Assembly: GCA_016342655.1 (NCBI GenBank) | Contig: JAEINL010000019.1 | Coordinates: forward strand, 1 to 51,215 | Length of the DNA stretch: 51,215 bases | Source: Sphaerochaeta sp. | GTDB lineage: Bacteria; Spirochaetota; Spirochaetia; Sphaerochaetales; Sphaerochaetaceae | Direction of reading: 5' to 3' | Part shown: in pieces, positions 1-51,215 of the stretch | Layout of the letters: every line of letters begins with the position of its first letter | How positions within the stretch are numbered: the first letter of the stretch is position 1 | The notes under the pieces: generated by a model | Seen by the model: only the letters and a program-made list of their open reading frames with translations | What the model was told of the DNA's origin: nothing | The model's database searches: none | Translations under genes and position numbers: made by a program

Positions 1-185
1 GGGGATAGAGCTCGAATCGATAGATGATATTATCCAGTCGGAGAGACGTTCAGCACCCTAACGATGAAACGTTACAGATAGATTTGTTATTTTCACCTCT
101 GACCCTAAGTTCATACCATGATATCAGGGTCAGAAGGGCTATCAGCTGAATTCAAGATTCTGTTGAATAGAGGGGAAAAGCAGAA
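1..185. other. Intergenic left edge, no gene seen
   Basis: No convincing reading frame or RNA gene was seen. The only structure noted is an 8-bp inverted repeat, CTGACCCT at 99-106 and AGGGTCAG at 126-133, separated by 19 bases. Its role is unknown. Confidence 0.4.
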
Positions 186-213
186 AGGCCCACAATCCTC
201 GGATTATGGGCCT
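186..213 (-). terminator. Rho-independent terminator after tRNA-Gly
   Basis: AGGCCCA and AATCC on one arm pair with GGATT and TGGGCCT on the other, giving a 13-bp stem with one mismatch and a 2-base loop. Read on the minus strand it starts about 5 bases after the tRNA 3' end and is followed by a T-rich stretch (TTTCTGCTTTT). Confidence 0.8.
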
Positions 214-217
214 AAAG

Positions 218-289
218 AGCGCTAGAAGGGAATCGAACCCTCGTCTCATGCTTGGGAAGCACGAGCACTAACCGTTGTGCTACTAGCGC
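218..289 (-). tRNA. tRNA-Gly (anticodon CCC)
   Basis: Read on the minus strand the 72-base sequence folds into a full cloverleaf. The acceptor arms are GCGCTAG and CTAGCGC with discriminator T, the D stem is GCAC/GTGC, the anticodon stem is CGTGC/GCATG with loop TTCCCAA, and the T stem is GAGGG/CCCTT with loop TTCGATT. The anticodon CCC reads the glycine codon GGG. The 3' CCA is not encoded, so it must be added by CCA transferase. A good promoter lies just upstream and a terminator just downstream, so it is a single-gene transcript. Confidence 0.95.
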
Positions 290-298
290 GTCAAGTGG

Positions 299-327
299 AT
301 AATACCAAAGAAAGGGTAACGTGTAAA
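299..327 (-). promoter_or_regulatory. Sigma70-type promoter of tRNA-Gly
   Basis: On the minus strand TTTACA (322-327) and TATTAT (299-304) are separated by exactly 17 bases. The -10 box ends about 10 bases before the tRNA 5' end. Confidence 0.75.
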
Positions 328-521
328 TAACAAATTGAAATTGGATTGCTCAATTGTTTGCTCCCTGATACCTGTGGTCCAAGTATTGGATTACTAGTAT
401 ACACAGGTGATCAGCGGTACCAAAGGAATGAATTGTTTCAATTCTCGTAAATAATGAAATTGTTATTGTTATACTTTATAAGGTCTTAAAAGATTTTATC
501 GTTTTCAATCTGAAAATTTAT
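328..521. other. A+T-rich intergenic spacer with inverted repeats
   Basis: No gene was seen. ACCTGTG (370-376) is repeated inverted as CACAGGT (402-408), with CCAAgtaTTGG nested between them. A second short repeat, GAATTG/CAATTC, lies near 430-445. The spacer precedes the promoter of the ATPase gene, so these repeats would be upstream sites and not part of its leader. Their role is unknown. Confidence 0.35.
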
Positions 522-550
522 TTGACAACCATCTCCGGCTGGGGTACAGT
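522..550 (+). promoter_or_regulatory. Promoter of the sugar-importer ATPase gene
   Basis: A perfect -35 box TTGACA (522-527) is followed after 17 bases by TACAGT (545-550), a 4/6 match to the -10 consensus. A strong ribosome site GGAGG (571-575) sits 4 bases before the ATG at 580. Confidence 0.6.
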
Positions 551-579
551 TGTCCTAGATAAAATAAATTGGAGGCTTT

Positions 580-1683
580 ATGGCCACAGTACAACTGAAA
601 AACATCTGTAAGGTGTATGACGGAAACGTCAAGGCTGTCGATAATATTAATATCGACATCAAAGATCAGGAATTCGTAGTCTTTGTTGGACCTTCGGGTT
701 GTGGTAAGTCCACAACACTTCGCATGATTGCTGGTCTTGAAGACATCACCAGCGGTGAACTATACATTGACAACAACCTTGTCAACGACGTTCCCCCCAA
801 AGACAGAGACATTGCAATGGTTTTCCAGAACTATGCTCTGTATCCCCACATGACCGTGTATGATAACATGGCATTCGGTCTCAAAATCCGTAAGTTCCCC
901 AAGGAAGAGATTAACCAGCGTGTACGTGAAGCTGCAAAAATCCTTGAAATTGAAGAACTCCTTGAAAGAAAGCCAAAGGCACTTTCCGGTGGACAGAGAC
1001 AGCGTGTTGCTGTAGGTCGTGCCATTGTTCGTAAGCCAAAGGTATTCCTCTTTGACGAACCTCTTTCAAACCTTGACGCAAAGCTTCGTGTTCAGATGCG
1101 TGCTGAGATCTCCTCACTGCACAATCGTCTGAAAGCAACGATGATCTATGTAACTCACGACCAGGTTGAAGCCCTGACCATGGCTGATGTAATTGTTGTC
1201 ATGAGGTTTGGTATCATCCAGCAGATCGGAGGACCTTTGCCGTTGTATAACGAGCCCCAGAACAAGTTTGTTGCTGGATTCATTGGTTCACCACCAATGA
1301 ACTTCCTTGAAACCACAATTGAAGCTGATGGTGCTGATCTCTATGCTAACGAAGGGACTTTCCGCTTGAAGCTGACCGCTGAGCATAAGAAAATGCTCAC
1401 CCCGTATGTTGGAAAGAGCGTAACCTTTGGTATCCGCCCTGAAGATGTAAAGTTTAGCCATTCTGAGAAAGAGGGAGAGACCATCAATGGCCGTGTAAGT
1501 GTTGTAGAGCCTCTCGGTTCTGAGACCCACGTCTATATTGCAACATCCAAGAGCCAGGTAATCGGAAAGATTGACCCCACTGTAGTCCCCAAGGTTGACA
1601 GCAAGATTTACTTGATTCCTGATTTGGCAAAAGCCAAGTTCTTCGACATCGATACTGAACAGGTCATTAAACCTGTAAAGTAA
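580..1683 (+). CDS. ABC sugar-importer ATPase, MalK/UgpC/MsmX family
   Basis: This is the ATP-hydrolysing subunit of a CUT1-type carbohydrate importer, acting on the cytoplasmic face of the inner membrane. The 367-residue length is typical. Walker A GPSGCGKST is at 37-45, the Q-loop glutamine at 83, the signature LSGGQ at 135-139, Walker B VFLFDE at 155-160 and the switch histidine at 193. The C-terminal ~130 residues, starting near FIGSPPMNF, are the regulatory TOBE/OB region of this family. It stands alone: it has its own promoter and terminator and no permease or binding-protein gene beside it. A shared ATPase serving several distant sugar transporters, as MsmX does in Bacillus, is the natural inference. 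The substrate cannot be told from sequence. Confidence 0.93.
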   Translation: MATVQLKNICKVYDGNVKAVDNINIDIKDQEFVVFVGPSGCGKSTTLRMIAGLEDITSGELYIDNNLVNDVPPKDRDIAMVFQNYALYPHMTVYDNMAFGLKIRKFPKEEINQRVREAAKILEIEELLERKPKALSGGQRQRVAVGRAIVRKPKVFLFDEPLSNLDAKLRVQMRAEISSLHNRLKATMIYVTHDQVEALTMADVIVVMRFGIIQQIGGPLPLYNEPQNKFVAGFIGSPPMNFLETTIEADGADLYANEGTFRLKLTAEHKKMLTPYVGKSVTFGIRPEDVKFSHSEKEGETINGRVSVVEPLGSETHVYIATSKSQVIGKIDPTVVPKVDSKIYLIPDLAKAKFFDIDTEQVIKPVK

Positions 1684-1700
1684 TAATTCTGAGACTATCA

Positions 1701-1733
1701 AGAACCGGTCCATTGCTGGACCGGTTCTTTTTT
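1701..1733 (+). terminator. Rho-independent terminator of the ATPase gene
   Basis: AGAACCGGTCC and GGACCGGTTCT form a perfect 11-bp stem with a 6-base loop, followed by a run of T. It begins 17 bases after the stop codon. Confidence 0.92.
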
Positions 1734-1785
1734 GTTGCTTCACACTGAAGTCCCTTTAGTACAAGGGATACTACATATCTATCTT

Positions 1786-1839
1786 GAAAAACACAGCTGT
1801 ATAAATACTATTCCTAGTTCGGAATATATTCATACAGCT
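1786..1839 (-). terminator. Rho-independent terminator of lysC
   Basis: On the minus strand AGCTGTAT and ATACAGCT close an imperfect stem, with TATTCC/GGAATA inside and a 6-base loop. It is followed by GTGTTTTTC. It lies 23 bases after the lysC stop. Confidence 0.7.
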
Positions 1840-1861
1840 TCAAATTTCTTGTTTCTATGTA

Positions 1862-3166
1862 TTAGAACAATGCCCTATAAATGCTCTTCACCGCATCCTG
1901 TGCCTGATTCCCACTCACCCCAATAAGGATGGAAGTATCAGAAGACCCATAGTTGAAGAAATTCAGAGTAATCTTGTCAGTAGCCAAGGCGGTGGTACTC
2001 TTTGCAATGACAGAACTATCCTGCATAACCCCTGATCCTACGATCCCTACGACAGCATGCCCCGATTCAACAGCAACCTCTTCCAAATCGAACTCACTCT
2101 TCAGCCTGCCGCACATGGCGTTGAGCACACTGTCACTTGCCTGTGAACTCTCAAAGAACCATACGATGCTATCAATTCCAAACAAGGAAAAAGAGGGTCG
2201 TACGCCAAAAATATGGAGCATGGTAAGAAGAGCATGCCGTATACCAGTTCGCTTGAACAGCATGAGCTTTCTTAGGGAAAGACGGCTTAATCCACCCTTG
2301 GCAGAAACACCCACCAGTGTATGGTCCCCGATCTCTCGTGTAGGGAGTATCATTGTTCCAGCATCCTGGGGGGCATTGGTATTCTTCACATTGATAGGTA
2401 TTCCCGAAGCAAGGATGGGTGCAATGGCTTCCTCATGGAATACACCGGCCCCAACACCTGCAAGCTCCCTTACTTCACGATATGTCATTTCCTTGATGAC
2501 CTTCGCATCGGGGATAAGCCGTGGGTCAACTGAAAACACGCCCGACACGTCGGTCCAGTTTTCATAGGTCTCTGCGTGGGATGCACTGGAAAGTATGGCC
2601 CCGGTAATGTCTGATCCCCCACGGCTAAAGGTTTTCACCTTCCCTTCGGGGTCGCAGCCATAAAACCCAGGAACAATATATTTCACCTTGGGCTTGAGTG
2701 CCTTCTTGATATTGTCCCAAGTCTGGGGGTTAACAGTCCCGTCATGATTGATGACAATAAGGGGATCGGTATCCAAAAATTCCCAGCCAAAGAAGGCCGC
2801 GACCATCCTGGCAGCAAGATACTCGCCCCTGCTTGCCGCATACTCAGCGCCATGGCCGGCATCTATCATCTGACGCACCTCTTCCAATACAGGAAGGAAG
2901 GGTTTTACCTGCATTCCCAGATCAGATAGTATGGTGGTGTACCTGAGGGATACCTTCTTGAACAGGTCCTTACAAGAGAGTCCCTGCTGGACCATAGCAT
3001 TACATGCATAGAGCATGTCAGTGACCTTCTCGTCATCCTTGGAACGCTTGCCAGGGGCAGAGACTATGACTATCTGTCGTCTGGGATCAGAATCGACAAT
3101 CTGCTTGACCTTCCGAATCTGCTGGGCTTCAGCTACAGAGCTTCCACCAAATTTACACACTATCAT
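1862..3166 (-). CDS. lysC: Aspartate kinase
   Basis: It phosphorylates aspartate, the first step of the lysine, threonine, methionine and diaminopimelate pathway. The kinase motif KFGGSS is at residues 4-9. Two C-terminal ACT-type regulatory domains are suggested by the segment after the catalytic domain (for example VGVSAKGGLSRLSL and VGIVGSGVMQDSS). I place the start at ATG 3166, giving 434 residues. It has a strong GGGAGG site 8 bases upstream, whereas the longer frame beginning at 3283 would run back through the promoter into a repeat element. It is monofunctional, with no homoserine dehydrogenase domain. It has its own promoter and terminator, and no lysine-riboswitch-like leader was recognised. 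Confidence 0.93.
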   Translation of the reverse strand: MIVCKFGGSSVAEAQQIRKVKQIVDSDPRRQIVIVSAPGKRSKDDEKVTDMLYACNAMVQQGLSCKDLFKKVSLRYTTILSDLGMQVKPFLPVLEEVRQMIDAGHGAEYAASRGEYLAARMVAAFFGWEFLDTDPLIVINHDGTVNPQTWDNIKKALKPKVKYIVPGFYGCDPEGKVKTFSRGGSDITGAILSSASHAETYENWTDVSGVFSVDPRLIPDAKVIKEMTYREVRELAGVGAGVFHEEAIAPILASGIPINVKNTNAPQDAGTMILPTREIGDHTLVGVSAKGGLSRLSLRKLMLFKRTGIRHALLTMLHIFGVRPSFSLFGIDSIVWFFESSQASDSVLNAMCGRLKSEFDLEEVAVESGHAVVGIVGSGVMQDSSVIAKSTTALATDKITLNFFNYGSSDTSILIGVSGNQAQDAVKSIYRALF

Positions 3167-3205
3167 GGGGAATACCTCCCGATATTTTTCTTTACGATTT
3201 TCCCT

Positions 3206-3234
3206 ATTGTATTGAACGGCCACCAGTTGTGCAA
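3206..3234 (-). promoter_or_regulatory. Promoter of lysC
   Basis: On the minus strand TTGCAC (3229-3234) and TACAAT (3206-3211) are separated by 17 bases, about 40 bases before the chosen start. The hairpin element begins only 38 bases further upstream. Confidence 0.65.
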
Positions 3235-3271
3235 GAGAACAGAATTTAATGCCCAAAGCCGTATTTGGAAT

Positions 3272-3471
3272 GAAAGGTATCAATACCCCAGGGCAAGCCC
3301 TGGAAAGAGGAGGCGTTGCCTCCTTTTCCGCCCCAAGGGGCTCACGTATCTCACCTTGCTTTCCCGGCCAAACACACCACGCTGATCTAACTATTTTTGG
3401 GACCTATAACCTTGTAGGGGATGGGAACAGTGTTCCCATTCTCTACAGGGTGAAAAACAGACCTTGCAAGG
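3272..3471 (+). mobile_element. Multi-hairpin repeat element, copy 1 (right limit uncertain)
   Basis: The first 99 bases (3272-3370) are nearly identical to 5684-5780. They carry the same chain of short hairpins: GGTATcaATACC, CCAGGGCaaGCCCTGG, GGAGGCgttGCCTCC and CCCCaaGGGG. Both copies directly follow GGAAT. The remainder differs from copy 2. It holds a 20-bp near-perfect hairpin (arms 3410-3429 and 3431-3450 around a single G) and a perfect palindrome ACCTTGCAAGGT around 3460-3471. No protein is encoded, so it must be mobilised in trans if it moves. It sits between the lysC promoter and the MATE gene. Confidence 0.6.
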
Positions 3472-3614
3472 TAATATTCCTCAAATCCAATACTTAAGCG
3501 TACAAATCTACCCAAGTTTCCTGGTACCTTCTGTGGATGTCAAGACTACCTTTACATTACCTGACACCTATGATACTACTAGCTATCCGAAACTCTTCGG
3601 CATAAGGAATTTTT

Positions 3615-4994
3615 GTGCACCCAATTCAAGAGAACAAGATGGGCATCAAGCCCATACCTTCGTTAGTACTATCCATGTCTTTTCCCATCATGATCAGCAT
3701 GATGGTCCAAGCCCTCTACAATATCGTCGACAGTATTTTTTTGGCACAATATAGCGAGGTAGCCCTTACAGCCGTGTCCCTAGCCTTTCCCATGCAGAAC
3801 CTACTCATTGCAGTGGCAGTTGGAACATCCTTGGGAGTGAACTCCCTGCTGGCAAGAAAACTGGGTGCCAAGGACTATGTGGGAGCTGAAAAGGCGGCAA
3901 ACAATGGTCTGACACTCTCCTTCTTCAGCTGGATACTCTTTGCCATTCTAGGGCTCTTCTTCTCCAAGACCTTCTTCGGGTTCTTCACTGATGATGCAAA
4001 TCTCCTACAGATGGGTACCCAGTACGTAACCATTTGCTTCTTCTTCTCTTTCGCCATCTTTGTAGACATCACGTGCGAGCGCATCCTTCAGGCCACAGGG
4101 GACACCATCCACCCCATGATCATCCAGAGCACAGGTGCCATCATAAACATCATACTCGACCCCATCCTCATTTTCGGGCTCTTTGGTTTTCCATCCATGG
4201 GTGTTTTGGGGGCGGCCATTGCCACCGTCATTGGCCAGCATGTGGCATCCCTGCTTGCCATCTACTATGTGCGCAAGAACAAGGAAGTGAAGATCAGGGC
4301 AAAGTACTTCAAACTTGAAAAGCGTACCGTCATTGACATCTACGCCGTTGGCCTTCCTTCGATCATCATGCAGGCCATTGGCACAATTATGACAACCAGC
4401 CTCAACAAGCTGCTCATTTCCTTCGGGACAGCAGCGGTCTCAGTCTTTGGTGTCTACTTCAGGTTGCAGTCCTTGGTCTTCATGCCCATCTTCGGTCTGA
4501 ACAGTGGAATGATCCCAGTCCTGGGGTTCAACTACGGGGCAAAGAATCCCAAGAGAATGATGGAGACCATCAAGGTGGGACTGATCGTATCGCTGCTGAT
4601 TATGACAACAGGCTTCGCCATATTCAGGTTCTTACCAGGGACTCTTCTTTCCTGGTTCAACGCCTCAGATGAGATGATGGCAATCGGGAAAATAGCCCTG
4701 CCCAGGATAAGCCTCTGCTACATCAGCGCTGGCATCTGCATAGCCTTAGGGGCTCTCTTCCAAGCTGTAGGGGACGGATACATCAGCATACTGATCTCCA
4801 TCACCCGTCAGCTCGTATTCCTGCTTCCTGTAGCATACCTCTTGGGACATTTTTTCGGACTCGATGCCGTCTGGTATGCCTTCATCATAGCTGAAAGCTC
4901 TGCACTGGGCCTCTCACTCTTCTTCTTTTTCAGGGTATACAAGAAGCGGATACAGCCTCTCTATGCTACAAGCCAAGTGTACTTTAGTGATTAG
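3615..4994 (+). CDS. MATE-family multidrug/cation efflux transporter
   Basis: This is an inner-membrane antiporter of the MATE (NorM/DinF) family, expected to expel drugs or organic cations using H+ or Na+. The 459 residues form about twelve hydrophobic segments. The first is preceded by the typical opening PSLVLSMSFPIMISMMVQA, and the matching half-repeat begins near FPSIIMQAIGTIMTTSLNK. The start is a GTG at 3615, with AAGGA 6-7 bases upstream; an in-frame ATG at 3639 is the alternative. The last ~210 bases and the following 70 are repeated almost exactly at 7595-7873. The true chromosomal 3' end could therefore be either copy. Confidence 0.9.
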   Translation: MHPIQENKMGIKPIPSLVLSMSFPIMISMMVQALYNIVDSIFLAQYSEVALTAVSLAFPMQNLLIAVAVGTSLGVNSLLARKLGAKDYVGAEKAANNGLTLSFFSWILFAILGLFFSKTFFGFFTDDANLLQMGTQYVTICFFFSFAIFVDITCERILQATGDTIHPMIIQSTGAIINIILDPILIFGLFGFPSMGVLGAAIATVIGQHVASLLAIYYVRKNKEVKIRAKYFKLEKRTVIDIYAVGLPSIIMQAIGTIMTTSLNKLLISFGTAAVSVFGVYFRLQSLVFMPIFGLNSGMIPVLGFNYGAKNPKRMMETIKVGLIVSLLIMTTGFAIFRFLPGTLLSWFNASDEMMAIGKIALPRISLCYISAGICIALGALFQAVGDGYISILISITRQLVFLLPVAYLLGHFFGLDAVWYAFIIAESSALGLSLFFFFRVYKKRIQPLYATSQVYFSD

Positions 4995-5065
4995 GATATT
5001 TTCCTTCCCTGTAGCTCAGACAGAAACCAAGGGGGGGGGGTGAAGGAGAAAGGCTGTGAGAATAG
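4786..5065 (+). repeat. 280-bp direct repeat, left copy (MATE 3' end)
   Basis: It matches 7595-7873 with about ten substitutions and one base difference in a G run (10 versus 9 G). The repeat covers the last 69 or so codons of the MATE gene and 71 bases after its stop. Together with the right copy it brackets the rloAB cassette. Confidence 0.95.
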
Positions 5066-5321
5066 GCATAACTACTCAGTAGAAGCAAATGTATAAAGAC
5101 TCTGAATCACAACAGGGGGGAAATGCTACATATTTTTCCCACCCTCTTCTAAAACCCTATATATAGCTTTGAGTCTAAATTCCAATGACTTTGCTCGAGG
5201 GCCTCCATAGGTGACAATACATCTAACTTTTGGGAGGCTCATCATACTAGGGAACAGGCTTGAGGTAACACACAGGGATTCAGTTGCCTAAGGATTTTCA
5301 AAGGTTGAGTGATAAAAACTG
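5066..5321. other. Spacer inside the bracketed cassette
   Basis: No gene was seen in these 256 bases. It starts exactly where the left direct repeat ends. Near its right end AAGGTTGA and TCAACCTT (around 5300-5340) could form a weak stem that overlaps the end of rloB and might act as its terminator. Confidence 0.35.
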
Positions 5322-6123
5322 TCATAAGCTTTCAACCTTCTTTAAGATCTCTTCAACCAGTGCATACACGGTAGTCACTGAATATTGAGATGTAGGAGAT
5401 AGTTTTTGTAGGCTCTGGTATGAAGATTTGCATTTCTGTTTACTTCTTTGTATTGCCTTTATCTCATTTCCATACATCTTCAACTTCAAATAGATAGATT
5501 TGTCTGCTTTGTCATATTCTTGCTTTGTAATACGTTTGAAGGCGTGTCCAAATTTTTCACAGCTTTGGACTGAAGTCTCAGAAAAGGGAGGATCCTCAAG
5601 ATATGCATGGAGCCAGATTTCGAAACAGGGGTTTGACCATCCTGCATGAATTTCTTTTTGTTTTGCCTCTTCGATGATGGAATGAAAGGTATCAATACCC
5701 CAGGGCAAGCCCTGGGCCCAGGAGGCGTTGCCTCCTTTTCCGCCCCAAGGGGCGGGGTATCTCACCTTGCTTTCCCGCCACTCGCTCGGTAATGGAAGCA
5801 TGCTTCCGCTACTCTCGCTTCGTTGGGGAATCAAAGTTGCTAACCTGGTCACGATCAAACACAATCCATGGAATTCTGTAATGCGGGTCTTTATCCAGTT
5901 CTTCAACACATCGTGACACCAAATTTTTGGTTTCAACTTTTGGTATTACTTTAATAACCAAATGATTCTGTACTTCTCTTGGCAGAGAATCACGAAACCC
6001 TGTGAAATAGTTCTCTTCTGTTTCTTTAGTATCAGTTAGTATAAGATAGTATCCAAGTTCTGGAATTCGGAAGGCTCGCATATTTCGAGACTTCCGTTTT
6101 CCCTCATGATTTTTCCTACTCAT
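5322..6123 (-). pseudogene. rloB: RloB-family protein, split by a 148-bp insertion
   Basis: RloB-family proteins pair with an RloA ATPase in restriction-linked and abortive-infection-like loci (compare AbiLii). The N-terminal part starts at ATG 6123, overlaps the rloA stop by 8 bases, and runs to FDRDQVSNFDS. The frame is then lost inside the hairpin element at 5684-5831. The C-terminal part resumes with IIEEAKQKEIHAGWSNPCF, EIWLHAYLEDPP and on to the stop at 5322. Joining the two flanks at the shared GGAAT gives an uninterrupted frame of 217 codons plus stop, the expected family size. As it stands, translation frameshifts at the element. It is probably inactive unless the element is removed or bypassed. 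Confidence 0.85.
5684..5831 (+). mobile_element. Multi-hairpin repeat element, copy 2, inserted in rloB
   Basis: This 148-bp non-coding element is flanked by GGAAT (5679-5683 on the left; 5827-5831 at its right end). Its limits are set independently by the rloB reading frame. It contains consecutive hairpins at 5688-5699, 5700-5715, 5721-5735 and 5741-5754, and a perfect palindrome GGAAGCATGCTTCC at 5794-5807. The first 97 bases match copy 1 (3272-3370). The target-specific left junction and chained hairpins recall non-autonomous IS200/IS605-type or HEARO-like elements, but I cannot assign a family. A 5-bp target duplication is the other reading of the GGAAT copies. Confidence 0.85.
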
Positions 6124-7420
6124 ACAGCTGCTCACCCTCTGCAGCAGAATCATCTGGGAATAAAATTTGCATGGTACTTACTGAGGGGATTGCCCCATAT
6201 TTCCCGAGAAGATAATTCTTTTCATAGTGCTCATCCTTCCGGATCTTCGTTCCCTCTTCAGGCTTGAAGTCTGCTAGAGAATAGAGCGAACTTTCTCCTT
6301 TTGAATTTTTCCCAGTGAACCAGATCTCATCACGTCGAAGACTCTTATTTGCAAGATGCCACGTGTCATGTGTAGTGAATAGAAGTTGAGCATGATTAGG
6401 ATTTGTTCTTGGATCAGAGAACAATCTGATTAGATTACGTACAAGCAATGGATGTAACCGAGAATTTAGCTCATCTACAAAAAGAACAGTCCCATGTTCC
6501 AAAACATTCATCAGCACAGGGTAGAGGGAAAACATTTTTATCGTACCTGAACTCTCATAATGCAACCCTATCCCAATTAAGTCTTCACTATCAATTGCCT
6601 GGTGCAAAGATTCAATATAGATTCGTTTGGGTGCGTCTTCATCTTCTGAAGGAAGTTCTTCTATCTTGAATCCTTTTATCGTTTCATCAAAAGAAGCAAA
6701 AAACGTAATGACTCTGTCTTGAATTTCCTTTTCTTTAAAGTTGTTAGGGAGACGGTTGCAGAGGAAATAATTCTCGCTCGGGTCGCCATAATCAATGGTT
6801 TCGCACTGATAGAACCACTGAACAATTGCCTGGCAGGTATGTACCTTCAGTTTGTTCCCCAAAGAAATAACCAATACCTCAGGTTCAAGCGCCGTGAGCA
6901 AGTTGTTTGTATCTGCCTTCGAGAGTCCTGAAAAATCATTTTCCTGTTCATTCCGACTTCTGAAGAATACATTTTTACTTTTTCTGGCTGTCTTTGCTTT
7001 CTCATTCAGCCACTCTTCAACTATTCCCTTTTCATCAATGGAAAAACCATAGTTGGAAGTCTTCAAGGTAAGAGGATCAAGGAGATAGACTTCAAAGGAT
7101 GCAGGTTTATTGTTCTGCTTTGTCCATGCAAAACGAGGAGGTTGGGGGAAATTTGATGATTCGTCTGTAGCTTTTACCGTCTCAGTGGCACCCCCATACT
7201 GAAAGGACCGTACTACCAGATGTTTCATATAGGAGAAAGCTTTATACACATTGGATTTTCCACTTGCATTAGCGCCAAAGATAGCACTGATTGGAAGTAC
7301 TTTCTCATTAGCTAGCTGTACTACGTGGTGAGAAAGTTCAGAAATTCCGGTAGCCGAAAGATCAAGGGATGCTTCATCGTGAAAGGATTTATAATTGGAA
7401 AAATTGAACTGCAGTAACAT
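6116..7420 (-). CDS. rloA: RloA-type AAA-family ATPase (putative defence)
   Basis: This is a 434-residue ABC/SMC-like ATPase of the RloA/AbiLi kind, which is found in anti-phage and restriction-linked islands with RloB. The N-terminus reads LQFNFSNYKSFHDEASLDL, typical of the AAA_15/AAA_21 group. Walker A GANASGKS is at 49-56, Walker B LFVDELNSRLHP near 313-324 and a switch THD with histidine near 351. The start at 7420 has AGGAG about 7 bases upstream. The frame overlaps rloB by 8 bases, suggesting translational coupling. The gene and its upstream region are visibly richer in A+T than neighbouring genes, consistent with horizontal gain. Its own frame is intact although its partner is broken. 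Confidence 0.85.
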   Translation of the reverse strand: MLLQFNFSNYKSFHDEASLDLSATGISELSHHVVQLANEKVLPISAIFGANASGKSNVYKAFSYMKHLVVRSFQYGGATETVKATDESSNFPQPPRFAWTKQNNKPASFEVYLLDPLTLKTSNYGFSIDEKGIVEEWLNEKAKTARKSKNVFFRSRNEQENDFSGLSKADTNNLLTALEPEVLVISLGNKLKVHTCQAIVQWFYQCETIDYGDPSENYFLCNRLPNNFKEKEIQDRVITFFASFDETIKGFKIEELPSEDEDAPKRIYIESLHQAIDSEDLIGIGLHYESSGTIKMFSLYPVLMNVLEHGTVLFVDELNSRLHPLLVRNLIRLFSDPRTNPNHAQLLFTTHDTWHLANKSLRRDEIWFTGKNSKGESSLYSLADFKPEEGTKIRKDEHYEKNYLLGKYGAIPSVSTMQILFPDDSAAEGEQLYE

Positions 7421-7594
7421 GGATATCTCCTTGTATCTGTACTATGCACCAAATTGATAGAAAAATCAACATAATTTTGTGATAATTTCTCAATTATATG
7501 TATTTTTTTATGAATATATACTGAAATTAGAAGTAATACTATGAATTTATCACAGATATACGTCTTACCGGATTCTTTTATATTGAATATCTCT
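7421..7594 (-). promoter_or_regulatory. A+T-rich upstream region of rloA
   Basis: The stretch is strikingly A+T-rich compared with the rest of the window. A weak promoter TTGATT-17-CATAGT lies just before the rloA ribosome site on the minus strand. The region ends where the right direct repeat begins. Confidence 0.35.
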
Positions 7595-7873
7595 GCATGC
7601 TGATATCCATCACCCGTCAGCTCGTATTCCTGCTTCCTGTAGCATACCTCTTGGGACATTTTTTCACCCTCGATGCCGTCTGGTATGCCTTCATCATAGC
7701 TGAAAGCTCTGCGCTCGCCCTCTCACTCTTCTTCTTTTTCAGGGTATACAAGAAGCGGATACAGCCTCTCTATGCTACAAGCCAAGTGTCCTTTAGTGAT
7801 TAGGATATTTTCCTTCCCTGTAGCTCAGACAGAAACCAAGGGGGGGGGTGAAGGAGAAAGGTTGTGAGAATAG
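7595..7873 (+). pseudogene. Right copy of the 280-bp repeat: orphan MATE C-terminus
   Basis: This repeats 4786-5065 at about 96% identity. It contains an open frame of 68 codons (7597-7803) that reproduces the C-terminal end of the MATE transporter with a few changes (GHFFTLD for GHFFGLD, SALALS for SALGLS) and the same stop. It has no ribosome site or upstream part, so it is a gene fragment. It marks the right edge of the rloAB cassette. Confidence 0.93.
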
Positions 7874-7892
7874 TCTACTACGGGCAACAGAC

Positions 7893-7937
7893 AACACACC
7901 CCCCGAAAGCTCCTTGCAGCTATCAGGGGGTGTGTTT
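7893..7937. terminator. Hairpin between the MATE fragment and guaA
   Basis: AACACACCCCC and GGGGGTGTGTTT form an 11-bp stem with a loop of about 21 bases. It lies 36 bases after the guaA stop (minus strand), and could stop transcription from either side. The T runs are poor. Confidence 0.5.
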
Positions 7938-7972
7938 ACCATGCTTGTATCTTGGGTATCCTTACAGTTCCC

Positions 7973-9526
7973 TTACTCCCACTCAATCGTCCCGGGAGGC
8001 TTGCTGGTAATGTCGTAGAGCACACGATTGACCCCACTGACCTCGTTGCATATCCTATTGGCTGCACGCTCGAGCACCTCAGGAGGGAAACGGTACCAGT
8101 CTGCTGTCATCGCATCCTCACTGGTTACCGCACGCAAGGAACAGACCTCTTCGTAGGTTCGCTCATCCCCCTGCACCCCGACACTCTTCACAGGGAGCAG
8201 ACAGGCAAGAGCCTGCCAGATTTCATCATAGAGGCCCGCTGAGCGAATCTCTTCGATAAAGATGGCATCGATATCGCGCAGGGTATCCAGACGCTTCTTG
8301 GTGACCTCGCCCACACAACGAACACCAAGGCCAGGACCTGGGAAGGGGTGACGGTTCACCATATCTTCAGGCAAGCCGAGTTCACGTCCAAGCTCGCGTA
8401 CCTCATCCTTGAAGAGTTCGCGAAGAGGCTCAAGAAGGTCCCACTTCAAATCCTCAGGAAGCCCTCCGACATTGTGGTGGCTCTTGATAGTTGCCGAAGG
8501 CCCGCCAGAGGGGCTCTTGCTCTCAATGACATCTGGATAGAGGGTGCCTTGCGCCAGAAAAGAGATTTCCCCAGCACTGCGGGCGGCCTCGTAGAAGGTA
8601 TCGACAAACACCTTGCCGATAATCTTGCGCTTAGCCTCGGGCTCTGTGATCCCCGCAAGGGCAGAGAGGAATGCATCCTGGGCATCAGCATACTGTAGCC
8701 TGATCTTATAGGAATCCCTGAAGACCTTCTGCACCCTCTCGGCCTCACCCTTGCGTAGCATGCCGTTGTTTACAAAGACACATACCAGTTGGTCACCGAT
8801 AGCCTGATGGATGAGCACTGCAGCCACAGCTGAGTCTACCCCACCAGAAAGGCCGCAAAGCACCTGCTTGTCCCCTACCTTCTTTCGGATATCCTCGATG
8901 GCAGTCGACACAAACGACCCCATATCCCAATCAGGGGCGGCTTTACAGATCTTCAGGACAAAGTTGGAGAGCAAGTGTGTACCTTCAGACGTGTGGACCA
9001 CTTCGGGATGGAACTGCACCCCATAGAACTGCTTCTCATCATTTTCCAGGACCGTAAACTCACAGTTCTTTGTCCTGCCTGTCTGCCTGAACCCCTCTGC
9101 TACTGAGGAGACAGAGTCACCGTGGCTCATCCAAAGCTTGGATCCGGCAGAAATCCCTTGTAGCAATGCGGATGTGCTGTCAACAGTCTCGAGTTCTGCA
9201 ATACCATACTCACGCTTGTCAGGGCGCTGTACACAACCACCGTTCTGGACACTCATGACCTGCAGGCCATAACAGATACCCAGGATGGGGATGCCCAAGG
9301 AGTAGATCGCTTCATCAGGTCGGGGGGAGCCAGAGCCACTCACACTGGAGGGCCCTCCTGAGAAGATGATACCCTTGATCTGCATCTTCCTAAGGTCTTC
9401 GGCACTGGTCGTATAGGGGACTATCTGGGAGTAGACGTGCATTTCACGCACTCTTCTTGCTATAAGCTGACTATATTGGGCACCAAAATCGAGTACTACG
9501 ATGGTGTCGTGAGAGAACTGTTGCAT
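7973..9526 (-). CDS. guaA: GMP synthase (glutamine-hydrolysing)
   Basis: It converts XMP to GMP using ATP and glutamine, the last step of GMP synthesis. The 517-residue length is standard. The N-terminal class I glutamine amidotransferase has the nucleophile in GICYGLQ (Cys85) and the histidine/glutamate of FHPEV near 170. The ATP-pyrophosphatase domain has the PP-loop LSGGVDSAVAA near 225. The C-terminal dimerisation domain ends in PPGTIEWE, the usual GuaA ending. The start at 9526 has AGGAG 6 bases upstream. It appears to be a single-gene transcript. Confidence 0.98.
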   Translation of the reverse strand: MQQFSHDTIVVLDFGAQYSQLIARRVREMHVYSQIVPYTTSAEDLRKMQIKGIIFSGGPSSVSGSGSPRPDEAIYSLGIPILGICYGLQVMSVQNGGCVQRPDKREYGIAELETVDSTSALLQGISAGSKLWMSHGDSVSSVAEGFRQTGRTKNCEFTVLENDEKQFYGVQFHPEVVHTSEGTHLLSNFVLKICKAAPDWDMGSFVSTAIEDIRKKVGDKQVLCGLSGGVDSAVAAVLIHQAIGDQLVCVFVNNGMLRKGEAERVQKVFRDSYKIRLQYADAQDAFLSALAGITEPEAKRKIIGKVFVDTFYEAARSAGEISFLAQGTLYPDVIESKSPSGGPSATIKSHHNVGGLPEDLKWDLLEPLRELFKDEVRELGRELGLPEDMVNRHPFPGPGLGVRCVGEVTKKRLDTLRDIDAIFIEEIRSAGLYDEIWQALACLLPVKSVGVQGDERTYEEVCSLRAVTSEDAMTADWYRFPPEVLERAANRICNEVSGVNRVLYDITSKPPGTIEWE

Positions 9527-9557
9527 GAGATGCTCCTACGGGTTCTGGTTAGATGAA

Positions 9558-9578
9558 AGTATACCGAAAACTGTTTTC
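9558..9578 (-). promoter_or_regulatory. Likely -10 region of guaA with short dyad
   Basis: On the minus strand TATACT (9558-9563) lies 32 bases before the guaA start, preceded by the dyad GAAAACaGTTTTC (9566-9578). No good -35 box was seen. The dyad could be an operator or the end signal of the preceding operon. Confidence 0.4.
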
Positions 9579-9583
9579 TGATG

Positions 9584-10105
9584 CTACCAAGCAAGGGAAC
9601 TAACTGGTGGATAGGCACGTTTGACAGCAGCTGCCAAAGCAAGGCCTAGGACAACACCAACACCACTTTGCACAAGATTCCAAGGAATTTCAGCAGCCGC
9701 TACCGATACGCCACTGATAAAGAGTGCTGAAAGGGCAAAATAGCCTAGGGAAACTGTGGCCATGCAGACAATGCCGGCAAGGATCTTAGTGACAAAGGGA
9801 ATTGTTATCGAACTCTTTTGCCGCACTATCAAGGCTACCAACAAACCCTCAAGCCCATGTACCACAAACGAGATGGGCGCCCACTGGGCATAGCCACTGA
9901 ACAGGTCAGCCAAGGCTGTTCCAAGGCCTGCAGCAATGAAGGCAGACCAAGGCCCGAACGTGAAGGCGATAAAGCAGATGGCAACATCACAGAGGTTGAT
10001 ATAGCCCTTTGCTGTGGGAATACGCACTATCATAGTGAACACGACAACAACTGCTGTAAGGACAGCAACAACCGCGACCTTCAGCGCATTACGATTTTTT
10101 TCCAT
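9584..10105 (-). CDS. ECF transporter substrate-binding (S) component
   Basis: This is a small integral membrane protein (173 residues from ATG 10105) that should bind a vitamin or its precursor and hand it to the ECF module encoded just upstream. It has about five or six hydrophobic segments, with the sequence PTAKGYINLCDVAICFIAF and a following glycine-rich stretch (FGPWSAFIAAGLGTALADL) typical of the COG4720-like S components. Relatives carry hydroxymethylpyrimidine, pyridoxine or similar compounds. The substrate here is not assigned, and no TPP or other riboswitch was recognised. ATG 10105 gives a 10-base spacing from AGGAG; ATG 10114 would be too close. It is the last gene of the run. 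Confidence 0.8.
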   Translation of the reverse strand: MEKNRNALKVAVVAVLTAVVVVFTMIVRIPTAKGYINLCDVAICFIAFTFGPWSAFIAAGLGTALADLFSGYAQWAPISFVVHGLEGLLVALIVRQKSSITIPFVTKILAGIVCMATVSLGYFALSALFISGVSVAAAEIPWNLVQSGVGVVLGLALAAAVKRAYPPVSSLAW

Positions 10106-10119
10106 GGTAAGCATTTCTC

Positions 10120-10893
10120 CTATCGGACTCTGAACATGAACCACAAGACTACAGGTATACTAAAAGAAATGACAGAATCGGTAAAGACATGTCGGTACGA
10201 ATCCAACGAGTGATAGCTTGTTCTTTTCTCACTTCTGCCGAAGCCCCGTTGCTCCAGGCTCATCGCAAGGTACGGGATGGAACGCAAAGCCACCACCAGG
10301 GCACTGGTAAGGGTGGGCAGGAGGTCTCGCAACCGTTTGAAAATGGAGCGTTTCTTCTCCAAATCTCCCCCCTCTCGCAGACGATGGCTCTCCATAATCT
10401 GGGTAAAGCTGTCAGCAATAAAAGGGATATAGGTAAAGGATAAGGTAATCACCAGCGAGGCCTTATAGGGAAGACGATACCAGCGCAGTGCAAGCATCAC
10501 TTCAGTCATGGGTGTGGTTGCAAACAGCAGGGTGCAAGCGTATGTGATTCCGATGAAGCGCCCCCCCAGCCTTGCGGCTTGCAGGGCGCCTTCCTGTGTT
10601 ATGAGCGTAAATGACCCGACTGTGATAAGGCTCTGGCCAAGACGAACATTGAAGGGCATGAACAGAACCATGAATACAAGCATGGGCAAGATGGATCTGA
10701 AAGTCTTTGCAGTGTGGCTCAAGCCGGTGTTCACGCTACCCACAAGGATAAGCAACACCACCGTTACAGAGAGTCCTTCCAGCGTAACGGGGAGGAACAG
10801 CCAGATGCATATGAGCAACATGGACATGATCTTGGCCCTCGGGTCCATACGGTAGAGAAAGCCATTGCCTGCAACAAAGGTGTTCGTTGTCAT
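10120..10893 (-). CDS. ecfT: ECF transporter transmembrane protein EcfT (CbiQ family)
   Basis: This is the scaffold membrane protein that couples the ATPases to the S component. It has 257 residues with several hydrophobic segments. The two coupling-helix motifs are recognisable as ESHRLREGG and SLEQRGFG, in the position of the family's A-R-G motifs. The start overlaps the end of the fused ATPase gene by 4 bases, and the S component follows within 14 bases. This arrangement suggests a dedicated (group I) ECF transporter, not a shared module. Confidence 0.87.
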   Translation of the reverse strand: MTTNTFVAGNGFLYRMDPRAKIMSMLLICIWLFLPVTLEGLSVTVVLLILVGSVNTGLSHTAKTFRSILPMLVFMVLFMPFNVRLGQSLITVGSFTLITQEGALQAARLGGRFIGITYACTLLFATTPMTEVMLALRWYRLPYKASLVITLSFTYIPFIADSFTQIMESHRLREGGDLEKKRSIFKRLRDLLPTLTSALVVALRSIPYLAMSLEQRGFGRSEKRTSYHSLDSYRHVFTDSVISFSIPVVLWFMFRVR

Positions 10894-12338
10894 GCTTCCT
10901 CCAGGATACCTGCCTCGATGGCATAGGTGGTCTCACTGACAAGAGAAGCAAACGCACGGTCATGAGTGATGAGCAGGATTCCAGCCCCATTACGCCGCAA
11001 TAGGGCTATGATGGAGAGGGAAACCGTATAGGTGAGGGCGTTGTCCAGTTCATCGAGAATATAGAAAGGACGGTCAAGAAGATAATAGACCGCTGCCTGC
11101 AAAGCCTTTCTGAGGGGGTAGCTCATTGTTGAGGGAGTCTCTTCGGGGTCAAGACCGAAGAGGGAGGCACACTCGCTGACCATCACCTGTACCTGTCCGT
11201 CACTGAGGTCCTTGCGCCTCTTCAACGACCATGACAGCTCTTCCCTGACAGTAGGCAGGAATATCTGCAGGTCAGGATTCTGGAACAGGTAGCCGACACT
11301 GCGGTTCAGCCCTTTTTGGCCCATCAGTTTCCCATCGAGACTAAATGTCCCTGTTTTGGGCTCATCGAGCCCACACAGCAACCGGCTGAAGGTACTTTTG
11401 CCACTGCCGTTCGGCCCCACCAGAGTAACAAGATTCCCGCTGTGGATATGAAACGAAGGTACTGACAGCCTGAAGGGTTTAGCCTCCAACGTACTGACTC
11501 GGGTTCGCACTGCCATCAGGGAGGAGCAGGAAAGGGTATGCCCTGCCGTTGTAGGAAGCTTCTGACCCTTCAGAGGGTTGGGAAGCTCATCCCCACAGAG
11601 GACAGAGAAAGCTTGGAGGATCTCGTCCTTCTCACCAAAACGGACTTTGCCGTTTTCCAGAAGGGCAAACCGGTCAAAGATTTCTTCAAACTGTTCCAGA
11701 TACCGCGAAGCAAGCACCAGTGTGGTCTGCTCCCCTTCTCTGATCAAGGTGGTGAGGTAATCACGCCAAGAACGATCGAGGTCATCAAAGGATTCGTCCA
11801 ACACCCAAAGATGGGGATTGAGCGCTTGCTGGACAGCAAGCAGTACCCGCTTACGTTCCCCACCGCTCAACTCCTGTTGGCTTGAGGAGCGCAAAGGCAT
11901 TAGCCCCCAATTGGTGAGGACAGAATCGACACGCCTTATGATTTCCTCACGCTTAAGGCCTAAGTTTTCCAAAGGGAAGGCAATCTCATCCTCAACAGAG
12001 AGGGCGACAAACTGTTCCTGGGGATTTTGGGAGACGTAGCCACAGTCGAGCAGCAACTCCCAAGGCTCACACTCAGAAAGGTCCTTTTCACAAACATGGA
12101 CACTGCCTTTCAAAACACCCGGAAGGTACTTGGGACAGAGACCGCTTATGATGCGAGCCAACGTACTTTTGCCTGTATCAAAGGGAGCGAGCAAGAGTGT
12201 CTTGCTCTTGTGCTCCAGACAGAGGTCCAAGCCAGTAAGGACCGGGGAGTTCTCCTCTTTTTTCCATGACTGATAGGTAAAACAAAGGCCCCTGACCTCA
12301 AGACAGGGTTCTTTGTCGCCCTTAGTTAGGTAGTTCAT
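10890..12338 (-). CDS. Fused double ATPase of the ECF transporter (EcfA-EcfA')
   Basis: Two ABC ATPase domains lie in one 482-residue chain, as in YkoD-type proteins. Domain 1 has an odd Walker A APFDTGKST (51-59, Ala for the first Gly), Q-loop Gln104, an intact signature LSGGE (157-161) and Walker B LWVLDE (177-182). At the switch-histidine position it has LASRY, i.e. Arg212 instead of His. Domain 2 has an intact Walker A GPNGSGKST (308-316), Q-loop Gln353, a lost signature (MSYPL, 405-409, for LSGGQ), Walker B ILDE and an intact switch LITHD (His459). One composite site is therefore canonical and the other degenerate. It overlaps plsC by 17 bases and ecfT by 4. Confidence 0.92.
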   Translation of the reverse strand: MNYLTKGDKEPCLEVRGLCFTYQSWKKEENSPVLTGLDLCLEHKSKTLLLAPFDTGKSTLARIISGLCPKYLPGVLKGSVHVCEKDLSECEPWELLLDCGYVSQNPQEQFVALSVEDEIAFPLENLGLKREEIIRRVDSVLTNWGLMPLRSSSQQELSGGERKRVLLAVQQALNPHLWVLDESFDDLDRSWRDYLTTLIREGEQTTLVLASRYLEQFEEIFDRFALLENGKVRFGEKDEILQAFSVLCGDELPNPLKGQKLPTTAGHTLSCSSLMAVRTRVSTLEAKPFRLSVPSFHIHSGNLVTLVGPNGSGKSTFSRLLCGLDEPKTGTFSLDGKLMGQKGLNRSVGYLFQNPDLQIFLPTVREELSWSLKRRKDLSDGQVQVMVSECASLFGLDPEETPSTMSYPLRKALQAAVYYLLDRPFYILDELDNALTYTVSLSIIALLRRNGAGILLITHDRAFASLVSETTYAIEAGILEEA

Positions 12339-13056
12339 CGAACCGTTTCTTCACCTCACCATACACCCATTCATGCAACGTCGCAATCTCCTCCTTGGAG
12401 AGGGAAGCGGTGGGGATGGGCTTCCCAATGGAGAGGTAGGCATGTACACGCCTAAAATTTGTTATGCCCTCAAACCCATCACGTAGGCCTTTAATGGTAA
12501 TGGGAACGATGATGGCCTTCGAACGGGTAGCCAGTTTGAGGCTACCATTCTTCAACTCACCGATGGTGTCAACCTTGCTACGGGTACCTTCAGGGAAGAT
12601 GAGCATCGGTTTCCCTTCCTTGAGCTTCTGCACGCCTTTGAGTATTGCCTTCACTGTATCATGGGGACTGTTCCGTTCGATGAACACACAACCCAAGGCA
12701 TAGCACCAGAGGTTGATAAAGGGCATCCTCTTTAGCTCAGCCTTTGCAAAGACACTAGCCCAGAGCTTTGCAGGCCCGACGAAAGCGAGGATGTCGAGCA
12801 TACTCTGGTGGTTAGCCATATAGCAGATGGGTGCCTCTGTGGGCAGATTCTCTTCTCCATCGATGTGCATCGTAACACCAAGGGCGAAGAGCGAGCAATT
12901 GCTGATAAGCCGGGCACAAAGCTCAAGCCAACGGTTGGCTGACTTCTTAGCCCTAAACAGCAACAACAGAGCTGCAGGGATGAATGCATAGACTGGTGAT
13001 AGCACAATCAGGGGGACGGCCAATAGACAAGCCACCGCTATTCGTATCTTTCTCAT
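12322..13056 (-). CDS. plsC: 1-acyl-sn-glycerol-3-phosphate acyltransferase
   Basis: It transfers a second acyl chain to lysophosphatidic acid, giving phosphatidic acid for membrane lipids. The protein has 244 residues. An N-terminal hydrophobic stretch (to about 35) anchors it. The catalytic H-x4-D is in NHQSMLD (His83, Asp88), and the phosphate-binding motif FPEGTRS is at 154-160. The gene lies 14 bases after the ABC exporter and overlaps the start of the ECF ATPase, so it is in the middle of the minus-strand run. Confidence 0.95.
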   Translation of the reverse strand: MRKIRIAVACLLAVPLIVLSPVYAFIPAALLLLFRAKKSANRWLELCARLISNCSLFALGVTMHIDGEENLPTEAPICYMANHQSMLDILAFVGPAKLWASVFAKAELKRMPFINLWCYALGCVFIERNSPHDTVKAILKGVQKLKEGKPMLIFPEGTRSKVDTIGELKNGSLKLATRSKAIIVPITIKGLRDGFEGITNFRRVHAYLSIGKPIPTASLSKEEIATLHEWVYGEVKKRFDELPN

Positions 13057-13070
13057 AGCATTCCCTCCTC

Positions 13071-14789
13071 TCAGGAAAAATCCTGCTTGCTGTATAATTT
13101 AGCATACTGGCCATTCTGAGCCAACAGTTCATCATGTTTTCCCTGTTCGATGAGCTTGCCATCATCCAGTACAAAAATACAGTCAGCATTCTTTACCGTA
13201 GTGAGGCGGTGAGCAATGACAATTGCAGTCCGCCCAGAGGACAGACGGACAAAAGCCTCGCTGATAAGCTCTTCGCTTTCGGAATCGAGGCTACTGGTGG
13301 CCTCATCAAAGATGAGGATGGGAGGGTTCTTCAAAAATACCCTCGCAATGGAAATGCGCTGTTTCTGCCCGCCAGAGAGCAGAGTCCCTCGCTCTCCCAC
13401 CTCGGTATCGATACCTAGGGGGAGACTACGTACAAAGGTACCTAGGTTGGCAGCATCGAGTGCTGCCCACATTTCCTCTTCAGACGCATCGACCTTACCG
13501 AAACGAAGATTCTCCCGGATGGAAGTATCAAAGAGAAACACATTCTGCTGGACAAACCCGATATTCTTGTGTAACGATCGCTGCGTAACCTGCGAGACAT
13601 CCTGTCCATCGATGATGATGCTTCCCTGTTCTGATTCATAAAAACGGGGGATAAGCGAGGCAAAGGTACTTTTTCCCGCACCAGATTCACCTACCAACGC
13701 GACGGTCGTACTGCCGTGTATCAAAAGGTTCAAATCCTTGAGGATAGTCTCGGTAGAAGACTCATACTGGAAGGTGACATGGTCAAATCGGATATTCCCC
13801 TCAGTAATCTGCAAGTCCGAGGCATCACGCTTGTCCACAATGGAGGGACTCTCATCCATGACCTGAACAAATCTCTCGAAGCTTGCCATACCTTGCTGCA
13901 ACTGTTCGGTAAAGTTAATCAGGCGGTCGATGGGAGGAAGGACGACACCAACATAAAGGATGAAGGTGACCAGGTCGTAAGCTTGTACAGATCCGCGCAT
14001 GATCAGAAGAGCACCACCGGCGATGGTACAAAAGTAATAGAGCTCCCTAAAGAGCCCGATAATGGAGTGGTAGCTGCCCATGACCTTGTACTGTTCGGTC
14101 TTGCTGTCGCGCAAGACGTTATTCACGTCGTTGAACTTCTCCTCCTGAAACGCTTCACGGCCAAAACTCTTTACCTCCCTGATTCCCATCAAGGAGTTCT
14201 CCACATTGCTGTTCACATCTGCGACTGTGGAGCGGACCCTGCGGAAGGTAGCGCGCATCTTCAGACCGTAATACATGCCATAGGCAACCATGAACGGCAG
14301 GGGGATGAGGGATATCAGCGAGAGGCTGACACTGTAGGAGAACATGACGATGTACGACCCTACAATGGTTGCCACGCTGATGATAAGGTCCTCAGGACCA
14401 TGGTGGGCCATCTCAGTAATCTGAAAGAGGTCATTGGTGATGCGGCTCATCATATGCCCGGTCTTGGTCCTGTCAAAATACCCAAAAGAGAGTTTTTGCA
14501 GATGGGCAAACAGTTCGCTACGCATGTCCGTCTCCATCTTCACACCCAGGATATGTCCCCACGTCATGCGAATATACTGGCATATGGCCTGAAGCACATA
14601 TATGGCAAGCATCACAGCAAAGATGATAAGGATTGCCTGCAGATTCTTATCGGGAATCTCGGTCTTCAGCAACTGCCGGGTCAAGGATGGAAAGATGATG
14701 GACAGGATGGAGGCAAATATTGCTACCCCCATATCGAGAAAAAACAGGGCTTTATACGGCCGATAATAGGATATGAAACGTCTGAGCAT
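13071..14789 (-). CDS. ABC exporter, fused membrane and ATPase domains (MsbA-like)
   Basis: This is a half-transporter of 572 residues that should dimerise in the inner membrane to export lipids, drugs or peptides. A six-helix membrane domain (about 1-310) is followed by an ATPase with Walker A GESGAGKST, Q-loop FVQQNVF, signature LSGGQKQRISIARV, Walker B ILIFDEATSSLD and switch AHRL. ATG 14789 is chosen because the longer frame would overlap the upstream helicase gene and lacks a ribosome site. ATG 14789 lies 1 base past the helicase stop codon. PlsC follows, so a lipid substrate is plausible, but that is inference from context only. Confidence 0.9.
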   Translation of the reverse strand: MLRRFISYYRPYKALFFLDMGVAIFASILSIIFPSLTRQLLKTEIPDKNLQAILIIFAVMLAIYVLQAICQYIRMTWGHILGVKMETDMRSELFAHLQKLSFGYFDRTKTGHMMSRITNDLFQITEMAHHGPEDLIISVATIVGSYIVMFSYSVSLSLISLIPLPFMVAYGMYYGLKMRATFRRVRSTVADVNSNVENSLMGIREVKSFGREAFQEEKFNDVNNVLRDSKTEQYKVMGSYHSIIGLFRELYYFCTIAGGALLIMRGSVQAYDLVTFILYVGVVLPPIDRLINFTEQLQQGMASFERFVQVMDESPSIVDKRDASDLQITEGNIRFDHVTFQYESSTETILKDLNLLIHGSTTVALVGESGAGKSTFASLIPRFYESEQGSIIIDGQDVSQVTQRSLHKNIGFVQQNVFLFDTSIRENLRFGKVDASEEEMWAALDAANLGTFVRSLPLGIDTEVGERGTLLSGGQKQRISIARVFLKNPPILIFDEATSSLDSESEELISEAFVRLSSGRTAIVIAHRLTTVKNADCIFVLDDGKLIEQGKHDELLAQNGQYAKLYSKQDFS

Positions 14790-14790
14790 A

Positions 14791-16548
14791 TTACTTCTTT
14801 TTCCTAAACAATCTCGCAAAGAATCCGCTCTTGCCTTCCTCCTGCCTTACGACAGGTTCGGATACGGGAGCTTTGGTCCTAGGTGGCAAATTCTTTTTGG
14901 GTTCATAGGTACGTGCAGGTTTTCTCTGTTCGTCTTTCCTGGGTTCGCTCTTCCGGGGTTCGTCTTTTCTGCCTTGGCTGTTTCTGCTCTCAACTCTAGG
15001 CTGAGAAGGTCTGTTTGGCGCACTCTTGGCGGGTGCTCCATTCTCATTGGAAAACTGTTGCTTATAGTAAGACATTCGCTCTTCCAAAGAAAGCTTCTGG
15101 ATCTCTGCGTAGCTCCTTGAGCCGCTTCTGCGTCCTGCATGCTCAGCCGCACTTGGCCTTCTCTGCGGTTGGGAACCGCTTCTTGGTGTTGGTGCAGGTC
15201 TTGTCCCTTGGGCTGCACGTGGAGGACGTGGGGAGCTGTCCCTTCGGCCTTGTGTTCCCTCACGACGAGGGGCAGGCCCTCTTCTTGCTACTCCAGGAGC
15301 AGGTCGTTTACCACGGCCCCGAGACCCACCAGAAGAAGGAGAACGCGAATACTCATCATTGCGAACAAGATCGCGGAAGGAATACTTGGAGCTCTTGTCC
15401 TCAACCTCAGGCAGTTCGCCCTCAGCTGGCCAGATTACAGGAATCTTCATGTTGATGAAGTTCTCAATCGGCTCAAGGCCGAATACATACTCTTCGTCAG
15501 CCAGGGTTATTGATTTGCCACTCTTACCGGCCCTTGCAGTACGCCCGATCCTATGGACGTAACTTTCAAAATCATCAGGTATGTCGTAATTTACTACCAG
15601 TTCAAGGTCGTCGATCTGCAAGCCTCTGGCTGCAACATCGGTTGCAACAAGGAACTTGATCTTCCCTTCCTTCATGCGGTCGATGGTTTCGAGCCGCTTA
15701 GCTTGGGGAAGATCTCCCATAAGGTATTTGGCTGCATACCCGTTGAGTGTAAGGCGTTTGGAGACCTCGATACAACGGGCTTTCGTGTTGGTAAAAACAA
15801 GGCAGTTCTCAGGATTTTCTTTGCTCAACAGCTGAAGCATCAGACCAAACTTGTCTTTTTTTGAGATGTGATAGAGTTCCTGGGTTATGGCCTTCACCGT
15901 CATCTCCTCAGGCTCGACCTCTATCTCTACAGGGTTGTTCATAAACGACCAGGCAAGGTTCTTCACCTTGGTGCCCAAGGTAGCTGAGAACAGCATGGTC
16001 TGCCTCTCTGTGCAGGGGCGCAACAGGCTGAACATATTCTGGATGTCGGGATAAAAGCCCATGTCAAACAGCCTGTCAGCCTCATCAACGACAAAGATGT
16101 CAAAGTTCCTGAAGTCAATCTTATGCATCTTCTGGTAGTCAAGGATTCTTCCGGGGGTACAGACAAAGATGTCACACCCCTCTTCGATGGCCTTGTCCTG
16201 CTTTGCGTACCCCACCCCTCCATAAAAGCATCCTACTGAGAGGCCAGGGATATGCTCAGAGAGCTTGAGGGTATCTTCTTCGATCTGGACGGCAAGCTCC
16301 CGGGTAGGAGCGACAATGAGGGCCTTGGGTTTGTTCTTGCCCTCTTTGACTGCTTGAACAAAATTCTCCAGAATTGTCAGCACATAGACTGCAGTTTTGC
16401 CACTGCCTGTCTTTGATTGGATCATCACATCTTTTTGGGTAAGGCTTACAGGAAGCACACGTTGTTGCACTTCTGTACATTCGGTAAAGCCGGCAGAAGA
16501 GATGCCTTTGAGCAATTGCTCACTTATGGGTAGTTCGGTAAATTTCAT
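14791..16548 (-). CDS. DEAD-box ATP-dependent RNA helicase with basic C-terminal tail
   Basis: This 585-residue RNA helicase of the RhlE/DeaD type probably acts in ribosome assembly or RNA turnover, particularly in the cold. The Q motif FTECTEVQ is at 21-28, motif I SKTGSGKT at 45-52, PTRELAVQ at 81-88, DEAD at 155-158 and SAT at 188-190. Motif VI is HRIGRTARAGKSG near 335. Residues from about 395 to the end form a low-complexity tail rich in Arg, Gly, Ser, Pro and later Lys/Glu (RGKRPAPGVARRGPAPR and similar), typical of RNA-binding extensions. It is the first gene of the long minus-strand run and has an unusually long upstream leader. Confidence 0.94.
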   Translation of the reverse strand: MKFTELPISEQLLKGISSAGFTECTEVQQRVLPVSLTQKDVMIQSKTGSGKTAVYVLTILENFVQAVKEGKNKPKALIVAPTRELAVQIEEDTLKLSEHIPGLSVGCFYGGVGYAKQDKAIEEGCDIFVCTPGRILDYQKMHKIDFRNFDIFVVDEADRLFDMGFYPDIQNMFSLLRPCTERQTMLFSATLGTKVKNLAWSFMNNPVEIEVEPEEMTVKAITQELYHISKKDKFGLMLQLLSKENPENCLVFTNTKARCIEVSKRLTLNGYAAKYLMGDLPQAKRLETIDRMKEGKIKFLVATDVAARGLQIDDLELVVNYDIPDDFESYVHRIGRTARAGKSGKSITLADEEYVFGLEPIENFINMKIPVIWPAEGELPEVEDKSSKYSFRDLVRNDEYSRSPSSGGSRGRGKRPAPGVARRGPAPRREGTQGRRDSSPRPPRAAQGTRPAPTPRSGSQPQRRPSAAEHAGRRSGSRSYAEIQKLSLEERMSYYKQQFSNENGAPAKSAPNRPSQPRVESRNSQGRKDEPRKSEPRKDEQRKPARTYEPKKNLPPRTKAPVSEPVVRQEEGKSGFFARLFRKKK

Positions 16549-16847
16549 GAGTACTATATATCGCCTTTATAAGAATTTGAAAACGCAAGTTTCAGAAGGG
16601 TCAACCAGTGGGGATCCCTATACATAAAGATAGAGCAATTATACACAATTGTCCACCTCCCCTAAGATAGACACCCCAAGCAAAGGCCCCTGAAGGCTTC
16701 TAGGCTCTTACTTCCACTGAAGGGGAGGTTTCTTTCTCTTACCCATCCACGTAGCCTTTCTGGCTTTGCACGTACTCGCAGGAAGAAACCCCTGAGAATA
16801 TGGGTGTACGTACCTCTCTGGGAAGAAAATTCTGCGTCATAATTGTA
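16549..16847 (-). promoter_or_regulatory. Long leader of the helicase operon with alternative helices
   Basis: A -10-like TACAAT (16842-16847) would give a leader of nearly 290 bases. AGGGG and TTTCTT near 16783-16793 can pair with AAGAAA and CCCCT at 16731-16744. The latter can alternatively pair its ACCTCCCCT (16731-16739 on the minus strand) with AGGGGAGGT at 16655-16663. A hairpin AGCCagaaaGGCT lies between. A second, perfect -10 box TATAAT occurs around 16637-16642. No known RNA family was recognised. Leader-mediated control of the helicase is inferred. Confidence 0.4.
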
Positions 16848-16858
16848 GAAAATAATTT

Positions 16859-16911
16859 TTGACAGATTATGCATACTCATGCTACACTATAGGTGCTGAA
16901 ACGTTTTAGCA
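16859..16911 (+). promoter_or_regulatory. Promoter and LacI-type operator before the regulator gene
   Basis: TTGACA (16859-16864) and TACACT (16883-16888) are 18 bases apart. TGCTGAAACGTTTTAGCA (16894-16911) is an almost perfect dyad of the LacI/GalR class with a central AACGTT, covering the predicted start of transcription. A repressor bound here would block its own operon. Confidence 0.75.
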
Positions 16912-16926
16912 AAGGGGATATACCGT

Positions 16927-17970
16927 ATGGCAGGTACAAGCCTAAAAAAAATAGCCGCTGAAGCTGGGGTCTCTGTTACCGTTGTATCGCTTGTGCTCAA
17001 CAACAAGGCCACTGAGGCAAGGATAGCAAAAGATACTCAACAACGCATTCTTGCAATAGCTAAACGAGAAAATTATGTCCCCAACCGTCTCGCCAGTGCA
17101 TTGAAGTCTAAGCATACAAAAATTCTTGCCATCGTTGTCCCTTTCACCCCTGTGGGGTTCTTTGTAGAGCTCATCTATCACATCGAACAGTACGCCATAA
17201 CAAAAGGCTACCAAGCAATGGTGATCAATACCTTCAATGACGAAAAAAAGGAACAGGAATCCCTGAGCCTCTACCGGTCAGGCCTCTTTGACGGGATGTT
17301 CATAGCCTCGCTGAACAAGACCTCTTCCCGGATGGGTGTCTATCAGGCTATGGAAAAGGCCTCGTTCCCCTTTGTCTTTGTGGACCGATATGCCGAGGGG
17401 ATCAAGGCAGATATCATCTCCTCCGACCACTTTAAGGCATCGTACGACATGACCACCAAGATGATTGGGACAGGAAAACAGAATATACTCCTACTGAATC
17501 GGTCGGGCCAGGCGGTAAACTCCACAGCAAAACTGCGAGAGGATGGCTACATCGCTGCAATGAAAGATCATACTCTGGAACCTTGGATACAGTCATTCAT
17601 ACTGACAAGCGGAGAGAGCGAACACGACACCAACCTTGCAGAGGTACTGAAAAGCCTCCCCCAAAAACCTGAAGCCATTTTCCTGCATTCGGGATTCTAT
17701 ATGCCTCATCTTATCAAAGCCTATGGGGAGTCCTCCTTTCGTGAAAGCAAATCAGAATTTATGACGGTCGACAACTTTTCCTTCACCCAGGACCTTATCG
17801 TCCAGAAAAACCTACTCGAACATGTCGTCGGCCACTTCCTCATTACAGTTCAGGATATCAGGCAGATCGCAAAGATTGCCTGTGACACCTTGCTTGCACA
17901 CATAGAGGATAAGGACGGGAGTGCAGAACACAAGACCATACACGTCCCGACCTACAGTTTCTGGGGGTAG
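16927..17970 (+). CDS. LacI/GalR-family transcriptional regulator
   Basis: The protein has 347 residues. The N-terminal helix-turn-helix reads SLKKIAAEAGVSVTVVSLVL, followed by the hinge region NYVPNRLASALKSK, then a periplasmic-binding-protein-like effector domain (about 60-340). It starts at ATG 16927 with AGGGG upstream. The gene heads a run with an amino-acid importer and a glycerophosphodiesterase, and a LacI-type operator overlaps its own promoter. Autoregulated control of the importer operon is therefore likely. The ligand is unknown; family members usually bind sugars or nucleosides, which makes the link to an amino-acid transporter unusual. Confidence 0.9.
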   Translation: MAGTSLKKIAAEAGVSVTVVSLVLNNKATEARIAKDTQQRILAIAKRENYVPNRLASALKSKHTKILAIVVPFTPVGFFVELIYHIEQYAITKGYQAMVINTFNDEKKEQESLSLYRSGLFDGMFIASLNKTSSRMGVYQAMEKASFPFVFVDRYAEGIKADIISSDHFKASYDMTTKMIGTGKQNILLLNRSGQAVNSTAKLREDGYIAAMKDHTLEPWIQSFILTSGESEHDTNLAEVLKSLPQKPEAIFLHSGFYMPHLIKAYGESSFRESKSEFMTVDNFSFTQDLIVQKNLLEHVVGHFLITVQDIRQIAKIACDTLLAHIEDKDGSAEHKTIHVPTYSFWG

Positions 17971-17974
17971 AATC

Positions 17975-17991
17975 CCAAGGCTTTGCCTTGG
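17975..17991 (+). promoter_or_regulatory. Intercistronic hairpin before the binding-protein gene
   Basis: CCAAGGC-ttt-GCCTTGG is a perfect 7-bp stem between the regulator and the lipoprotein gene. It has no T run. It could stabilise the downstream message or reduce read-through. Confidence 0.45.
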
Positions 17992-18016
17992 AAGAGATAC
18001 AAAAGGAGAAAGAATC

Positions 18017-19141
18017 ATGAAAAAGAAAGTCGTTTGGGCGATCACCCTACTCACTATCCTGACCTTGTTCGTCGGCTGTGGAGCAAAAGAGACTCCTACT
18101 GCAGCCGCCCCTGCACCAACGGCAGCAGCTGTTGTAGCACCGGCACCGGCACCGGCACCGGCACCGGCACCGGCACCAACGGCGAAAGCGGCAACATCAA
18201 CCTTGCAACAAATCAAGAACCGCGGGTACATAATTGTAGGCATCAACGCCTCCAACCCAGGTTTTGCCTACCTTCAGGAAGACGGCTCCTACAAGGGGTT
18301 CGAAGTTGACTTGGCAAAGGCGCTTAGCGTTGCAGTCTTCGGCTCTCCTGACAAGCTGGAGTTCAGACCCCTCACCTCCAAAGAGCGTTTCATCGCCCTA
18401 CAGAGTGGAGAGATCGACGTTCTGATCCGCACAGCCACCATCAACACCACGCGTGACACCGAGCTTGGACTTGACTTCACCTCACCCTACTTCTATGACG
18501 GACAGACCTTTGTCGTTCGTGACAACATCGGTATCAACACCATGGAAGACCTTGAGGGCGCATCGATTGCAGTGTTGACAGGAAGCACCACCGAGACAAA
18601 CCTTGCGGCCATCATGGCAAGCAAAAAGATGAAGTACCGCCCCCTGACATTTGAGAACCTTGATGAGATGAAGAGCGCCTTCATCAACGGACGTGTTGAT
18701 GCTGTATCTTTGGACAAATCCTCTGCAGTGGTATTCCTTGCACAGTTTGAAAATGCAGGAGACTTTAAGGGTCTTGAAGAGACCATCAGCAAGGAACCCC
18801 TTGGTATTGCAGTAAGACATGGGGACAGCAACTGGAAGGACATATGCCAGTGGACCTTGTTTACCCTCTTCTTTGGAGACGAGCATAACATCACCAGTGC
18901 AAACGTCGATCAGGTGCTCGCAACAACTACGAGCCCTGAGATCAAGAACGTCTTGGGAACCGGCAAGGAACTTGGCCCCATGATGGGACTTTCCCAAGAC
19001 TGGGCGTACCAAGTCCTCAAACAGGCAGGAAACTATGGGGAGATCTTTGACAGGAATTTGGGAATCCCCATGAAGGTGACCAGAGGCTACAACAAACCTT
19101 GGAACCAGGGTGGACTGTTTTACGCCAATCCGTTCAATTGA
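18017..19141 (+). CDS. aapJ: General amino-acid ABC importer, binding lipoprotein (AapJ-like)
   Basis: It captures amino acids for the transporter encoded next. ATG 18017 has AAGGAG upstream and gives 374 residues. A signal peptide ending LTLFVGC provides a lipobox cysteine, so it is membrane-tethered. A low-complexity Ala/Pro linker (about residues 28-58) follows, then the solute-binding fold with AapJ hallmarks: GFEVDLAKALSVAVFG, LTSKERFIALQSGEIDVL, RDTELGLDF, SKEPLGIAVRHGD and NYGEIFDRN. AapJ proteins of Proteobacteria are soluble periplasmic proteins without this linker. The transported amino-acid range is inferred from the family. Confidence 0.93.
   Translation: MKKKVVWAITLLTILTLFVGCGAKETPTAAAPAPTAAAVVAPAPAPAPAPAPAPTAKAATSTLQQIKNRGYIIVGINASNPGFAYLQEDGSYKGFEVDLAKALSVAVFGSPDKLEFRPLTSKERFIALQSGEIDVLIRTATINTTRDTELGLDFTSPYFYDGQTFVVRDNIGINTMEDLEGASIAVLTGSTTETNLAAIMASKKMKYRPLTFENLDEMKSAFINGRVDAVSLDKSSAVVFLAQFENAGDFKGLEETISKEPLGIAVRHGDSNWKDICQWTLFTLFFGDEHNITSANVDQVLATTTSPEIKNVLGTGKELGPMMGLSQDWAYQVLKQAGNYGEIFDRNLGIPMKVTRGYNKPWNQGGLFYANPFN
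18137..18178 (+). repeat. Hexanucleotide tandem repeat (GCACCG)
   Basis: Six perfect GCACCG units plus one variant unit GCACCA encode the Pro-Ala repeats of the lipoprotein linker. Gain or loss of units keeps the frame, so linker length can vary by two residues per unit. Confidence 0.9.
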
Positions 19142-19155
19142 TCGTAAGGTACAAG

Positions 19156-19181
19156 GCCCTTGCCTCCTCAGAGGCAGGGGC
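19156..19181 (+). promoter_or_regulatory. Attenuating hairpin between binding protein and permease
   Basis: GCCCTTGCCTC and GAGGCAGGGGC form an 11-bp stem with one G-T pair and a 4-base loop, followed by ATTTCT. In ABC operons such hairpins often let the binding-protein message accumulate above the permease message; that is inferred here. Confidence 0.6.
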
Positions 19182-19206
19182 ATTTCTCTAGGGCAGGGAG
19201 GTCCGC

Positions 19207-20409
19207 ATGCATTCTCAAGACAAGAGCATCCCCCTTTGGCAAGACAAGTATAAGCGGCAGAAGCTCTCTCAATTTATATTCGCACTGGTTGTCATCATCC
19301 TAGTGGCTCTTGTGTATGGCAATATCGCAGAATCACTTACCAAGATAGGGATGATCCCTTCACTCAAGTTCTTGCGCATTGCATCCAATATCGACATTGG
19401 AGAGTCGGTCATTGAGGTCACCAATACCTCCAGTAATCTGAGGATGCTTATTGCCGGATTTTTGAACACCATCTCAATCGCCATTCTTGCAATAGTCTTT
19501 TCAACCATACTTGGACTCATCATCGCCTTGTGCAGGCTCTCCTCCAACTGGATCATCAACAAGTTGGCGATACTCTACATTGAAATCATACGAAACATCC
19601 CCCTGTTGCTGTTGCTGCTTATCTGGTACCGGGCATTCTTCCTCAGGCTACCAGGTATCAAGACCGCCATCATGATGGGACAGCGAACAGGTGAAAGCGG
19701 AGAGACACTACTCTCCTTCTCGCTCTCCAACCGTGGAATCAGCATGACTGGATACAAGGCCAACGAATACTTCAGGCCTTGGTTCTTCTGTCTGATTTTT
19801 GCTTTCACCGTTGCAGTTGCCCTGTTGCTCTTCCTAAAACGAAGGGAAAACCTCACAGCCAAGGAACAGCATACCACCCTCTACCCAGCTCTTGTATTCC
19901 TTGCATTGGCAACACTTTCCTACTTCATCCTACCTAATGCTGCCCTCACCAAGGATATCCCTGTGATGGGCAAGTTCAATATTTCCGGTGGGTTTCATGT
20001 GACAGCTGAGTGGTTCAGCCTGTTCTCAGGACTTATTCTCTATACCTCGGCTTTCATTGCCGAGATATTTCGTGCAGGCATTCAGGGTATTCCCAAGGGA
20101 CAGATCGAGGCGGCCAGATCGCTAGGCCTGAGTCATATGAAAACCATCCGCCTGGTCATCATCCCCCAAGCAAAGGTTGTAGTAATCCCCCCTCTGACAA
20201 GCCAGTTCCTCGGAGTTGCAAAAAATACCTCACTCGGGGTAGCCATAGGATTCCCCGACCTCTTTGCCATTACAGGAACCATCATCAACCAGACAGGAAG
20301 GGCTCTGGAGATGATCATACTGGTCATGGCCATCTATTTGGGACTGAGTTTGCTGACAAGCCTAGTCATGAACATCTATAACAAACGCGTACAGATAAAG
20401 GAGAGGTAA
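19207..20409 (+). CDS. aapQ: General amino-acid ABC importer, permease (AapQ-like)
   Basis: This inner-membrane permease has 400 residues, longer than most polar amino-acid permeases but typical for AapQ, which has extra membrane segments. The N-terminal part matches the family pattern with FLNTISIAILAIVFSTILGL and IEIIRNIPLLLLLLIWY. The ATPase-coupling EAA loop near the C-terminus reads EAARSLGLSHMKTIRLVIIPQ. It starts at ATG 19207 with GGGAGG upstream. The next permease begins 2 bases after its stop. Confidence 0.92.
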   Translation: MHSQDKSIPLWQDKYKRQKLSQFIFALVVIILVALVYGNIAESLTKIGMIPSLKFLRIASNIDIGESVIEVTNTSSNLRMLIAGFLNTISIAILAIVFSTILGLIIALCRLSSNWIINKLAILYIEIIRNIPLLLLLLIWYRAFFLRLPGIKTAIMMGQRTGESGETLLSFSLSNRGISMTGYKANEYFRPWFFCLIFAFTVAVALLLFLKRRENLTAKEQHTTLYPALVFLALATLSYFILPNAALTKDIPVMGKFNISGGFHVTAEWFSLFSGLILYTSAFIAEIFRAGIQGIPKGQIEAARSLGLSHMKTIRLVIIPQAKVVVIPPLTSQFLGVAKNTSLGVAIGFPDLFAITGTIINQTGRALEMIILVMAIYLGLSLLTSLVMNIYNKRVQIKER

Positions 20410-20411
20410 CC

Positions 20412-21617
20412 ATGGCTTTGGAACTACAACACGACCCCTTTAAGACACCCAAGGAAATAGAGCATCCGTTGCTCTATTGGGTACATAAGAACCTCTTCTC
20501 CTCAGTTCTCAATACCACTTTGACCCTGCTCTCCCTTACTGTCCTCTATTTCGTGCTGGCCAAAGCCATCATCCCACTCTTCTCTTGGAACTGGACGGTC
20601 ATTTCGGCAAACCTCAAGCTCATCCTCACAGGGAGCTATCCTGCTGACCAGCTGTGGAGGGTATGGGCCTGTCTCTGGTATGCAGCAATTTTCTTTGGAC
20701 TGACCTTCAGCATGAGCAGGACATCACCTCCTAAGGTCATGTACCTCATCCTCATCAGCATCCTGTTGCTATCCTTGCTCAAGTTCAGCAGGTTCAACAG
20801 GATTAGTATGCTTTTGACAGCTCTGTTGCTTTTCTCCTCGTTCTTTATTGGAACAAGAGCACACCAACAGAAAAAGGCTATTCTGGTTACCGCCGGATGG
20901 GTTGTTTTACTTCCCCTAGGCTTTCTCATCATCAGAGGTGTGGGAGGCTTCATCCCTGTAGTCAAGACAAACCTATGGGGAGGACTCTTGCTCTCCTTGT
21001 TGATAAGCCTTACCAGCATCTTCCTCTCGCTGCCCATCGGGCTGTTGCTGGCTCTTGGGCGCAGAAGCTCTATGAAGGTGGTAAAGAGCATCTGTATATT
21101 CCTCATTGAAACTATCAGGGGTGTCCCCCTGATAACCATTCTCTTCATCGGATACCTCATCCTACCGATGGCCCTTCCACAAGGGTGGTCCCCTTCAGTC
21201 TTCATCAGAGCCCTTACCGGTGTGGTGATGTTCCATAGTGCATACATGGCCGAAGCCCTGCGGGGAGGACTGCAAGGGATAAGCAGGACGCAGTATGAGG
21301 CTGCAACAAGCCTCAACCTAGGGCCTACGAAGACCATGGCATTCATCATCCTACCGCAGGTCCTCAAGCGCATGATACCGGTATTAGTCAACTCGTTCAC
21401 TTCTGCACTGAAGGATACCAGCCTCATCAGCATCATCGGCATGCTAGACCTCATTGGCATATCGACTTCCATCGTAAGCAATCCCAAATACCTCAACGGA
21501 AGTGCCCAAGTTCTCTTCTTTGAAGGCGCTCTGTACTTCGTGCTCTGCTTCAGTATTTCAAAAGCAAGCATGGTACTCGAGAAGAAGTTGGGCGTCACCG
21601 GCAAGATCAACAAATAA
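20412..21617 (+). CDS. aapM: General amino-acid ABC importer, permease (AapM-like)
   Basis: This is the second permease (401 residues), forming a heterodimer with the preceding one. Several hydrophobic segments fill the first half. The typical amino-acid permease core follows, with LFLIETIRGVPLITILFIGY-like sequence around 230-250 and the EAA loop QYEAATSLNLGPTKTMAFII. It ends with a segment for partner contact. The start is ATG 20412 with GGAGAGG upstream. Confidence 0.92.
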   Translation: MALELQHDPFKTPKEIEHPLLYWVHKNLFSSVLNTTLTLLSLTVLYFVLAKAIIPLFSWNWTVISANLKLILTGSYPADQLWRVWACLWYAAIFFGLTFSMSRTSPPKVMYLILISILLLSLLKFSRFNRISMLLTALLLFSSFFIGTRAHQQKKAILVTAGWVVLLPLGFLIIRGVGGFIPVVKTNLWGGLLLSLLISLTSIFLSLPIGLLLALGRRSSMKVVKSICIFLIETIRGVPLITILFIGYLILPMALPQGWSPSVFIRALTGVVMFHSAYMAEALRGGLQGISRTQYEAATSLNLGPTKTMAFIILPQVLKRMIPVLVNSFTSALKDTSLISIIGMLDLIGISTSIVSNPKYLNGSAQVLFFEGALYFVLCFSISKASMVLEKKLGVTGKINK

Positions 21618-21629
21618 AGGAAACCGAGC

Positions 21630-22388
21630 ATGAAAGCTGATACACAAAAGAAAGAACTGATAGTCTGCAAGGATGTACACAAATGGTACACCCCTGAATT
21701 TGAAGTGCTCAAGGGCATCACCCACACCATCTATCGGGGGGAGGTCTCTGTCATCATAGGACCCTCAGGAAGCGGCAAATCAACCTTCATAAGGACCATC
21801 AACGCCTTGGAGGAGTACCAGAGAGGGGAGATCATCGTCGATGGCATCCCCTTGGACAACAACATCAAGAACATCAACAAGATCCGCAGCAAGATCGGAA
21901 TGGTATTCCAGCAGTTCAACCTCTTCCCGCACCTGAGCGTACTGCACAACATCACCCTTGCACCCATCTGGATCCGTAAGCAGAGCAAGGATGAGGCGGA
22001 GAGCCGTGCTATGGAACTCCTTGACCGGGTAGGAGTAAAGGCCCAGGCCTTAAAATATCCAAACCAGCTCTCAGGTGGAGAGCAGCAGAGGGTTGCCATA
22101 GCCCGTTCACTTGCCATGGACCCTGAGCTCATGTTCTTTGACGAGCCTACCAGTGCCCTTGACCCTGAGATGATCAAAGAGGTACTCGATGTCATGACTG
22201 AACTTGCCAACAACAACATGACGCTGCTGGTGGTAACCCACGAGCTAGGATTTGCCAAGGCTGTAGCCGACAGCGTACTGTTCTTCGATGGAGGCAAGAT
22301 AGTGGAGGTAGCTCCACCAGAGGAGTTCTTCAATAATCCCAAAAGCGATAGGACCAAGCTCTTTCTCTCACAAATCCTCAACCACTAG
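21630..22388 (+). CDS. aapP: General amino-acid ABC importer, ATPase (AapP/GlnQ-like)
   Basis: The ATPase has 252 residues. Walker [10 protein letters not shown] lies near 49-57, Q-loop [11 protein letters not shown] near 96, signature [16 protein letters not shown] near 148, Walker [16 protein letters not shown] near 168 and switch VTHELGFA near 203. Close similarity to GlnQ/AapP is clear from the pattern. It lies 12 bases after the AapM-like gene and completes the importer. Confidence 0.95.
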
Positions 22389-22417
22389 AAAACACCTCAC
22401 GGTATAAGGAATATACG

Positions 22418-23128
22418 ATGAACATATTTGCCCATAGAGGGTATAGCGGGAAATATCCGGAAAACACCATGCTTGCATTCGAGCAAGCTGTCGCATCAGG
22501 GGCACAGGGCATAGAGCTGGATGTGCATTTCTCCAAAGATGGAAAGCTCGTCATCATACATGACGAGCTCCTCAAGAGAACTACAGGAAAAGAAGGAAGC
22601 GTCGATGACTATACCTTGGACGAACTGGTACAGATCAATGCCGGCAAGGTTTTCTCCGACAAGTTCGGGCACACCCCCATCCCTAGCTTTGAAGAGTATT
22701 GTGCGTATGTCAGGGACAAGGATATCATCAGTAATGTGGAGATAAAGACCAATCTTCTCTACTATACAGGAATAGAGGAAGAACTTTCAAAGAGTGTAAA
22801 AAAATTTGGCATTGGGGAGAAAGTTCTTTTTTCCTCCTTCAATTGGCTCTCTGCTGTAAGAATCAGACAACTCGAGGGGACAATCCCCTGTGGTTTGCTC
22901 TTTGAAGACCGCTCACTTAGGCATATAGCCTACCAGGCCAAAAGCATGGGCTTTGCCTATATTCACCCCGACAGACACCTCATTGACCAGGAGATGGTCA
23001 ACGAGTGTAAGGAGTTGGGAATTGGCTTGAATGTCTGGACTGTTAATGACAAGGAGAGTCTGGACAGGCTGCGAGAGTGGGAGGTCGATGGCATCATAAC
23101 CAACTATCCCCCAACCTGCATTCCCTAG
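22418..23128 (+). CDS. Glycerophosphodiester phosphodiesterase
   Basis: It hydrolyses glycerophosphodiesters to glycerol-3-phosphate and an alcohol. The 236-residue protein lacks a signal peptide, so it is cytoplasmic, like UgpQ. Catalytic and metal residues are visible: His6-Arg7 in AHRGYSGKYPENT, Glu33 and Asp35 in IELDVH, and His48 in IHDE. It ends with the usual VWTVND segment near 205. It follows the amino-acid importer within 30 bases and is probably co-transcribed. Its stop codon shares CTAG with the stop of the convergent aminotransferase gene. Confidence 0.93.
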   Translation: MNIFAHRGYSGKYPENTMLAFEQAVASGAQGIELDVHFSKDGKLVIIHDELLKRTTGKEGSVDDYTLDELVQINAGKVFSDKFGHTPIPSFEEYCAYVRDKDIISNVEIKTNLLYYTGIEEELSKSVKKFGIGEKVLFSSFNWLSAVRIRQLEGTIPCGLLFEDRSLRHIAYQAKSMGFAYIHPDRHLIDQEMVNECKELGIGLNVWTVNDKESLDRLREWEVDGIITNYPPTCIP

Positions 23129-23937
23129 TCCTCAAGCTCCCATGAACGGACCAGTGCCTTTATGGCATTGGTACGTTCAAAGGGTGCTTTGAAAGTTTTT
23201 CCATCAAGAGTAGAGATCGGCATGGCTGCCATACTGGTTGCAGAGACAAACAACTCATCATACAGACCTGCATGCAAATCCTTCGCCAGAGGAGCTTCAT
23301 AGACCACCTCTATGCCCAGGATCTTTGTAGCTTGAATGATTCGCTCACGGGTTATCCCCAAGAGCACCTCATCATCCTTGGCTGTATAGAGCTTACCATC
23401 CCTGAAGGCAAAGAAATTGCTCCTTGTCCCTTCCAGAACCTGCCCCTTTCGATCTACGAGCAGGGCTTCAAAGCCACCAGAGCTTCTCGCCTTCTCCAAG
23501 GCCATGTAGTTGAGCAATAGGTTTCCTGTCTTGCAGGAGGGCATCAGGCGCTCCCCTTCATAGGTGATGGCACCCACCCCCTGGGTGTAGTAATTCTCCG
23601 GGTACGTAAGCAGGGGAGAGGCAGTGACAAAGCACATGGGCTCTTTACCCCCAACCAGAAGGATTCTCACAGAAGCCTCTTCTAGCAAGTCTATCTTGAT
23701 GAGTTTGTAAACCCAAGCCTTCAGTTCCTCTTGGGTAAAAGGGTGTGCCAGGCCAATTCCCCTACAAGAGTTTTCGAGCCTGATAAGGTGGTCCTCAAGA
23801 TGCACAGGATGGGATCTGATGACCCGAAGGGATTCGTAGGTGGAGAATCCAAACTGGACCTCCCTATTTGTTATGGGGAGGCAAGCCTCTTTCTCCAGAA
23901 GTAGCTTCCCGTTATACAGTGCATGTTCTCTTACCAT
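23125..23937 (-). CDS. Class IV PLP-dependent aminotransferase
   Basis: This 270-residue fold-type IV enzyme belongs with IlvE, D-amino-acid aminotransferase and aminodeoxychorismate lyase. The PLP lysine is Lys136 in SCKTGNLLLN, and the conserved EGTRSNFF (Glu169) follows. The short length fits a D-alanine transaminase or PabC-type enzyme as well as a branched-chain enzyme, so the substrate is left open. No PabA/PabB gene is nearby. It converges on the phosphodiesterase gene with a 4-base overlap. Confidence 0.88.
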   Translation of the reverse strand: MVREHALYNGKLLLEKEACLPITNREVQFGFSTYESLRVIRSHPVHLEDHLIRLENSCRGIGLAHPFTQEELKAWVYKLIKIDLLEEASVRILLVGGKEPMCFVTASPLLTYPENYYTQGVGAITYEGERLMPSCKTGNLLLNYMALEKARSSGGFEALLVDRKGQVLEGTRSNFFAFRDGKLYTAKDDEVLLGITRERIIQATKILGIEVVYEAPLAKDLHAGLYDELFVSATSMAAMPISTLDGKTFKAPFERTNAIKALVRSWELED

Positions 23938-24002
23938 TCAAATGCCTTCTTTATCCTGATTGTAGACGTTTCTTCTCGTATTTCTTTTTCTTCGTACGTT
24001 CT

Positions 24003-26888
24003 TTAGGGCATCCTAAGCAACTCTCTTGGCTTGCTCCCATTGGGAGGGCCCACATAGCCAAGCTCTTCCATCTGTTCGACCAGACGGGCTGCCCGGTTAT
24101 AGCCAATCTTGAGTCTTCTCTGCAAGTAGGAAGCTGATGCGCTCTTGCGTTCGATAACGATCGCAAGAGCCTCTTCCATCAGAGACTCGTCATCATTGCT
24201 ATCACTGCTGTCAAAGCTACTGCCATTGGAAACGGGTTCGTCATCCTCAAAGAACGACTCGTCGATAAAGTCAGCGACTCCCTGCTTGGAGACAAACTGT
24301 ACGACCTGTTCGACCTCGCTATCACTGAGGAAGGCTCCCTGGATACGTTCGGGTGTGGGGTCACTACTGGCGAGGTACAGCATATCACCCCTACCCAACA
24401 GCTTCTCGGCCCCACCCTCATCGATGATGATACGGCTGTCGGTCGTACTGGTAACAGCAAAGGCAACCCGGGTGGGGATGTTGGTCTTGATCACCCCGGT
24501 GATGACATCCACACTCGGCCTCTGGGTGGCAAGGACCAGATGGATACCCACCGCACGGCTCATGGCAGCGAGGCGCGACACCTTATTCTCCAGCTCCTTG
24601 CCAACGGTGTGCATCAGATCGGCAAACTCATCGATCACAACCACGATGTACGGAAGCTTCTCGCGCGCCAGACGCTCTGCGATGATCTTTTCATTGTATC
24701 CAAGAATATTTCTGGCATTGATGCCTTGCAGCAACCTATACCTGCGATCCATCTCATACAGACAGAAGTCAAAAGCCTTCAGAGTCTTCTTCGGATCATG
24801 TATCACAGGGGTAAGCAGATGGGGAATTCCGTTGTAGATACTCAGTTCCACAATCTTCGGATCAACCAGAATGAGACGGACATCCTTGGGGCTACACCTA
24901 AAGAGGATAGAGCAGATCATGGAGTTAACACAGACACTCTTTCCGCTACCGGTAGAGCCGGCAATGAGCAAGTGGGGAGAGGTACTCACATCCATGACGA
25001 TAGGCTCACCCATAAGGTTTTTGCCAAGCACCATAGGTATGTGGTACTGCTTGCTCTCCATGGTAGGGAGCATCTCCTTGAATCCAATGACATCACGCTT
25101 ACGGTTCGGTATCTCAATGCCTACCGCTGACTTGCCGGGAATTGGGGCAACGATACGCACATGCCTTGCAGCTAGTGCCATGGCGATGTTGTCGGCAAGA
25201 TTGACGATGGCATTGACCCGTACCCCGGGGGCAGGAAGGATTTCCAGCATAGTGACCGTAGGGCCCCTGACTATGTTGGTGAGTTCGACATGGATATTGA
25301 ACTGCTCAAGGGTATCCACCAGTGTCTTGCCACGCTCTAGTGTCTCCTGGTTTATCTCGTTCCCTATCTTAGGGTAGGTCACCAAAATTGACTGGGGGGG
25401 GTACTGATAGGTGATTCTGCTTCGGTTTATCAAGGCACTGTCACTACCCTCTGTCGCCATGAGGCCTCCGACGCCACGTGCAACCTCCAGCTTATCCTCT
25501 TCATCAGAAATCTTAGCTACTACAGGGGCATCCTCACTGAACCCCCCATTGATGGGTCTGGCTGTGCTCTGGGGGGCAAAGGGGCTGATGCCCTGTTCCG
25601 GCTCTTGCTTCACATTTTCAAGGTTTTCTGGCATAGGGTTTTCTTGTTCTGCCTGTCTCTCAACCATCGGAGGCCGCACCGAGAGGATTCTCTCCCTAAT
25701 GCGTAGTTGCTGGTCCTCCTCTTGGTTCTGAGGCATCCTCACCCCTAGGGCAACAGCCTCAAGGCCACGGCTCTTCTCTTTCGATGCAACGGCTTCAGCA
25801 AGCATTCCCCGTGCCTTTCCTGTCGGTTCGGGCTTTGGATCGACTGGAGGGGAAGAGCTCTTGCCTACAGCTTCCAAGGCCCCTTGCAAAAATCCGGAAA
25901 GCTTTCCCGAGGCTTTTTTGCTAGGCTCATCATCTGTCTCTTCTGCCTTTTCTTGGTCTTGTCGTATGGTTTCAGCCTCACACTTCTCTAGCAACTCACG
26001 TTGCTTCATCTCAAGATAGGAGACCCCTTTGTTGCGATCTCTCTCCGTCTTGATGGTCTCCAAGGCACCTATACTTACAAGACCCACATCAACGGCAGGC
26101 TGTTCCTCTACATCCAGGATGTGTTCGCTCTTGGATTTTCGCTGTCTCTTCTTGTGCAGGGTATCTAATACAGGAACTTCCACAATAGGAGGGAATGCGA
26201 CAGGTTCATCATTAAGGATGTCAACCTCTGGCTCTACAGCCTTCTTGTGTAGGAGAACACTCTCCTCTTCGTCTGGAATCCTATCCTGTTCTTTCTCAAA
26301 TCGCTTGTGTGCTCGCTTGAACTTTCGTCTCTGCCATTTGGAAAGGTCTTGCAGATCAACAGCCTCACCGCTTTTTGCCAAGTCGAGTAACTGATGGAAG
26401 GTTTCTTTTCTCTGATGACGCCTATCAAGACCATCACCAAGTAGAGTAAAGACGACAAACAGTGCCATCTCAATAAGGAATGCTATGACTACTCTCAACG
26501 AAGCAACACGCGGCTCAGCATCAAAGGAGTAGAGCAGAGTCTGCAAGAATGCCGGACGAGGACTCATCTGCAACATATGGGCAAGCACCAGCAAGGTATA
26601 GAACATGAGAGCTGAAAGGGGGATGAAGACGAACGAGAAGACCCTCTTTTTGCGAAAAGAAAAGCACATGCCACTCCACACAAACAGCATGCCGGTAAAG
26701 GGCAGGAGACCCAAGGGGGAATCGTAGGCAGAGAATCCAACCACGCGTGAAACCAGCGTGAGTGTTGTTCCGACAAGAGGAAAAGTTGTCCAAAATTGGG
26801 TAGACGCCACAGAGAATGCGAGCAACAGTCCCGCTAGGAGCAGGACTAGAGCACCTACCAAAATATATGTATTCGTACCTTTTTTCAC
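24003..26888 (-). CDS. ftsK: DNA translocase FtsK/SpoIIIE
   Basis: It pumps chromosomal DNA through the closing septum and helps resolve dimers. I choose GTG 26888, which has GAGGAGAAGG just upstream, giving 961 residues; the longer frame from 26918 lacks a site. About four membrane segments lie in the first 160 residues, then a long charged linker (about 160-480). The RecA-like motor follows, with Walker A GSTGSGKS and Walker B VVVIDEFADLMHT. The C-terminal gamma winged helix (SASASYLQRRLKIGYNRAAR) recognises orienting DNA sequences. All expected domains are present. Confidence 0.95.
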   Translation of the reverse strand: MKKGTNTYILVGALVLLLAGLLLAFSVASTQFWTTFPLVGTTLTLVSRVVGFSAYDSPLGLLPFTGMLFVWSGMCFSFRKKRVFSFVFIPLSALMFYTLLVLAHMLQMSPRPAFLQTLLYSFDAEPRVASLRVVIAFLIEMALFVVFTLLGDGLDRRHQRKETFHQLLDLAKSGEAVDLQDLSKWQRRKFKRAHKRFEKEQDRIPDEEESVLLHKKAVEPEVDILNDEPVAFPPIVEVPVLDTLHKKRQRKSKSEHILDVEEQPAVDVGLVSIGALETIKTERDRNKGVSYLEMKQRELLEKCEAETIRQDQEKAEETDDEPSKKASGKLSGFLQGALEAVGKSSSPPVDPKPEPTGKARGMLAEAVASKEKSRGLEAVALGVRMPQNQEEDQQLRIRERILSVRPPMVERQAEQENPMPENLENVKQEPEQGISPFAPQSTARPINGGFSEDAPVVAKISDEEDKLEVARGVGGLMATEGSDSALINRSRITYQYPPQSILVTYPKIGNEINQETLERGKTLVDTLEQFNIHVELTNIVRGPTVTMLEILPAPGVRVNAIVNLADNIAMALAARHVRIVAPIPGKSAVGIEIPNRKRDVIGFKEMLPTMESKQYHIPMVLGKNLMGEPIVMDVSTSPHLLIAGSTGSGKSVCVNSMICSILFRCSPKDVRLILVDPKIVELSIYNGIPHLLTPVIHDPKKTLKAFDFCLYEMDRRYRLLQGINARNILGYNEKIIAERLAREKLPYIVVVIDEFADLMHTVGKELENKVSRLAAMSRAVGIHLVLATQRPSVDVITGVIKTNIPTRVAFAVTSTTDSRIIIDEGGAEKLLGRGDMLYLASSDPTPERIQGAFLSDSEVEQVVQFVSKQGVADFIDESFFEDDEPVSNGSSFDSSDSNDDESLMEEALAIVIERKSASASYLQRRLKIGYNRAARLVEQMEELGYVGPPNGSKPRELLRMP

Positions 26889-26933
26889 AACCTTCTCCTC
26901 ATAGCATACTAACACCAAACAGCCTCAGAGGTA

Positions 26934-27593
26934 TCAGTTTTTCTTCAGTAGGCAGAGCATCCGCTCTGCGTCAAGGTGGGGAACATCCAGAGCCACCAGC
27001 GAGTGTGACCACCCGCTGGTGCACACCTCTTGAACCTTCTTCAGTTCTTCAGATAAGGATTCTGCCTGTCCCTTGTAGGAGCAGATCACCCCGTCATCGG
27101 TAAGTATGGGCTCCACAAGGTCCAGGATATCATACAATGGGCGGAAGGCCCTGAAGGTTATCAGCTCAAAGCTCTGATTCACCTCCTTCAGATCCTTATC
27201 AAGGACCTCCACCCTCTCGGTCAGGCGGCAGATGGCCAAAGCATTGCGCAGGAATCCTACACGCCTACCCATTCGTTCGACTAGGGTGAAGTGATAATCC
27301 TTAAAGGCAATTGCCAGGGGTATGCCAGGCAGGCCTGCCCCCGACCCCAAGTCTGCAATCTTGGCATCAGGGCCGTACGACTGCAATACTCTTTGCATCA
27401 CAGGGACGGCACTCAGGCTATCGATGATGTGCTTGGTAATGAGGTCCTCGCCTTGTGCACCTACCAGCTTGTAGGTGGGGTTCCACAGCTCCAATTCTGC
27501 TATGTAGGCATTGAGCTGAGCCATTTGGGCTCTATCGAAAGTAAGGCCAAGGCCCTGCAGTGAAGAGAGCAGAAGTTCATCATACATGCCCAT
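26934..27593 (-). CDS. rsmG: 16S rRNA m7G527 methyltransferase
   Basis: It methylates G527 of 16S rRNA using S-adenosylmethionine. The SAM-binding motif is AKIADLGSGAGLPGIPLAI. The start is set at ATG 27593, 5 bases after GGAGG, giving 219 residues. The frame then overlaps the end of mnmG by 14 bases. It is the third gene of the widespread mnmE-mnmG-rsmG group. Loss of this enzyme is a known route to low-level streptomycin resistance in other bacteria. Confidence 0.95.
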   Translation of the reverse strand: MGMYDELLLSSLQGLGLTFDRAQMAQLNAYIAELELWNPTYKLVGAQGEDLITKHIIDSLSAVPVMQRVLQSYGPDAKIADLGSGAGLPGIPLAIAFKDYHFTLVERMGRRVGFLRNALAICRLTERVEVLDKDLKEVNQSFELITFRAFRPLYDILDLVEPILTDDGVICSYKGQAESLSEELKKVQEVCTSGWSHSLVALDVPHLDAERMLCLLKKN

Positions 27594-29397
27594 GCCTTCC
27601 TCCCTTGTCCACATGGAGGATAAGGATGGCAATGTCGCCGTTGCGTACCCCGCTTATCCTGGTAGCCTGCCCCACAGAAAGGGGACGTATCTTCTTCAGT
27701 TTTTCCCGTGACTCGGTACTCAGCCCATCAAGGGCGTCATAGTCGAAGTCTGCAGATATTTCCAACCCTTCAAGCTTTTCAAACCGGGAGACCTGTCTGT
27801 CCTGACGGTTGATATACCCTGCATACTTCACCTCAAGCTCCACCTGGTAGCGGATGGGTTCTTCAAACTCTGAAAGCTCAACAATGACCTCTTGGAGGTT
27901 CTCCATGGTCACCTCTGGCATCTTCAAGGCCTCAATGGCACTCTTCTGACCATACTTGTGCTTTTCCAGCAAATCCTTGACCGCTTCGATCTTCTCCAGC
28001 TTGGCTTTCAGGCGCAAGAGGTTCTCCTCTTTCTGCAAGCCCACGTCATACCCCTTCTGAGTAAGACGCTGGTCACAGCTGTCATGGCGAAGGTTCAGAC
28101 GGTATTCGGCTCGGGAGGTAAACATCCTGTACGGTTCCTTGGTACCCAAGGTCACCAGATCATCAATGAGGACTCCAGTGTAGGCCTCATTGCGAGAGAG
28201 TATGAGAGGCTTTTCACCCTTGAGTTTCTGGGCCGCGTTGATACCGGCCATAAGGCCCTGACATGCCGCCTCCTCATAGCCGCTGGTGCCGTTGGTCTGC
28301 CCTGCGATGAAGAGGTTCTTGACGTGCTTGCTCTCAAGGGAGGGAAAGAGATTCAGCGGGTCTATATAGTCGTACTCCACGGCATAGCCAGGGCGCATGA
28401 TCTCGGCCTCTTCCAGGCCCACAATGCTATGGATATAGTCCCACTGGACATCCTCAGGCAGGGAAGAGGAAATGCCGTTGAGGTACATCTCCTCTGTACC
28501 CACCCCTTCGGGCTCCACAAAAATCTGATGGCGGTCACGGTCGGGAAAGCGAACTACCTTGTCCTCGATGGACGGACAGTAGCGTGGTCCCTTCCCTACA
28601 ATCTTCCCTCCATAGAGGGGGGAACGGTGGATGTTCCTCTGAATTATCCTATGTGTCTCATCATTGGTCCAGGTGATGTAACAAGGGAGCATTGGACGAT
28701 CGACAGTGTCATAGTCAAAGCTGAAGGGCATCAGGATGGGATCCCCATCCTGAAGCTCCATCCTAGAGAAATCGAGGGATGAGGAGCGTACCCTTGCAGG
28801 GGTACCGGTCTTCATCCTTCCTAGAGGGAAGCCCTTCTTTCGCAAGGCCTCACCCAAACCGATGGCTGCCGGTTCGTCCAGGCGCCCATTGGGGGCATCA
28901 TACTCGCCGATGAAGATCCTTCCATCCATAAAGGTTCCGGTGGTGAGGACCACAACCTTCGCCGAGATGCTGTGGCCCCGTTCAGTACGCACCCCGATGA
29001 TGGTCTTACCCTCCTTGTCCAGCAGGATATCCACCACGGTATCCATGAAGAGGGCAAGGTTTGCCTGCGCTTCCAGGGTCTCCTTGGCAAGGCGCGCATA
29101 GGTGAACTTGTCAGCCTGGGCACGGGGGGCTTGCACTGCAGGACCGCGCCGGCGGTTGAGGATCCTGTACTGTATCATGGAGTGGTCTATCAGGTGGCCC
29201 ATCTCACCGCCGAGGGCATCCACCTCTCGCACGATGTTTCCCTTGGAAAGGCCACCAATTGCAGGATTGCATGATAGCCTGCCGATAGAGTCCAGATTCT
29301 GTGTTATCATGAGGGTCTTGTACCCTATTCTTGCCAGTGCGAGGCACGCTTCAATTCCGGCATGCCCCCCACCGATTACTATTGCTTCATAATCCAT
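27580..29397 (-). CDS. mnmG: tRNA uridine-34 modification enzyme MnmG
   Basis: The FAD/NADH-dependent partner of MnmE places (carboxymethyl)aminomethyl groups on wobble uridine-34. The protein has 605 residues with the Rossmann motif GGGHAG near 9-14. Family signatures GRLSCNPAIGGLSKG and FPKGRMKTGTP-like FPLGRMKTGTPAR are present. The tRNA-contacting C-terminal helical domain ends the protein. It begins 1 base after the mnmE stop codon and overlaps rsmG. Confidence 0.97.
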   Translation of the reverse strand: MDYEAIVIGGGHAGIEACLALARIGYKTLMITQNLDSIGRLSCNPAIGGLSKGNIVREVDALGGEMGHLIDHSMIQYRILNRRRGPAVQAPRAQADKFTYARLAKETLEAQANLALFMDTVVDILLDKEGKTIIGVRTERGHSISAKVVVLTTGTFMDGRIFIGEYDAPNGRLDEPAAIGLGEALRKKGFPLGRMKTGTPARVRSSSLDFSRMELQDGDPILMPFSFDYDTVDRPMLPCYITWTNDETHRIIQRNIHRSPLYGGKIVGKGPRYCPSIEDKVVRFPDRDRHQIFVEPEGVGTEEMYLNGISSSLPEDVQWDYIHSIVGLEEAEIMRPGYAVEYDYIDPLNLFPSLESKHVKNLFIAGQTNGTSGYEEAACQGLMAGINAAQKLKGEKPLILSRNEAYTGVLIDDLVTLGTKEPYRMFTSRAEYRLNLRHDSCDQRLTQKGYDVGLQKEENLLRLKAKLEKIEAVKDLLEKHKYGQKSAIEALKMPEVTMENLQEVIVELSEFEEPIRYQVELEVKYAGYINRQDRQVSRFEKLEGLEISADFDYDALDGLSTESREKLKKIRPLSVGQATRISGVRNGDIAILILHVDKGGRHGHV

Positions 29398-29398
29398 C

Positions 29399-30730
29399 TT
29401 ACTTCCCTACGCAGAAACCGCTGAATATCTTAGTCAGGATATCCGCGGGGGTGACCTCCCCGGTAAGTTCACCGAGGTTCTGCATCGCCTCCCCTAGCTC
29501 CACTGCAACAATGTCCAGTGGAATATCCGCCTCTACCAGTGACAAGGCACGCTCCATTGCATCGGCAGCGCCTTCCAGCAACAGGTGTTGGCGCTCACTC
29601 TCTATAATCACCTGCTCATCCCCTGTAGAGCCGAAGCCTGCGCTCAGGCGTTTTCCTATTGCAGAAACCAGTGCCTGTATGCCTTGCCCACTCTGGGCAG
29701 AGATGGCAAGTTCCCCCTGTGGAGTCTTGAACAGGTCGCTTTTGCTGTACACGATAAGGGTACGATCATCTTTGGGGGGAATATGGGACACTTCACTGCT
29801 GTCGACAAGGAAGACCACCAAGTCAGCCTGTCCGATGAGAATCTCAGTCTTCAGTATCCCTGCACGCTCTATGGTGTCCACGCTCTCGCGCAGGCCTGCA
29901 GTATCATACAGACGAACAGGTATTCCTTCAATAAGGCAGTCGGCCTCAATGTAGTCGCGCGTTGTGCCCTTGAGAGCACTTACGATCGAACGGTCCTGTT
30001 TGAGCAGGAGATTAAAGAGAGTGCTCTTGCCGACATTGGTGGCACCGGCAAGGACAATCCTCGCCCCCTGACCGTACAGGCGTCCTACAGCGTAGGTAGA
30101 TGCCAACTCTCTGATGGCCTTGATAATCTCGGAGAGCTCATTGCTAGGGAAGATAAAATCATCTACCTCATCCTCGGCATAGTCCAGTTGGACCTCTACC
30201 TGGGCAAGCAGGGTCAAGAGCCTCTCCTTGGACAGCTGTATCTGCTGTTTCAAGGTGCCTTCCAGGCGTGAGAGGGCTAAGGCCTGACTCCGCTCGCTCT
30301 GGCTAGAGACCAGTTCCTGCACTGCCTCCGCCTGGGTAAGGTCCATTCGTCCGTGCAAGAAGGCTCGGAAAGTAAACTCACCACCTTCCGCATTTCTCAT
30401 GCCTAGGCGCCTGAAGGATGAGAGTATCCTCCGAAGGCCGGGCAGCGAACCATGACAGGTGAATTCCAATGCCTCTTCAGAAGTGTATCCGTGTCCTTGC
30501 GTATATACTGCAACAACCACCTCATCAAGGGCGGCACCACCAGGACCATCTGTGAGGTACCCATGCACTAGGTTTGCATTCTCTGCCTCAAGCAATGCTT
30601 TGGGTCGGGAGAAAGAGGGGGCGAGCAATGCCCTACACCCCTCTCCACTCACCCTGATGACAGCCAGGGCGCTCTGCGCCCAAGCTGTAGCCAGGGCAAA
30701 TATGATATCGTCTCTATTGTAGCTTTCCAT
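29399..30730 (-). CDS. mnmE: tRNA modification GTPase MnmE
   Basis: This GTPase works with MnmG on wobble uridines. The protein has 443 residues: an N-terminal formyl-tetrahydrofolate-binding domain opening DDIIFALATAWAQSALAVIR, a helical domain, an inserted G domain with P-loop GATNVGKST and DTAGLRES, and the catalytic C-terminal CVGK. All motifs are intact. It is the first gene of the group and diverges from epmA across a 67-base gap. Confidence 0.97.
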   Translation of the reverse strand: MESYNRDDIIFALATAWAQSALAVIRVSGEGCRALLAPSFSRPKALLEAENANLVHGYLTDGPGGAALDEVVVAVYTQGHGYTSEEALEFTCHGSLPGLRRILSSFRRLGMRNAEGGEFTFRAFLHGRMDLTQAEAVQELVSSQSERSQALALSRLEGTLKQQIQLSKERLLTLLAQVEVQLDYAEDEVDDFIFPSNELSEIIKAIRELASTYAVGRLYGQGARIVLAGATNVGKSTLFNLLLKQDRSIVSALKGTTRDYIEADCLIEGIPVRLYDTAGLRESVDTIERAGILKTEILIGQADLVVFLVDSSEVSHIPPKDDRTLIVYSKSDLFKTPQGELAISAQSGQGIQALVSAIGKRLSAGFGSTGDEQVIIESERQHLLLEGAADAMERALSLVEADIPLDIVAVELGEAMQNLGELTGEVTPADILTKIFSGFCVGK

Positions 30731-30797
30731 GTTGGCCAGTATACAGTAGGGGTAGCTGGCCTTGCAACAAGTGCCCCGGTTTGGCTAAGATGGGGCA

Positions 30798-31775
30798 ATG
30801 AAAAAAGCAGCGCAATTCAGGAGCCAACTCAACCGGAGCATACGCACCTTCTTCGACCAAAAGCACTATCTTGAAGTTGATACACCCACCCTTTCCCCTG
30901 ACCTGATCCCTGAACCCACCATAGAGAACTTTGCCACCAGATTCGACAATGAGTTTGTAGGGTCCAAAGAGCTCTATCTCATTCCCTCACCAGAAATCTA
31001 CATGAAGAAACTCATTGCCAATGGCTTTGGCAGTATCTACCAGATAGGGCACTGCTTCCGCAACAGCGAACAGATCGGACGGCACCACAACCCCGAGTTC
31101 TCGATGCTCGAGTACTACAGCATGGGTATGGATGAGCAGGATTCGATAGATCTGACCGAGGAGCTGTTCGCCTATCTAGACGGACCGACCTTTCTCAAGC
31201 CTCCCTTTGACCGGCTAACGGTATCAGAGGCGATGTGGCAGTATGCCCAGGTCGACCTTGACAAGAACCAGAGCCAGAGATCCCTTGCCCAGGAGGCAAG
31301 GAGACTTGGCCTGTCGGTGCCCGACAAGCCAGAGAGCTGGGAGGACACCTTCAACAGGATATTCCTTACCCTGGTCGAACCCAACCTCCCACAACAGAGG
31401 CCCTTGGTACTGGAGCGTTACCCCGCCCAGATAGAATGCCTTGCAAAGAAAGAGGGCAACTACCGCAAAAGGTGGGAGCTGTATGCAGGGGGAGTTGAGA
31501 TTGCAAACTGCTATGACGAGGAAACCGACAAGGATATCGTGAGTGCCTACTACCGAAAAGAGTATGCCATCCTAATCCAAGAGAGGGCAGACAGGGACCT
31601 TGTCATCCCTGATGCTGATCCTAGTTTTGCAGATATTTTCACCAATTTTCCCCAATGCTCAGGTGTTGCACTCGGCCTAGACAGGCTCCAGATGCTACTC
31701 ATGGGCGAATCGAGCCTTGAGGGGGTGATTCTTTTTCCAATTTCTGGTACAGTTAATAGTCGTAAATATGTGTAA
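30798..31775 (+). CDS. epmA: EF-P beta-lysyltransferase EpmA (PoxA/GenX)
   Basis: This class II lysyl-tRNA-synthetase-like protein (325 residues) lacks the N-terminal anticodon-binding domain. Paralogues of this exact size attach (R)-beta-lysine to EF-P. Class II motifs include RSQLNRSIRTFF, GHCFRNSEQIGRHHNPEFSM (motif 2) and GVALGLDRLQMLLMG (motif 3). The EF-P gene follows after 23 bases, strongly supporting the EF-P-modifying role over a tRNA one. Confidence 0.93.
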   Translation: MKKAAQFRSQLNRSIRTFFDQKHYLEVDTPTLSPDLIPEPTIENFATRFDNEFVGSKELYLIPSPEIYMKKLIANGFGSIYQIGHCFRNSEQIGRHHNPEFSMLEYYSMGMDEQDSIDLTEELFAYLDGPTFLKPPFDRLTVSEAMWQYAQVDLDKNQSQRSLAQEARRLGLSVPDKPESWEDTFNRIFLTLVEPNLPQQRPLVLERYPAQIECLAKKEGNYRKRWELYAGGVEIANCYDEETDKDIVSAYYRKEYAILIQERADRDLVIPDADPSFADIFTNFPQCSGVALGLDRLQMLLMGESSLEGVILFPISGTVNSRKYV

Positions 31776-31798
31776 ATCCAATATATGAGGTAAGTAGC

Positions 31799-32362
31799 AT
31801 GATTAAAGCAGGTCAAATAGATAAGGGTACTGCCCTATTGATCAAAGGACAGCCCTTTATTTGTATCGATCGTGAATTTGTAAGCCCTGGAAAGGGGTCA
31901 GCTTTTGTACGTCTTAAAATGAAAAGCCCTTCTACCGGACAGACTCTCAGCGAAACCATGAAGACTCAGGACAACGTCGATGACATCATGGTCAGTGACC
32001 GTGATTGTCAGTACCTGTACAATGATGGTGAACATTTTCACCTCATGCTGACTGATACCTTTGAGCAGATAGAGGTGCCCATGGTCACTTTCCCTGACTA
32101 TGAGTTTCTCATGAAAGATGGTGAGACCTACCGTTGCACCTTCTGGGATGCACAGCTGCTGGATATCCAGATCCCCACCAAGGTAGTCTACATTGTCGCT
32201 GAGGCTGAAGAGGCCGTCAAGGGCGACACTGTCCAGGGCGCAAGCAAGTATGTGACCACAGAGACAGGACTCAAGATCCGTGTCCCCATTTTCATCAAGC
32301 AAGGTGAGAGGATCAGGGTCAACACCGAGACTAAGGAATACCTCGAGCGCGTCAATAACTGA
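31799..32362 (+). CDS. efp: Translation elongation factor P
   Basis: It relieves ribosome stalling at consecutive prolines. The protein has 187 residues with the three beta-domains of the family and the C-terminal signature segment (GASKYVTTETGLKIRVPIFI). The tip loop reads SPGKGSAF, with Lys32 at the position modified by beta-lysylation in other bacteria. It is co-directional with epmA and followed by a clear terminator. Confidence 0.97.
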   Translation: MIKAGQIDKGTALLIKGQPFICIDREFVSPGKGSAFVRLKMKSPSTGQTLSETMKTQDNVDDIMVSDRDCQYLYNDGEHFHLMLTDTFEQIEVPMVTFPDYEFLMKDGETYRCTFWDAQLLDIQIPTKVVYIVAEAEEAVKGDTVQGASKYVTTETGLKIRVPIFIKQGERIRVNTETKEYLERVNN

Positions 32363-32381
32363 CGAACTACACGATCAAGTG

Positions 32382-32411
32382 AAGAGCTGGCTAATTGGCC
32401 AGCTCTTTTTT
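32382..32411 (+). terminator. Rho-independent terminator of epmA-efp
   Basis: AAGAGCTGGC and GCCAGCTCTT form a perfect 10-bp stem with a 6-base loop, followed by six or more T. The next ~270 bases before the Brn-type promoter hold no feature I can support. Confidence 0.93.
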
Positions 32412-32683
32412 GGTGTATTTTCTCATCAGTTTTTTTAGTTGGAATGATTCCAAAGATTTTCCAAGCCTGCTTACTCTCCAATCACCTTGGCCTATGCCCG
32501 TTTCCCATCCAGTTCATTGGAGAAGCACCGGTGCTATTGCGTGCGTATATTCAATCATAGTCCTGTTAGAAAAAACCTTCGTCATTGTTGATGAAAACGC
32601 TGGCTGTTATATGCATGGCATTCACTAAGGGAAACTAGGTTTCCCTTGTGTATGCTCTTAGAGGAACTCATCTTGAATATAAC

Positions 32684-32723
32684 TTGACAGTTCCCATTAT
32701 GTCTATATAATTATATATAGACA
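32684..32723 (+). promoter_or_regulatory. Promoter with operator dyad of the brn locus
   Basis: TTGACA (32684-32689) and TATAAT (32706-32711), both perfect, are 16 bases apart. A dyad of two perfect 10-bp arms, TGTCTATATA and TATATAGACA (32700-32709 and 32714-32723), covers the -10 box. In BrnTA systems the antitoxin binds such a site to repress the operon; this is inferred here. Confidence 0.8.
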
Positions 32724-32737
32724 CATGGAGTACAGCA

Positions 32738-32827
32738 ATGTTTGAATGGGATGTGAACAAGAGTAGGAATAATCAGGATCATATCGGCAAGAAAAGCGAC
32801 TCCAAGAGAAGAGGCAAGATATTATGA
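32738..32827 (+). pseudogene. brnT: Internally deleted BrnT toxin remnant
   Basis: A 29-codon frame has GGAG 7 bases upstream of its ATG, and its stop overlaps the brnA start (ATGA). It reads MFEWDVNKSRNNQDHIG, the usual BrnT N-terminus, joined directly to KKSDSKRRGKIL, which resembles the BrnT C-terminal end. The ~60 residues between them, which hold the RNase fold, are missing without loss of frame. BrnT toxins are normally about 90 residues. The product cannot be an active toxin. It might survive as a translated leader that couples brnA to its promoter. Confidence 0.75.
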
Positions 32828-33135
32828 GCATATCAAAAAAACGACTTAAAGAAATCCAAGCATTCAAGGACGATGATGTCTCCGATATTCCTGAGATGAC
32901 AGAAGAGCAGCTCTCGGATCTAAAGCCGTCTCATCTGCGTAATCCTGATAATTATCGTCCAGTAAAGAAAAAGATCTGCATGTACATCGATGCCGATGTT
33001 CTCGAATGGTATAAATTGGATGGCAAAAGAGGGTACCAGACGAAGATGAATCAGGTGCTTCGCCAAAATATGTTACACGAATCATCTCCTGCATATGGCA
33101 AAGCTAAGGATACTTCTGATGATAAAAAACAATAA
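32824..33135 (+). CDS. brnA: BrnA-type antitoxin / ribbon-helix-helix repressor
   Basis: The protein has 103 residues. The family core is visible near 40-80: YRPVKKKICMYIDADVLEW followed by YQTKMNQVLRQNM, a ribbon-helix-helix DNA-binding fold. The N-terminal half is acidic and probably bound the toxin. The operon position and operator fit an autorepressor. With brnT gutted, it is an orphan antitoxin that may still regulate its own or other promoters. A 15-base match to the left end of the hairpin element starts immediately behind its stop codon. Confidence 0.85.
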   Translation: MSISKKRLKEIQAFKDDDVSDIPEMTEEQLSDLKPSHLRNPDNYRPVKKKICMYIDADVLEWYKLDGKRGYQTKMNQVLRQNMLHESSPAYGKAKDTSDDKKQ

Positions 33136-33150
33136 AAGGTATCAATACCT
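33136..33150 (+). repeat. Fragment of the hairpin element's left end
   Basis: AAAGGTATCAATACC is identical to the start of the two larger copies (3273 and 5685 onward). Similarity stops after about 15-17 bases. It lacks the GGAAT flank. It is either a remnant or a shared terminal hairpin. Confidence 0.5.
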
Positions 33151-33223
33151 CCAGATTACAAAACACTACCTTCTTGGTAAAATACTTCCTCTACCCTCTT
33201 GCCAAAACAAAAGAATAGGAGTA

Positions 33224-33240
33224 GGTTAGTTATCGTTAAC
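33224..33240 (+). promoter_or_regulatory. TetR-type operator before the regulator gene
   Basis: GGTTAGTTATCGTTAAC recurs with one change at 33880-33896 upstream of the exporter gene. The core GTTATCGTTAAC is nearly palindromic. It lies 17 bases before the regulator's start, suggesting autoregulation. Confidence 0.7.
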
Positions 33241-33257
33241 TTATAAGCGAGGTATGC

Positions 33258-33839
33258 ATGTTAAGCCCACGTCAGATAGAAATATTAGAAGCAGCCATCC
33301 AACTCACCAGCGAAGCAGGCATACAGAAGCTCACCATACGAAACGTAGCCAGTGCGGTAGGCGTATCAGAGCCGGCTGTCTATCGACATTTTGCAAGCAA
33401 ACACGAACTGCTGGTTGCAATCCTGGAGTACCTTCAGAATAAGATCGCCCATAACTTTATAGGCTTTATCCAACCGAAAGGTTCTTCCAGCGAGCAGTTC
33501 AGACTGTTTCTGGAGAACCTCTTCACAGAGCTCGAACAGAACAAGGCCTTCTCACTCCTTCTCTTTGCAGAGGAGACTTTCAATGCAGACTCCGAGCTTC
33601 GCCCTGAGCTGAATGCCATTCTGGACAATAACCTCTCGATACTCACCTTGTATTTCTCCCATATCATGGGTGAAGGGCTCTGTCGCAATGATATTGGAGC
33701 CGATCAACTCGCCCTGATGACCTTTGGTGCCATACGGCTCACCGTTTCAAGGTGGCATCTGAAAGGAGAGAAAGATGGACTTCGTACCTATGCTCCCCTT
33801 CTTCATCAGAGTTTTGTCCGACTTTTCAACTTGACCTAG
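33258..33839 (+). CDS. TetR-family transcriptional regulator
   Basis: The protein has 193 residues. The N-terminal helix-turn-helix reads KLTIRNVASAVGVSEPAVYRHF (split here for clarity as KLTIRNVASAVG and VSEPAVYRHF), followed by a helical ligand-binding domain. It starts at ATG 33258 with GAGG upstream. It directly precedes and probably represses the RND exporter operon: matching palindromic boxes lie in front of both units. The inducer is unknown; lipids or hydrophobic toxins are typical for such pairs. Confidence 0.9.
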   Translation: MLSPRQIEILEAAIQLTSEAGIQKLTIRNVASAVGVSEPAVYRHFASKHELLVAILEYLQNKIAHNFIGFIQPKGSSSEQFRLFLENLFTELEQNKAFSLLLFAEETFNADSELRPELNAILDNNLSILTLYFSHIMGEGLCRNDIGADQLALMTFGAIRLTVSRWHLKGEKDGLRTYAPLLHQSFVRLFNLT

Positions 33840-33879
33840 ACTTGAACAATGCTAGCCAGATGGTTCGTTGTACCCAACT

Positions 33880-33896
33880 GGTTAGTTAACGTTAAC
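33880..33896 (+). promoter_or_regulatory. TetR-type operator before the RND exporter operon
   Basis: GGTTAGTTAACGTTAAC contains the perfect palindrome GTTAACGTTAAC (33885-33896). It lies 16 bases before the exporter start and matches the box at 33224-33240 in 16 of 17 positions. Confidence 0.72.
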
Positions 33897-33912
33897 AAAC
33901 TTTGGAGGCAGT

Positions 33913-36276
33913 ATGAGATTTTTCACTTCTTTCGCTAAAAAACCAGTACGTATCCTGATAGTACTCATCGCCCTACTCGCACTATTCGTCTTTGGCATTG
34001 CAACCAATGGGGTTCTGGTAACAGATCTGGACAAGTACATGCCCTCAACCCATCCGGCCTTTATGGCCAGTGATGAGGCAGAAGAGCTGTTCAATATCCA
34101 GGACTCCATCCTGTTGGTAATCGAACACCCTACCTCTATCTACAACCCCCAAACGTTGGAGAAGATCAAGAGGATTACCGAAGAGCTTCCCCAAAAGTTT
34201 GAGGAAATAGCAGAAGGCAAGGTCACCTCCCTAGCCACGGCTGACAATATCACTTCCTTTGACGGGGATATGGAAGTGCAGAGCTTCTACACCGAGGTGC
34301 CTACTACAGGAGAGGAGCTTGCATCCCTAGAGGCGAGCGTCAAGGCGAACTCCATGATCAATGGGAGGAATGTGAGCTTTGACTCTACCTCCACACTCAT
34401 CATCGCCGAAATCGCACCTGATAGTGATGCCACCTCCCTGCAAAAGCGTCTGACAGAATATGCAAGAAGCTGGGAAGGCCCTGAACGTATCTATGTCGCA
34501 GGAAGGCCCATCGTAGAGGGATCGCTTGCCGAGCTGGGTCCGAAGGATATGGCCATCATGTTCCCACTGGTCATACTGGTCATGATAATCCTGCTCTACC
34601 TCCTGCTTCGTTCTGTGCGTGATACCGCAATCAACATGATCATTGTCCTGTTTGGTACGCTGTTTGCCTTTGGGACGAAGACGTTGCTGGGTATCCCCAT
34701 CTATGCAGTGGACACCATGATTCCGGTGATGCTCATAGCCATCGGTGTGGCCTATGGCATCCATATGCACAATGCAATCCATCACAGGATCCAGAACAGT
34801 CCGGACCTGAGCCGTGATCAGCTTGTACAGGAGGTCCTCAGGGAGATGATCCGCCCTATCTTCATGACTGCTCTCACCACTGCCATCGGCTTTATGGCCC
34901 TCATGTCCAGTGAAGTGCTTCCTGTACGGTATTTTGGCCTGTTTGCAGCAATTGGGGTCATCAGTGAAATGCTCCTTGCCCTCATACTCTTTCCTGCATC
35001 CATCTACTTTTTGGGCGTCCCAAAAAACAAGAATACTACAAACAAGAAGATACAGAAGAAAAAGAGCCTTCTTACAAACCTGAAAAAGGAACCTAAGGAA
35101 AACAACTTTGGGGCACTGCTTATAGAGCACCAAAAACTGGTCATCATCACCACGGTCCTCATCATCCTCCTGGGTGGGTACGGGACAACAAAGGTCTGGA
35201 TCGACACCAGCTTCTTGGCCAACTTCGAATCAGACTCCACCATCGCCCTCACCGATGCGTTCGTGAACCAGAAGTTCGGGGGAACCTCCTCCTTGAACAT
35301 CCTCCTCACTAGTAAGGAAGAGGGAACCTTCAAGGAGCCTGAGGTACTGCAGGCAATGGACGACCTCCAGAACAGGCTTTCCCAGGATCCTATGGTAGGG
35401 GCCACCTTCTCGCTTACTTCATTCCTCAAGCAGATGAACCTTGTCATGCATGAGAATGACTCTACCTTTGAGACCATACCAGAGAGCAGGGAACTGGTTG
35501 CACAGTACCTGTTGCTGTATGAGTTCTCAGGCGATCCTGAGACCTTGGAGAAGGTAGTCGATTACGACTACACCATAGCCAACATTACCTTTCAGCTGAA
35601 GAGTGACAGCTCATCTGTGATGGAGACTATCATAGCCCTCGCTGAGCAAGCGTCCCCCACCTTTGCCGCCTATGGCATCGATATCAGTTTTGCCGGCAGT
35701 GGATATAAGGCCTTTGTGTTCTCCTCCCTCTTGCTCAAGGGACAGATACTCAGCTTGGGCCTCTCCTTCATCATTGTGTTCCTACTACTCACCCTCCTGT
35801 TCAAAAATGTTTGGGTAGGACTTGCAGGAACGGTACCGATAGCCATTACAGCTGTGGTCAACTTTGGGGTAATGGGTCTGCTTAACATCCCGCTCAGTTC
35901 GGCAACTGCCCTCATATCGAGTATTGCTGTGGGTATCGGGGTCGACTACTCCATACACCTGCTTGAACACTACACGAATCGCAGGCTCTACGGCCTGAGC
36001 ATACAAGAGGCGACCAGGGATACGATCTCCCATACAGGAAGAGCAATCGTCCTGAACGCCATCGCTGTGATGGGAGGATTTGCAGTCCTGTTGTTCAGCG
36101 TATTCCCCCCAAATAGGCAGGTAGGGGCCCTCATCGTGCTGAACATGGCAATGAGTGCTCTACTGACCCTAACGGTCCTTATCGTCATCATCAATCATCT
36201 GGACAAGAAGAATCGATTTTTGCCCAAGAAGATACAAAAACTACAACTAGAACATACAGGAGTGAACAAAGCATGA
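33913..36276 (+). CDS. RND-superfamily exporter, HAE3/MMPL type
   Basis: This 787-residue inner-membrane transporter is built as two repeats. Each has one membrane helix, a large periplasmic loop and about five more helices. The first block of helices spans about 210-370 and contains MIPVMLIAIGVAYGIHMHNA. The second has SIAVGIGVDYSIHLLEHY near 670-690. It is much shorter than AcrB-type pumps and fits the HAE3 group, whose members move lipids or hydrophobic molecules. It starts at ATG 33913 with GGAGG upstream. The next gene overlaps its stop by 4 bases (ATGA). Confidence 0.9.
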   Translation: MRFFTSFAKKPVRILIVLIALLALFVFGIATNGVLVTDLDKYMPSTHPAFMASDEAEELFNIQDSILLVIEHPTSIYNPQTLEKIKRITEELPQKFEEIAEGKVTSLATADNITSFDGDMEVQSFYTEVPTTGEELASLEASVKANSMINGRNVSFDSTSTLIIAEIAPDSDATSLQKRLTEYARSWEGPERIYVAGRPIVEGSLAELGPKDMAIMFPLVILVMIILLYLLLRSVRDTAINMIIVLFGTLFAFGTKTLLGIPIYAVDTMIPVMLIAIGVAYGIHMHNAIHHRIQNSPDLSRDQLVQEVLREMIRPIFMTALTTAIGFMALMSSEVLPVRYFGLFAAIGVISEMLLALILFPASIYFLGVPKNKNTTNKKIQKKKSLLTNLKKEPKENNFGALLIEHQKLVIITTVLIILLGGYGTTKVWIDTSFLANFESDSTIALTDAFVNQKFGGTSSLNILLTSKEEGTFKEPEVLQAMDDLQNRLSQDPMVGATFSLTSFLKQMNLVMHENDSTFETIPESRELVAQYLLLYEFSGDPETLEKVVDYDYTIANITFQLKSDSSSVMETIIALAEQASPTFAAYGIDISFAGSGYKAFVFSSLLLKGQILSLGLSFIIVFLLLTLLFKNVWVGLAGTVPIAITAVVNFGVMGLLNIPLSSATALISSIAVGIGVDYSIHLLEHYTNRRLYGLSIQEATRDTISHTGRAIVLNAIAVMGGFAVLLFSVFPPNRQVGALIVLNMAMSALLTLTVLIVIINHLDKKNRFLPKKIQKLQLEHTGVNKA

Positions 36277-37061
36277 AAAACAGACATCTGAAACGTATTG
36301 CTACCAGTGTAGCCATCGCCCTTTTCGCCCTTATCACCCTCTCTGCCGCATATAGCGGCGAAGAGGCGATGCAGGCGGTGTATACCCGAGACAGTGGCAA
36401 CAACATGAGTGCCAACCTTATCATGACGCTGACCAATTCCAGAGGGTCGACAAGAGAGAGAAGCATCCAGCAGTTCAGACAGACTGATGCAGACGGAGAG
36501 AAGAAGATCATGTTCTTCCTCGCACCCTCTGATGTAAAAGACACCAGCTTTCTCAGCTATAGCTACGCTGACGGAAGAAGCGACGACCAGTGGATCTATC
36601 TTCCTGCCCTCAAGAGGGTGAAGCGGGTAGCCTCTGACAAGAAAAACGATTCCTTCATGGGTTCTGACTTCACCTATGATGACATGGGTTCCCGTCACCC
36701 AAATGAGGACACGCATACGGTCCTTCGCACTGAGACCCTCGACGGCAGAAAGTGTCTGGTTGTCGAGAGCATCCCCAAGGAAGCAAAACCTACCTATGCG
36801 AAGACCATTTCCTGGGTTGTGGAAGGCGAGTGGATCGGGCTGAAAAAAGAATTCTATCTTCCTAACGGGTCCTTGGGCAAGAAGCTGGAAATTGAAGCAT
36901 ATGAAAAAATCGACGGAGTATGGATCATCACCGACATGAAGATGAGCAACGTTGACAAGGGCAGTTCAACGAGAATCCAGATGTTGGATGTCACATTCAA
37001 CAACGACCTGAAAGAGAGTGTCTTCACCGAACGACAGATGAAGATCGGACCAAGAGTCTAA
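36273..37061 (+). CDS. LolA-like outer-membrane lipoprotein-sorting family protein
   Basis: The 262-residue protein has an N-terminal signal peptide (hydrophobic stretch 13-25, ending LSAAYS), so it is periplasmic. The body carries the features of COG2834-type LolA-like proteins that accompany RND/MMPL exporters: FLAPSDVKDTSFLSY, DDQWIYLPALKRVKR and FMGSDFTYDDM. The fold probably shields lipid or other hydrophobic cargo between the exporter and the outer membrane. The start overlaps the exporter stop and the barrel gene follows 13 bases later. It is not the housekeeping LolA. Confidence 0.87.
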   Translation: MKNRHLKRIATSVAIALFALITLSAAYSGEEAMQAVYTRDSGNNMSANLIMTLTNSRGSTRERSIQQFRQTDADGEKKIMFFLAPSDVKDTSFLSYSYADGRSDDQWIYLPALKRVKRVASDKKNDSFMGSDFTYDDMGSRHPNEDTHTVLRTETLDGRKCLVVESIPKEAKPTYAKTISWVVEGEWIGLKKEFYLPNGSLGKKLEIEAYEKIDGVWIITDMKMSNVDKGSSTRIQMLDVTFNNDLKESVFTERQMKIGPRV

Positions 37062-37074
37062 GGAGCACCAAACG

Positions 37075-38325
37075 ATGAGACACAACAAGACAAAAATACT
37101 AACAACACTAGCGGTACTGCTCACAGTAGCTACCCTATCACTGACGGCAAAGGACATAGAGTTCAACGGAATGTTACGCGATTATATCGCCTACACCTTT
37201 GTGGACTCAACGTTCGCTGTCCATGAGCAGACATTGGACTTCACCCTCGCAGGGTGGGGTGAGAACACCCACATGGTGGTGAACCCGACCATCTACCTGG
37301 ATGACAAAACAAAACCAGAGATAGGCATCAGGGAAGCCTATATAGATTTCTACCTGGAAGATGCCGATATCAGGGTAGGAAAGCAGGCTATCATCTGGGG
37401 TGAGGCTGAAGGGGCTTTCATCACCGACCTGGTAAGCCCTAGGGATATGCGCTCCTTCATCCTTGCAGACTTCAAGGAGATACGCAAAGGGGTGCCTGCC
37501 ATAAAGGCAGACTACTACAAGGATTCCTTTACCTTCGAGGGAATATGGCTACCTACGTTCATTCCTACCAGCATGCCAGATACAGATTCGATGTGGGCAA
37601 AGGAGCCGGATCTCCCATTTCCCACCACCCCCACGATCAATGCTCCGACCCTTCCCGATGCTGATCTGAAGAACAGCGAAGTGTTTGGAAAGGTCAGCCA
37701 CTTCGGCTCAACAGCAAACTGGGCCTTGATGGGTGGATATGCATTTACAGATGAGCCGTACATCTACAAAATAACTCCAGGAGCACCACCAGCACCACCC
37801 ACCATAGACCAGGAGTATGGCCGCTACATCATGGGCGGAGGATCCCTGAGTACCACAGTGGGATCTACTGTGCTGAGGCTGGAAGCTGCGGCATACTTTG
37901 ACAAACCGTTCACTGCAGTAGCATTTACCGTCGCCACTGTTGAAAAACACCACCAGCTACAGTCGCTTGTCGGACTCGACTGGAGCCTGTTGGGATCCCA
38001 GATGTCAACTCAGTATATCTTCGGTTATGTGCATGACCACAATGACCAGCTGATGGAGCAGGGCAAGGCTCTCAAGGAGTTCAGCCATACCTTCACCTTC
38101 AGGGTCCAGAAGAACTTCTTCTCAGACAGTCTAGCCGCCAAGTTGTTTACCTATGTGGAAGCTGACCCGCTCAATGCCCTGATCAGGGCTTCCCTTGCCT
38201 GGACTGTTGAGGATGGGGTTGTCCTGGAAGGCGGACTCGATCTCTTTGTGGGCGATGAGGGAGGTACCTTTGGCTCCTATAAGGATAACAGCCTGGCCTG
38301 GATGGCCTTGCGCTGGTACTTCTAA
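37075..38325 (+). CDS. Outer-membrane beta-barrel, DUF1302-like
   Basis: This 416-residue protein has a signal peptide ending near SLTAKD and a C-terminal strand ending WMALRWYF, the terminal phenylalanine of many outer-membrane barrels. The segment DADIRVGKQAIIWGEAEGAF followed by LVSPRDMRSFI matches the DUF1302 pattern. Genes of this family are known next to RND/MMPL exporters and periplasmic partners. With the two preceding genes it would form a route across the whole envelope. The cargo is unknown. A Pro-rich loop (PGAPPAPP) occurs near 235. Confidence 0.82.
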   Translation: MRHNKTKILTTLAVLLTVATLSLTAKDIEFNGMLRDYIAYTFVDSTFAVHEQTLDFTLAGWGENTHMVVNPTIYLDDKTKPEIGIREAYIDFYLEDADIRVGKQAIIWGEAEGAFITDLVSPRDMRSFILADFKEIRKGVPAIKADYYKDSFTFEGIWLPTFIPTSMPDTDSMWAKEPDLPFPTTPTINAPTLPDADLKNSEVFGKVSHFGSTANWALMGGYAFTDEPYIYKITPGAPPAPPTIDQEYGRYIMGGGSLSTTVGSTVLRLEAAAYFDKPFTAVAFTVATVEKHHQLQSLVGLDWSLLGSQMSTQYIFGYVHDHNDQLMEQGKALKEFSHTFTFRVQKNFFSDSLAAKLFTYVEADPLNALIRASLAWTVEDGVVLEGGLDLFVGDEGGTFGSYKDNSLAWMALRWYF

Positions 38326-38355
38326 AACAGAGAGGAACAAGAGAGTTTATTGTGT

Positions 38356-38389
38356 AGGGGCTGCTTCATACTCCATATGAGGCGGCCCT
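38356..38389 (+). terminator. Hairpin after the exporter operon
   Basis: GGGGCTGC-t-TCATA pairs imperfectly with TATGA-g-GCGGCCC around a short loop, 30 bases after the barrel gene's stop. It is followed by TGTTCTTT. It is a weak terminator candidate. Confidence 0.45.
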
Positions 38390-38579
38390 GTTCTTTGGAG
38401 AAGGGGAATTCCGTTTCAGCCTGTCAGAGGAGGATACTACCTCGACTTTGTTGTCAGTATATGACGTGGAGAATATGCAGACATACAACTTCCTTGTACC
38501 TATGTCAGTTTCCAAAGATGAAAGACTTCACATAGGGGTTTATCTGAATACATGGTATAATTATAATTCTATATTGTAA
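38358..38579 (+). pseudogene. Possible C-terminal remnant of an unknown gene
   Basis: A 73-codon open frame has no start codon at its head. It reads like real protein (LFFGEGEFRFSLSEEDTT; TYNFLVPMSVSKDERLHIG; VYLNTWYNY) and ends in TAA. It has no ribosome site and overlaps the preceding hairpin. I do not recognise the family. It may be the end of a lost gene or a chance frame. The rest of the 38.3-38.9 kb gap is A+T-rich. A 49-codon frame at 38692-38841 has no ribosome site and runs through the hcp terminator, so it is not called. Confidence 0.3.
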
Positions 38580-38791
38580 TGCTTTATATTGCATATGTCA
38601 GGATAGGACGTATGACAGTAATGGAAGGACTCACTCAGGTATCCTAAGGAAAACTTTTCTTTTCCCTTCGAGCAAGCATATTTTTAACGCTATGAGTACA
38701 GAAGTAACAAACGTTGTACAAAGCAGTACAAATAGCGGAAACTTCATGCAACAGCTGGCCCTAATTATTTTTACTGCCATGATTAGATACC

Positions 38792-38823
38792 AAGGGAGCC
38801 CTCCGCATCCGGAAGGCTCCCTT
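38792..38823 (-). terminator. Hairpin terminator of cupin-hcp
   Basis: AAGGGAGCC and GGCTCCCTT make a 9-bp stem with a further TCCG/CGGA stem in the loop, 39 bases after the hcp stop. The T run on the minus strand is poor. Confidence 0.6.
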
Positions 38824-38862
38824 AGTTACATAGTAAACTGACAAATTCTCTTGAAGCTGCTG

Positions 38863-40497
38863 TTAGCCGACCATTACCTTCAGGTCTTCCTCGACAGAAG
38901 AGATTCCGGCAATGCCAAAGTTCTCAACCAGCACGTTAACCACGTTTGGTGAAAGGAAGGCAGGCAGTGTGGGTCCCAGGTGGATGTTCTTCACCCCGAG
39001 GGACAACAGAGCCAACAGGACGATGACAGCCTTCTGCTCGTACCAGGCGATGTTATAGGAGATGGGCAGGTCGTTGATGTCGTCCAGTTCAAACACTTCC
39101 TTCAGCTTCAAGGCAATGAGGGCCAAGGAGTAGGAATCGTTGCACTGACCGGCATCGAGAACTCGGGGGATGCCACCGATGTCGCCGAGGTTAAGCTTGA
39201 TGTACTTGTACTTTGCACACCCGGCGGTAAGGATGACAGTATCCTGGGGCAAAGCCTTAGCAAACTCAGTGTAGTAGTCTCGGCTCTTGGACCTACCGTC
39301 ACAACCACCCATGACAATGAAGCGTTTGATGGCTCCACTCTTCACTGCATCGACAACCTTGTCAGCAAGGGCAAAGACCTGGTTATGGGCAAAGCCTCCG
39401 ACGATCTCCCCCGTCTCCAATTCAGTCGGGGCAGGACTCTTCTTGGCAAGCTCTATGATCTCAGAGAAATCCTTCTCTTCACCAATCTCGCCTGCGATAT
39501 GCTTCACACCAGGGAAGCCTGTCGCACCGGTTGTGAAGATGCGATCCTTGTAGGAATCAGCAGGGGCCACGATACAGTTGGTGGTCATAAGGATGGGACC
39601 GTTGAAAGAGGCAAACTCCTGCTTCTGCTTCCACCATGCATTGCCATAGTTGCCATAGAAGTTAGGGAACTTCTTGAATGCGGGATAATAGTGCGCAGGA
39701 AGCATCTCAGAGTGAGTGTATATGTCAACGCCAGTACCTTGGGTCTGCTCAAGCAGCATCTCAAGGTCGCGAAGATCATGGCCACTGATAAGGATGCCGG
39801 GATTTGTTCCAACGCCGAGCTTGACGTGTGTCATTTCAGGATTACCATAGGCTGCAGTATTGGCACCATCAAGGAGGGCCATACCGGAAACACCGTACTT
39901 GCCGGTCTCTAGCGTTAGGGCGATCAAGTCCTCAACACTCTTGTCTTCAAGCAGGTCAGCAAGAGCAGACTGGATGAACGTATCAAGCTTTTCATCGTCT
40001 TTGATAAGGACGTTGGCATGCTTGCTATAAGCACTTACGCCCTTGAGGCCGTAGGTGATCAGTTCCTTGAGACTGCGTACATCCTCATTGGTTTCGCTCA
40101 TGACACCTACTCCCTTGGCCTGGTCAAAGAAGAGGCTCTTGTCAGTAGCCTCGTACAGGGCTGCAGGGCTGAGGCCTTCCTTGCTGGTAAGCTGTGAAAG
40201 CATGGTCTTCTTTGTCGCAAGGGTAAGAAGGATGCGCTCGACAATGACCAGTTCGTCAAAGTTTGCATTGGTGATGGTACTGAACAGGTTGAAGGTGACC
40301 ATGTGGTTCACCTCCGTTGGAATAGTCTTCCCTTCCGAACGAAGTCTCGTCGTAACCTGGCTCAGGCCCTTGGTAACCCAAATGAGCAGGTCCATCATGT
40401 TGGAAGTCTCTGGATCCTTCCCGCAAACTCCCATCTGGGTACATCCGATATTCCGTGCAGTTTCCTGGCACTGGAAGCAAAACATCTTGTTGTCCAT
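38863..40497 (-). CDS. hcp: Hybrid cluster protein (hydroxylamine reductase), class I
   Basis: This is a cytoplasmic Fe-S/Fe-S-O enzyme of 544 residues, implicated in nitric oxide and hydroxylamine detoxification. The N-terminal cysteines Cys7, Cys10, Cys19 and Cys25 (C-x2-C-x8-C-x5-C) are the class I pattern of strict anaerobes, binding a [4Fe-4S] cluster. Hybrid-cluster ligands appear later, for example HDLRD, TNCIVAP, GGCDGR and DAGQCNDSY. It has AGGAG 8 bases before the start. It lies 11 bases behind a cupin gene with which it is probably co-transcribed. Confidence 0.97.
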
Positions 40498-40508
40498 TCT
40501 ATTTTCTC

Positions 40509-40838
40509 CTATCGTTTGAAACTTACTACCAGAAACATCTTGAAGCGTTCTGGTGCAAATACTGCGTGCTCTATATTTGCTGGCATAAGGATTGACTCTC
40601 CAGCTTGCAACATATACTTGTCTTCACCGATGGTAATCTCACCCACGCCATCCAAGGCAATGACCAAGGCATCACCTTTGCTGTCGTGACTGCTGATCTC
40701 CTCACCCTTCTCAAAGGCAAAGAGGGTAAGGCTGTGGCTCTTGTCCTGTGCTAAGGTCTTGCTAGAGACCTGACCTTCCTGATAGCTAATCAATGACTCA
40801 AAGGGAAGTACTGTTGCCGGGCTAAAGTTCTTTATCAT
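40509..40838 (-). CDS. Small cupin-domain protein upstream of hcp
   Basis: This single-domain cupin has 109 residues from ATG 40838, which has AGGAG 8 bases upstream; the longer frame lacks a site. Cupin motif 1 is present in modified form around [18 protein letters not shown], and motif 2 around [17 protein letters not shown] with a conserved histidine. Such proteins often sit with hcp in anaerobes, perhaps as metal-binding sensors or enzymes of nitrosative-stress defence. The exact role is unknown. Confidence 0.85.
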
Positions 40839-40888
40839 ACAATCACTCCTGTTACGATTACCTACCTTGAAGCAGAAATCGTATTCAC

Positions 40889-40930
40889 AGTATAGATACG
40901 TATGAGTATTCATTATGTTGTATTTACAAC
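40889..40930 (-). promoter_or_regulatory. Promoter of cupin-hcp with an activator-like palindrome
   Basis: On the minus strand TATACT (40889-40894) is a good -10 box. The dyad GTTGTA-nn-TACAAC (40917-40930) is centred about 41.5 bases before the predicted transcription start, the position used by class II Crp/Fnr-family activators. No good -35 box is seen, as expected for an activated promoter. HcpR-like control is inferred. Confidence 0.55.
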
Positions 40931-41040
40931 AAATGGTGAAATTATCAGGAAAACAGTAACAAAGGGAATATCTGTATACATACAAAGCAAGGAATTATGC
41001 AGAATCGTAAGAATACCCACTCTAGGTAGATATAACCTAG

Positions 41041-41078
41041 AAAAAGCCCTGATCTTCCTTTCCAGGAAGATCAGGGCT
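41041..41078 (-). terminator. Rho-independent terminator of the MFS gene
   Basis: AGCCCTGATCTTCCT and AGGAAGATCAGGGCT make a perfect 15-bp stem with a 4-base loop. On the minus strand it is followed by TTTTT. Confidence 0.93.
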
Positions 41079-41140
41079 CCGATTACAAGAACTACACACT
41101 CCATAGGCAGAAGACCTATTCAGTCTCCCCTACCATGGAA

Positions 41141-42472
41141 TCAGGCTTTCTCTTCTCCTTCAAATGCTCCTTCGATAGGATCATCCTCAGGCTCCCCACG
41201 ATGGACGAAGCTCATCAGGATGAATGCGATGAGCATGGAAACCGCCCCATAGAGGAAGATAGCCCTAAAGCCGAAGAGGTCGATGAACCCTCCTGTAATG
41301 GGAGGCGATATGATGGAAGCAAGCTGGCTGAAGAAATAGTAGAGTCCGGTATAGATTCCTACCGTCTTATAGGTAGACATCTGCCAGAGCATCGGGAAAC
41401 TGTTGGTGACGACCGAGACCCAGAAGATGCCAAAGAGAAAGAGCAGCGCCCAGAATGTATACTGCCTGAAAGCGGCTCCCAGAGCAGAGGTTAGGGGGTC
41501 GTGGAAGAAGATGAAGGTAAGAATTCCCACCAACATGATCAGGGAGACGCGAATGGTGCGTTTTCTGCCGACCCTGTGGGCAATGATTCCTGAAGGGATT
41601 GCAAATATTGCATAGGCTATGCCTACCATACCTGCGGCAAGGGAGGCTGTCCCGCTGGTTGTCTGCAAGATATCCTTGGAGTAGAGGCCGACAAAGGGAA
41701 GAATACCCTGGTAGCCTATAAACCACATCAACAGCGAAAGCAGGATAAAGAGTGCACTCTTGTCCTTCTCAGCAAAAATCACCTTCAGGGAGTGGAGGAC
41801 AGGCTCCTTCTTATCAGAGGCCTCTGTATTTATCGCCCTCTTCTCCTTTACAAAGAAGAACAGCAACAAGACTGCAATGATTACCAGAACAGAGGAGATG
41901 GGAAATGCCAGGACGTCCTTGGTCGGTCCGAACTTGGGAAGGGTAATGGGGACATCCATCAGCCTTGCCAGTCCTACCGTACCGACGATAGTCGCGATGC
42001 CACCCATGGTGTTTATGACTCCATTGGCTTCACTACGCAACTCACCGGGGATCATATCAGGCATCAGTGCGACAACAGGGCCACGTACTGCCTGTTTGAA
42101 TAGGTTGAGCACAAACACCAGGGCAATGAGAAGCCACAGAGTTGTAAGTGCTGCTATGGGGATCAGCCCAAAGGCAACAGCTGTGATAGGCAGACAGATG
42201 ACGATGAAGGGCATCCTTCTCCCAATCCTTGTGTGGGTACGGTCGCTGATCGCACTGAAGACAGGGATGAGCAAGATCGCCAGCATATTGTCGAGGGTCA
42301 TGATCGTACCGATCAGAGCCTTGGAGGAGACATACTTCTGAAGGAAGATAGGGACGTAGGTGTCATACAAGGGATCCATCAACCCCATGGTAAAAAACCC
42401 TAGTCCAATAAGAAATGTGGTAAGATAGTAGCCCTTGAGCCCTTTTTTGCCCATCTTTTTTTCTATAGCCAT
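41141..42472 (-). CDS. MFS transporter, SLC45/GPH-like sugar symporter
   Basis: This inner-membrane transporter has 443 residues and twelve hydrophobic segments. The loop between helices 2 and 3 reads SDRTHTRIGRRMPFI, the variant of the MFS motif seen in the sucrose/maltose (SLC45) and GPH symporters. The start is ATG 42472 with AGGAG 6 bases upstream; the longer frame to 42631 would overlap the divergent gene and has no site. The substrate is probably a disaccharide or glycoside, by family only. It is a single-gene unit with a strong terminator. Confidence 0.87.
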   Translation of the reverse strand: MAIEKKMGKKGLKGYYLTTFLIGLGFFTMGLMDPLYDTYVPIFLQKYVSSKALIGTIMTLDNMLAILLIPVFSAISDRTHTRIGRRMPFIVICLPITAVAFGLIPIAALTTLWLLIALVFVLNLFKQAVRGPVVALMPDMIPGELRSEANGVINTMGGIATIVGTVGLARLMDVPITLPKFGPTKDVLAFPISSVLVIIAVLLLFFFVKEKRAINTEASDKKEPVLHSLKVIFAEKDKSALFILLSLLMWFIGYQGILPFVGLYSKDILQTTSGTASLAAGMVGIAYAIFAIPSGIIAHRVGRKRTIRVSLIMLVGILTFIFFHDPLTSALGAAFRQYTFWALLFLFGIFWVSVVTNSFPMLWQMSTYKTVGIYTGLYYFFSQLASIISPPITGGFIDLFGFRAIFLYGAVSMLIAFILMSFVHRGEPEDDPIEGAFEGEEKA

Positions 42473-42586
42473 ACCGTTCTCCTTTGCCTGGAACATTTGA
42501 ACGAATTGTATCATGAAAATACGTTCTCGGGGGAAGGGTTTACAAAAAGGCTGGACGAAAAGCGCAGTTTGGGGTACACCACAGAT

Positions 42587-43645
42587 ATGCATGACGATTG
42601 TAAGGGTCAAACCATCACGACCATAACCCAACTGGAAAAATACCTTCAGCTCACCGACGAAGAGAGGGCCTTCGACAGCCTTGAAGGGATCCTTCCCATT
42701 GCCATACCCTCCTACTTCTTTTCCCTCATAGACAAGGAAGATCCTCGCGATCCCCTACGGATCCAGGTAGTCCCTACCATCCATGAGGGGGAATACCTGG
42801 AGGATGAGCACAGCGACCCCTTGGCGGAGGTTGACCACTTGGTGACAGGACGCCTTATCCACCGCTATCCCAGCCGCGTGGCATTCCTGGTGACCGATAT
42901 CTGCGCCATGTATTGCAGACATTGCTTTCGCAGGCGCTTTACCGGCACCTTCCAGGGCCCTGCAACGAAATCAGAGATACAGGAGGCGGCATCCTATCTG
43001 AAACAGCATAGGGAAGTGAAGGAGATCTTGCTGACAGGAGGGGATATGATGACCCTCTCCGATAGCAAGATACAAGAGCTCATCTCCCTGTTTCGAGAGG
43101 CAAGGGAAGACCTGGTCATCAGGCTCTGCACCAGGATACCAGCTGCCTACCCTGCAAGGATAACCCCTAAGCTTGTCGCAATCATCAAGAGCTTCGATAC
43201 CGCACCCTTCTACCTGATGACACAGTTCAACCATCCAAGGGAACTTACCAAGGAAGCAGTAGCGGCTGTAGGCTTGTTTGTTGATGCTGGCATCCCGGCG
43301 ATGAACCAGAGCGTCTTGCTCAAAGGGGTCAATGATGATGCATCTACCCTTGAAGAGCTCTGTAACAAACTCATCTTCTCAAGGATCAAACCCTACTATC
43401 TTTTTCAGGGGGATCTTGTGGAGGGAACCTCTCACTTTCGGGTTCCCCTGGAACAAGGCCTCGCGCTGGAAAAGGAGTTGCGAAGACGCCTATCGGGTCT
43501 GGCCATGCCACTGTACGCGGTGGACCTGCCTCAGGGAGGAGGGAAAGTCCCCCTCACCGAAGGCTATCTGCAAGAGAGCAGTGGGTGTACTGTGTGGAAC
43601 TTCACCACAGTGGAAGGGAAAAAACGAAGCTATCCTAGACAGTGA
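42587..43645 (+). CDS. Radical-SAM lysine 2,3-aminomutase family (KamA/EpmB)
   Basis: The enzyme interconverts lysine and beta-lysine. The Fe-S/SAM motif is CAMYCRHCFRRRF, followed by LLTGGDMMTLSD. PLP-binding and substrate regions include FNHPRE, NQSVLLKGVND and PYYLFQGDLVEGTSHFR, and the zinc/C-terminal region begins VDLPQGGGK. The overall pattern resembles KamA, but the CFRRRF end of the cluster motif and the shorter length (352 residues from ATG 42587) approach EpmB. With EpmA and EF-P encoded 10 kb away, supply of beta-lysine to EF-P is the leading role; lysine catabolism is the alternative. No good ribosome site was found, and TTG 42569 or TTG 42497 are possible starts. Confidence 0.88.
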   Translation: MHDDCKGQTITTITQLEKYLQLTDEERAFDSLEGILPIAIPSYFFSLIDKEDPRDPLRIQVVPTIHEGEYLEDEHSDPLAEVDHLVTGRLIHRYPSRVAFLVTDICAMYCRHCFRRRFTGTFQGPATKSEIQEAASYLKQHREVKEILLTGGDMMTLSDSKIQELISLFREAREDLVIRLCTRIPAAYPARITPKLVAIIKSFDTAPFYLMTQFNHPRELTKEAVAAVGLFVDAGIPAMNQSVLLKGVNDDASTLEELCNKLIFSRIKPYYLFQGDLVEGTSHFRVPLEQGLALEKELRRRLSGLAMPLYAVDLPQGGGKVPLTEGYLQESSGCTVWNFTTVEGKKRSYPRQ

Positions 43646-43647
43646 TG

Positions 43648-45021
43648 CTACAAGGCATTAATCCTATCCAAAACCTCTTGAATTGCCTTGGTACGAATCT
43701 CAGTACGTTTCTCTTCATAGGAAACAGGATCGACGAACACTTCAGGTTCATCTGTGATGAATACAGGAGCGGTAAGGATAGGCTCAGCCTTCACAACCAC
43801 GCTCTTTGGTGTTGCAATGGTAGGGACCTTGGGGACCATAACTACGGGCTCAACAACAGGCTCAGCCTTCACAACCACGCTCTTGGGTGTTGCTATGGTG
43901 GGGACCTTGGGAACCATAACTACGGGCTCAACAACAGGCTCTGCCTTCACAACCACGCTCTTTGGTGATGCAATGGTGGGAACCATGGGGACTACAATCT
44001 CGGGCTCTACAACAGGCTCTGCCTTCACAACCACGCTCTTTGGTGATGCAATGGTGGGAACCATGGGGACTACAACCTCAGGCGCAACAACTGGCTCTTG
44101 TAGTTTGGGAACAAGTTTAGGTTCAACAACAGTAATACGCTTCACCACACTCGTTACAGACTGCGGTGGGGGTGGAACAGGAGCTACCGGGGCCTTGAGG
44201 GTTTTCACCATCTCTGCAACTTCCTTCTTGGCAGGCTCTTCCATAGCTGTAAGGATAACCGGAACTAGGTCCGCCACTATCTGGTCGCGGTAGGCGGTAT
44301 AGAGAAGAACCAACTCCTCTTCTGTGATACTCTCAACCAACAAGGGCTTCAAATCCCTGGCAAGGTAGGGAAGATAGGTCGCCTTGTTTGCATCAAGCTC
44401 AGTGACGAGCATCTCTACCAAAGTGGGGATCATCCGATCGACAAGCTGGGGTACATACTCCTGCATTTCAGCATCAAGGTCTTTTTCAAAACGACCAAGA
44501 CGTGCATCCAGCATATCTTCAATCTGGAAGAAGAAGGAACTCTGTCCATCTGCAAGCATGGCGAGCAACTCTGTACGCAGAGCTTCCACCTGCTCTGCAA
44601 AATCAGAACGCAGGCCTTGGGGAATTGCAGGTGTGTCAGGCACCTCAGGTGTTTGTACTCCCACATTGAGCGTCTCTTCCAACTTGGCGGATATCTGCGC
44701 AAAAAATGCTTCATCAGAAGCAAGTCCTTTTTTTAATTTTTCATAGAGGGGCCCTTCAAGAGAACGTGCTACCTGTTCAGTGAGGGTTGGGAGCAACTCT
44801 TTAGCAAGGGCTTCCTTGTCGACCGCAGGCTGGGCGACCGGCTGGGCGACCGGCTTTCTAATAGGGGCTTCAATTTCCAACAGTGGTTGCAATTGCCGCG
44901 CTCGGGCTTGCTCTAACAGTTCATTTGGTACACCAGGACGTAGATACCATATCCCTGTAAAGGCAAAAATTGCCACAACCGTTGTAATGACCAGCAACTG
45001 TATCCGAACCGATTTATTCAT
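43648..45021 (-). CDS. Membrane-anchored repeat protein of unknown function
   Basis: I do not recognise a family. The 457-residue protein has an N-terminal membrane anchor (about 7-26, LLVITTVVAIFAFTGIWYL), then a Lys/Pro-rich stretch. A long, mostly helical acidic region follows (about 60-285) with recurring LLPTL/LVELL-type heptads. A low-complexity part then carries four 26-residue repeats (KAEPVVEP, VVMVPKVPTIATPKSVVV). It ends with a charged helix. Anchoring in the inner membrane with the bulk in the periplasm is likely. It lies 28 bases after coaE, and converges on the KamA-like gene with 2 bases between stops. Confidence 0.75.
   Translation of the reverse strand: MNKSVRIQLLVITTVVAIFAFTGIWYLRPGVPNELLEQARARQLQPLLEIEAPIRKPVAQPVAQPAVDKEALAKELLPTLTEQVARSLEGPLYEKLKKGLASDEAFFAQISAKLEETLNVGVQTPEVPDTPAIPQGLRSDFAEQVEALRTELLAMLADGQSSFFFQIEDMLDARLGRFEKDLDAEMQEYVPQLVDRMIPTLVEMLVTELDANKATYLPYLARDLKPLLVESITEEELVLLYTAYRDQIVADLVPVILTAMEEPAKKEVAEMVKTLKAPVAPVPPPPQSVTSVVKRITVVEPKLVPKLQEPVVAPEVVVPMVPTIASPKSVVVKAEPVVEPEIVVPMVPTIASPKSVVVKAEPVVEPVVMVPKVPTIATPKSVVVKAEPVVEPVVMVPKVPTIATPKSVVVKAEPILTAPVFITDEPEVFVDPVSYEEKRTEIRTKAIQEVLDRINAL
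43788..44099 (-). repeat. 78-bp tandem repeat, four units
   Basis: Units start at 43788, 43866, 43944 and 44022, all exactly 78 bases and nearly identical. They code for 26-residue Pro/Val/Lys-rich repeats. Two adjacent units at each side are most alike (ATPKS versus ASPKS types), pointing to recent pairwise duplication. Confidence 0.93.
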
Positions 45022-45049
45022 TTCAAACCCTCATACTACAATTGTTTCA

Positions 45050-45655
45050 TCAGGATGATGAAACTCCGATTTCTATCCTAGCACAATACTCCGCGACTTG
45101 TCGATGAATTAACGCTGTATCAGTGTCATTGTGCAGTATGAAAACAGGGAGGGAAGAAGGAAAAATATCCTCTCGTATATCCTTTTGCGCCCTCTCCCTT
45201 GCCAGAAACTTCTTCAAGGTGTAGGTATCACGCTTTTTGGAGCGTAACAACCTACTGAAAAGCGGAGCTTTCACAAAGACCACATGGTCGCACAACCTGT
45301 AGAGCTGCATCCTATAGAGTAGGGCAGCATTGATGAGCAGAGCCTCTGTCCCTTGTTCCTCGGCTTTTTCAATCAAATGTTTGCACTCCCTTACCATTGC
45401 AGGGTGAGTAATTGCCTCAAGAGCCTTGAGCTTTTCTGGATCAGAGAAAACAAGGGCTCCCAGAGCCTTGCGGTCAACCTTGCCCTCTTTGAGTATCTCT
45501 GGACCAAAGGTCTCACCGAGCAAAGTCTGATTCTGTTCCAGTACAACATGTCCCAGCTGGTCAACATCGATGACAGCGCACCCCTGTCTGGCAAATGAGG
45601 AGGCAACCACATTCTTCCCTGCAGAGGCCTTGCCTGTCAGCCCAATAATCTTCAT
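45050..45655 (-). CDS. coaE: Dephospho-CoA kinase
   Basis: It phosphorylates dephospho-CoA, the last step of coenzyme A synthesis. The protein has 201 residues from ATG 45655, where the polA stop and coaE start share one base (TGATG). The P-loop is GKASAGKN (8-15), with Asn in place of the usual Ser/Thr after the lysine. Other CoaE features follow: DVDQLGH near 34, and THPAMVREC near 105. The variant P-loop is unusual but the rest fits the family. Confidence 0.9.
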   Translation of the reverse strand: MKIIGLTGKASAGKNVVASSFARQGCAVIDVDQLGHVVLEQNQTLLGETFGPEILKEGKVDRKALGALVFSDPEKLKALEAITHPAMVRECKHLIEKAEEQGTEALLINAALLYRMQLYRLCDHVVFVKAPLFSRLLRSKKRDTYTLKKFLARERAQKDIREDIFPSSLPVFILHNDTDTALIHRQVAEYCARIEIGVSSS

Positions 45656-48549
45656 CAGTGAATTTCTCCCCAACTTTTCCCAGTCTCAAGGCTTGCACGT
45701 AAGGGGAGAGATAGCTTCACAGCGCCTTCCATCGCTTCCTTGACCAAAGAGTGCACCTTCTTGAGCTCCCCTTCGGGAACCTCAAAGACAAGTTCGTCAT
45801 GGATCTGCAGCAACAGCTTGGTAGCAGGGGAGTGCAATTGTAACGATTTGTCTATGCGAAGCATGGCAAGTTTCATGATATCAGCAGCACTGCCCTGGAT
45901 AACGGTATTCACCGCTATCCTCTGGGCCTTAGCCCGCTCGACCCCATTGCTGCTTGTTATCTCAGTGATGGTGCGCAGGTGTCCAAGCAGGGTTGACACA
46001 TAGCCGTTGTGGGCCGCATCCTCACGCGTTTTTTCGATGAACGCATTGACCGCACTGTAGCGCGCAAAATACTGGTCGATGAAAGCCTTAGCCTCAGCGT
46101 GCGTAATCTTCAGGTCCCCTGAAAGGCTATGGGGACCCATGCCATACATCACCCCGAAGTTAATGGTCTTTGCCACCCTTCTCTGCTCGCCTGTCACCTC
46201 TTCCAAGGAGGGTACGTCAAAGATAAGGGAGGCTGTATAGCTATGGACATCAACACCCTTGAGGAAGGCACTCTTCAGGGCGGGGTCATCTGCCATATGG
46301 GCAAGGACCACCAGCTCGATTTGCGAATAGTCAGCAGAAAGGAATACATACCCTTCCTTGGGGACGAAGGAAGAGCGGATACGCCTGCCCTCTTCAGTTC
46401 TGACCGGGATGTTCTGCAAGTTGGGGTCCTTACAGGACAATCTGCCGGTTTCTGTGCCTGTCTGGGAGAAGGATGGATGAATCCTCCCGGTCCTTTGTAG
46501 GATATCCAGGGGAAGCTTATCGATATAGGTCGTCTTGAGCTTGTTGAGCATCCGGTACTCCAGCACCAACGCTACCTCAGGATAGCTCCCGCTCAAGGGC
46601 TCCAATACATCAGTTGCTGTGGAAAATCCGGTCCGGGTCTTTGCTCCGGTAGGGATCTCACGCTCGACAAACAGCACTTCCTGCAACTGTTTAGGGGAGT
46701 TGAGGTTGAACTCATGCCCACAGATGGCAAAGATATCCTTCTGTATCACACCGATTCTCTGTTCAAACTCAGAGGTCAGAGGTTCCAAAAGAGTCCTGTC
46801 CAGGAAAATGCCCTCAATCTCCATATTTGCGATGATACGCAGCAACGGCATCTCAAGATTTTCCATCAGGCTCATGAGATTCCGTGCAACCAAGAGCTTG
46901 GTGAACAACCTATAGAGTCTGAAGGTAATATCAGCATCCTCCGCGCCATAGAAGACAGCCTGTTCCTGAGGAATATCACCGACAGTCTTGCCCTTGGGAA
47001 CCGCGTCCTTGTAGGAAAGGGTCTTATATCCCAAGTACTTGTCGGAGAGATAGTCCATATTGAAGACCCCGGTGCTGTCCAACAGCCAAGCTGCCACCAT
47101 GGTGTCGAATACAAGCTTCTTGGGCACTACGCCCCAATTGACCAGCACCTTGTAGTCATACTTGATATTCTGCCCAATCAGGGAGAGTCTGCCTGTAGTG
47201 AAGAACTCAGAAAGAACTTTTCTAAGCTCTTCATCAGAGAACAACCTTTCACCTTCGCTGATGATAGGCACATAGTAGGCAACCGCCTCTACCCAGGAAA
47301 AGGAAAATCCTAGGGGCTTGGCGACCATGGCATCGAGGGAGTCTGTCTCCAGGTCGAAGGCTATGATGCCCCCCTCCCTCTCTGCCTGTGCAAGCAGATC
47401 CTGCAACCTAGGCAGCGTCACTACCGCTTCATAGGTTCCTTTCTCCGAGGACTTCATCGCTTGCTTTACCACATCTTGCTTCTTGGGCTCAGAGCCCCCG
47501 TTGGCAAGCTTTTCCAGCTCGCGCGTGATGCTCTTTATCCCTATCTCCTCAAACAGGGGAATGGCAGCCTTGTAGTTGAGGTCATCGAGCCGATACTCCT
47601 CAGTGTCAAAGGAATCCACCTCGAACAGGTCATCCTTGAGCTCCACTAGGGACTTGCTCAGCTTCGCCTGCTCTTCTCCCTCTACCAGCTTTTTCTGTAT
47701 GCCCTTTGCACAGAGACGAATGTTCTTGTATATCTCCTCAAGGGAACCAAACTGCTGGAGAAGCTTGGCTGCCCCCTTCTCCCCTATTCCCTTGACCCCA
47801 GGAACGTTGTCTGAAGCGTCACCCACCAGAGAGAGATAGTCCACAACCTGCGTAGGCAGGACACCGAACGCCTCCTGGACTTCGGCTCTGCCCATCAGGC
47901 GGTACTGTTTCTCCCCTTTCTTGGCAGGCCTCAGGGCAAAGGTGTGTTCATTGACAAGCTGCAACAGGTCCTTGTCCCCGGTAAACATGATGGTATCGAG
48001 GCTGTGGCGTGTAGCCTCCCTACTGAGCGTTGCAATGATGTCATCAGCTTCGAAGCCGACTATCGCCATCATCGGTATATCAAGTGCCTTGAGGATGGCA
48101 TTGATGATAGGGACCTGGGAGTGCAAATCCGGTGGGGCAGCCTCTCGGTTTGCCTTATAAGGTTCGTACATGTCATGGCGGAAGGTAGGTCCATGGCTAT
48201 CCATGGCAACAACCATGTATTCGGGATTGTTTTCCCGAAGCAACTTCAGCAGTGTGGAGAAGAACCCGTAGACCGCGCTGATATTGTTGCCCTGGGAGTC
48301 CTTCATCGGGTTGTTTATAAAGGCAAAGTAGGAGCGGTAGATAAGGGCATAGCCATCTATGATGTAAAGCTTCTTCCCAAGGGAAGGCTTTGCCGGTCCG
48401 ATACCGGGCTCCCCCCCATTCACCGTTTCCTCGACAGGTTTCGCTACTCTCTTCTCGATAACGAGTGCAGGACGCAAGGAAGCTTCCTTTTCCAATTTCT
48501 TCTGGTCAAAATCCTGTTCGCCGAACAGCTCCATGGAATCATTGGTCAT
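45655..48549 (-). CDS. polA: DNA polymerase I
   Basis: This 964-residue replication and repair polymerase has three domains. The 5'-nuclease starts near 58 (LYIIDGYALIYRSYFAF) with the helix-hairpin-helix GVKGIGEKGAAKLL. The proofreading exonuclease has the active-site motif IIAFDLETDSLDA, so the metal-binding Asp and Glu are present. The polymerase domain contains SADYSQIELVVLAHMADD (motif A), RRVAKTINFGVMYGMGP (motif B) and QIHDELVFEVP (motif C). About 55 extra N-terminal residues precede the usual start. GGGGA lies before ATG 48549, which overlaps the previous gene by 11 bases. Confidence 0.97.
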   Translation of the reverse strand: MTNDSMELFGEQDFDQKKLEKEASLRPALVIEKRVAKPVEETVNGGEPGIGPAKPSLGKKLYIIDGYALIYRSYFAFINNPMKDSQGNNISAVYGFFSTLLKLLRENNPEYMVVAMDSHGPTFRHDMYEPYKANREAAPPDLHSQVPIINAILKALDIPMMAIVGFEADDIIATLSREATRHSLDTIMFTGDKDLLQLVNEHTFALRPAKKGEKQYRLMGRAEVQEAFGVLPTQVVDYLSLVGDASDNVPGVKGIGEKGAAKLLQQFGSLEEIYKNIRLCAKGIQKKLVEGEEQAKLSKSLVELKDDLFEVDSFDTEEYRLDDLNYKAAIPLFEEIGIKSITRELEKLANGGSEPKKQDVVKQAMKSSEKGTYEAVVTLPRLQDLLAQAEREGGIIAFDLETDSLDAMVAKPLGFSFSWVEAVAYYVPIISEGERLFSDEELRKVLSEFFTTGRLSLIGQNIKYDYKVLVNWGVVPKKLVFDTMVAAWLLDSTGVFNMDYLSDKYLGYKTLSYKDAVPKGKTVGDIPQEQAVFYGAEDADITFRLYRLFTKLLVARNLMSLMENLEMPLLRIIANMEIEGIFLDRTLLEPLTSEFEQRIGVIQKDIFAICGHEFNLNSPKQLQEVLFVEREIPTGAKTRTGFSTATDVLEPLSGSYPEVALVLEYRMLNKLKTTYIDKLPLDILQRTGRIHPSFSQTGTETGRLSCKDPNLQNIPVRTEEGRRIRSSFVPKEGYVFLSADYSQIELVVLAHMADDPALKSAFLKGVDVHSYTASLIFDVPSLEEVTGEQRRVAKTINFGVMYGMGPHSLSGDLKITHAEAKAFIDQYFARYSAVNAFIEKTREDAAHNGYVSTLLGHLRTITEITSSNGVERAKAQRIAVNTVIQGSAADIMKLAMLRIDKSLQLHSPATKLLLQIHDELVFEVPEGELKKVHSLVKEAMEGAVKLSLPLRASLETGKSWGEIH

Positions 48550-49324
48550 ACACTTCCCCTATGGTAATCTGTAACATATCGTAAGCCACATGCATGTGAG
48601 GAGGAAGCTCGGCTTCCAGCTGGCTGTGACGTATATCATGGCACAAATGGGTGAGAAACACCCGTTTGGCCCCTACTTTCGTTGCAAAGGCGACAGCCTC
48701 CCCCACACTGAAGTGTGTGGGATGGGGCGAATAGCGCAAGCTTCCCAACACCAGGGTATCGACTCCCTCAAAGTATGGCAGGCTTTCTGGGGGGATGCCA
48801 CTGCTATCAGTAGCATAGATAAAAGAGCCAATGCGAAAGGCCAAGATGAGCTTGCACCCATGGCGTATCGGAATGGGCAGGACTTCAAAGCCTGCAACGC
48901 GTATCATCTCATACGGCTTGAGCTTGTTCAACTGGAGATGGGGTATCCCACCTGCCTCGTCGTAGGTCTTCAGCACATAGCCGAATCGGGAAGTGATGGA
49001 GGAGGCAACCTCCTCAGAACAGTAAACAGGCAAGGTACTATCCTTGCAGAAGATCCTGAGGTCATCGATACCGTTGAAATGGTCTGCATGGTCATGGGTA
49101 TAGAGCACCGCATCAAGGCTCTTCAGGTTTGCTCGCAAAGCCTGCAGACGAAACTCCGGTGTGGTATCGATAAGCAGGGTATGTGCCCCATCTTCGATGA
49201 GGATACTACTGCGAAAACGGTTGTCGTGGGGGTCGGATGAGTGGCAGACAGGACAGGGACACCCGATGACAGGAATCCCATGGCTTGTTCCGGTACCGAG
49301 AAAGGTTACGTGAAAAGGCTTCAT
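48539..49324 (-). CDS. MBL-fold metallo-hydrolase, PhnP-like
   Basis: This 261-residue metallo-beta-lactamase-fold enzyme has the metal motif THDHADH (His77, His79, Asp81, His82), further ligands in IRHG and FLTHLCHD, and an N-terminal GTGTSHGIPVIGCPCPVC, whose cysteines resemble the extra zinc site of PhnP-type phosphodiesterases. It has no signal peptide. The natural substrate is unknown; a cyclic phosphodiester is plausible. It overlaps both neighbours and belongs to the polA-coaE run. Confidence 0.85.
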   Translation of the reverse strand: MKPFHVTFLGTGTSHGIPVIGCPCPVCHSSDPHDNRFRSSILIEDGAHTLLIDTTPEFRLQALRANLKSLDAVLYTHDHADHFNGIDDLRIFCKDSTLPVYCSEEVASSITSRFGYVLKTYDEAGGIPHLQLNKLKPYEMIRVAGFEVLPIPIRHGCKLILAFRIGSFIYATDSSGIPPESLPYFEGVDTLVLGSLRYSPHPTHFSVGEAVAFATKVGAKRVFLTHLCHDIRHSQLEAELPPHMHVAYDMLQITIGEVYDQ

Positions 49325-49659
49325 TTCACCATGTCCGTAACTGTCTGGACAGCATCCTTCAATATGTCCTCTCCCTGTTTGGCAGCAGCCTTAAGCTTAG
49401 CCTGCACATCTGCACTTCGCAAGAGGTCCTGAAGCTTGTCCAGAGACTCCTTGGTGAATTCAGGGCTGTTCTTCACATCGTCGACCGCATCTTCCACTGC
49501 CGTTATCACCATGGCATTGGAAGAACCTTTGCGAGTCGCAAAGCTGACACCCAGGAACCTTGTGCTCATGCTGGGGGCAAAGAAATACAGAAGAAAAAAA
49601 GAAAGCAACGCTACTAACAACGCTGAAAGGAAGAGGTGGAAAGATCCCTTATTAGCCAT
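49321..49659 (-). CDS. Small membrane-anchored protein of unknown function
   Basis: This 112-residue protein starts at ATG 49659, which has AGGAG 8 bases upstream. One N-terminal membrane segment (about 6-26, FHLFLSALLVALLSFFLLYFF) is followed by a mainly helical, charged domain with the segment SPEFTKESLDKLQDLL. No family was recognised. Its stop overlaps the start of the MBL-fold gene by 4 bases (ATGA), so it is the first gene of the run to polA, coaE and the repeat protein. Confidence 0.75.
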   Translation of the reverse strand: MANKGSFHLFLSALLVALLSFFLLYFFAPSMSTRFLGVSFATRKGSSNAMVITAVEDAVDDVKNSPEFTKESLDKLQDLLRSADVQAKLKAAAKQGEDILKDAVQTVTDMVK

Positions 49660-49712
49660 GGTCATACTCCTTGCGATTACTGTATCATACTTAGCCAAGG
49701 CAGAAAAGCAAT

Positions 49713-49738
49713 ACAGGCCCGGATTTCTCCGGGCCTGT
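49713..49738 (-). terminator. Rho-independent terminator after the barrel genes
   Basis: ACAGGCCCGGA and TCCGGGCCTGT form a perfect 11-bp stem with a 4-base loop, 20 bases after the stop at 49758. On the minus strand it is followed by ATTGCTTTTC. Confidence 0.85.
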
Positions 49739-49757
49739 TTCTCTAAACTAGCTATTC

Positions 49758-50393
49758 TTAGATCAGTGAAAAGAGGAAGGAGACTCCGACCTTGCCTGAA
49801 TCAGGAGCGGCATCGAAGAGATTCTGCACTTTCGCAGCATCCTTAAAGGTATAGGTAGTATCAACAGTGTAGTTGAGACCGAGCATCATACCGCCAAGGT
49901 TGAAATCGACAGTTGCACGATAGGCAACAGGCGAATTGATGAACGCTTCACCGAAGCTATCCATGGAGTCTACACCTGTACCGGTAGAATCCTCTATGGC
50001 AAAATTTCCATCTTCATCGATGAGAACGTTGAAACGGGGGCCCATGCCAAAACCGAGTCTGGCGATATTCAGGATATCAAGAGAGATCCCTGCACTGGTC
50101 AGCACGGAGATGCTGGTATAGTCATCTGTTCCATCATTATATGTCCCGAACATACCAACCAAATCAACTTCTGCAAGCAGGATCTTCAAACGGACATCAG
50201 CGCCAAAGTCATAGTTCTCAATGTTGGCGAGCTCATCACCATAGGTCTCATTGTCAATGGATGTCTGCATGGCTGCAAAATCCTGTTTATATTGAGCTGT
50301 AGCTCCGATACTCAAACCAAGCATAGCTGCACTTAACGTTGCAGGAAGAAGGACACATACTACAATGAGTGATACAAGAAATCTCTTTTTCAT
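49758..50393 (-). CDS. Outer-membrane-type protein, paralogue A
   Basis: The 211-residue protein starts at ATG 50393 with AGAGG upstream. It has a signal peptide (KKRFLVSLIVVCVLLPATLSA) and then alternating strands with many Gly and aromatic residues, ending SGKVGVSFLFSLI, consistent with a small beta-barrel. No family was recognised. Architecture, length and C-terminal pattern resemble the next gene upstream, from which it is separated by 57 bases, so the two are probably paralogues. Confidence 0.7.
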   Translation of the reverse strand: MKKRFLVSLIVVCVLLPATLSAAMLGLSIGATAQYKQDFAAMQTSIDNETYGDELANIENYDFGADVRLKILLAEVDLVGMFGTYNDGTDDYTSISVLTSAGISLDILNIARLGFGMGPRFNVLIDEDGNFAIEDSTGTGVDSMDSFGEAFINSPVAYRATVDFNLGGMMLGLNYTVDTTYTFKDAAKVQNLFDAAPDSGKVGVSFLFSLI

Positions 50394-50450
50394 ACTTTTA
50401 CCTCTTTTTTGACTGGCTAATTGCCGCCATATCATTCTAATATAAGAAAT

Positions 50451-51068
50451 CTAAAACATTTTCAAGGACAACGCAAGAGAAAGTGAACCGCTATTCAGAT
50501 TAAACAGATCCATTGGAGACCGAGTTTCAATAAAATTCTCCATTGTGGAGTCGCTCTCAAACAGATACCGCACTCTCATTCCAACCTTTCCAATTTCCAA
50601 GCCCAAACCAAGTTGTAGGTACAAGGGGCTTTCCATAAGCGCATCAGTGAAGGTTATAGCAGAAGCCTCTGCTTTAGTGTCATCCTTCAACATATAATAC
50701 GCACTATCATTGGTCTTGGTTTCGGGAACATACAGGACACTTGGCCCCATACCCAACTCCAAGAATAACAAAGAACCGACAATAGGGACGTTCAGACTTG
50801 CAAAGCCGAGTAGCAAAACCCCTTGCCCATTATTAGCACACTCCATGGGGAATGCCATGGCCTGGGCCTGAAGGACAGTAAGACGAACAGCAACTTCCCC
50901 CCCGAATTTCCAGTTCACAGGATCTTTGATGCTTTCAGAAAAACTGCTGCCACTTGGATTGGTAAACGACCCACCAAAGCCAAGACTTACATCCAACAAA
51001 CTTCTAGCGCTCAAAAAAGCAGGAAGTGCAAGAATCAGAAGCAGGACGGCTAGAAATTTCTTCTTCAT
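50451..51068 (-). CDS. Outer-membrane-type protein, paralogue B
   Basis: The 205-residue protein starts at ATG 51068 with GAGGAG about 11 bases upstream; a TTG at 51077 would be too close to that site. The signal peptide ends ALPAFLSA, followed by LLDVSLGFGGSFTNPSGSS and further amphipathic strands, ending LNSGSLSLALSLKMF with a terminal phenylalanine. It is probably a small outer-membrane beta-barrel. The family is unknown. Upstream (51069-51215) a TATATA-rich box lies before the ribosome site, but no firm promoter can be set. Confidence 0.7.
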   Translation of the reverse strand: MKKKFLAVLLLILALPAFLSARSLLDVSLGFGGSFTNPSGSSFSESIKDPVNWKFGGEVAVRLTVLQAQAMAFPMECANNGQGVLLLGFASLNVPIVGSLLFLELGMGPSVLYVPETKTNDSAYYMLKDDTKAEASAITFTDALMESPLYLQLGLGLEIGKVGMRVRYLFESDSTMENFIETRSPMDLFNLNSGSLSLALSLKMF

Positions 51069-51215
51069 AAAAATCAATGCTCCTCAACTATATATAACAG
51101 TGAAGTGAGGCCTTGGATACAAAAAGAAAGTACAATAATTTCGACCTGTGCGGTTGGAATAGGCACTAAGCAGCCCTGATAGAGGTTATTTCCCTTCCTT
51201 CCGACTTCAACGACA

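Follow-up and report, generated by a model that had tools for sequence, protein, structure and literature searches.

The 148-nt insert found within rloB of this Sphaerochaeta sp. genome is a young member of a mobile element family of Sphaerochaetaceae that encodes no protein and is present in high copy number. The event itself is ordinary, a mobile element breaking a gene, and involves a family of which we found no description. Disruption of rloB, a phage-defense gene, by insertion of the element is supported by the reading frame restored upon joining of its two parts. We regard it as fairly probable that these repeats constitute a new non-autonomous, REP-like family moving as single-stranded DNA, probably with an HTH-tailed RAYT (subclass 2.1 or RAYT group 1).

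Results

Within the window, by which we mean the whole stretch of 51,215 nt analyzed here, rloB runs on the minus strand from 6123 to 5322 and is split after codon 98 (GAT) by 148 nt. Its 5' part (codons 1-98; 5830-6123, minus strand) and its 3' part (codons 99-217 and the stop codon; 5322-5681, minus strand) were delimited using the joined frame, Pfam and homologues. An AAA ATPase gene (6116-7420, minus strand; PF13304), which is rloA by position, overlaps the start of rloB. Excision of the 148 nt results in an unbroken rloB frame of 217 codons, and the joined protein is a full-profile member of the Pfam RloB family (1-195 of 195, 114.2 bits). When searched apart, the two pieces matched profile positions 1-81 at 39.7 bits and 87-195 at 67.2 bits. 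These results confirmed the claim of a sequence-only reading of the window that the insert interrupts rloB precisely and that its exact excision restores the gene. They also support plain inactivation, which that reading had named as the simplest case, as the Pfam match falls into two pieces and becomes whole in the joined protein.

The GGAAT present at both ends of the insert allows its limits to slide, and the limits first proposed (5684-5831) and those set by the family alignment (5682-5829) give an identical excised product. As its length of 148 nt is not divisible by 3, the insert shifts the frame, as had been pointed out, and in-frame reading into it (FDSPTKRE) reaches a stop at the element's seventh codon. 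A search revealed homologues of RloB in 40 of 392 genomes of the phylum. We fetched 30 homologous rloB loci, one of which was the window itself, and all 17 alignments that span the junction cross it with at most small gaps, as predicted for related genes. The best homologue, from a genome within the genus (G095), shares 43% identity and has one TGA inside its match.

The rloA-rloB pair is bracketed by a 262-bp direct repeat (window 4778-5039 and 7587-7848, 95% identical) that corresponds to the duplicated 3' end of a transporter gene resembling MATE by eye, as if rloA-rloB had arrived as an island. At locus L216 of S. halotolerans, two ORF pairs that look like rloA-rloB by eye stand side by side, and element copies at 1376-1529 and 5247-5400 are located one at or beside each rloB-like ORF.

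The element in rloB (5682-5829, minus strand) extends from TCCCC to TTTCAT and was matched at 177 bits by model R1, itself built from an alignment that includes the rloB copy. A second, more diverged copy of the family lies at 3270-3402 (minus strand, 115 bits), at the start of an ORF that is aspartokinase-like by eye. At 33132-33154 (minus strand), 23 bases match the right end alone and may be a relic. Across the genome, BLAST revealed at least 40 near full-length copies with 91-100% identity (the best 40 of 189 candidates). Pattern searches allowing up to 2 mismatches returned 129 left-end and 161 right-end matches, and since reversed-pattern controls for both ends gave 0 matches in the same genome with the same tolerance, these matches are not due to chance. 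The fetched stretches of this genome contain 108 left ends, at least one of which was counted twice; 95 have a right end in range and 13 do not, and most elements measure 148, 154 or 155 nt. Eighteen copies, the rloB copy included, share at least 97% identity with the rloB copy, indicating that the family moved recently.

A search of 138 genomes of the taxonomic family with a covariance model built from 20 diverse copies detected the element in 15, matches per genome being counted among the best 22 places scored. A pattern scan of named genomes returned at least 63 stretches, 56 of them from Sphaerochaetaceae; the 7 others were scattered single hits that we take as chance. The element had no match in plasmids or phages, nor in viral contigs when searched with the exact pattern, and a phage or plasmid origin was rejected on this basis. 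Rfam gave no match above threshold and no intron family, the only hit being Acido-1 at 16.6 bits against a cut-off of 50. A literature search returned no account of a repeat family of this kind in Sphaerochaeta, an absence that is not proof. With many near-identical copies at unrelated sites and no protein gene of its own, the repeat is a non-autonomous element, or a MITE in the broad sense. At four loci of genome G121 (L202, L205, L206 and L209), the same left end, CCCCAACGAAGCGAG, is followed by a GC-rich interior of a very different kind, which points to a second type of element with a common left end.

Directly before the rloB copy, the left flank TTTGAT (5830-5835, minus strand) holds the target TTBAT, as identified from the target logo and the sequence, and the first base after the element is a T (5681, minus strand). 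Copies for the logo were chosen by the right-end pattern with 4 mismatches allowed. Their left flank was TTBAT in 95 copies from this genome and 64 other copies, with TTCAT, TTGAT and TTTAT the commonest forms; the AT before the element was partly set by the search pattern, but TTB and the downstream T were not. That T followed the element in 98% of the 95 and 89% of the 64 copies, and was missing in about 2 and 7 of them, respectively. The right end TTTCAT is constant whatever the left flank, which indicates that it belongs to the element and is not a duplication. The downstream T could also fit a target duplication of 1-3 bp (ATT at most). No terminal inverted repeats were found between the element ends. 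The element does not correspond to a classical DDE MITE, as its ends lack inverted repeats and any duplication is ambiguous and at most ATT. Judged by sequence alone, it has the layout of an IS200/IS605-type element, with a fixed short left target that is kept and a target-like site at the right end.

To compare occupied with empty sites, 94 copies of this genome were set against loci of other genomes, and counterparts were found for three. The copy in a YibE/F gene (L021) has an empty site in G098 with a gap of 0 and DNA flanks 91-93% identical, the YibE/F homologue of G098 being 96% identical over the 137-residue query. Copy L026 has one in G121, also with a gap of 0, at 83% identity, where the target itself has diverged. 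The third comparison, of copy L116 with several relatives (about 75% identical, gap 4 or -1), is less clear. Precise empty sites in relatives mark the element as mobile, and together with its high copy number, constant ends and common target they strongly support the earlier proposal of a non-autonomous transposable element. Furthermore, 10 of 20 listed interrupted ORFs were searched against Pfam as separate pieces. The profile continues across the insertion in YibE_F (2-126, then 128-239) and AIRS_C (2-70, then 74-154). Positions 44-81 of the AbiEii profile were unmatched between the pieces, and several pieces of the 10 ORFs had no profile match.

Of 79 copies flanked by 900 bp in both directions, 25 lie within ORFs (9 in sense only, 14 in antisense only, 2 in both), compared to about 75% of 825 random nearby positions. 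Young copies were found in ORFs more often than older ones (10 of 15 vs 15 of 64, Fisher 0.0038), as expected if harmful insertions get lost. We observed no overall relation with gene direction, since flanking genes were co-oriented with the element in 43 of 83 cases upstream and 40 of 83 downstream.

The element strand coincides with the G-rich strand for 76 of 107 copies in this genome (p = 1.6e-5) and for 27 of 39 copies in named Sphaerochaetaceae records (p = 0.024; 7 unrelated chance hits excluded). Likewise, pairs of copies on a contig shared the same strand in 63 of 82 cases in this genome (p = 1.5e-4, among 100 of 129 places) and in 22 of 25 in G093 (p = 6e-4, among 28 of 54 places); the counts for G108 (2 of 4, 14 of 14 places) and G121 (6 of 9, among 20 of 40 places) were not significant. 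Copies whose neighboring genes are both on the opposite strand showed hardly any skew (13 of 25 positive). The single-contig genome G113 has its cumulative skew minimum near 2.0 Mb (20 sampled stretches), and 6 of its 8 distinct listed places are on the strand that is leading under this reading of the skew; another count gives 9 element matches. The leading strand is generally the G-rich one. With leading and lagging strands assigned from GC skew, copies tend toward the inferred leading strand, as expected for insertion by a Y1 (HUH) transposase into the lagging-strand template, and the bias is moderate. IS608, ISDra2 and TnpA_REP are described as acting on the lagging-strand template in the available text of PMC6006769. 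The shared strand of copies on contigs had also raised the idea of an integron attC array, which was rejected as the bias follows GC skew and copies lie inside unrelated genes.

The sequence-only reading described five consecutive hairpins; the DNA centroid fold of the element shows four, and a small GGTATTGATACC stem-loop was read from the sequence in addition. In the left-end domain (5773-5829, minus strand), a longer weak stem beginning at the element's first base encloses an apical hairpin, GTAGCGGAAGC/GCTTCCATTAC. The right-end domain (5682-5772, minus strand) comprises three strong hairpins in a nearly invariant AAGGT...ACCTT closing stem, and the end TTTCAT. RNAalifold on 20 copies also closed the left domain on the first base and placed three hairpins within the closing stem of the right domain. 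The RNA fold of 5660-5850 had a z-score of -3.26 and the DNA fold of the element one of -1.86, 6 of 200 shuffles being equally good. Tested alone as DNA in two copies, the right domain (z -2.84 and -1.75) did better than the left domain, whose folding as single-stranded DNA did not surpass that of shuffles (z 1.07 and -0.38). We counted 20 cells with double changes; shuffles had 9.7, none of the 500 reaching as many, and slid controls had 2-8. The number of pairs with double changes (5), however, did not exceed that of shuffles (237 of 500), and the outer stems vary so little that they are unproven.

Seven Y1_Tnp matches were found in this genome, six of which are short or interrupted. The only long uninterrupted Y1 gene, on contig C13, encodes a RAYT-like protein of 269 residues with HYH (HuH) and YIVRNP (Y...NP) motifs and an HTH-like C-terminal tail, the HTH matches being below Pfam cut-offs. 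It scored 61 bits with the NCBI REP-associated transposase model, the cut-off of which is 80. A sequence search with this protein returned no solved structure, and the nearest structure to its AlphaFold model (mean pLDDT 81) was 4er8, in which a RAYT is bound to a REP hairpin, with ISDra2 and IS608 behind. The protein fits subclass 2.1 (RAYT group 1), an assignment made by description and not by tree. According to the available text of PMC6006769, subclass 2.1 RAYTs occur in 14.9% of strains as the second largest subclass, and no REP-like sequences were found near their genes. At locus L085, the RAYT-like gene (1751-2560) comes directly after an ORF resembling dprA by eye, and the same contig holds part of a second RAYT copy about 3 kb further on.

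Of the 138 genomes of the taxonomic family, 17 have RAYT matches at E < 1e-30, with 7 genomes that have weaker matches left out. Such RAYT matches were present in 13 of the 15 genomes with the element vs 4 of 123 others (Fisher 4e-13) and, within the genus, in 9 of 10 vs 4 of 16 (p = 0.0018), both p values being too small as the genomes are related. G098, a genome that is 82% complete, has at least 22 element matches and no RAYT match, and G124 has one element and no RAYT. Conversely, G091, G094, G100 and G106 have RAYT matches, partial in the latter two, and no element. G089 was counted as carrying both on a weak element match (2.6e-5), and the RAYT of G122 contains an internal stop. The RAYTs of G121 are only 33-34% identical, though G121 elements closely resemble those of our genome. 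Among 30 loci fetched around RAYT-like matches, an element within about 1.5 kb was seen just once, in G123, where it lies at the 3' end of the RAYT gene. RAYT genes are therefore not flanked by these repeats as they are by canonical REPs, and the system is not a classical REPtron.

Discussion

We propose that the element moves as single-stranded DNA. At the right end, a Y1 (HUH) transposase would cut after TTTCAT and, at the left end, after the target TTBAT, and the excised strand would insert 3' of another TTBAT, followed by T, exposed on the lagging-strand template. Such an insertion would involve no terminal inverted repeats and probably no target duplication. We infer both the single-stranded chemistry and the cut positions. 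The most likely enzyme would be the C13 RAYT-like protein acting in trans, as is thought for RAYTs with REPs, a link that is correlative and drawn from co-occurrence. In this case, the element has landed in rloB and inactivated the gene.

The element could also be a non-autonomous IS200/IS605 derivative moved by a classical TnpA rather than by the RAYT, and the TnpA could by now be extinct in this strain. We consider this rather unlikely here, although TnpA and TnpB matches are present in the genome, the strand bias fits, and the TTBAT-like target is comparable to TTGAT, the target of ISDra2. The element ends were found at 0 of 7 TnpA loci of this genome and 0 of 30 in the family (about 1.5 kb around each), and only 6 of the 15 genomes with the element have strong Y1 matches (best E < 1e-20). 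Moreover, the non-RAYT Y1 matches are broken or short, yet 18 copies remain at least 97% identical. No autonomous relative with tnpA between the same ends was found within about 1.5 kb around each TnpA/TnpB match. IS200/IS605 parents were rejected as these loci lack the ends in IS arrangement, except for three copies beside partial TnpB matches. The latter, at L049, L168 and L169 in three genomes, lie within about 85 nt of the match on its 5' side and are tentatively read as insertions into tnpB. A role of TnpB itself, in which the right-end hairpins would be an omega-RNA scaffold with a downstream guide and TTBAT its TAM, so that TnpB cuts empty sites and retains the copy, appears very improbable to us. 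Several hairpins do stand directly at the right end, the left flank is TAM-like, TnpB genes exist in this genome, and 3 of 21 TnpB loci have the nearby copies just mentioned. However, these are on the 5' side in both orientations, whereas an omega-RNA would sit at the 3' end, and G121, G122 and G123 each have at least 22 element matches and no TnpB match. No tnpB directly upstream of the element's right end was found among the 21 TnpB loci, and the lack of an Rfam match above threshold also argues against an omega-RNA.

An RNA-level element, intron-like or acting by translational bypass, would allow rloB expression despite the insert. This option of the sequence-only reading could draw on the stable RNA structure and on the frame that is exactly restored on removal, but we give it almost no weight. 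Copies in genes are antisense at least as often as sense and copies mostly lie outside ORFs, so that intron and bypass readings are unsupported; older copies are found in ORFs less often, and no intron family matched. Lastly, the element could be mobilized by an enzyme of another kind whose activity leaves no terminal inverted repeats, for example an IS110-type transposase or a tyrosine or serine recombinase. Such an enzyme would be compatible with the absence of these repeats and with the short target. Neither the strand bias nor the co-occurrence with RAYT would be expected in that case, and we hold it to be improbable.

Single-strand movement with a RAYT-like enzyme, the reading that we prefer, places the family among several known systems. 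PATEs are miniature derivatives of IS200/IS605 elements. Like them, the element has no inverted repeats, hairpins at its ends, a left target that is kept and a target-like right end, and its moderate strand bias may correspond to their lagging-strand bias; unlike them, it has no autonomous parent with its ends in the loci fetched. It resembles REPs and REPINs in being high-copy, short, protein-free, hairpin-forming and mostly outside ORFs, with a RAYT proposed to act in trans whose model has 4er8 as its closest solved relative. It differs from REPs in its length (148-155 nt vs the 20-40 bp given for REPs in the available text of PMC3733652), its two-domain structure, its fixed right end and target, and its proximity to only one of the 30 RAYT-like loci. 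The GT[AG]G at the hairpin foot of canonical REPs is not conserved either, being GTAG in copies of this genome and GGAA or GGAG elsewhere. As far as the available text of PMC6006769 describes them, subclass 2.1 TnpA_Y1 proteins (RAYT group 1) resemble our RAYT in HuH, Y...NP and HTH-like C-terminus, and TIRYT repeats differ from the element in being inverted repeats. The IS605 stem-loops of Borrelia are likewise dispersed, spirochete-borne and IS605-related, but are plasmid-borne and IS605-derived in the available text of PMC2775950, and are set apart here by description, not by sequence.

Judging from the mechanism class only, precise excision that restores rloB, and thereby reversible switching, is possible. 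A bolder reading, on which we are doubtful though not dismissive, is that the family may be the missing mobile partner of HTH-tailed RAYTs (subclass 2.1 or group 1). It would be a single-stranded DNA element of about 150 nt with two domains, cut at TTTCAT and inserted 3' of TTBAT on the lagging-strand template, and its replication-coupled precise excision could switch genes like rloB back on. This link to a transposase class without a known partner is attractive and unproven. Since its ends and target are defined, some of its many copies are young and a RAYT co-occurs with it, the element family provides a directly testable substrate, and rloB is an example of a defense gene silenced by an element that probably belongs to a class known to excise without a scar.
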